Positions 1 through 32,043 of a stretch of 32,043 bases of DNA are shown here, piece after piece. How positions within the stretch are numbered: position 1 is the stretch's first letter; every line of letters starts with the position of its first letter. The stretch comes from Lachnospiraceae bacterium (GTDB lineage Bacteria; Bacillota; Clostridia; Lachnospirales; Lachnospiraceae), in the NCBI GenBank assembly GCA_021205305.1, contig JAJPXU010000158.1, forward strand, positions 1 to 32,043. The letters are read 5' to 3'. The notes beneath the pieces are model-generated. The model saw only the letters and a program-made list of their open reading frames with translations. It was not told where the DNA came from and ran no database searches. Made by a program: the position numbers and the translations under genes.

Positions 1-1264
1 TTTCCAAATTTAGAGCAGCTCGGCAATAAAAAATCATCAACTTCACGGATTCAGGGTATTTCATAACAGCCTTATCATTTACCTCAATTTCGCGGAAGAT
101 TGAAAGAACCTTTTCGTCCAGCACCTGACATATTATTTGCTTTTGACTGCAGGCGGAAGAGCCTTCACGCTGCCGCCGCGGGCAAAAATACGAAGCATAC
201 ACTTTATCTTTATATTTCGAGTGAGCTACAGCCATCAGTCGCCCGCAGGAGCAACGAAGGACGCCTTTTAACAAAGCGACATCATATTTTTTCTTTTTAT
301 CGAATGTATTAGCCTCGATCCTCGCCTGGGTGGAAAGCCATTTCCCGGCCGGAATGATCGGCTCCCAGGAGCCAAGGCACACAAGCCATTTTTCCGGCGG
401 CTGCACCTGGAAGGCGGTCCGGGAATGGGAACCGGGCTTTTTTATGATACGGCCATGGACAAGAACGCCGTGGCTGCCGTCCCACTTTTCACGCGGGGAT
501 CCGGGGTCCATCTGGCAACCTTTATTTTCAAAATAATCATAGATATCAGTCGTGGCCTCCACGTAATAAGGCACCGTAAGGTGGCGCCAGAGGGTAGAGG
601 CGGAAAAGAACGCGCCGCCCGGCGTTTTTATATCCTGATTCCGAAAAGCCGTTTCCATTCTTTTCAAGGAATAGTTATTATCAAGAAAAGTATCATATAA
701 CCAAGTTATATCTTTCTTTCCATCCGGATCCGGGACAAGCGTCGTATGTTTCCGGCCGTTTGCGCTGACGCGTTCTTTTTTATATCCGATCGGGACGCTC
801 CCGCTGATCCACCAACCCTTTTTAGCAAGTCCTAGCATATTATCAGAAACGCGGTTCGCGATCGTTTCCCGTTCCATCTGGGCGAAGACAACGGTCACAT
901 ACATCATAGCCCGCCCGATCGGGGTAGTGGTATCAATATTTTCTTTGATTGAGACAAACATAACATTGCGCTCTTCCAGGGTGGAATATATATTCGCGAA
1001 ATCCCGTACGTCACGGGAAAGCCGGTCGAGCTGGTAGACAACAAGCGCATCCACAAGGCCGTTTTTGATATCATCCATCAGGCGCTTCAGATCCGGCCGG
1101 TCCGTATTCGCCCCGGAAAAATCCTCGTCAGAATACCGCTCCCATGATTCAATCTGGCCGGGGAAGCGCATATCGCAGTAATCGCGGGACATCCGAAACT
1201 GGTTATCAATGGAATCAGATTTATCAGAAAAGACGGACTTCCGTCCGTAATTCGCAAAGCGCAT
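1..1264 (-). CDS. int: Large serine recombinase (phage integrase), C-terminus beyond left edge
   Basis: Reading the minus strand from ATG at 1264 gives 421 open codons with no stop before the window edge. The N-terminal catalytic domain starts MRFANYGRKS, with the nucleophilic serine near residue 10. It continues with the family blocks YSDEDFSGANTDRPDL, LVVYQLDRLSRD and IGRAMMYVTVVFAQMERE. A recombinase domain follows, and then a zinc-ribbon region (CSCGR ... FCPRR ... SSACS) typical of large serine integrases. A strong ribosome site (AGGAGG, complement of 1271-1277) lies 8 bases upstream and fixes the start. Family knowledge: these enzymes join attP and attB without a tyrosine recombinase and need a directionality factor to excise. 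The gene points outward, toward the expected attL just left of the window. No recombination directionality factor was recognised among the small genes. Confidence 0.93.
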   Translation of the reverse strand, partial: MRFANYGRKSVFSDKSDSIDNQFRMSRDYCDMRFPGQIESWERYSDEDFSGANTDRPDLKRLMDDIKNGLVDALVVYQLDRLSRDVRDFANIYSTLEERNVMFVSIKENIDTTTPIGRAMMYVTVVFAQMERETIANRVSDNMLGLAKKGWWISGSVPIGYKKERVSANGRKHTTLVPDPDGKKDITWLYDTFLDNNYSLKRMETAFRNQDIKTPGGAFFSASTLWRHLTVPYYVEATTDIYDYFENKGCQMDPGSPREKWDGSHGVLVHGRIIKKPGSHSRTAFQVQPPEKWLVCLGSWEPIIPAGKWLSTQARIEANTFDKKKKYDVALLKGVLRCSCGRLMAVAHSKYKDKVYASYFCPRRQREGSSACSQKQIICQVLDEKVLSIFREIEVNDKAVMKYPESVKLMIFYCRAALNLE

Positions 1265-1333
1265 ATAATACCTCCTAAATATGGAAAAATCGTAAAATAT
1301 GCCCTTGTGGAAAGAAGAAAAATAATGTAGAAT

Positions 1334-1439
1334 GAAGGCGCGGATAGTGATGCATCCGATTTTGTTTTCATTTGCGCCTCGACGTATCTTTCCACAAGAG
1401 GCCGGAGCCGTCCAGTGCTGGCTACACTGGGCGGTTTTT
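1334..1439 (+). ncRNA. Candidate structured small RNA, divergent from the integrase
   Basis: A plausible promoter, TTGTGG (1305-1310), 17 bases, TAGAAT (1328-1333), points rightward. It is followed about 75 bases later by a clear intrinsic terminator (1408-1439). The predicted transcript holds a nested stem, AGGCGC (1336-1341) with GCGCCT (1374-1379), enclosing CGGAT (1341-1345) with ATCCG (1354-1358), sharing one base at the junction. No convincing ORF fits. It would be transcribed away from the integrase start. This is inference from motifs only; the RNA family is not recognised. Confidence 0.35.
1408..1439 (+). terminator. Intrinsic terminator
   Basis: CCGTCCAGTG (1408-1417) pairs with CACTGGGCGG (1425-1434) with one G-U wobble over a 7-base loop, followed by TTTTT. 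It works only on the plus strand, because the other side has no T run. It therefore implies a plus-strand transcript from the integrase upstream region. Confidence 0.7.
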
Positions 1440-1449
1440 CGTATGGTAA

Positions 1450-1842
1450 CTATTTTATTTTACCGAGAACAGTGCATAATTTTACATATGTATCGGCATT
1501 AATTTCCCCGGTTAAATAAAGATCTTTATAACGTTCTATTTCGGCTTTTGCATTAAAGGACGACTTACCTTTCTTATAAACCGGCGTATCATCCAAGAGG
1601 CCAAGCTCAAGAGCAAGACAATAGATATGTTTACACGGTGCCTGACGAATTTTGAAATCAGGGCACGTACATTCATAAAGCGTTGCTTCATACGGCTCGG
1701 CGGCAGAACCTTGTATGTTAATAACGCCATTATCACGGTCTAAAGAAAGGATATCTTTCTTTAATTTACGAGCGGCGTCGATTCTTTTCACTTGTTCATA
1801 ATCGCAATGAGATTCATTGGGCCACCCTCCAAAATCAATCAT
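1450..1842 (-). CDS. SWIM zinc-finger protein
   Basis: A 130-residue protein. Its centre contains CTCPDFKIRQAPCKH, a CxCx(n)CxH SWIM zinc-binding motif used for DNA or protein contacts. The rest is unremarkable and no catalytic domain is visible. I chose ATG at 1842 because the AGGAGG site (complement of 1851-1857) is 8 bases away; a TTG at 1848 would be too close. It lies between repressor and integrase on the same strand, in the lysogeny module, so it is probably co-expressed with them. Its role is unknown; a part in integration control or host takeover is only a guess. Confidence 0.8.
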   Translation of the reverse strand: MIDFGGWPNESHCDYEQVKRIDAARKLKKDILSLDRDNGVINIQGSAAEPYEATLYECTCPDFKIRQAPCKHIYCLALELGLLDDTPVYKKGKSSFNAKAEIERYKDLYLTGEINADTYVKLCTVLGKIK

Positions 1843-1905
1843 AATCAATACCTCCTATATTTTTATTAAAATAGAAGCCGGAACGGATCCGACTTTATTT
1901 TCTTT

Positions 1906-2409
1906 TTAAGCGTCTTTTTCCCCAGATGAAAGAGATCCGGCGTCCTCCGCTTTTTTCTGTTCTACCAAGGTTCGGCGATAATCAGCGACTTCCGCGTCAA
2001 TATCAATATCAGCTGAAGCCGGAACTTTGACGTTTTTTTTACCGGTTTTTGAAATTTCTTCTGCCGCATCAATCACAAAATCAATCAGTGCCGCACGTAT
2101 TGCTGGCTTCAGATTCACGAATGATTCTATCAATGAAGCATCGGCGTCGGATAGACCGTAATCCCGAATAAGCATATCAAGCCCGCTTGTTGGAGTGGAA
2201 ATAAACATATCACCTTCACCAGTACGGAGCCATTCTTCATTAACATGGAATTCGCGGCAAATAAGGGAAATTACAGAATCAGCCGGCATATTTCTCCCTA
2301 TTTCATAATTAGCTACCGCGCCGCGTTTAATTCCTATACGATCCGCAAATTCCTGCTGAGTGAGATCTAGTTCTTTTCTAATTTTTTTAATTCGGTTTTT
2401 CATTTTCAT
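1906..2409 (-). CDS. CI-like phage repressor, XRE family
   Basis: A 167-residue protein with an N-terminal Cro/CI helix-turn-helix at about residues 8-62 (LTQQEFADRIGIKRGAVANYE is the recognisable core; the segment is split here as LTQQEFADRIG / IKRGAVANYE). The following EEWLRTGEGDMF is typical of phage XRE regulators. The C-terminal half is helical and acidic and shows no LexA/CI autoprotease motif, so RecA-stimulated self-cleavage is not expected. Start ATG at 2409 has a GGCGGTG site upstream. It is transcribed from a consensus promoter and faces the early genes across a shared operator region, so it should be the lysogeny repressor of this prophage. Confidence 0.88.
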   Translation of the reverse strand: MKMKNRIKKIRKELDLTQQEFADRIGIKRGAVANYEIGRNMPADSVISLICREFHVNEEWLRTGEGDMFISTPTSGLDMLIRDYGLSDADASLIESFVNLKPAIRAALIDFVIDAAEEISKTGKKNVKVPASADIDIDAEVADYRRTLVEQKKAEDAGSLSSGEKDA

Positions 2410-2431
2410 TATTCACCGCCTTTCACGCATG

Positions 2432-2460
2432 ATTATAAATGTATTCGCAGCACGTGTCAA
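2432..2460 (-). promoter_or_regulatory. Leftward repressor promoter
   Basis: On the minus strand, TTGACA (complement of 2455-2460), a 17-base spacer and TATAAT (complement of 2432-2437): a perfect sigma-A consensus 23 bases upstream of the repressor start codon. Confidence 0.85.
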
Positions 2461-2545
2461 GCAACAAAATCACAAAAAGCAACAAAATCACAAAAATACG
2501 GTTGACATATGTGCGTTTGTTGCGTATAATAGCAACGGAATCACA
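2461..2545. promoter_or_regulatory. Operator repeats of the lysis-lysogeny switch
   Basis: Three direct copies of GCAACaaAATCAC lie at 2461-2473, 2479-2491 and 2533-2545 (the third has GCAACGGAATCAC). An inverted half TTTGTTGC lies at 2516-2523. They flank the -35 of the leftward promoter and span the rightward promoter, which is where a repressor would need to bind. That the CI-like protein binds them is inference. Confidence 0.65.
2502..2530 (+). promoter_or_regulatory. Rightward early promoter
   Basis: TTGACA (2502-2507), exactly 17 bases, TATAAT (2525-2530): a perfect consensus, 45 bases before the first early start codon. Confidence 0.87.
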
Positions 2546-2575
2546 AATTAAGCACTTAGTTGGGAGGTGAAACAG

Positions 2576-2818
2576 ATGTGCGAAGAAAAGAAAGAATGGC
2601 TCCGCGAAATCGGAGCCGCGGAGTTTCCAGAGCCGGTCAAGTACATTTATTCTTTCCCGGAATACAGAGGGGCTTTCAATCTCTCGGAGCGGTACATAGA
2701 CGAAACCCCGCTCGAAGAGCTGAAAGCCCAGTACTTAAAAAACAAGGCTATGGCGGAAGACATGGTCAGATCCGGAACAATGACGGGTGGCTTTCACCTA
2801 AATGTTGTACATCCTTAA
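2576..2818 (+). CDS. Small early phage protein, unknown
   Basis: An 80-residue acidic, helical protein starting MCEEKKEWLREIG. A strong GGGAGGTG site ends 7 bases before ATG 2576. An in-frame GTG at 2567 lies inside that ribosome site and is rejected. It is the first gene behind the rightward promoter, where phages place Cro, antirepressor or excision functions, but no helix-turn-helix is evident. It ends tail-to-tail with a minus-strand frame. Function unknown. Confidence 0.75.
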   Translation: MCEEKKEWLREIGAAEFPEPVKYIYSFPEYRGAFNLSERYIDETPLEELKAQYLKNKAMAEDMVRSGTMTGGFHLNVVHP

Positions 2819-3035
2819 GGATGCCGCATTTCTCGAAGTAAGAAAGAATCTCGCAAAGAGATTCATGGGAAACATCAAGCCCGTCAAACTCCTGGATTGC
2901 GATAAAGCGGCCATTCTTAGAAAGCTCCAGTATCTTCATGTAAACGAGCTTTTGGTCTTCCGTTTTACAGCAATCTTCCAGAAACAGATAAATCAGCTCC
3001 TTTCTTTCAGACTCAGCCGCGGCGACGGCCTGCAT
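2766..3035 (-). CDS. Possible minus-strand small protein
   Basis: An 89-residue frame on the minus strand with natural composition and codon use like the neighbouring genes. The C-terminal part (VSHESLCEILSYFEKCGIL...) reads like a small winged-helix protein. Evidence against it: no clear ribosome site before ATG 3035, and it sits antisense inside an otherwise rightward operon. The competing plus-strand frame looks less protein-like. If neither is real, the stretch is a 270-base gene-free gap in the early operon. Confidence 0.4.
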   Translation of the reverse strand: MQAVAAAESERKELIYLFLEDCCKTEDQKLVYMKILELSKNGRFIAIQEFDGLDVSHESLCEILSYFEKCGILKDVQHLGESHPSLFRI

Positions 3036-3088
3036 CTAAAGAATAGGAGCCGAAAGACAGAATGTCAACAAAATCGGAGGTGAAAAAC

Positions 3089-3253
3089 ATGGCAGAGTAC
3101 ACGATCGAGCAGATGAAGAGTGCGGAAACATTGGCACAGATCCTGGCTGAGATTCCGGAAGAGACACGCCCGCAGGTAATAATGATGGCGAATTCGTTCC
3201 TTCTGGGAGTACAGACGCAGGAGACGCTGGCGGCAAACGCGGCAACAGCATAG
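3089..3253 (+). CDS. Small conserved-type phage protein, unknown
   Basis: A 54-residue acidic protein starting MAEYTIEQMKSAE, predicted mostly helical. A CGGAGGTG site lies 7 bases before ATG 3089, which is preferred over the upstream in-frame ATG 3062 because that one has no site. Small proteins of this look are common in early operons of Clostridia phages. Ten bases separate it from the next gene. Function unknown. Confidence 0.72.
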   Translation: MAEYTIEQMKSAETLAQILAEIPEETRPQVIMMANSFLLGVQTQETLAANAATA

Positions 3254-3263
3254 GAGGCCGACA

Positions 3264-3515
3264 ATGACAAAGTTGTACTGGGTATCATTCATTATTTTAT
3301 ATGACGGCGCTGATTTTCCGAGCGTGTGCGCATTGACGGGCGCCTGCCTCAGCATCGAGGAAGCGAAAGAAAAGATCCTCTATCAGAGGAAGAACTACAC
3401 CGTCCTGAGCGCATGGATCGACACGTACACGGAGACGGAGGGCAAAGAGAAAGAAACGGTCTTTCACGAATGTTATTTGACTCCGCTCGGGGAAGTCAAG
3501 AAGCCGGAAGAATAG
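3264..3515 (+). CDS. Small phage protein, unknown
   Basis: An 83-residue protein starting MTKLYWVSFIILYDG. The pattern of short strands and one helix (IEEAKEKILYQRKN) suggests a small alpha-beta fold. AGGAGG precedes ATG 3264 and overlaps the previous stop region, so the genes are tightly coupled. Function unknown. Confidence 0.75.
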   Translation: MTKLYWVSFIILYDGADFPSVCALTGACLSIEEAKEKILYQRKNYTVLSAWIDTYTETEGKEKETVFHECYLTPLGEVKKPEE

Positions 3516-3524
3516 GAGGACGGG

Positions 3525-3719
3525 ATGGCAACAGCAAAGAAGCATATGCTCCGCAGCCATCGGAGCTATAAACAGAAGAACCAGAACCTGGCGAATTTCG
3601 AGCGCATCACAATTTCGGACCCGCATTATCAGGTTCAGGACCGGCGGAAATTTTCGGACATGATTGTTAAGCTGCTTACAATAGCCCATCACCGCGGCCA
3701 GCGGGGAACGGAGGCCTGA
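3525..3719 (+). CDS. Small basic phage protein, unknown
   Basis: A 64-residue, Lys/Arg/His-rich protein starting MATAKKHMLRSH. The charge suggests nucleic-acid contact, but no family is recognised. AGGAGG lies 6 bases before ATG 3525. It is part of the run of small early genes leading to the sigma-like regulator. Confidence 0.72.
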   Translation: MATAKKHMLRSHRSYKQKNQNLANFERITISDPHYQVQDRRKFSDMIVKLLTIAHHRGQRGTEA

Positions 3720-3720
3720 C

Positions 3721-3897
3721 ATGAAGCAGCTCCGAAAATTAAAGCGGGAACACAAACAGCAGCTTACAGCCCTCGGCCTGAATTGAAAAGAGTTCGGGTG
3801 CGTATCGGATAACGGTAGTATAGCGGTCCTGGCGAATCGCCAGGACCCGACGAAAACCGTAACGGTCGAAACGGGCGGATCATGGAGACGCGAATGA
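3721..3897 (+). pseudogene. Small phage ORF interrupted by in-frame TGA (DUF6906-like?)
   Basis: ATG 3721 opens a frame of 21 codons ending ...LTALGLN at TGA 3784-3786. The same frame continues openly for 36 more codons (KEFGCVSDNGSIAVLANRQ...) to a second TGA at 3895-3897. The combined 57 residues resemble small phage proteins of the type K-x-R..H-x-LNP..W..V....IVHR-TG, where a Trp follows the LN. A TGG to TGA change, or readthrough, would explain the break. The family name is a recollection and unsure. The end overlaps the next gene start. Confidence 0.45.
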
Positions 3898-4568
3898 AAG
3901 CAAAAGCAGAAATCAAAGTGGAGGTAGTATTTACAGATGGATACCAGGAACGGTTCACAATGGAAAACGAGCAGGAGCAACGGAAAATTTTGAAGTGGCT
4001 GCTGAAGCAGACATTCAGGGCGGAACAGCGAAAGCAGCGGCTCGATCAGCGGCTCCTGCTCCTATCGGAAAAGCGGAATTCACCGATCGGCGGGGCCGGA
4101 TACGATCCGCTTCCGGCTCACACAGGAAACAGCGACGGAGCCGCGGGGATCATTTTTAAAATATCGGAGATCGAAGAACGGATCTACGCGCAAAAAGCCG
4201 AAATAGAAAAATGCATTTTACAGGTCATGGATATTATAGACCATCTTCCGGCGGATTCTATCGAGCGGGAAATCTGCGAAATGCGTCATATTGATATGAT
4301 GTCCTGGCAGGAGATACAAAGCGCGATCCCTATGTCGCGGTCCCAGTGCAACAGGCGCTATAATGCGGCGCTTGATATTCTTGTTCAGAACGAGCACATA
4401 GTGCGGCTGATCGAGGAAAACAAAGACCGGTATTATGAGTGGGAACTTGCACGGGGAATTCAGGAAGCCCGCCGGAACGCCTCGAAAAAACAAAGTGGGG
4501 GTTCGGATCCGGAAAATAAATCCGGGAAATTTTCTCGGGAAAAATCCAGGAAAGCAAGGAAACGTTAG
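3882..4568 (+). CDS. Sigma-70 region-4-like phage late regulator (ArpU/RinA type)
   Basis: A 228-residue protein. Residues about 125-165 hold a region-4-like helix-turn-helix (IEREICEMRHIDMMSWQEIQ followed by SQCNRRYNAALDIL), the arrangement of phage late-transcription activators with a sigma-like C-terminal domain. The N-terminus is charged and helical, and the tail is basic and disordered (ending EKSRKARKR). ATG 3882 has GGGCGGA upstream; ATG 3894 is an alternative. The position, last in the early operon and upstream of a late promoter whose -35 is replaced by direct repeats, fits a late-gene activator. The direct link to those repeats is inference. Confidence 0.8.
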   Translation: METRMKAKAEIKVEVVFTDGYQERFTMENEQEQRKILKWLLKQTFRAEQRKQRLDQRLLLLSEKRNSPIGGAGYDPLPAHTGNSDGAAGIIFKISEIEERIYAQKAEIEKCILQVMDIIDHLPADSIEREICEMRHIDMMSWQEIQSAIPMSRSQCNRRYNAALDILVQNEHIVRLIEENKDRYYEWELARGIQEARRNASKKQSGGSDPENKSGKFSREKSRKARKR

Positions 4569-5120
4569 AACCAAAATTCCCATATTCTGGTTCTATCCGC
4601 ATAATGGGAAACCAGATACAACCACATTTATTTATTCAAAGGATCCGCAAAGATATTTTATATTCTTTTCTATCCGCCAGAAGACAAGGCCAGAGGCAAG
4701 GCTGCAGCTGTTGCGACGTCGCAACAGACCGGGGTAACAAGGCCGAAAATATAAGCCGGTATTATAAGCCCGGGATATATTCCCCAAAAATAAAGACGGG
4801 GATATATTCCGGGGAATTTATTTCGGAAATATTCCCGGCCATTTATGCCAGGAAAACAGGGCTTTATGTAAACCCTATATCAGAGGCCATAATATTACCC
4901 CGGTATTTATGGCCGGTATCTATGCGGGAACAGGAACTTGAAAAGCAAGCCCCCTATAGGCCTCGGGGATATGCTTTCAGAATATCCCATCAGGCGCACG
5001 CACAACGAACAGCGAGGCAACGAAGCAAGCGAACAGCGCGCGAGGCTCAAGGCAAGCGACGAAGCAGCGAGCACGAAGGCTCGAAGCAGGCAACGAAGCA
5101 AGGTTCCCAAAGAAAGTAAA
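4569..5120. other. Gene-poor stretch rich in short dyads
   Basis: About 550 bases between the regulator and the late promoter with no frame I believe. A 171-codon plus frame exists, but its composition is low-complexity (an Arg/Ser/Lys/Gln-rich tail) and there is no ribosome site. Visible instead are a 20-bp palindrome (4708-4727), two copies of GGGATATATTCC (near 4771 and 4800), and a GGCCATAA ... TTATGGCC stem around 4882-4912. A run of GAAGCAAGCGA-like words spans 4995-5105. This could be a regulatory region or a decayed gene. Confidence 0.45.
4708..4727. repeat. 20-bp perfect palindrome (copy 1)
   Basis: CTGTTGCGACGTCGCAACAG is a perfect inverted repeat with no spacer. Its central 16 bases recur exactly at 6175-6190 inside the methyltransferase gene. 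A perfect palindrome of this length suggests a dimeric protein binding site. Confidence 0.8.
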
Positions 5121-5122
5121 AG

Positions 5123-5157
5123 ATGCGACACAATGCGACATTTGCATGTGTTATAAT
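5123..5157 (+). promoter_or_regulatory. Candidate activator-dependent late promoter
   Basis: TATAAT (5152-5157) has an extended -10 TGT in front but no -35 at 17 bases. In that place sit two direct repeats ATGCGACA (5123-5130 and 5133-5140), 10 bases apart, which is one helical turn. This fits activation by the upstream sigma-like regulator. It lies 260 bases before the first late gene. Confidence 0.6.
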
Positions 5158-5197
5158 GCTAACATGAGATAGAGGGCGAGAAACTAACGTTTTTTAA

Positions 5198-5290
5198 GAG
5201 GGCGCACCCATGGACGGGCGGTGCTCTTTTTATATGGCAAAATAGCAGGAGGCCGGAAGCGTCGCTTTCACAGGGCGCGGCCGGCTTTTT
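5198..5290 (+). promoter_or_regulatory. Late leader with two T-tract hairpins (attenuator-like)
   Basis: Downstream of the promoter are two terminator-like structures: GCACC (5204-5208) with GGTGC (5220-5224) followed by TCTTTTT, and AGGCCGG (5250-5256) with CCGGCTT (5281-5287) running into T5. Both come before the methyltransferase start, so the late transcript may be attenuated or antiterminated. The stems are short, hence low confidence. Confidence 0.35.
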
Positions 5291-5420
5291 CGTCGCGGCG
5301 AAGGTACTACTAAACGGGAAAAGAATCGCGGCGCGGGGAAGGTCCGGGATTTGACCGGATTTTTGAAAAAAATTTTCGGCTATTTCGTTACGTGCCGCCC
5401 CGAAATGGAGGCTTTTAACC

Positions 5421-6788
5421 ATGGAAACCGTGATGAATATAGAAAATCGCAGGTTATCCACCCTGCTCCCGGCGGAATACAATCCGCGCGTGGAATTAAC
5501 GCCGGATCACCCTGAATATCAGAAGATCAAGCGAAGTATAGAAACGTTCGGCTATGTAGATCCGATCATCATAAACAAAGACGGGGCGATCATCGGCGGG
5601 CACCAACGCTATAACGTGCTGGTAGATTTGGGATATTCGACCGCCCAGGTCGTCGTCGTAGATTTGGACAAGCAGCGCGAGAAGGAATTGAATATCGCCC
5701 TGAACAAAATAGACGGCGAGTGGGACGAATTAAAATTGAAGGATCTTCTTTCAGAGATAAGCCTGGACGAAGGCGAGCTGGAGCTCACCGGATTCACGCA
5801 GCCGGAATTTGAAGATCTTTGCATCCGGCTCGAAGTAGAAAAGGAAGCCCGAGACGACGGCTTCGACCCGGAAGAAATGGAAAAGGACGACACGCCGCCG
5901 GTCACAAAGCGCGGGGATCTATGGATTTTAGGCGAACACCGGCTTTTCTGCGGGGATGCGACGGACCCGGACGACATGGCCGCCCTGATGAGCGGCGCGC
6001 TGGCCGATCTTATTATCACGGATCCGCCGTATAACGTAGACTATCAGGATAAACAGGAATTTACAACCCGCGCAAAGGATCCGCTGCATCGGCCGTTCGA
6101 AGCTATGCAGATCCAAAACGACCATTTGGACGACGAAGCCTTCCTGGATTTTCTACGGGCGGCATTGCAAAACAGTTGCGACGTCGCAACGCCAGGCGCG
6201 GCCTTCTATTGTTTTTACGCCGCTATGCAGGCGGATAAATTCATTCAGGCGTTCGCGGATACCGATTTTTCTATCAAGCAGCACCTGGTGTGGGAGAAAA
6301 ATCATTTCGCGCTTTCCAGCATGGACTATCACTGGCGACATGAGCCGATCATGTACGGCTGGAAGAAGGGCGCCGCGCATTATTTCATCCACGACCGGAC
6401 GCAAGACACGGTTCTGTTAGAAGATGATATTGATTTTGATTCCATGAAGAAGCAGGAGCTGGTCGATTACATCCGAAAAATGCAGGAGCGGCTCCGGGAA
6501 TACACAACGGTGCTATATGAGAACAAGCCGCAAAGAAACGACGTTCATCCGACCATGAAGCCGGTCCCGCTGATCGGACGCCTCATGAAGAATTCATCGA
6601 AACCAGGTGCGAACGTTTTAGATCCGTTCGGAGGCAGTGGGTCGACATTGATAGCGGCGGAACAATTGGACCGGAAGGCGTTTCTAATGGAGCTGGACGA
6701 AAAATACTGCGACGTTATCGTCAGACGCTGGGAGGAATTCACAGGTCAGGAAGCGATCTTGTGGGACGAAAGGAAGATCACACTATGA
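5421..6788 (+). CDS. ParB-like domain fused to DNA methyltransferase (DPPY class)
   Basis: A 455-residue protein. Residues about 5-130 are a ParB/Srx-like domain (AEYNPR, IKRSIETFGYVDPIIINKDG, GGHQRYNVL). Residues about 160-450 are an N6-adenine or N4-cytosine methyltransferase with catalytic DPPY (LIITDPPYNVDY), HPTMKP and the AdoMet loop LDPFGGSGST near the end, i.e. permuted order with the catalytic motif first. Such fusions are frequent in phages beside terminase genes. ATG 5421 has ATGGAGG upstream. The stop overlaps the next start (ATGA), giving translational coupling. The likely role is modification of phage DNA before packaging; target sequence unknown. Confidence 0.92.
   Translation: METVMNIENRRLSTLLPAEYNPRVELTPDHPEYQKIKRSIETFGYVDPIIINKDGAIIGGHQRYNVLVDLGYSTAQVVVVDLDKQREKELNIALNKIDGEWDELKLKDLLSEISLDEGELELTGFTQPEFEDLCIRLEVEKEARDDGFDPEEMEKDDTPPVTKRGDLWILGEHRLFCGDATDPDDMAALMSGALADLIITDPPYNVDYQDKQEFTTRAKDPLHRPFEAMQIQNDHLDDEAFLDFLRAALQNSCDVATPGAAFYCFYAAMQADKFIQAFADTDFSIKQHLVWEKNHFALSSMDYHWRHEPIMYGWKKGAAHYFIHDRTQDTVLLEDDIDFDSMKKQELVDYIRKMQERLREYTTVLYENKPQRNDVHPTMKPVPLIGRLMKNSSKPGANVLDPFGGSGSTLIAAEQLDRKAFLMELDEKYCDVIVRRWEEFTGQEAILWDERKITL
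6175..6190. repeat. 16-bp palindrome (copy 2)
   Basis: GTTGCGACGTCGCAAC repeats the core of the palindrome at 4710-4725, here within the methyltransferase coding sequence. Two exact copies of a 16-bp palindrome 1.5 kb apart are not expected by chance. Confidence 0.8.
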
Positions 6789-7441
6789 GTGAAGACTTGA
6801 AAAATCTGATCGGGGGGGCGGTTCTAATGGATGAAAACGGCCAGGTTACCAGTCAGGTAAACAGCAACCTGTACCGGGTGGAGGTAATCGCCCAGCTTTT
6901 CGGAGTAACCGTTCGGCGGATCCAGCAGCTGACACAGGAAGGCGTGATCAGCACGACGAAGGCCGTAGAAGACGGGCGGACCGTCCGACGCTATGACCTG
7001 GTGCCGACGATTCAAAAATATATTAAGTATCTATCAGACAAGGCCTACGGGAAAACAGCCCGGACGGATAAAGAGATTGAGCTGCGGGAACAGAAGATGG
7101 AAGCAGATATCGCCCTGAAGGAATCCCAGGGCGAGCTGCACCGATTGAAGACGGAGATCGCGGCCGGAAAGTACATTTCCGTGGAGGAAGTGAAAATTGA
7201 TTATGAAAAGTTTTTCGTTAACTTTAATAAATTCGCGATGTCCCTCCCGTCAAGAATCATAGGATCTTTTTCCGGCCAGATCGAGCCGCTCGAAGCGCGG
7301 CGGATTGAAAAGGAAATTGCAAGCGAAATTAACCTGCTCCTGAATTCTTTTGTGGTCGCCGGGATCGTAGAACCGAAAGATGTAAAGGGGATTAACGATG
7401 GCGCAAAAAAGAAGGTGGCGGAAGAAATACCAGATAACTGA
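6785..7441 (+). CDS. terS: Terminase small subunit (Nu1-like)
   Basis: A 218-residue protein. The N-terminal part (about 25-80) holds a winged-helix/MerR-like DNA-binding region (VEVIAQLFGVTVRRIQQLTQ...), as in lambda Nu1. The middle is a long charged helix that would form the oligomer, and the C-terminus would contact the large subunit. Start ATG 6785 overlaps the methyltransferase stop. It recognises the packaging site on phage DNA and recruits the large subunit. It overlaps the next gene by 44 bases. Confidence 0.88.
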   Translation: MSEDLKNLIGGAVLMDENGQVTSQVNSNLYRVEVIAQLFGVTVRRIQQLTQEGVISTTKAVEDGRTVRRYDLVPTIQKYIKYLSDKAYGKTARTDKEIELREQKMEADIALKESQGELHRLKTEIAAGKYISVEEVKIDYEKFFVNFNKFAMSLPSRIIGSFSGQIEPLEARRIEKEIASEINLLLNSFVVAGIVEPKDVKGINDGAKKKVAEEIPDN

Positions 7442-9251
7442 ATACCAGAAGGAAGCCTTGCGCCAGCTACAGCCGCCGGAAGATATCACGGTATCAGAGT
7501 GGGCGGAAAAGTACCGGATCCTCGACACGAAGACGTCAGCGATCCCAGGACCGTGGCGGAATAATAAGACGCCATACCTGAAAGAGGTCATGGACGAATT
7601 GCAGAATTACGAGACGGAGGAAATCATTTTCTGCAAGTGTACACAGATCGGCGGATCCGAAGGGCTTTTAAATATGCTCGGCTATGTAATTCAGCAGGAC
7701 GCGGCGCCGACCATGGTGGTCTATCCGACCGACAAGCTCGCGGAAAGTATATCCGAAAACCGTATTGAACCCATGGTAAAGGCAAGCCGGACACTCCGGG
7801 CGCTATACCATGAAACCGCTTCGCAGAAGCTGGAATTGCAGTTTGACGGAATGTATTTGACGCTGGCCGGATCGAATTCCCCGTCCTCGCTGGCATCGAA
7901 GGCCATTAAATACCTCTTTTTAGATGAAGTAGACAAGTATCCAGGCGCGTCCAAAAAGGAAGCGGATCCGATCTCACTGGCGCGCGAGCGTACAAAAACG
8001 TTTGCGAACCGAAAGATTTACATGACGTCCACACCGACATTGAAAAGCGGACATATATGGAAGGCGTTGGAGGGCGCGGACGTAGAAAAACACTATTTCG
8101 TCCCGTGCCCGCATTGCGGGGAAATGATTGAATTGAAATTCAATCAGATCAAGTGGCCGGAAGCTTCCGACGATATGACCGACTCAGACCGCGCGGATCA
8201 AGCTGTTTATGTATGCCAGGAGTGCGGGACCGTAATCACGGACGCGCACAAAGACAGAATGCTCCGCTACGGCGAGTGGCGCGTCGTAAGAGAAAACGCC
8301 GCGGCGCGGAAGAAGGTCGGCTATTGGATCAATACGCTATATTCACCGTTCGTCCGCTTTTCGGAGATAGCCCTGGAATTCATGAATTCTAAAGACGACC
8401 CGGAAAAGCTACAGAATTTTGTAAACTCGTGGCTCGCGGAACCATGGGAAGACACGAAGCTGAAGACATCAGCAGACACGGTGATGGAACGCCAGACGGA
8501 GCTGCAGGCGCTAACCGTACCGTCCTGGGCGCGAATGTTGACGGGCGGCGTAGACGTCCAGGAAACCTGCCTTTATTGGAGCATCCGGGCGTGGGGGAAT
8601 TATATTACATCCCAGAATATCGCGCACGGCCAGGCGACGTCGTTTCAAGATATTGAAATGGTAATGAACCTGGCGTATCAGAAAGAGAACGGCGAGCAAA
8701 TGGTCGTTTGTTTATGCCTGATTGATTCCGGATATGACGCGGATTCGACTTATGATTTTTGCGCGAGTAATTCAGACTGGGCGCTGCCGGTAAAGGGTTC
8801 CAGTAATCCTATGATGAGTCATTTCAAGCTATCCAAAATTAACAGGCCGGATAGCCGGGCGCACGGTATGAACCTCGTTCTGACGGACGGCGACAAATAT
8901 AAAGACATGATCGCCGCCAGGATGAAGAAGCCGAACGGGCGCGGGTCCTGGATGGTATACGACGGCTGTGACATGGAATACGCGGAACAGGTCACGGCCG
9001 AACATAAGGTCAATATAAAATCCGGGAACCGGGTGGTTCAGCGGTGGGTCCCGAAACGATCACATATTGACAACCATTATTTAGATACAGAGGTTTACGC
9101 GCTGGCCGCGGCGGACATCATGGGTGTTCGATCCATGCATCTGGACGCGGAAGCGGAAGAAGAAAAAACAAAGCATCAGCCGCCGAAGCAGCCGGAAAAG
9201 GCATACACTCCGGAAGAAGAGTGGATCAGCGCAAACGAAAACTGGATTTAG
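7398..9251 (+). CDS. terL: Terminase large subunit, GpA family
   Basis: A 617-residue protein, the usual length for lambda gpA-type ATPase/nucleases. The ATPase half includes ITVSEWAEKYRIL, QIGGSEGLLNMLG and the Walker B-like YLFLDEVDKYP. A zinc-finger pair (CPHCGE ... CQECG) follows near residues 237-275. The C-terminal nuclease half starts at TGGVDVQE and includes LIDSGYDAD. AAAGGGG lies before ATG 7398. It pumps DNA into the procapsid and cuts it. The gene looks intact. Confidence 0.95.
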   Translation: MAQKRRWRKKYQITEYQKEALRQLQPPEDITVSEWAEKYRILDTKTSAIPGPWRNNKTPYLKEVMDELQNYETEEIIFCKCTQIGGSEGLLNMLGYVIQQDAAPTMVVYPTDKLAESISENRIEPMVKASRTLRALYHETASQKLELQFDGMYLTLAGSNSPSSLASKAIKYLFLDEVDKYPGASKKEADPISLARERTKTFANRKIYMTSTPTLKSGHIWKALEGADVEKHYFVPCPHCGEMIELKFNQIKWPEASDDMTDSDRADQAVYVCQECGTVITDAHKDRMLRYGEWRVVRENAAARKKVGYWINTLYSPFVRFSEIALEFMNSKDDPEKLQNFVNSWLAEPWEDTKLKTSADTVMERQTELQALTVPSWARMLTGGVDVQETCLYWSIRAWGNYITSQNIAHGQATSFQDIEMVMNLAYQKENGEQMVVCLCLIDSGYDADSTYDFCASNSDWALPVKGSSNPMMSHFKLSKINRPDSRAHGMNLVLTDGDKYKDMIAARMKKPNGRGSWMVYDGCDMEYAEQVTAEHKVNIKSGNRVVQRWVPKRSHIDNHYLDTEVYALAAADIMGVRSMHLDAEAEEEKTKHQPPKQPEKAYTPEEEWISANENWI

Positions 9252-9263
9252 GAGGTGCAGAGG

Positions 9264-9518
9264 ATGAGCACGACATCTACAACGACAATCACGTCGTCGT
9301 CGACAATGACGAACGCGGAACTTTTGGAGCAGGTCAACGCAGCCATTTCAAAGGTTCTGATCGGCGGCCAGTCTTACCAGATCGGAAGCCGTGAGCTGAC
9401 GCGGGCGGATCTGGCGACATTGCGGGACATCCAGAAAGAGCTGATAGCGGAAGAAAATTCCGACAGCTCCTCGAGCCTTTTAGACGACACCTATGTCGCA
9501 TTTTTTACCGGACGTTGA
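9264..9518 (+). CDS. gpW-like head-tail joining protein
   Basis: An 84-residue protein. Its core (NAELLEQVNAAISKVLIGGQ, then SYQIGSRELTRADLATLRDI) matches the small gpW-type fold: helix, hairpin containing the S/R-x-L-T-R-A-D-L pattern, helix. An N-terminal Ser/Thr-rich tail precedes it. GGAGGTG lies before ATG 9264; the in-frame GTG at 9255 lies in that site. The place between terminase and portal is the classic lambda position. It would plug the portal and join head to tail. Confidence 0.8.
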   Translation: MSTTSTTTITSSSTMTNAELLEQVNAAISKVLIGGQSYQIGSRELTRADLATLRDIQKELIAEENSDSSSSLLDDTYVAFFTGR

Positions 9519-9531
9519 CGGAGGTGGACGA

Positions 9532-11124
9532 ATGAGCTGGCTGGATTCATTTATCAATTTTCTATCCCCGGAATGGGGAGCAAAACGCGCGGCCTGGCGA
9601 AATGCTTATCAGGATATGCGGAACTATGACGCCGGGGACGGGTCCCGCCTGAACGCCGGGTGGCGCACGGCGAACTTTTCGGCGGAAGTTACGGACCGGA
9701 CGTCACGCGATCGGATCCGCGCCCGCGCGCGGGATTTGGAGCGCAACTCCGACATTATGAACTCCGTCCTGGGGGCGTATAAGCGGAACGTTATCGGGAC
9801 CGGCTTCGCGCTTCAGGCGAAGACGCAGCGTGCAAAACTAAATAAGGACATCGAGGATTTGTGGAAGCGTTGGTGCAAGGCGCGGAATTGCGACGTAACC
9901 GGGCAACAGTCACTAAACGAGATCTTGCGGATGGCAGTCGTTCGGAAAAAGGTAGACGGCGGGATTCTTTTCGTGAAGAGATACACGAAAGACGGCATGA
10001 TTCCTTTTTCGCTGCAGATGATTGAGGTGGACGAACTCGACACAATGTATTCAGCGCCGACGGCAAAAGGACGGCGGGTGGTGGGTGGCATCGAATACAA
10101 CGAGTATAACCGTCCGGTCGGGTATTGGATCCGTCAATATCAGATTGACGGCTATACAATCGCGGAACCCCAGTATATCAAGGCCGACGACGTGATTTTC
10201 TACTACACGAAAAAGCGCCCTTCGCAGATCCGCGAAATATCGGATATGAGTCCGACGGTGACTCGGATCCGCGACGTAAACGAATTTATCACGGCGGTAT
10301 CCGTAAAGCAGCGGATTCAGGCCTGCTTATCGGTATTCATCAAAAAGGAACTGCCGGTATCCGGGCTGGGGCGGAATACATCCGTTCAGACCGACCGCGT
10401 AAGCTATGACGGAAAGACCCTCACGCCCGGCATGATTAAAGAGCTGAACGCGGGCGACGACGTAGAAGTGGTCAATCCGACCGGCCAGTCGGCGGACGCT
10501 ACCAACTTCACGAAGCTCCAGCAACGGCTGATCGGGGCGGGCCAGGGTATCAGTTACGAGGCCACAAGCCGCGATATGAGCGAAACAAATTATTCATCGG
10601 CGCGTCAGGGTGCGATTGAAGACGAATTAACCTACGCGGAAGAACAGGAACAGATTTTCAGCATCCTGGACGAAATCTATGAAACGTTTGTAATATCCTG
10701 CGTATTATGCGGACGGCTGGAGATCCCGGATTTTTGGGATAAGAAAGACAAATATCTCCAGCATGAGTGGATCCAGCAGCCGAAAAAATGGATCGACCCG
10801 CAGAAAGAGTCGTCCGCGACGAAGACCGCCCTGAATACCGGTCAAAAGACGTTCAAACAGATTGCAGCCGAAAACGGAAGAGACTGGCGGTCGCAGATCG
10901 ACGATATGGTGGAGGTTTTGGACTATGCAAAGAAAAAGGGGATTGATTTGGGAGGTGTATTTTTTGATGGCAAACTGGCGACAGAAGAAGAAAAGAAAGA
11001 AGAACCGCCTGCTCCAGATGACGGCGGCGATCAGGGCGGAAACGATCCAGACGCCGGTGACGGAGCTGCAGAGGATGGCAGCTCCGAAGACGGGGACGAC
11101 GGAGACGGAAAAAAGGAAGAATGA
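9532..11124 (+). CDS. Portal protein, lambda family
   Basis: A 530-residue protein of normal length for lambda gpB-type portals. The N-terminal block (NAYQDMRNYDAGDGSRLN, then RARDLERNSDIMNSVLG) and the central part (RAGINPE-like region replaced by IREISDMSPTVTRIRDVNEF; DMSETNYSSARQG) are characteristic. The C-terminus is a long Asp/Glu/Gly tail. GGAGGTGG precedes ATG 9532; the upstream in-frame ATG at 9493 is rejected because it lies within the previous gene and lacks a site. It forms the dodecameric DNA entry channel. The 3' end overlaps the protease gene by 158 bases. Confidence 0.93.
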   Translation: MSWLDSFINFLSPEWGAKRAAWRNAYQDMRNYDAGDGSRLNAGWRTANFSAEVTDRTSRDRIRARARDLERNSDIMNSVLGAYKRNVIGTGFALQAKTQRAKLNKDIEDLWKRWCKARNCDVTGQQSLNEILRMAVVRKKVDGGILFVKRYTKDGMIPFSLQMIEVDELDTMYSAPTAKGRRVVGGIEYNEYNRPVGYWIRQYQIDGYTIAEPQYIKADDVIFYYTKKRPSQIREISDMSPTVTRIRDVNEFITAVSVKQRIQACLSVFIKKELPVSGLGRNTSVQTDRVSYDGKTLTPGMIKELNAGDDVEVVNPTGQSADATNFTKLQQRLIGAGQGISYEATSRDMSETNYSSARQGAIEDELTYAEEQEQIFSILDEIYETFVISCVLCGRLEIPDFWDKKDKYLQHEWIQQPKKWIDPQKESSATKTALNTGQKTFKQIAAENGRDWRSQIDDMVEVLDYAKKKGIDLGGVFFDGKLATEEEKKEEPPAPDDGGDQGGNDPDAGDGAAEDGSSEDGDDGDGKKEE

Positions 11125-11722
11125 CAATTTCCGGGAATTCATTGACTGCTCTATAAGAGCAGCGGAAGGCGAAGGAAAAGAAAGAACATTCACACTTTCT
11201 TTTTCATCCGAAGAACCATATGACAGGTGGTTCGGCCCCGAGATCCTGGACCATTCAGACGGGTGCATGGATCTAAATAGGTTAAATTCTATCGGGGTCG
11301 TTTTATACAACCACAGCCGGGACAAGGTGATCGGGAAGATCGACCGCGCCTGGGTGGAAAATGGAAGGGGATGCGCGGAAATCACATTTGATTCGGACGA
11401 CGCATCCGAAACGATCTACCAGAAAGTCAAGGGCGGGACGCTCAAAGGCGTTTCAGTTGGCTACATGGTAGATAACTGGGAGGAAGTAATGCCCGGCAAG
11501 ATGTCAGAAGACGGAAGGTTCACGGGGCCGTGCTCGATCGCTAAGAAATGGGTGCCTTATGAGATCAGCATAGTCAGCGTTCCGGCGGATCCGACGGTCG
11601 GTGTAGGCCGATCGCAGGAAGAAGCCGAAAGCGGACCGGACGCCGTGTTTGAGACATACGCGCGGCTGCTTCAATACAATATAAACATTTCATTAAAGGG
11701 AGGTCAGCACAATGACTATTGA
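10967..11722 (+). CDS. Prohead protease (HK97/S78-like)
   Basis: A 251-residue protein. ATG 10967 has GGAGGT 10 bases upstream inside the portal gene. The first 45 residues are basic and likely disordered because they are encoded antiphase to the portal tail. The catalytic region carries the family pattern: His in VLYNHSRDKVIG and Ser in LKGVSVGYMV, followed by WVPYEISIVSVPADP. It should cleave the scaffold/delta part of the capsid protein. It overlaps the capsid gene by 11 bases. Confidence 0.88.
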   Translation: MANWRQKKKRKKNRLLQMTAAIRAETIQTPVTELQRMAAPKTGTTETEKRKNDNFREFIDCSIRAAEGEGKERTFTLSFSSEEPYDRWFGPEILDHSDGCMDLNRLNSIGVVLYNHSRDKVIGKIDRAWVENGRGCAEITFDSDDASETIYQKVKGGTLKGVSVGYMVDNWEEVMPGKMSEDGRFTGPCSIAKKWVPYEISIVSVPADPTVGVGRSQEEAESGPDAVFETYARLLQYNINISLKGGQHNDY

Positions 11723-12224
11723 AGAAATCATTGCTCGTCAGAGGGAGCTTCTCAATTTGGCTCAGGGCGAAGGGAGAGCGCTGACGGACGAAGAAAGAAA
11801 CGAATTCGACTCCCTGCAGCGCGCGCTTGAAAGTATGCGCACCGCGCCGGGCGGCGAGGGTGGCGGTGCTGTAGGCGGCCAGGCTGCCGGGGCCGACGGC
11901 GGAAACAGCGGGGACGGCGGTGAAGATTCCGCCCGCCAGATCGAGACGGAAAGAAACCGGATCCGCCAGATCGAAGACCTCTGCCGTGAATTCCATATGG
12001 ACGATCAGGCACGGGGCTTTATTGATAACGGGAGCACCCTGGAACAGGTACGCGCTGCCGTGATCGAGCATATGCGCCAGACCGGCGCGCCGGTCCATAC
12101 ATCCGCCAGAATCACAGATTCCGCGGAAGATAAGTTCAGACGCGCGGCGTCCGATTCTATCCTGATGCGCGCGGGAATCAAGATACATGGCCCTCGCCGG
12201 GTGGTCGGTAGAAGATTCATGTAA
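11712..12224 (+). CDS. Major capsid protein, truncated after N-terminal part
   Basis: A 170-residue frame. Residues 1-130 are a normal HK97-type N-terminal delta/scaffold region (MTIEEIIARQRELLNLAQG, an acidic Gly-rich linker, SAEDKFRRAASDSILMRAGI). At about residue 158 the homology stops and 13 unrelated codons (HGPRRVVGRRFM) follow, read out of frame through the beginning of the tape-measure segment. A complete capsid protein would be about 350-450 residues. The shell-forming domain is missing, so this product cannot build a head. Ribosome site GGGAGG lies before ATG 11712. Confidence 0.85.
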   Translation: MTIEEIIARQRELLNLAQGEGRALTDEERNEFDSLQRALESMRTAPGGEGGGAVGGQAAGADGGNSGDGGEDSARQIETERNRIRQIEDLCREFHMDDQARGFIDNGSTLEQVRAAVIEHMRQTGAPVHTSARITDSAEDKFRRAASDSILMRAGIKIHGPRRVVGRRFM

Positions 12225-15200
12225 TTCATTGGAAAGCGTCCTGCGCCTATCAGAAGCGACGGAGCTGGATCTTGCAACGACATCCGACCTGGTAACGGAT
12301 TCCATGAGTGCGATGGGCGTTTCTATCGACGAACTTTCGAGCTATCTGGATGTATGCGCGGCGGCGAACAATAATTCAAACCAGACGGCAGAAGACCTCA
12401 TGAATGCAATGATCGGCTGCGGCGGCGCGGCGCGATCCGCCGGGCTTGATTACACAGAGACGGCAACGGCCCTCGGCATCCTGGCAAATAACGGTGTTAA
12501 AGGATCCGAGGCGGGCACGACATTAAACTCCATCCTGACGCGAATCAGCGCGAACGATTCCGCGCTATCGGCTTTTGATGAACTGGGCGTATCCGTTTAT
12601 GACAGTTCCGGCGCAATGCGTGATTTACAGGATATCCTGATAGATACGAATTCCGCGCTGGACGGCATGGCAGATTCAGAGAAAAACGCATATTTGAAGG
12701 CTATAGCCGGAACGAACTATTATAGTGACTTCCAGTATTTGCTGGCGGGCGTATCAGACGCGACGGACGAATCTGCCTCGTCATGGGATACCCTGGCGGA
12801 ATCGTTGGAGAATTGCGACGGTGCTCTAGAATCAATGGCGGAAACGAAGCTGGACAATCTGGCCGGGGATCTATCTATCTTTTCGTCAGCATTGGAAGAC
12901 GTACAGCTGCGGATCTATCAGGGCATCCAGGAGCCGCTCAGGGACGTCGTGCAGTTCGGAACGGACGAAATATACAAACTATCGGACGCTTTCACGGAAG
13001 GCGGCTTTACGGGCATCGTGGGCGCGCTGGGCGACGTTTTGGCGGATTGTCTGGTAAAGCTTGCGAACGCCGCGCCGGAATTTATCAGCATGGCGGGCGA
13101 ACTCATGGAAGGCCTGATCGGCGGGCTTTTGGCAAATTCAGGGAAACTCACGGATTCAGTAGCGACGCTGATAGCAGCGGCGGTCGAAGAAGTATTTTCT
13201 TTCATGGCTGATTTTTATACAGCCGGGGCGGAATTGCTTGCGGAATTTTTAGACGGCGCCGTCACGAAACTGCCTATGCTGATTAATTCTATAGTTGGAT
13301 CGTTATCCGAAATGTTGGAAGGGATTAATTCATTTGCTCCGGATATTGCATCCTCGGCAATGTTGATAGTAACGGAACTGGTGGCCGGAATCGGTCAGCT
13401 TATCCCTATGCTTATCAATGCGGGCGCGGATATCATCGTATCAATTGCGGACGGGCTATCCGGCGGATCGCCGGAACTTTTATCCTCAATGTCAACGGCG
13501 GTTGATAATATCATCAGCGCGATTATAGACGCAGCGCCCCGGATCCTCCAGGCGGGCGCAACGTTGGCAAAATCACTGGCGCAGGGCGTGGTCGGGAATA
13601 TTACGTCCCTGTTTTCAGACATTGGAAGCGGCGACGCATCGTTTACACAGATCGCGGCTACTTTCGGTACAATCGCGGTCGTAGCAGCGAAGCTCGGTTC
13701 CAGCATATCCGGATTGATAAAGCCTTTTACAAAATTATCATCCGGCCTGGTAAAGACGGCTTCGTCAGCAGCGAAATTTATAAATAAATCAGGCGGCCTG
13801 ACGAAAGCTATTTCAGCTCTTACAAAAGGCGGTCTTTCTAAAATTGGATCCGTATTCAAGGCGATGGCTTCCCCGGTCGGAATAGCGGTCGCAGCTATCA
13901 CAACGCTGGTGGCGGCGTTCACGACACTATGGAACACAAACGAAGGATTCCGGGACGCGATCAAAGGGATCTGGAGCCAGATCACAAGCACAATAAGCGG
14001 ATTCGTCGAAAGTATCACAGGGTCCGTCGACGGCCTGGGGATATCGTTTTCAGATATCACAAGCACCGTGTCGGCAATATGGAACGGATTCTGCGAGCTT
14101 TTGGCCCCGGTATTTATTGGAGCATTCCAGCAGATCTCGAACACGATCAGCGGCGTGCTGGGCGTAATCAGCGGGATCATTAAAACAGTTACAAGCATTA
14201 TACAGGGTGACTGGGAAGGCGCGTGGGAAGGCGTCCGGGGCGTTATTTCATCCGTGTGGAATTTCATAGCTAATACGATCGACAACGTAGGAAATACGAT
14301 CACGGGAATCATAAACGCCTTTTTAGGCCTTATCGGATCAGACTGGACCGTTTCGTGGGAAGGGATCAAAGAAACGGTATCAGGCGTATTTTCCACAATA
14401 TCCGGCGTTATATCCGGCGTGATGTCAGTAATCAGCGGGATAGTAAATACAGTCATGAAGTTCATAAGCGGGGACTGGTCAGGTGCCTGGGAAGGCATCA
14501 AGTCGACGGCATCCGGGGCCGCGGACGGATTATCCGGCGCGGTATCGGGCGGGTTCGACCTTTTGACCGGCGCGATTAGCACGGTCGGATCCGGGCTCGG
14601 GTCACTTTTAAGCGGCGGCTGGAGCGCGCTGACTTCCGCAGCATCGGACGCAGTAGAAAACCTGCCGGAAACACTATCCGGAGCCTGGGACACTTTCACC
14701 GGGGCGGTTAGCGGCGTGGGCGAGACATTAGGCCCGCTTTTGGACACCGGCTGGGAGAACCTGAAAACAGCGGCATCTACAGCAATTGAAGGCGCACCGG
14801 AATTTTTATCCGGGGCATGGACGACTTTCACGACCGCAATCAGCGGTGTGGGTGAAACATTAGGTCCGCTTTTGGACGGCGGCTGGGAGAGCTTGAAGAC
14901 GGCGGCGTCAACCGCTATTGAAGGTGCACCGGAATTCCTATCAGGAGCCTGGAGCACTTTCACGACCGCAATCAGCGGCATCGGCGACACATTAGGCCCG
15001 TTATTGGATACCGGCTGGGAAGCTTTGAAGACAACAGCAAGCGACGCGATCCAGAACGCACCGGAAGCCCTGGCTGGAGCCTGGGAGACATTCAAAACGG
15101 GGATCACAACGGTCGGCGATACACTCGGGCCATTGCTTGACACCGGGTGGGACGCGTTAAAAACAGCAGCGTCTACAGCGATCGAGGGTGCGCCGGAATT

Positions 15201-16710
15201 TCTATCCGGAGCCTGGGAGACATTCAAAACGGGAATCACGACGGTCGGAGACGCGCTCGGTCCGTTATTGGATACCGGCTGGGACGCACTTAAAACGGCC
15301 GCAAGTACAGCCATAGAAGGTGCACCCGATTTTCTTTCAGGAGCCTGGGACACGTTCACGACCGCAATCAGCGGCGTGGGCGAAACAATAGGCCCGCTTT
15401 TGGATACCGGCTGGGAAACCTTAAAGACAACCGCCAGCGGGGTCGCGGACGGGATGTCCGGCCTCGTAGAAACCGGGTTCAACGATATGGTCGACCTGAT
15501 CAGCGGCATAGATGTCGGCACGGCATTAGATGCCGGATGGAGCACCCTGCAGGGGGCGGCCGAAACAGCCGCGGGCGCGGTACAGACTGCCTGGGAAGGC
15601 GTCAAAGGATTTTTCGGCGGCATATGGAATTCAATCACAGGCGGCGGAAGTTCAGATTCAGGATCCACGGAAACGGCATCTGTCTCGAGCGTAGACACAA
15701 GCGCTTCGTCCGTAACGATTGAAGTAGATTCCGAACAGGTTGAAACAGCAAACGCGGCTATAGAAGCATTGAATACCGGGCTGGAAACATTGCAGGAAAC
15801 GCTGGACGTTATCGGAGCATTGACAGGATTCACGGATCTTTCGACGTCCGTAACGGACGGAACGACGGCAATAACAGAGGATCAGTCAACGATTGAGACG
15901 TCGGTCGCGGCGATTCAGACGGCCTTCGAGACTGGGGCAACAGGCGCACAAACGGCGGTAGAAACCGGAACGGCTGCGATCCTCGCGGCTTTTGAATCAG
16001 ACACGGCGAGTTCCCAGACGACGGTGGAAACCGGGATGTCCGCGATTTTGGAAGCGATTACTTCCGGGATGTCGCAGCTCGTAGCGGCGGTTACTTCCGG
16101 CGGATCAAGTGCGGTATCGCAGGCGACCTCAATAGCTACCAGCATCCGGACGGCATTTTCAAGTATTAACCTGTATTCGACCGGGGTCAATATGATGCAA
16201 GGCCTGATTAACGGTCTGAACGCAATGCGGTCAAGCGTAATGCAGACGGCGTCCAGCATTGCGACCGCGGCGGCGAACAGCATAAACAATGCTCTGGACA
16301 TCAATTCACCGTCCAAAGTTACGACGGAATCCGGCGAATATACCGGCCTCGGCCTCGTGGAAGGCCTGGCAAACATGGGTTCAGCGATTGAGGCCGCGGC
16401 GGCGGATAACCTGGTGGCGCCGATCAGTGACGCAATATCGTCTATCAATGACAGCGCGGCGGGTGAGGCGGAAACCTCCGTAATCGGGGACACGATTAAT
16501 AATTTTTCCGGAAGCGGATCCGGAAGCTCCGGCGGATTCGGAGGCAGCAGCGAAACGCCGGTTCAGATCACATATAGCCCGACATACAACTTCGAAGGCG
16601 AAGCGCCGAGCAAAGACGATCTGGTGTCGGCGGCGAAGATCAGTCAGAACGAATTTGAAAAAATGATGAAGGAATACCTGCGGAAGAATAGCCGCGTATC
16701 CTTCGCATAA
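12187..16710 (+). CDS. Tail tape measure protein, N-terminus missing (TP901/TIGR01760 type)
   Basis: A 1507-residue frame that opens directly inside the conserved tape-measure core (ALAGWSVEDS, LATTSDLVTDSM, GILANNGVKGSEAGTTLN), which normally begins 100 or more residues into the protein. There is no ribosome site before ATG 12187, and the tape-measure homology begins at about YM (12184). The middle has hydrophobic helices and phage-type repeat units. Residues about 832-1095 are six 44-residue repeats with conserved Trp, and the C-terminal region is Ala/Thr-rich. It would set tail length and line the tube. With its 5' end replaced by the capsid fragment it is probably not expressed properly. 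Confidence 0.88.
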   Translation: MALAGWSVEDSCNSLESVLRLSEATELDLATTSDLVTDSMSAMGVSIDELSSYLDVCAAANNNSNQTAEDLMNAMIGCGGAARSAGLDYTETATALGILANNGVKGSEAGTTLNSILTRISANDSALSAFDELGVSVYDSSGAMRDLQDILIDTNSALDGMADSEKNAYLKAIAGTNYYSDFQYLLAGVSDATDESASSWDTLAESLENCDGALESMAETKLDNLAGDLSIFSSALEDVQLRIYQGIQEPLRDVVQFGTDEIYKLSDAFTEGGFTGIVGALGDVLADCLVKLANAAPEFISMAGELMEGLIGGLLANSGKLTDSVATLIAAAVEEVFSFMADFYTAGAELLAEFLDGAVTKLPMLINSIVGSLSEMLEGINSFAPDIASSAMLIVTELVAGIGQLIPMLINAGADIIVSIADGLSGGSPELLSSMSTAVDNIISAIIDAAPRILQAGATLAKSLAQGVVGNITSLFSDIGSGDASFTQIAATFGTIAVVAAKLGSSISGLIKPFTKLSSGLVKTASSAAKFINKSGGLTKAISALTKGGLSKIGSVFKAMASPVGIAVAAITTLVAAFTTLWNTNEGFRDAIKGIWSQITSTISGFVESITGSVDGLGISFSDITSTVSAIWNGFCELLAPVFIGAFQQISNTISGVLGVISGIIKTVTSIIQGDWEGAWEGVRGVISSVWNFIANTIDNVGNTITGIINAFLGLIGSDWTVSWEGIKETVSGVFSTISGVISGVMSVISGIVNTVMKFISGDWSGAWEGIKSTASGAADGLSGAVSGGFDLLTGAISTVGSGLGSLLSGGWSALTSAASDAVENLPETLSGAWDTFTGAVSGVGETLGPLLDTGWENLKTAASTAIEGAPEFLSGAWTTFTTAISGVGETLGPLLDGGWESLKTAASTAIEGAPEFLSGAWSTFTTAISGIGDTLGPLLDTGWEALKTTASDAIQNAPEALAGAWETFKTGITTVGDTLGPLLDTGWDALKTAASTAIEGAPEFLSGAWETFKTGITTVGDALGPLLDTGWDALKTAASTAIEGAPDFLSGAWDTFTTAISGVGETIGPLLDTGWETLKTTASGVADGMSGLVETGFNDMVDLISGIDVGTALDAGWSTLQGAAETAAGAVQTAWEGVKGFFGGIWNSITGGGSSDSGSTETASVSSVDTSASSVTIEVDSEQVETANAAIEALNTGLETLQETLDVIGALTGFTDLSTSVTDGTTAITEDQSTIETSVAAIQTAFETGATGAQTAVETGTAAILAAFESDTASSQTTVETGMSAILEAITSGMSQLVAAVTSGGSSAVSQATSIATSIRTAFSSINLYSTGVNMMQGLINGLNAMRSSVMQTASSIATAAANSINNALDINSPSKVTTESGEYTGLGLVEGLANMGSAIEAAAADNLVAPISDAISSINDSAAGEAETSVIGDTINNFSGSGSGSSGGFGGSSETPVQITYSPTYNFEGEAPSKDDLVSAAKISQNEFEKMMKEYLRKNSRVSFA
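14680..15471 (+). repeat. Six 132-bp tandem repeats in tape measure gene
   Basis: Units begin at 14680, 14812, 14944, 15076, 15208 and 15340, each encoding 44 residues with GAWxTF, GxTLGPLLDTGW and LKTAAS. A degenerate copy precedes (from about 14548) and a partial one follows. Exact 132-base spacing means no indels. Repeat number in such genes tracks tail length in known phages. Confidence 0.9.
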
Positions 16711-16727
16711 GATGGGAGGGACTAAAA

Positions 16728-17033
16728 ATGGCATCTACATATACAACGGTTCAGGGCGACACCTGGGACCTCATGGCATACAAGCTTTACGGGGACGAAA
16801 AGTATATGAAGAATCTTGCAGAAGCGAACTGGCCCCTCCTCGACGTTTTGATTTTTGCGGGCGGGGTAGAAATCACGGTTCCGGATCTTCCGGAAGAAGT
16901 AGATACAGACGCCCCGTTCTGGCGCGAAGACGATACGGAGGACGGAGGGACGTCCTCCGATACCGTAGAAACGGATCAGGGCGGCGAGGAAGACAGTGAA
17001 ACCATAGAAGACGATGAGGATTACGATCTATGA
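16728..17033 (+). CDS. Tail protein gpX (LysM-like)
   Basis: A 101-residue protein. The first 65 residues are a P2 gpX/LysM-type domain (YTTVQGDTWDLMAYKLYGDE, then a PDLP end). The tail is almost entirely Asp/Glu/Thr/Ser. GGGAGG precedes ATG 16728. It overlaps gpD by 4 bases, the order X then D as in P2-like contractile-tail phages. It probably attaches the tail tip or baseplate hub to the tape measure end. Confidence 0.88.
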   Translation: MASTYTTVQGDTWDLMAYKLYGDEKYMKNLAEANWPLLDVLIFAGGVEITVPDLPEEVDTDAPFWREDDTEDGGTSSDTVETDQGGEEDSETIEDDEDYDL

Positions 17034-17686
17034 GTGTAAACGCGGATGTAAGGCGGGCGGTCCCGAGCCTGACATTTAACGGGACGAACGTAGACACGAA
17101 GCTGGCGCCCTATCTTGAAAGCGTATCCTATACGGACGTCGCATCCGGAAGCAGCGATTCAATCGACATCCAGGTTCAGAACATTGACTTCAAGTGGCTT
17201 GATTCTTGGTATCCGGTAAAGGGTGATAAGATCAAGGGAAGTATCAAGTTCAAAAATTGGAAGAGCGCCGGAAGCGATCTGAAGTTAAGCTGCGGGACAT
17301 TTATCCTGGATGAAATCAGCTTCACGGGTGGGCCGCTCAGGTTGAAAATGAGCGCGTTGTCCACTCCGGCGGATGAATCTTTTAAATCCAGGGAACGGAC
17401 GCAGACGTGGAAGAAAGTGACGATCCAGCAAATCGCGCAAACGATCGCGAGCCGGTATTCTTTGAGTTTATCTTATTCAGGCTCTTCGATCACGATAGAT
17501 GCGCTTGAACAATCGGACGAAACGGACTCGGCTTTCCTATATTCCCTATGTGAAGATTATGGCTTGTCAATGAAAGTTTACAATGAAAAGCTTGTAATCT
17601 ATGACCAAACGACAAAAGAAACAGAAGGCGCGATCGCGGTCCTGAGACGGAAATCTTTTGTGGGCGACGAATGGACTTATGGCTGA
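17030..17686 (+). CDS. Late control protein gpD, truncated
   Basis: A 218-residue frame. It carries the gpD/VgrG-like hub N-terminal domains (LAPYLESVSYTDVASGSSDS, SWYPVKGDKIKGSI, LSTPADESFKSRERTQTWKK, TIQQIAQTIASRYSLSLSY). P2-type gpD is usually about 350-390 residues. Here the frame ends right after FVGDEWTYG, the place where the second barrel half normally continues. The stop (TGA 17684-17686) overlaps the DGR target start. The protein would be the baseplate hub; this version lacks its C-terminal part. Confidence 0.85.
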   Translation: MSVNADVRRAVPSLTFNGTNVDTKLAPYLESVSYTDVASGSSDSIDIQVQNIDFKWLDSWYPVKGDKIKGSIKFKNWKSAGSDLKLSCGTFILDEISFTGGPLRLKMSALSTPADESFKSRERTQTWKKVTIQQIAQTIASRYSLSLSYSGSSITIDALEQSDETDSAFLYSLCEDYGLSMKVYNEKLVIYDQTTKETEGAIAVLRRKSFVGDEWTYG

Positions 17687-18761
17687 TTATGATATTTCTA
17701 ATTTTGCTTTGAAGGCGTGCTGCCCGAGCAACGAACTGCTTTACGATGATAAGGGACTTCCGTCCGTTATGGTAAAGATCCCCAAATTTAAGCTTTCGGA
17801 AGTATTGGACGGCGGCGCGGATGAATATCATCCGGCGTTTATCGTAAACGGAAGTACGCTGGACTATATTTATATTTCCAAGTATCAGAACGTGGTCGAG
17901 AATGGCCGCGCATACAGCAAGCCCGGCGTGGATCCGCAGGCAAACATCAGCTGGACGAACGCGAAGGCATACTGCGAGGCAAAGGGGGAAGGCTGGCACC
18001 TTATGACCGCCGTAGAATATGCGGCGATCGCGCTCTGGTGTAAGAAAAACGGCTTTATGCCATACGGTAATAATAATTACGGGAAAGACAGCCGCGAAAC
18101 GCTTTACAAGGCAATTCCGGCCACGTATGACAGTAGCGGAAACATTAGCCATGTACTGACCGGCACCGGCCCGCTCACATGGAGCCATAACGGCGAGCCG
18201 GACGGGATCTGGGACATTAACGGCAATGTTTCAGAATGGGCCGGTGCAAAGCGTACCGTATACGGCGAGATCCAGTTCCTAGTGAATAACAACGGCGCGG
18301 ATCTGAATAACGATCAGGGTGCAAGCTCCGCGGAATGGATGGCGATCGACGCGTCAACGGGCGAATTCGTGACGCCGGACGGATCCGGAACGACGACAAA
18401 CACGATCAAGGTGGATAATGTTTCATCCGGATATTATGGTATTACGGTCACGACCGAAAGCTCCGATTTTAGCTTTGCGATCGGGTCAGCGACCTGCACA
18501 AGTGATATTTCAGACGCCGCGAAAGCGACCCTCCGCGCGTATGGATTGCTTCCGGAAGACGGATCTACGGCCGCGGACTATGATAATGACCGGTTATACT
18601 GGAATAACGCGGCATCCGAGCGCATGTTCGGCTCGGGCGGTTACTTTAGCAGCACTACCTACGCTGGAGTTTTCTACGGCAGCGGCATCAGCGGCACCCG
18701 TACCATCACTTACACGAGCATAGGCTTCCGCTCCGCTTATGCCCCCCTGCCAACTGCTTAA
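17679..18761 (+). CDS. DGR variable (target) protein, FGE/C-type lectin fold
   Basis: A 360-residue protein from ATG 17679; TTG 17658 would add 7 residues that belong to the gpD frame. Domain signs: VMVKIPKFKLS, AKAYCEAKGEGWHLMTAVEY and GIWDINGNVSEW, the formylglycine-generating-enzyme type of C-type lectin fold used by many DGR targets. The last 46 residues contain the variable repeat (residues about 314-352), ending GFRSAYAPLPTA. No Shine-Dalgarno lies before the start, which overlaps the gpD stop by 8 bases, so translation may depend on coupling. The predicted role is a phage tip ligand-binding protein whose binding face is diversified; the ligand is unknown. Confidence 0.9.
   Translation: MADYDISNFALKACCPSNELLYDDKGLPSVMVKIPKFKLSEVLDGGADEYHPAFIVNGSTLDYIYISKYQNVVENGRAYSKPGVDPQANISWTNAKAYCEAKGEGWHLMTAVEYAAIALWCKKNGFMPYGNNNYGKDSRETLYKAIPATYDSSGNISHVLTGTGPLTWSHNGEPDGIWDINGNVSEWAGAKRTVYGEIQFLVNNNGADLNNDQGASSAEWMAIDASTGEFVTPDGSGTTTNTIKVDNVSSGYYGITVTTESSDFSFAIGSATCTSDISDAAKATLRAYGLLPEDGSTAADYDNDRLYWNNAASERMFGSGGYFSSTTYAGVFYGSGISGTRTITYTSIGFRSAYAPLPTA
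18620..18735 (+). repeat. DGR variable repeat (VR)
   Basis: 116 bases align gap-free to 19266-19381. There are 16 differences, all at template adenines (10 A to G, 6 A to T), changing 14 codons, mostly AAC. None of the roughly 79 non-A positions differs. The last 17 bases (18719-18735, CATAGGCTTCCGCTCCG) are identical to the template and then diverge abruptly, as expected of the initiation-of-mutagenic-homology site. A short GCGGC/GCCGC stem lies at 18782-18796. Confidence 0.95.
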
Positions 18762-18821
18762 CTGTTTTCCTGATCCGGACCGCGGCAGCGGGCCGCTAAC
18801 CTAAAGCAAGAAAGGAATGTC

Positions 18822-19250
18822 ATGCAAGAGATACCGAACAATTACACCGAAAACGTCGGCGAAGAATGGGAGCCGCAAGATTCGATCCTTCTAAAGAAAA
18901 TCATAGATATGATGTTATACGCTTACATAGTATTGCGGAATTTTCCGAAGTCGGAGCGTTACGCGATCGTCGCGGATATCAAGCGGTGTATGGATGAAAT
19001 GATGGAGCTGGTCATAGAGGCCGATAACAAGCATTACAAGAAATCCACACTTCACGACCTGGACACGGTGAACAAGAAATTGAAGAAGTATATCCTGCTG
19101 ACATTCAAGTTAAAATTTCTTGCTATGAAACAGTATGAAAACTGGACCGAAAAGGTGACGGAAATCGGCCGGATTATAGGCGGCAGGATCGCGGCGGAAG
19201 AGGCCAAAGAGGCAAGAGAAACCAGGTCAAAACAAAGAAACTATAGATAA
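18822..19250 (+). CDS. avd: DGR accessory variability determinant (Avd)
   Basis: A 142-residue, all-helical, basic protein (SILLKKIIDMMLYAYIVLRN, FPKSERYAIVADI, YKKSTLHDLDTVNKKLKKYI) matching the four-helix-bundle Avd family. Avd proteins form pentamers that bind the reverse transcriptase and the template RNA. Ribosome site AAAGGAA lies before ATG 18822. It sits between the target gene and the template repeat, the standard DGR order. The Arg/Lys-rich tail (KQRNYR) may contact RNA. Confidence 0.9.
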   Translation: MQEIPNNYTENVGEEWEPQDSILLKKIIDMMLYAYIVLRNFPKSERYAIVADIKRCMDEMMELVIEADNKHYKKSTLHDLDTVNKKLKKYILLTFKLKFLAMKQYENWTEKVTEIGRIIGGRIAAEEAKEARETRSKQRNYR

Positions 19251-19265
19251 AGGGAAGCGGATAAT

Positions 19266-19381
19266 GCGCATGTTCAACTCGGGCGGTAACTATAACAACA
19301 CTACCAACGCTGGAGTTTTCTACAGCAACGGCAACAACAACACCCGTACCAACACTAACACGAACATAGGCTTCCGCTCCG
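19266..19381 (+). repeat. DGR template repeat (TR)
   Basis: This is the invariant donor for the VR at 18620-18735. It is rich in AAC triplets, which maximise amino-acid variety without stop codons when A is mutated. About 37 adenines are present and 16 differ in the current VR. Read from ATG 19264 it forms a 44-codon frame in the same register as the target, ending TAG at 19396-19398. Confidence 0.95.
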
Positions 19382-19580
19382 TTTTGCCCACATTATAGGC
19401 AGATACCCGGCGGCCACGGCTTCCGGGGCAGTTCCCAGGGGGCAAATGATCCGCTCCCCGTGCCGAAAGGCAGAAAAGCAAAAGAGCGGCGGTCCGCAAC
19501 CCGGACGAACAATCTGGAGGGCGGCGCAAGTCTGCAAGTAGATCACAGATCAAAAGCCGATCCGCCGCGGAAATAAATAA
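19382..19580 (+). ncRNA. DGR RNA spacer between TR and reverse transcriptase
   Basis: A GC-rich, non-coding 199-base stretch with self-complementary blocks (CACGG near 19416 with CCGTG near 19459; GATCCGC and GCGG words). In the characterised Bordetella phage element, the RNA directly downstream of TR is required to prime cDNA synthesis. The equivalent role here is inference from position. Confidence 0.55.
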
Positions 19581-20702
19581 ATGTCAGACGATGGGATTTT
19601 TCAGGAATTCACGTCGTTTCCGGCGCTATATACAGCATACTGCGAAGTATCCAAAGGGAAGGCAGAAAAGACCGACCTGCTCCGGTTCGAATATGATTTA
19701 GAGGGGAACCTCCATTCAATCAGCGACGGGCTGAGGGCCGGGAACGTCCCGAAAGTGCAGTATAAAAGTTTCTATGTATACATTCCGAAAGTCAGAAAAG
19801 TAATATACATAGACTTTCCTAACAAAGTTATACAGCGCGCACTTTATGACGCAATTAACCCGCGCCTGGCGAAAACATTCATTTCGGATACATACGCCTG
19901 CATTCCAGGCCGCGGCCAGCTTGCGGCAATGCTCCGCGTAAAAGACTGGATGGCCGAAACAAGACGGAGGCCGGGCGAATGGTATTACTGGAAATTTGAC
20001 GTAGCAAAATTCTTTTACCGCATCGATCACGATGTCCTGATGCAGATTATCAGGAAGAAGATCAGAAGCCCGAAAACGGTGGATCTTTTGGAATATTATA
20101 TCTGCGACACCGGGGAACCGTTCGGGATCCCGATTTGCGACAATCAGCTGGACGTGAAAGATTCAGATATGATTTTTGATGTCGGGATACCGATCGGCGG
20201 CGGTCTATCGCATACGCTCGGGAACTTGTATTTAGATCCGCTGGATCAGTTTATCAAGCGCGATTTAGGCTGCCACCAGTATATCCGATATATGGACGAC
20301 GGGCTGATATTTGATAATAACAAAGAGCGATTGCGGGATAACGGGAAACGCGCGGAAGAATTCCTGAACGAGCGATTGAAGCTCGAGTTTAATAAAAAGA
20401 CGGTCCTGCGCCCGGCCAGGTGCGGCGTGGAGTTTGTAGGGTGCAATATTTACGACGATCACGTCAGGCTCAGGAAAAGCACAACGCTCCACATGAAGCG
20501 GGCTTTAAAGAAGACCATGATTGACTATAATCAGGGATCTATCACATTTGAGCGGGCAAACCAGACCGTCCAGTCTTACAGGGCAACTTTGAAACACGTA
20601 GACATGGACAAGTTTAACGATTCGCTCTGGTCGTGGTTCGTATTGACAAAGGGCGATCTAAAAGAAGCCCTGGCGAATCCGGCCCCACCTATGAGATTTT
20701 AG
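19581..20702 (+). CDS. DGR reverse transcriptase
   Basis: A 373-residue protein, the normal size. Palm motifs are in order: DTYACIPGRGQLAAM, FDVAKFFYRIDHD (motif 3, first catalytic Asp), IPIGGGLSHTLGNLYLDPLDQF (motif 4, shown across the 20-residue core), and YMDD at residues 237-240. The 'thumb' helices follow. The DGR hallmark in motif 4 is (I/V/L)GxxxSQ; here it reads IGGGLSH, so Gln is replaced by His. Start ATG 19581 lacks a clear ribosome site. It copies TR RNA into adenine-mutagenised cDNA together with Avd. It appears intact. Confidence 0.95.
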   Translation: MSDDGIFQEFTSFPALYTAYCEVSKGKAEKTDLLRFEYDLEGNLHSISDGLRAGNVPKVQYKSFYVYIPKVRKVIYIDFPNKVIQRALYDAINPRLAKTFISDTYACIPGRGQLAAMLRVKDWMAETRRRPGEWYYWKFDVAKFFYRIDHDVLMQIIRKKIRSPKTVDLLEYYICDTGEPFGIPICDNQLDVKDSDMIFDVGIPIGGGLSHTLGNLYLDPLDQFIKRDLGCHQYIRYMDDGLIFDNNKERLRDNGKRAEEFLNERLKLEFNKKTVLRPARCGVEFVGCNIYDDHVRLRKSTTLHMKRALKKTMIDYNQGSITFERANQTVQSYRATLKHVDMDKFNDSLWSWFVLTKGDLKEALANPAPPMRF

Positions 20703-20716
20703 CAGGAGGCGCGAAT

Positions 20717-20905
20717 TTGAACAGGAAAGAGAACAAATTTATATGCAGCCATAAAACCGGGGACACCTGCAGGCGCACCCTGCGGGCCTGTTCAGATACG
20801 TGCGCCGTCCGCAAGGAAGGCAAAGAGTGCGGCGAATGTATCTTTTACCATATCCCGGCGCATCAGGAACCATGCAGCGGCTGCGCATTTTGCCAAGTGA
20901 GGTGA
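20717..20905 (+). CDS. Cysteine-rich small protein
   Basis: A 62-residue protein starting at TTG 20717, which has GCAGGAGGCG just upstream; no ATG fits. It has nine cysteines in a C-x7-C, C-x3-C, CxxC, CxxCxxC arrangement (CSHKTGDTC, CSDTC, CGEC, CSGCAFC), suggesting a zinc-binding module. It overlaps neither neighbour and sits between the DGR reverse transcriptase and the lysis genes. Family not recognised. Confidence 0.65.
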   Translation: MNRKENKFICSHKTGDTCRRTLRACSDTCAVRKEGKECGECIFYHIPAHQEPCSGCAFCQVR

Positions 20906-20909
20906 CGAA

Positions 20910-21347
20910 ATGGACAAGATCGCGGATCTAATAACAGCGGACCAGGTGCTGCAGTGGATAATCATAGCGGCGCTGATCGCGTATTTCATCTATAAGGAAT
21001 ACCCGGAATTTAAGCGGCGCGTTTCATCCGGCGTGACGAAAGAACAGACGGAGGAAGCACACGACGCGGACACAGACAAGCGCCTGGCAGCCATTGAAAA
21101 GCGTCTGGACCGCATCGACGAAAAATTGCAGGCGGATTATATCAGCCTGGGGACGCTCCAGCGCGAAGAAAATCGGGACAAGTTACTATTCAAAGAATCC
21201 CTGGAAGAACGCGAAATCATAATGAGGGCGCTTCTGGGCGTAATCGGCGGCCTGCAGGAGCTCGGAGCGAACGGCCCGACAAAGGACGCACAATCCGAAA
21301 TCATGGATTATTTAGCGAAGCGCGCACACGCGCCGAGCGAAGACTGA
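20910..21347 (+). CDS. Single-span membrane protein with coiled coil
   Basis: A 145-residue protein. One transmembrane helix spans about residues 14-30 (VLQWIIIAALIAYFIY). A cytoplasmic or periplasmic coiled coil (DKRLAAIEKRLDRIDEKL) and a helical C-terminus follow. GTGAGGTGA lies before ATG 20910. In the lysis cassette upstream of the holin, so a holin-like or antiholin role is possible; hemolysin XhlA-like proteins share this layout. Not certain. Confidence 0.75.
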   Translation: MDKIADLITADQVLQWIIIAALIAYFIYKEYPEFKRRVSSGVTKEQTEEAHDADTDKRLAAIEKRLDRIDEKLQADYISLGTLQREENRDKLLFKESLEEREIIMRALLGVIGGLQELGANGPTKDAQSEIMDYLAKRAHAPSED

Positions 21348-21358
21348 GGTGATTATTT

Positions 21359-21772
21359 ATGCTGCATCCGGGAAGGAAGGAAGACTTCGACGCCAGGATG
21401 AAAGAACTGGATCAGAAGGAAGCCGAGATCAAACAGCAAGAAAAGATCCGGAACCGGGAAAAAGAGCTCGGGATCCGGAAGACATGGAAGAAGCCGACCT
21501 GGTCAAAAATCATGCTGGTGATCATGACGATTTTGTGTTTTGAGATCGTAATTTACACGGAAGTCGTTATGTGGGTCCATTGGGATCTATCCGCATTGTA
21601 CGCCCTGGTCGGCGTAGCGGCCAGCCTGGCCGCGGCGATTTGGAGCTATAACGAAAAAGCGAAGGCGCAAAACACGGCTGGCGGGATCACTTACGATCTT
21701 GCTATGAAGCAACAGGAAAACCTCGACCCGGAGCCGGAAGACGCGAAGGACGACGAAGACGGGGTCGGATAA
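21359..21772 (+). CDS. Two-span membrane protein, unknown
   Basis: A 137-residue protein. A charged coiled coil (residues 8-45) precedes two transmembrane helices at about 50-68 (IMLVIMTILCFEIVIYTEVV) and 77-95 (LYALVGVAASLAAAIWSY). The tail is acidic. GAGGTGATT lies before ATG 21359. It lies within the lysis cassette; it may be an accessory holin or an assembly protein. No family recognised. Confidence 0.7.
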   Translation: MLHPGRKEDFDARMKELDQKEAEIKQQEKIRNREKELGIRKTWKKPTWSKIMLVIMTILCFEIVIYTEVVMWVHWDLSALYALVGVAASLAAAIWSYNEKAKAQNTAGGITYDLAMKQQENLDPEPEDAKDDEDGVG

Positions 21773-21787
21773 TGGAGGGAATGGAGT

Positions 21788-22153
21788 ATGAAGTGGATTA
21801 TTGAAAACTGGTATATCATTGTAGCTTTCGTGGCGATCGCGGCGCTTATTATCGCCGCCGCTTATACCTTTTTGAAGCTGCCGACATCAGAACAGATCGC
21901 GGCTTTGAAAGAATGGCTGAAGTACGCGGTCGCAATCGCGGAAAAGGAACTGGGCGGCGGGACCGGCCAGCTAAAACTTCGCATGGTATACGATATGTTT
22001 GTGCAAAAATTTTCGTGGCTTGCGCAATTCGTCTCATTCAATATTTTTTCGGGATATGTAGATGAAGCGCTTGCGTGGCTGCAGGCACAACTGGAGAGCA
22101 ATCAGGCGGTCAATAGCCTGGTAACGGGAAAATCATCGGAGGGCGGCGAATAA
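21788..22153 (+). CDS. Phage holin (LLH-like)
   Basis: A 121-residue protein. One N-terminal transmembrane helix (YIIVAFVAIAALIIAAAYTF) is followed by an amphipathic region with KYAVAIAEKELGGGTGQLKL, the pattern of Lactobacillus phage LL-H-type holins. ATGGAGGG precedes ATG 21788. It is directly upstream of the endolysin. It would permeabilise the membrane and release the lysin. Confidence 0.82.
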   Translation: MKWIIENWYIIVAFVAIAALIIAAAYTFLKLPTSEQIAALKEWLKYAVAIAEKELGGGTGQLKLRMVYDMFVQKFSWLAQFVSFNIFSGYVDEALAWLQAQLESNQAVNSLVTGKSSEGGE

Positions 22154-22183
22154 CCGCCCTTTAGGGCTAAGGAGGGCGCACAA

Positions 22184-23635
22184 ATGACAAATGCAGAATT
22201 TATTAAAACCATGGCGGCACTCGCTCAGGCCGATATGCAGAAAAACGGGATCCTGGCATCCGTAACGATCGCTCAGGCGATTCTTGAATCAGGATACGGG
22301 ACCACGGAGCTGGCGGTCAATGCGAACAATTATTTCGGAATGAAATGCAGTTTGTCCGGAAATTCATGGAGCGGATCCACCTGGGACGGCGTGTCGAAGT
22401 ACACGAAGCAAACACAGGAACAGGACTCCGCCGGGAATGTTTCGACGGTAACGGCGGACTTCCGGAAGTATAGCACGGCGGCCGAAAGCGTGGGAGATCA
22501 TAGCGCATATTTGCTCGGCGCTATGAACGGGACTAAAAAACGGTATGCAGGGCTCCAGGGCGAAACGGATCCGCAAACCGCGATCACGATCATTAAAAAC
22601 GGGGGTTATGCAACAGATACAAGCTACGTATCTAAAGTCATGAATGTGATTAACAAGCACAACCTCACACAGTATGATTCAATTTCAGGAGGTGGAACTT
22701 TGAATATCAATCAGAATAACAATTTCGGGACGCATAACACGTCCGTCAGAAGCGGGGACATTGAATATATAGGTATCCACTACGTAGGGGCTACGGGCGG
22801 CGCGGAAGCGAACGTGAACTATTATAACCAGATAACCACGACAGGAGCAAGCGCGGACTTTTTCGTCGGCTTTTCGGGCGAGATCTGGCAGTATAACCCG
22901 GATCCGAAAGCACGTTACTGCTGGGCGGTCGGCGGATCCAAGCAATCCACAAAGGGCGGCAGCCTTTACGGGGTCGCGAAGAATGCGAACATGGTTCATA
23001 TAGAGCTTTGCGTCCGAACGAAGGGCAGCAAGACGGCGAACAGCGCGGACTGGTACTTTGAAGACGCGACGATCACGGCGGCGATTGAGCTGACAAAGTA
23101 CCTTATGAACCTTTACGGGATCGACGCAGATCACGTGATCCGGCACTATGACGTTAACGGGAAGCTATGCCCGGGCGTTGTGGGGTGGAACGCTGACAGC
23201 GGCGACGAATCGGCCTGGGAGAGCTTCAAAAAGAACATCGGCGGAACCGTTTCGGCATCCGCGGGCACGGCCAGCACGGACGACTATTATAGAGTGCGGA
23301 AAACCTGGTCGGATAGCAAGACGCAAAAAGGTGCATTCAAGGATCTGGCGAAGGCGAAGAAGTGCGCGGATCAGAATTCCGGATATTATGTTTTCGACCC
23401 GTCCGGGAACGCGATCTATCCGGAAGAAAGCTCCGTGCCGTATACGGTAAAGGTGGAGATCAGCAACCTGAATATCAGAAAAGGACCCGGAAAGAGCTAT
23501 GCAAAGATCGGGAAGTATACCGGCAAGGGGACTTTCACGATCGTAGAAGAATCTAACGGCTGGGGGCTCCTGAAGGCCTACCAGACGAACCGGGACGGCT
23601 GGATCAGCCTGGACTATACAACGAAGGTATCGTAA
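22184..23635 (+). CDS. Endolysin: glucosaminidase, amidase and SH3b domains
   Basis: A 483-residue protein with three parts. Residues about 5-160 are a FlgJ-like glucosaminidase (SVTIAQAILESGYGTTELAV, NNYFGMKC). Residues about 185-345 are an N-acetylmuramoyl-L-alanine amidase of the Amidase_2/PGRP type (YIGIHYVGATGG; VHIELCV; HYDVNGKLCPG with the zinc ligands). Residues about 425-480 are a bacterial SH3 wall-binding domain (NLNIRKGPGKSYAKIG). AAGGAGGG precedes ATG 22184. Dual-activity lysins of this kind cut both glycan and peptide links. No signal peptide, so it depends on the holin. Confidence 0.93.
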   Translation: MTNAEFIKTMAALAQADMQKNGILASVTIAQAILESGYGTTELAVNANNYFGMKCSLSGNSWSGSTWDGVSKYTKQTQEQDSAGNVSTVTADFRKYSTAAESVGDHSAYLLGAMNGTKKRYAGLQGETDPQTAITIIKNGGYATDTSYVSKVMNVINKHNLTQYDSISGGGTLNINQNNNFGTHNTSVRSGDIEYIGIHYVGATGGAEANVNYYNQITTTGASADFFVGFSGEIWQYNPDPKARYCWAVGGSKQSTKGGSLYGVAKNANMVHIELCVRTKGSKTANSADWYFEDATITAAIELTKYLMNLYGIDADHVIRHYDVNGKLCPGVVGWNADSGDESAWESFKKNIGGTVSASAGTASTDDYYRVRKTWSDSKTQKGAFKDLAKAKKCADQNSGYYVFDPSGNAIYPEESSVPYTVKVEISNLNIRKGPGKSYAKIGKYTGKGTFTIVEESNGWGLLKAYQTNRDGWISLDYTTKVS

Positions 23636-23641
23636 AAGTAG

Positions 23642-23670
23642 AAGGACGGACATATCTGTGTCCGTCCTTT
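23642..23670 (+). terminator. Strong intrinsic terminator ending the prophage late operon
   Basis: An 11-bp perfect stem (23642-23652 with 23659-23669), a 6-base loop TATCTG, then TTTTCG. It follows the endolysin stop by 6 bases and is the last prophage element before the host junction. Confidence 0.9.
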
Positions 23671-23700
23671 TCGCATATTTTCATTTCATAGCGTTGGGGA
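23671..23700. other. attR: Inferred right attachment site (attR) region
   Basis: Between the last phage terminator and the point where the disrupted C39 peptidase frame resumes (CGT TGG at 23692). A stop codon (TAG 23689-23691) lies immediately before, so the host gene frame is lost exactly here. The serine integrase core is only 2 bp, so the crossover base cannot be placed. Confidence 0.6.
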
Positions 23701-24147
23701 TATCGAACATATGGAAGTGGCTGTATGGGCATTACCGGATGCGGGCCGACATGCCTTTCCATGATACTTTGTGGACTCACCGGCACAACTGATTGGGACC
23801 CGTACAGTGTCGCTCAATTTTCAGAAGAACATGGATATTATGTGTGGGGCGAGGAAACATCCTGGAATCTGATGACCGAGGGCGCAGAACTGCTTGGCTT
23901 ACAGGCAACGGTTGGGACTGTAAGTGCGGAATACATACAGGAGAATCTAAGTGCATCCACACCAATGATTGCGAGTATGTATCCGGGAGATTTTACTTAT
24001 ACTGGACATTTTATCGTTTTGACTGGGATCGACGAGGATGGAAATGTCACGGTCAATGATCCGAACAGTCTGTTCAACAGCAGGAAAACATGGTCTCTTG
24101 ACACTCTTGTGCCGCAGATACGAAGTCTTTGGATTTATACGGTATGA
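23692..24147 (+). pseudogene. C39-type peptidase, 5' part removed by prophage insertion
   Basis: The frame from 23692 reads RWGYRTYGSGCMGITGCGPT and on to ...IRSLWIYTV. This matches the catalytic half of C39 peptidases, with Cys in GCGPTCLSM, His in GHFIVLTGID and Asp in VNDPNS. Homology starts at the RW of the usual W-x-x-RWGY...YG motif, and the upstream signal peptide and N-terminal part are absent. An ATG at 23725 could start a shorter frame but lacks a ribosome site. The remainder should lie left of the integrase. Confidence 0.78.
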
Positions 24148-24195
24148 GAAAATCTGAACTATTTATAATCACATCAGTTATGGAGAAAAAAGACG

Positions 24196-24471
24196 ATGAA
24201 TTGTAAAAGAATGGTTAGGCTTTTTACGGCGGTTTTACTTGTTGTGTCATTGACCGGATGTGCAGAAAACAAGAGCACATCTCAAAGCTCTGTATCCAGT
24301 CATGTAGTGAAAACCTATAATGGTCACACGAAAGTACGAACTTCTACAGGTAGTTATTGGACTCCGCCTGAAGGTTCTCAAAAACTGCTGGATGGAACAA
24401 TCATTGATTCCGAAGGATGTGTGATTGGAAATGATGGAACGGTTCATTATAACCCGGACAGCGTTGGATAA
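24196..24471 (+). CDS. Small lipoprotein, unknown
   Basis: A 91-residue protein with a lipoprotein signal (MNCKRMVRLFTAVLLVVSLT then GC; lipobox LTGC, Cys about residue 22). The mature part is Ser/Thr-rich, ending with a Trp/Pro/Gly-containing motif (SYWTPPEGSQKLLDGTIIDS). GGAGA precedes ATG 24196. It is downstream of the C39 peptidase remnant and possibly part of the same exported set. Function unknown. Confidence 0.75.
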   Translation: MNCKRMVRLFTAVLLVVSLTGCAENKSTSQSSVSSHVVKTYNGHTKVRTSTGSYWTPPEGSQKLLDGTIIDSEGCVIGNDGTVHYNPDSVG

Positions 24472-24634
24472 GCGTTTTTTCGGCTGTTTGGAAATATTTA
24501 TACCAACTTAGCGATGAATATGGCGACACGATCGATTTGGTTGATTTGGTTTGCAGGAAAATTATTTGCTGAAACTTTGCTGAAAATTTAAAACGAAGGG
24601 TATTCACAAAACGGACAGGATGATTTACAATATA

Positions 24635-24790
24635 ACTTGCAAGAAGTTCGCCTCGCTTGCGGGAGCGAACTTCGCAAGTTAACGAGCAGCTGGATTTGCT
24701 GCGAGCAATATAGCTTACAAGAAGTTCATGCCGCTTGCGGTAATGAACTTCGCAAGTTAACGAGCAGCTGGATTTGCTGCGAGCAATATG
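24635..24790. repeat. Two 78-bp tandem hairpin repeats with compensatory changes
   Basis: Copies at 24635-24712 and 24713-24790. Each has a stem GAAGTTCxx ... xxGAACTTC and a second stem GCAGC/GCTGC, joined by GCAAGTTAACGA. Copy 1 pairs GC with GC at the stem top and copy 2 pairs AT with AT, so pairing is preserved. The surrounding 24472-24902 holds no gene that I can support. Confidence 0.85.
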
Positions 24791-24902
24791 ACTTATCGGA
24801 AGTTCCACAGGGGACTACAGATGAAAGTGGCATAAGCCTCGCCTAACTGATTACAGCAAGTTCGTCACACTTGTGGAAATATTTTTGGAGGGAGGTTTTT
24901 TT

Positions 24903-25145
24903 ATGAGTACGATAGAAGCAACCATGTCCATGATGGAAGCAATGCCAGAAGATGCAAGGATTAAAGTGATGGAATATGCCCAGAAACTCTTTACATCCAG
25001 AAAACCTGCTAACCCATTTGTTTCGTTGACAACGGAGCAGATTTTGTCGGATCTTGATAAAGCGCATAAGCAGATTGAGGAAGGAAAAGGAGTTTCGGCA
25101 GATGCTGCCATGGCAGAAATGGGGAGGCGGCATGGATTCATTTAA
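24903..25145 (+). CDS. Antitoxin of type II toxin-antitoxin pair
   Basis: An 80-residue acidic, helical protein (SLTTEQILSDLDKAHKQIEE). ATG 24903 follows a strong GGAGGGAGG. Its last 14 bases overlap the toxin gene, the usual layout. The N-terminal part would be the dimerising, DNA-binding region and the C-terminus (SADAAMAEMGRRHGFI) the toxin-binding part. The subfamily is not certain (RelB- or Phd-like). Confidence 0.78.
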   Translation: MSTIEATMSMMEAMPEDARIKVMEYAQKLFTSRKPANPFVSLTTEQILSDLDKAHKQIEEGKGVSADAAMAEMGRRHGFI

Positions 25146-25461
25146 TGTGATTATGGCGCCACGAGCTATAGAGCAGTTGGATGCTTTTATTGACTATATT
25201 CAATATACATTGTTGAATGACCAGGCGGCGAAGAGTGTTTATAATGATGCTTTAGAGACCATAGAAGAATTAAAAACTGTTGCTGCCAGTTTGCAGTATT
25301 GCCGAAATACCAAACTCAGACAACGGGGTTATCGGGTGATATATTTTAGACGTCATCAGTATCTTATGTTATATCTGGTGAAAGGCAGTAATGTTTATGT
25401 TGAGGCAGTGTACCATCAACAACAAGATTATGAAAACACTTTTGCAGAAAATTTGAAATAA
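25132..25461 (+). CDS. RelE/ParE-type toxin
   Basis: A 109-residue protein. APRAIEQLDAFIDYIQYTL, an RGYRVIYFRRHQYLMLYLV strand region and VYVEAVYHQQQDYEN follow the RelE/ParE fold, with terminal basic and aromatic residues. ATG 25132 overlaps the antitoxin end. RelE members cut mRNA at the ribosome and ParE members poison gyrase; which applies here is unclear from sequence. Confidence 0.85.
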   Translation: MDSFNVIMAPRAIEQLDAFIDYIQYTLLNDQAAKSVYNDALETIEELKTVAASLQYCRNTKLRQRGYRVIYFRRHQYLMLYLVKGSNVYVEAVYHQQQDYENTFAENLK

Positions 25462-25482
25462 GATATATAAATATTCACATAA

Positions 25483-25517
25483 TTTTAACCGGGTACGTGA
25501 CTGTATCCGGTTAAAAA
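25483..25517. terminator. Symmetrical hairpin after toxin gene
   Basis: AATTTTAACCGGGTAC pairs with GTATCCGGTTAAAAATT around a 6-base loop, with A/T tails on both arms. It could terminate in either direction. It lies 20 bases after the toxin stop and marks the edge of the next gene remnant. Confidence 0.45.
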
Positions 25518-25524
25518 TTATGAA

Positions 25525-26058
25525 ATTTTTGTAAGCGTAGGCTATGCAGACGGACTCGGCTCCGGTGTCAGAAATTTGTATAAGTTTACAAAAATATATT
25601 CCGGAGGAGAGCCAGATCTTGAAGAAGGGGATGTATTCCGTTTGACGGTTCCTTTGATAAATAATAGTTCTGAAAACTCGGCGATTGGAAACGACAATCC
25701 GGCGATTGACGATAAAAACCAGGCGTTTGAGACTGAAAAGTTGGCGATTGATGGCAAAAACTCGGCGATTGAAGACGAAAAACTGGTGATTGGAAATGAA
25801 AACCCGGCGATTAAAGTGAATGAAAAAATAAATATGGCGATAGAAGAAAATAAATTTAGTGAGCCCACCAGGCTGAGAATTCTGATGATTTATCGTAAGA
25901 TAGGAGAAGGGAAAGTTTTTGGAACAAGTGATATTGCTCAGATTTCAGGTTGTTCATCTTCAACTGCACATGAATTATTAAGGAAACTTCGTGAAATGAA
26001 TGTTATTGAGAAAGTGAAAGGAAATGGAAAAGGCCGTTATATGTTCATTTCGGAATGA
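25525..26058 (+). pseudogene. C-terminal remnant of AlbA_2-type ATP-binding regulator
   Basis: The frame opens with FVSVGYADGLGSGVRNLYK and continues SGGEPDLEEGDVFRLTVPL, the C-terminal signature of AlbA_2/HATPase_c_4 'putative DNA binding' proteins; the 300 or so residues normally in front are missing. A linker of seven-residue repeats (AIGNDNP, AIDDKNQ, AFETEKL, AIDGKNS, AIEDEKL, VIGNENP, AIKVNEK) follows. A winged helix (RLRILMIYRKIGEGK, SGCSSSTAHELLRKLREMNV) ends it. No start codon fits; TTG 25576 is internal. Homology begins right after the hairpin. Confidence 0.75.
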
Positions 26059-26123
26059 TAAAGCAAGTAGCGTTTTTCCGGATACTTCATATGATAAAGA
26101 AAACCATTTTAAAGGATTATCGT

Positions 26124-26660
26124 ATGAATATGAAATCGAAACGAATCATGGTAGCAGCTTTTTCTTTGATACTTGCGATTGGGAATTCCACAGCCGCCTT
26201 TGCTATGGAGGAAGAAGCTTCAGAACAGGTGTCTGCTGTAGTAGAAACGGAAGAGGTCCCTGTTGCGGCTGACATAACAGAAGCAGAGCAGAAACTCACC
26301 GTCGTCACCTTAAACGAGGTTGCACACTCGATTTTCTACGCGCCGCAGTATGTGGCGATTGAGTTCGGCTATTTTGAGGAGGAGGGCATTGACCTGACAG
26401 TCGTGACTGGCTTTGGTGCGGATAAGACAATGACTGCGCTGATTTTCGGTGAGGCGGATATCGGGTTTATGGGTTCGGAGTCTTCGATTTATACCTACAG
26501 CGGCGGCGCGGCGGACGCACCGGTCAATTTTGCGCAGCTCACCCAACGCGCCGGGAATTTTGTGGTTGCCAGAGAGGATACCGATGACTTTGAGTGGAGT
26601 GATTTGATTGGAAAAGACGTGTTGGGAGGGCGTGTTGGTGGCGTACATATATCAATGTAA
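26124..26660 (+). pseudogene. ABC transporter substrate-binding protein, 3' truncated (SsuA/NMT1-like)
   Basis: The first 178 residues of a nitrate/sulfonate/thiamine-type binding protein: signal peptide (KSKRIMVAAFSLILAIGNST), then TVVTLNEVAHSIFYAPQYVA, EEEGIDLTVVTGFGADKTMT, GEADIGFMGSE and LTQRAGNFVVARE. The frame dies at LGGRVGGVHISM, in the middle of a domain that is usually about 300 residues. It is followed 50 bases later by the tnpV remnant, so a mobile element may have cut it. AAAGGA lies before ATG 26124. Confidence 0.75.
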
Positions 26661-26900
26661 ATTATGAGACGATTGTAATTTTGTGCAACTGGGTGGAAAG
26701 GGTGGAACAAAATGAACGATTTGAAACAAAGGATTCATGATGACAGCAACGGCCTGGACTACGTGCTTGTTGGAGATTATTACATTCCTGACCTGATATT
26801 GGACAAGCCAAAAGCAGAGCCGGAAGAACAGCGCTCCATAGGGAAGTGGGGACGGATGCACAGAGAGTATCTGAAGGAATGCCGTCCGGTAGCGTATAAT

Positions 26901-27018
26901 AATGAAAGCCGCGCAATGAAAAATCGCTGCGCGATTGGCGCGGTGCCGTGCTCGATTTTCTCCGAAAATCGGAACATTGCCTGCGTTCATACTCGTTGCA
27001 CGAGTACGGACATATAAT
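26901..27018. mobile_element. 118-bp palindromic element inserted in tnpV
   Basis: Flanked by direct TATAAT copies (26895-26900 and 27013-27018), with the second copy counted inside the interval. It contains stems CGATTTT/AAAATCG (26953-26971) and TACTCGT/ACGAGTA (26990-27006). No coding capacity. A REP/MITE-like non-autonomous element is the best reading. Confidence 0.6.
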
Positions 27019-27156
27019 GATCTGCTGCTGTCCGGCAGACTCTGGGCATATCTTGCCGATCTGAATGAGCAGGCACAGGCGCGCCTGGAAGTCATCATTG
27101 ATCAGATGAAGGATGCTGAAGGTGTGACTGAGGATTTGAAGAGCCGTGATTGGTGG

Positions 27157-27233
27157 AAGCGCCCCCTCGTTTCACTCGGCGGCAGATCGGGTGCCCCATA
27201 TAAAAACGCTTCGCGTTGGGGGCACCCTGGTGG
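27157..27233. mobile_element. 77-bp palindromic element inserted in tnpV
   Basis: Flanked by TGGTGG (27151-27156 and 27228-27233). It holds a 9-bp perfect stem GGGTGCCCC/GGGGCACCC (27189-27197, 27219-27227) enclosing AACGC/GCGTT. A second independent insertion of a different hairpin type. Confidence 0.55.
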
Positions 27234-27328
27234 GACTGGGTGCAGCGTATGGGAAACATCCAGAACCGTGCCGAGGAAATTATCAGGACAGAAATGATTT
27301 ATCAATGATTTGTTATTAGATAGCGGAG

Positions 27329-27354
27329 GCCGTCTCTTTGGAGGCGGCTTTTCT
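27329..27354 (+). terminator. Intrinsic terminator after tnpV
   Basis: GCCGTCTC (27329-27336) pairs with GAGGCGGC (27341-27348) with one wobble and a TTTG loop, followed by TTTTCT. Confidence 0.7.
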
Positions 27355-27472
27355 ATTCTGTCTGAATGATATAGTTTAAACTGGTAAAGGGTCATATTGC
27401 CACCTTACCAGATTAAAAGAGCTGCGTTAAGACTTTTTAAGATTTATACGGACGCTTTTGTTTTGACAGGGA

Positions 27473-27590
27473 TTTGTCTGCATTTAAGGGCTTAGAAAGC
27501 CTTATTTTTAAGGAAAAAATGAGAGCAAAAGTGGTATTTGTGGAATTATTATCATGGATGCTCATTTTTGTGTTTCTAAATGCGGACAAA
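27473..27590. repeat. 118-bp interval bounded by 14-bp inverted repeats
   Basis: TTTGTCTGCATTTA (27473-27486) and TAAATGCGGACAAA (27577-27590) are inverted with one mismatch. The 90 bases between are A/T-rich and non-coding. This could be a decayed element end pair. The wider 27309-27812 stretch has no gene. Confidence 0.5.
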
Positions 27591-27644
27591 GAATAAAAGA
27601 CAAGCAGGAGTGGAATGGATTATGACTATGTATTGGAATAGCGG

Positions 27645-27671
27645 AGTCGTCTTTTTGGAGATGGCTTTTTA
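27645..27671 (+). terminator. Intrinsic terminator, upstream of blaI-like promoter
   Basis: AGTCGTCT (27645-27652) pairs with AGATGGCT (27659-27666) with two wobbles, then TTTTT. It shares the TAGCGGAG...CGTCT context with the terminator at 27329, suggesting a duplicated end sequence. Confidence 0.6.
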
Positions 27672-27687
27672 GTTCCTGAACTTTTCA

Positions 27688-27716
27688 TTGACAAAACAGT
27701 CTATCTTTGATAGACT
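27688..27716 (+). promoter_or_regulatory. Promoter of blaI/blaR-like operon
   Basis: TTGACA (27688-27693), 17 bases, TAGACT (27711-27716). The -10 lies inside the first operator palindrome, so repressor binding would block polymerase. Confidence 0.6.
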
Positions 27717-27746
27717 GACTTTATGAAAGTCTATTCGAAATAGACT
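27698..27746. promoter_or_regulatory. Paired operator palindromes for BlaI-like repressor
   Basis: AGTCTATCTTTGATAGACT (27698-27716) and AGTCTATTCGAAATAGACT (27728-27746) are each perfect 8+3+8 inverted repeats. Their centres are 30 bases apart, i.e. three helical turns, placing two dimers on one face. The half-site AGTCTAT differs from the TACA/TGTA half-site of classic BlaI/MecI operators. Confidence 0.82.
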
Positions 27747-27812
27747 AAAGGCTTGTTCTAATAGGCACAAACTAAATGATGCGATATTTAAAAATTATTG
27801 GAGGCGGGCAAT

Positions 27813-28178
27813 ATGGATGATATGAGACTTGGAACAGTAGAAGCGCATTTTGCGAATCTAATCTGGGAGAATGAACCGATCACATCCGGCGAACTGGTAA
27901 AATTGTGTAATCGTGAACTGGAGTGGAAAAAATCAACGACTTACACGGTCTTGAAAAAACTTTGCAACCGTGGAATTTTTCAGAATGTGAATGGGGTAGT
28001 TTCTTCCGTGATTTCGAAGGAAGAGTTTACAGGGATACAATGTGCGGAATTCGTGGATAAGAAATTTAACGGATTTCTGCCGGCATTTGTGACCTCTTTT
28101 GCGAAGCAAAGGAAGCTGACTGAAGAGGAAGTCCAGGAACTGGAAAAAATTATCAAAGCGTACCGTGAAGAGCAGTAA
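27813..28178 (+). CDS. blaI: BlaI/MecI-family repressor
   Basis: A 121-residue protein. The N-terminal winged helix (LGTVEAHFANLIWENEPITS, WKKSTTYTVLKKLCNRGI) and the C-terminal dimerisation helices (LPAFVTSFAKQRKLTEEEVQ) fit the BlaI family. GGAGGCGG lies 6-7 bases before ATG 27813; TTG 27798 is rejected. Family knowledge: it represses until cleaved after signalling by the partner membrane protease. The usual cleavage site sits in the linker near residues 75-100. It is 37 bases upstream of that partner. Confidence 0.9.
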   Translation: MDDMRLGTVEAHFANLIWENEPITSGELVKLCNRELEWKKSTTYTVLKKLCNRGIFQNVNGVVSSVISKEEFTGIQCAEFVDKKFNGFLPAFVTSFAKQRKLTEEEVQELEKIIKAYREEQ

Positions 28179-28215
28179 TTTTATGAGAAACAGGAAACAG
28201 TGAAAGGAGGAGCGT

Positions 28216-30882
28216 ATGCAAGCGGCTTTTTTATATATTGCAAACAGAAGCATTCTGTCTATAGGACTGATCGTGATTGTGTTATTGTTGCGCTGCATTT
28301 TTCGGAATGACTCCAAATTCATCCGCTGCATCTTCTGGGGTTTTGTCGGGGTACTTCTTCTTTTCCCATTGTCGATTCCTGAATTTCTTTCTGGAAACGG
28401 TGCGGGTGATGCTTTGGTGGGAATGAAATCAGCCGAAGTGACTTCAGATTCTGGAGATCATTCGGAGAGTTATGACATAAATCTGGATACAGATGGAGCG
28501 GAGTCAGTAATAACGGGCTCTGTCATTTCAGGTATGGCTGTGTCAGATGAACAAGATGAAAACAGTGAGGCAGATAGCGAATGGAATACAGTGATTTCTA
28601 CGGAGATTTTAGATACAATCGCAGGGAATTCGGAAATGGCTACAGACACAGGGAATGTCATTGTAGAAAGGTCTGATGCAACAACGGAGACGGCAGATGC
28701 TGGAGATTCTTGGAAGAACTGGTTGCTCCTTGAAATTCAACTGCCGGAATATATTGTTTCTGTCCTGTCTGTTATCTGGCTTGTCGGGGTCGTGTTGTTA
28801 TGTCTTTACTTGCTTGTTGGTCATGCGGTGATGAAGAAGCGAGTGAGCATATGTATGAGGAAGAGTCGGAAAGACGGTGAAAGTGACGTCTGGCTTTGCG
28901 ATGATATCGATTCTCCGTTTTTGTTTGGTTATCTGCGGCCCCGGATTTTCATTCCCTCTGATATGGAGGAATGGCAGATTTCATATGTTGCTGCGCATGA
29001 AGGGGTACACAGAAAACAGCGTGATTATATATGGAAGACGGCAGCGTTTTTGATCGCGGCACTGCACTGGTTCAATCCATTTGTGTGGGTAGCCTTTCAC
29101 TGTTTTTGCGCGGATCTGGAACTATCCTGCGATGAAAAAGCGACAAAAGATATGAGCGACGACGACCGCGCTTTATACGCAAAGACACTTGTGGCGTGCA
29201 GCAGTCAGAAAAGGGTAACGCCGGTGCATTTGTTGGCTTTTGGCAAAAACGCGGTAAAAGAAAGGATTTGTGTGGTTATGAAAAAGAGAGTATCAAGAAG
29301 GAAAAGAATGATCTGTAACCTGCTGACATGCGTACTTTTTTCAGTAAGCTTCCTTGCAGCGGCGGCTGTCGGCACAAAATATGTATCCTGTGCGGAAGAA
29401 AGCAGCGGAATTACCACAATTGTCTGGGCGGTACCGGAGAGCAATACCACTATGTTTTACGGGTCTGGATCTGGAGTGAAAAGCTGGTATAAGGAGACAG
29501 ACCGGTTGAACGCAGATTTGCTGAATGAACAGCTGGAAGCAGATGGATACAGCTTCCGGCTGGAAGTGAAATACATCCCATGGGGCAATAGCCGCAGTGA
29601 ATTCATCGAGACAGGGGAAAATGAGGCTTATCCGGCAGAGGATTATTATGCTTCCTTAAAAGAAGTTCTGGAGGATGGAACGGCGGATATAGTTTCCTGC
29701 GTTTCGATTGGTTCAGACGCGATTTCGGAGCTGGTGCGCGGCGGTTATCTTGCGGACATTTCGGATTATCTGGATTCAGACGAAGGGTTTGCGTTAAAAA
29801 ACGTATTTTATGAAGAACTTTGGGAAAGTGTCTGTGTGAACAGCTCTCTTTGCCTGCTTCCGACAGAACTTGCTGCGAATGGAACTGACTATTATGCATT
29901 TAACAAAACGTATTTTACAGAGGAGGATCTGGCTGCATTTGACGGAACCGCGCAGTCGCTTTTGCAGCTTCTGGAAAATTGTGGAGAGGAGAATCTGAAA
30001 GAAGAAAATCTGAAGGTGGTCTGGGGTGCGGATCTGACTTCGCTCGCGTATTCGGCAGGGCAGCAATATACAGATGGTGTGCTGCTTGATCTGGAGACAG
30101 GTAAGGTGAGAAGCCTTGCCGGGTCAGAAGCATTTATGGAAGAAGCGGATGCCATCCGTTCGATGCGCGAGAATGGATATTTTGGGGAAGATGGAAGTTC
30201 CTGGCAGCCCGGAACAACGTTGTCTGTCACAAAGGCGGGGCTGGAGTGCGGCGTTGCCGTCTGGGTTGGCGTAGACGCAGTGGAGATTTCAGAAGAAGTA
30301 AAGGATGATGTCATTCTGGTGCAGATGCCTTACGCATATTCCAATACTCTTGGCTATAATGTTGCGGTGAACAGCCAATCTGACTGTCAGAAGGCGGCAT
30401 TAGAACTTTTGGCGCTGCTCTATACAAATGAGGATTATGCGAACCTGTTGCTCTGGGGAGAAGAGGGTACAGATTATGAAGTGACAGATGGGACAGCCAC
30501 CGCATTGACAGAACGGGCGGCGAGCATCAGTATAAAACAGTTCTGGACCGGGCTGTACAAAGAAATCTGGTCTGCTAATCAGGAACCGGAGACCTTGTCT
30601 GAAACTACTGGAAGCCTGCTGACGAAAACTGATTTGTATAACGATACAGGAAAGAAAGATTCGACTGTGACAGACTTTTGCATAGATCGCTCGGAATTTG
30701 ATGAGGAAATGAGTGCCTTTTCCGATATTGCTACACAGGCGGCGTATGCTTATATGAAAGGCAATATTGATCTGGAAGAATTTACGGAACGGCTTGAGGA
30801 AGCAGGAGGGGAGAAAGTGCGTAGTCAGATCAGCAGGCAGATGACGAAATGGGAAAAGAGTAAGCGGGGAAAATCTCGTTAA
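28216..30882 (+). CDS. BlaR1-like M56 metalloprotease receptor with solute-binding sensor domain
   Basis: An 888-residue protein. Residues 1-370 form the M56 membrane protease: helices at about 8-28, 37-53, 180-205, 280-300 and 352-372, with the zinc motif HEGVH at 261-265 and ELSCDEKA downstream. An unusual acidic Ser/Thr-rich insert of about 115 residues (57-170) lies between helices 2 and 3. From about 385 the extracellular part is not a penicillin-binding domain but a type-2 solute-binding fold (LEDGTADIV; ISELVRGGYLADISDYLDSD; YYAFNKTYFTEEDL; ALLYTNEDYANLLLWGEEGT), as in sugar or peptide ABC binding proteins. AAAGGAGGAG precedes ATG. It likely senses a solute and triggers repressor cleavage. 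Confidence 0.88.
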   Translation: MQAAFLYIANRSILSIGLIVIVLLLRCIFRNDSKFIRCIFWGFVGVLLLFPLSIPEFLSGNGAGDALVGMKSAEVTSDSGDHSESYDINLDTDGAESVITGSVISGMAVSDEQDENSEADSEWNTVISTEILDTIAGNSEMATDTGNVIVERSDATTETADAGDSWKNWLLLEIQLPEYIVSVLSVIWLVGVVLLCLYLLVGHAVMKKRVSICMRKSRKDGESDVWLCDDIDSPFLFGYLRPRIFIPSDMEEWQISYVAAHEGVHRKQRDYIWKTAAFLIAALHWFNPFVWVAFHCFCADLELSCDEKATKDMSDDDRALYAKTLVACSSQKRVTPVHLLAFGKNAVKERICVVMKKRVSRRKRMICNLLTCVLFSVSFLAAAAVGTKYVSCAEESSGITTIVWAVPESNTTMFYGSGSGVKSWYKETDRLNADLLNEQLEADGYSFRLEVKYIPWGNSRSEFIETGENEAYPAEDYYASLKEVLEDGTADIVSCVSIGSDAISELVRGGYLADISDYLDSDEGFALKNVFYEELWESVCVNSSLCLLPTELAANGTDYYAFNKTYFTEEDLAAFDGTAQSLLQLLENCGEENLKEENLKVVWGADLTSLAYSAGQQYTDGVLLDLETGKVRSLAGSEAFMEEADAIRSMRENGYFGEDGSSWQPGTTLSVTKAGLECGVAVWVGVDAVEISEEVKDDVILVQMPYAYSNTLGYNVAVNSQSDCQKAALELLALLYTNEDYANLLLWGEEGTDYEVTDGTATALTERAASISIKQFWTGLYKEIWSANQEPETLSETTGSLLTKTDLYNDTGKKDSTVTDFCIDRSEFDEEMSAFSDIATQAAYAYMKGNIDLEEFTERLEEAGGEKVRSQISRQMTKWEKSKRGKSR

Positions 30883-30942
30883 CTTTCGAAAGCTATATGT
30901 TTTGAAAAAATCGATGAGTTTTACTGTATGTGAGATTTTTTG

Positions 30943-30970
30943 CAGGCTGCGTAAATAACGCAGCCTGTTT
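30943..30970 (+). terminator. Terminator of blaI/blaR-like operon
   Basis: CAGGCTGCGT (30943-30952) pairs perfectly with ACGCAGCCTG (30958-30967) over AAATA, then TTTC. The T run is short, but the stem is strong and is placed 60 bases after the stop. Confidence 0.7.
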
Positions 30971-31077
30971 CAATGTATTGATAGTAATGCTTTTGCTGCT
31001 TGAATTATAATATGGATAGAATGTTGCAAAAACATAACATATAAAATATAAAAGTTGTAAAAATAGAACATAGCACC

Positions 31078-31115
31078 TTGACATTTCTAGATTATATGGT
31101 AAAGTATAATCTAGA
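31078..31115 (+). promoter_or_regulatory. Autoregulatory promoter/operator of XRE gene
   Basis: TTGACA (31078-31083) and TATAAT (31105-31110) are 21 bases apart, too long for a standard promoter unless another element is used. They enclose and overlap an 11-bp perfect inverted repeat, TCTAGATTATA (31086-31096) and TATAATCTAGA (31105-31115), with 8 bases between. This is a likely binding site for the XRE protein whose gene starts 15 bases later. Confidence 0.6.
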
Positions 31116-31129
31116 ATGGAGGGAAGTTC

Positions 31130-31492
31130 ATGAATGAATTGTTAGGTAATCGCATTAAGGCATTGAGAAAAACTAAGAATCTTACGCAGGAACAACTGGC
31201 CGATCAAATTGGAATAAGCAGGCAGAGATATGCGAGAATAGAAAAAGGCACGAATAATATTTCACTTGATATTTTATCCAAGATTGCAAAAGCTTTGGAT
31301 ATTACTGTTAACGATATTACAAAAGTTCTGGATGAAACTCCGGTTGTTTCCCATAGGGTGGGTGATAAAAGTTCTTCTTCTAAAGAAATATTTGATATGT
31401 TGGATTTATTTTACGCAAATAAACATTTATTTACGAAATTGCAGGACAATGACCTGAGTAAAGGGGGATTGGGATTACGTGCAGGAGAGTAG
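31130..31492 (+). CDS. XRE-family transcriptional regulator
   Basis: A 120-residue protein. The N-terminal helix-turn-helix (residues 8-62: ALRKTKNLTQEQLADQIGIS, YARIEKGTNNISLDILSKIA) is clear. The C-terminal part is helical (SKEIFDMLDLFYANKHLFTK). GGAGGGAAG precedes ATG 31130. It overlaps the ImmA-like peptidase gene by 14 bases, an arrangement in which the peptidase cleaves the regulator under stress, as in ICEBs1 ImmR/ImmA. Probably the first genes of another element or a chromosomal stress switch. Confidence 0.88.
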   Translation: MNELLGNRIKALRKTKNLTQEQLADQIGISRQRYARIEKGTNNISLDILSKIAKALDITVNDITKVLDETPVVSHRVGDKSSSSKEIFDMLDLFYANKHLFTKLQDNDLSKGGLGLRAGE

Positions 31493-32043
31493 AAAAATAG
31501 AAATACGAATCAAAGCAGACGATTTCAGAGAAAAATGTAAGGTAAGTCGTTTTGGTATTATTGACTTATTTAAAGATTGTGAGCGTATGGGTTATAAATT
31601 ACTTCGCTACCCATTGGGGGAGAATGCAGATCTTGGCTTTGCATTGCTGAAAGATGAGGATATTGTAATATTTACAAATTCATCCTGTCGCTTATCGAGA
31701 GAAATATTTACACTGGCGCATGAGATTGGTCACGTTGTTTTGCATATATGTGGTGAAAGCCCATATATTGATGATACTATTACAATTTCGGGAAGAAGCA
31801 TTGATGCAAAGGAGCAGGAAGCAAATTATTTTGCGGCATGTTTGTTGATGCCTGCGGACGAAGTGGATAGATTTTTTGATACGAGATTGCAGGATTTGTT
31901 TGATAATAAAATGTCGGCAATGGATATTGCAAGAATAATGTCGGAGTTTAATGTTAGCTTTGATATGGCTTTGAACAGACTGGAATATCTAAAAAAAATA
32001 AGTATGGCAGAACGATATAGGCTTGATAACGAGAAAAATAAAC
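31479..32043 (+). CDS. ImmA/IrrE-type metallopeptidase, C-terminus beyond right edge
   Basis: 188 codons from GTG 31479, open to the window end. Zinc-peptidase motif HEIGH in REIFTLAHEIGHVVLH, and EQEANYFAACLLMPADEV with the third ligand. This is the DUF955/IrrE family. The ribosome site GGGGGATT is inside the end of the XRE gene. It would cleave the XRE partner to relieve repression. Confidence 0.88.
   Translation, partial: MQESRKIEIRIKADDFREKCKVSRFGIIDLFKDCERMGYKLLRYPLGENADLGFALLKDEDIVIFTNSSCRLSREIFTLAHEIGHVVLHICGESPYIDDTITISGRSIDAKEQEANYFAACLLMPADEVDRFFDTRLQDLFDNKMSAMDIARIMSEFNVSFDMALNRLEYLKKISMAERYRLDNEKNK

Follow-up and report, generated by a model that had tools for sequence, protein, structure and literature searches.

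Diversity-generating retroelements (DGRs) are known from several phage settings that can be set beside the element described here. The prototype is the Bordetella DGR of BPP-1, which requires a hairpin after its variable repeat (VR); phage DGRs have GC-rich stems of 7-10 bp with GRNA loops at this position, a loop also found after the BPP-1 VR, according to PMC3240598. In a Thermus aquaticus prophage, the DGR target is TaqVP (5VF4). Faecalibacterium phage FP_Lagaffe and Dulem virus 37 both carry target, accessory (Avd), and reverse transcriptase (RT) genes after their baseplate genes. Closer still are DGRs on IMG/VR contigs with an RT of the SH type (L116/L033, L117, L118, and L115), which have the order target, Avd, template repeat (TR), RT wherever the contig shows it.

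The DGR reported here lies in a Lachnospiraceae bacterium (GCA_021205305.1, contig JAJPXU010000158.1). The whole stretch of 32,043 nucleotides analyzed is called the window; the cassette parts and the capsid, tape-measure, and hub genes located below are on its forward strand, and junctions are given without strand. Compared with the IMG/VR elements, its RT is 64-67% identical and its best-matching target 69%, and the RT motif IGGGLSH is shared. Its gene order is also that of FP_Lagaffe and Dulem virus 37, with target identities of 50.5% and 52.8% and RT identities of 35% and 34%, respectively; the RTs of these two phages have the motif GNLTSQ, and their tail gene blocks are whole, unlike those of the window. 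The target is 32% identical to TaqVP, which has longer inserts in the alignment.

As a DGR, this is one more case of a known cassette type and ordinary in kind. Even when a cassette is open and its VR differs at adenines only, the element need not be a working one; the flanks have to be read too. We consider it probable that a phage-type DGR sits here in a prophage that was most likely crippled recently, where the cassette is open, the target is without its own ribosome-binding site (RBS), and virion genes are incomplete or gone.

An open cassette with an adenine-only footprint

The target gene (17679..18761) encodes 360 amino acids and carries the VR at its 3' end. Its ATG, at 17679, lies within a listed frame of 17658-18761. 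A match to FGE-sulfatase (PF03781), an alignment, and a structural model all suggest an FGE-type C-type-lectin protein like TaqVP. Downstream are avd (accessory variability determinant; 18822..19250; 142 aa; PF22296 bAvd, E 6.7e-23; phrog_3206 “Avd protein of DGR”) and the RT gene (19581..20702; 373 aa; active-site YMDD; PF00078 RVT_1; phrog_1423 “Reverse transcriptase”). All three reading frames are open. An earlier note, made from the letters alone, had listed target, Avd, TR, and RT as present and open, which the frames and family matches bear out; it had also suggested modeling the target as a C-type-lectin fold, and the confident predicted model agrees. Its description of the DGR as complete holds for the parts of the cassette, all of which are open, but is not supported for a working element, as the cassette adjoins an apparent deletion of the target RBS and baseplate genes, and another apparent deletion covers most of the capsid gene together with the sheath and tube positions.

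The VR (18620..18735) and the TR (19266..19381) are both 116 bases long, lie 646 bases apart, and align without a gap. They differ at 16 positions, every one a TR adenine (10 A>G, 6 A>T, and 0 A>C), while none of the 79 non-adenine positions differs. Given 37 adenines among 116 bases, such a result has a chance probability of 7.4e-10. Fourteen codons are altered (12 AAC, one TAT, and one AGC). Our recount thus reproduced the coordinates, ungapped alignment, substitution counts, and 14 changed codons, nearly all AAC, that had been reported for this element. Among compared TRs of 100-130 bases, that of the window has the top adenine share (0.319).

Two copies 646 bases apart could also have arisen by chance or as a drifted duplication without any DGR mechanism. 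This is already contradicted by the lack of differences off adenines (16 of 16 on A); in addition, related elements show the same bias, and a DGR RT and Avd adjoin. We therefore give such a duplication next to no credence. The cassette, its adenine-only footprint, and the predicted fold can be read from the sequence itself. By analogy with BPP-1 and TaqVP, the RT, together with Avd, would copy TR RNA and misincorporate opposite template adenines, after which the resulting cDNA would take the place of the VR in the 3' part of the target gene. This gene would encode a C-type-lectin protein resembling TaqVP in a contractile-tailed phage, so that variation may change what the tail binds.

To place the element among its relatives, target matches were taken from viral contigs (80 of 113 kept), and RT matches were found with a five-sequence profile (80 of 159 kept) and in 98 near genomes plus 391 from the same class. 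For the target, the window was aligned with 57 of 85 relatives. By unbiased ungapped scoring, 143 of the 172 loci at which an RT was matched have a repeat pair, some of these pairs not being TR/VR; in most, the TR precedes the RT by a few hundred bases. In the window, the automatic scan picked a repeat in the tape-measure gene, and for this reason the VR and TR coordinates of the earlier note were entered by hand for the counts. Five loci whose repeat is not TR/VR (L139, L140, L143, L051, and L193) were dropped by hand from the adenine counts, clusters, and tree. With these false pairs and duplicates removed, 119 elements remained. Clusters and tree exclude loci whose RT has a different motif or fewer than 300 aa, and the tree also excludes nine duplicate loci.

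The same footprint recurs in relatives. Among the listed pairs of elements whose TRs are 98% or more identical (18 pairs, not independent), 218 of 236 VR differences fall on TR-A columns. This VR divergence between near-identical TRs shows activity in the family, not in this copy. In the 3.1-Mb genome of the bacterium itself, an adenine-masked TR pattern (first 48 bases, up to 3 mismatches) matched twice, at the VR and TR already described, and thus revealed no second VR; the reversed-pattern control gave 0 matches. No exact match to an adenine-masked TR stretch was found in viral or genome contigs, no relative of the RT by single-sequence peptide patterns, and no match to the region in plasmids. 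Among these viral, genome, and plasmid searches, no relative turned up that is near enough to reveal VR variation at this TR.

The suggestion that the element has been active in its lineage is thus supported as past mutagenic retrohoming, both by the adenine-only pattern and by the footprint in relatives. On the strength of its sequence, we regard the locus as a genuine phage DGR that has been active in the past. The footprint speaks for past activity of the lineage but not for present activity of this copy, whose present function is doubtful.

Some relatives are less clean, with adenine mismatches of 9/16 in L053, 10/18 in L072, and 17/25 in L082, while in L117 (around 917 and 1557) TR and VR differ slightly in length. 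These four, with several non-adenine mismatches or a length difference, are possibly aging DGRs. An SH-type DGR from the same genus (L004, around 1112-1212) has a run of 100 N within its TR/VR stretch, so its repeats are not comparable. One genome of that genus (G017) holds eight non-DGR RT matches that agree in score and in frame length (487 aa), at L020 and seven other places; the L020 motif is QGGNLSP, and the eight-copy set resembles a multi-copy group II-type RT.

A clade of reverse transcriptases with SH in place of SQ

Residues 205-211 of the RT (codons at 20193..20213) are IGGGLSH, where the DGR signature (I/V/L)GxxxSQ would stand. The SQ dipeptide, which is characteristic of DGR RTs though not defining, is thus absent, and SH stands instead. 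Among solved structures, 8ub7 matches best by sequence (E 4.6e-34), and we take it to be the BPP-1 bRT complex; the region-4 motif of the aligned 8ub7 chain is IGSLTSQ.

In a tree made by a quick method from 141 rows, 124 of them different, a branch with an SH-aLRT support of 100 separates the 23 SH-type RTs from all the others. Throughout this clade, GxxxSQ reads GGG[LM]SH. The SQ-type RTs L005-L007, from the same genus, adjoin the clade, and the whole is nested in a larger set of SQ-type DGR RTs. A single change therefore explains the label on this tree.

Variation at SQ has been described before. The 2012 DiGReF survey gives 15 of 155 DGRs as varying at SQ, lists SH as one of the variants, and reports that adenine exchanges persist (PMC3521204); the SH variant itself is accordingly not new. 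The survey proposes that the SQ dipeptide sets fidelity or adenine specificity, and PMC4244168 takes SQ variants as probable inactivation. Our literature search on the GxxxSQ motif found no description of a clade fixed for SH, and no GGGLSH among papers with GxxxSQ.

The proposal that SQ sets adenine specificity (PMC3521204) finds a test in nature in the SH clade. Mismatches fall on adenines in 236 of 253 cases for SH-type RTs (18 elements), 1262 of 1357 for SQ-type RTs (93 elements), and 105 of 114 for other or cut RTs (8 elements). Five loci with repeats aligning over 75-82 bases only (L117, L120, L200, L122, and L137) were dropped from a stricter SH count, as well as from the clusters and the tree; they represent three distinct elements with 11 non-adenine mismatches. 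The 15 cleanest SH elements give 205 of 211. Without the three short-alignment elements, the comparison with SQ favors SH (Fisher P = 0.023); with them, the two types are alike (P = 1.0). The SH clade is no worse than SQ-type elements in adenine specificity. Since specificity is kept with Gln replaced by His throughout the clade, these sequences argue that Gln is probably not what gives adenine specificity.

We also considered an altered mutation spectrum as an effect of SH. The share of A>C is 28/205 in SH-type and 314/1259 in SQ-type elements (cluster permutation P = 0.0037; pooled Fisher P = 0.00025). This effect was rejected, because the share is equally low in the SQ sister group (2/22) and in L141/L144 (2/26), and ranges from 8 to 34% across the listed SQ groups.

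Hairpin and spacer

Scanning with mismatches allowed, we find a candidate post-VR hairpin at 18776..18795, with an 8-bp stem, one A.G mismatch, and a GGCA loop that fits GRNA (score 5). An inverted-repeat search near the VR or TR found nothing. The DNA fold z score after the VR is -1.27 in the window, as against -4.70 in L035 and -5.09 in L118, and the post-VR stems of L116 and L119 are perfect, unlike that of the window. Across 112 elements, stems with a score of at least 7 occur after the VR in 67 (10 with one mismatch), after the TR in 21, and after the VR of shuffled sequence in 2; the commonest post-VR loop is GATA. The hairpin of the window is weaker than in most relatives. Its mismatch was considered as a sign of decay, a reading that we dropped because L121, read by eye, has a similar one.

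The spacer between TR and RT (19382..19580) would, by analogy with BPP-1, be part of the DGR RNA. It was not retained as a structured element, its RNA fold z score of -1.66 not being significant.

A prophage with two apparent deletions

Upstream genes are of phage type, including both terminase subunits (small and large), portal, and protease, and lysis genes are also present (endolysin and holin-like matches). Against an intact contractile-tailed prophage, the capsid and hub frames are cut, and the sheath and baseplate-J families are without a match in the bacterium's own genome.

The major capsid gene is a fragment of 170 aa (11712..12224), in which the capsid match ends at residue 161, as against 512 aa in an intact relative. 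Past this match, at the first apparent junction (12187..12194), the next bases fall within the tape-measure gene (12187..16710), which is without about 140 N-terminal residues. About 6.2 kb is missing here relative to two relatives. In L215, the record of L118, capsid, hub, and intervening frames are whole, unlike in the window, and the two junction points are 6.2 kb apart, separated by the rest of the 512-aa capsid gene and by further frames that agree in size and order with connectors, sheath, and tube (named by synteny with Lagaffe). The distance is likewise 6.2 kb in a second record; of the five searched, the remaining three lack a capsid match and so could not be measured. The tape-measure frame also contains internal repeats, among them a 225-base pair with an offset of 132 bases and 59 mismatches.

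The second apparent junction (17660..17683) is at the start codon of the target, where about 4.95 kb and the target RBS are missing. The tail hub (gpD-like) fragment (17030..17686) has 218 aa, as against 442 aa in a relative, with a match ending at residue 210, 19 bases 5' of the target ATG. In L215, the corresponding gap is 4.95 kb of hub and baseplate-type frames, and in L033 it is about 5.0 kb. L033 and L034 align to the window from the target ATG onward, while their AGGAGG leader is absent from it. This RBS precedes the target in the IMG/VR relatives, unlike in the window, and in all 30 relatives checked (27 complete and 3 with five of six bases); these are the 30 more similar of 85 and include some near-duplicates.

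Both joins could be assembly errors in an intact prophage, in which case an inducible phage would carry an ordinary, working DGR. The assembly is metagenome-like (173 contigs, 90.9% complete), so genes that seem missing could be unassembled; all cassette frames are open, and intact relatives with the same gene order exist. Against this, both junctions are single-copy in the genome, with no N and no repeat of at least 12 bases in the window, and neither Phage_sheath_1 (PF04984) nor Baseplate_J (PF04865) has a match anywhere in the bacterium's own genome, although each was matched in 3 of 14 control genomes. The junction facts favor real deletions, and we hold an intact prophage to be unlikely. 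Judging by these alignments, loss from the prophage seems to have taken both virion genes and the signal for starting translation of the rewritten target gene.

The stop codon of the hub fragment overlaps the target ATG, which makes coupled translation conceivable. The locus might thus outlive the virion, kept for the host or for co-resident phages, with target, Avd, TR, and RT open beside cut neighbor genes and the target translated by coupling. Recent neutral loss, however, accounts for the same facts, and the target has lost its own RBS; we think such retention quite improbable. On the reading that we prefer, two stretches of virion genes would later have dropped out of the prophage, one of them reaching to the start codon of the target, which leaves capsid, sheath, tube, and baseplate genes incomplete or gone. 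These two losses make this copy most likely a recently crippled prophage. All remaining frames are open, which fits very recent loss or no loss.

Two further frames of the window have composite or partial matches. A 201-aa frame at 26055-26660 matches NMT1/THI5-like transporter-binding proteins at profile positions 5-96 of 216 only, and is probably cut short, as only the first part of the profile is matched. An 888-aa frame at 28216-30882 combines a BlaR1-type peptidase M56 domain with a DUF3502 match and a weak, sub-cut-off match to a solute-binding protein.
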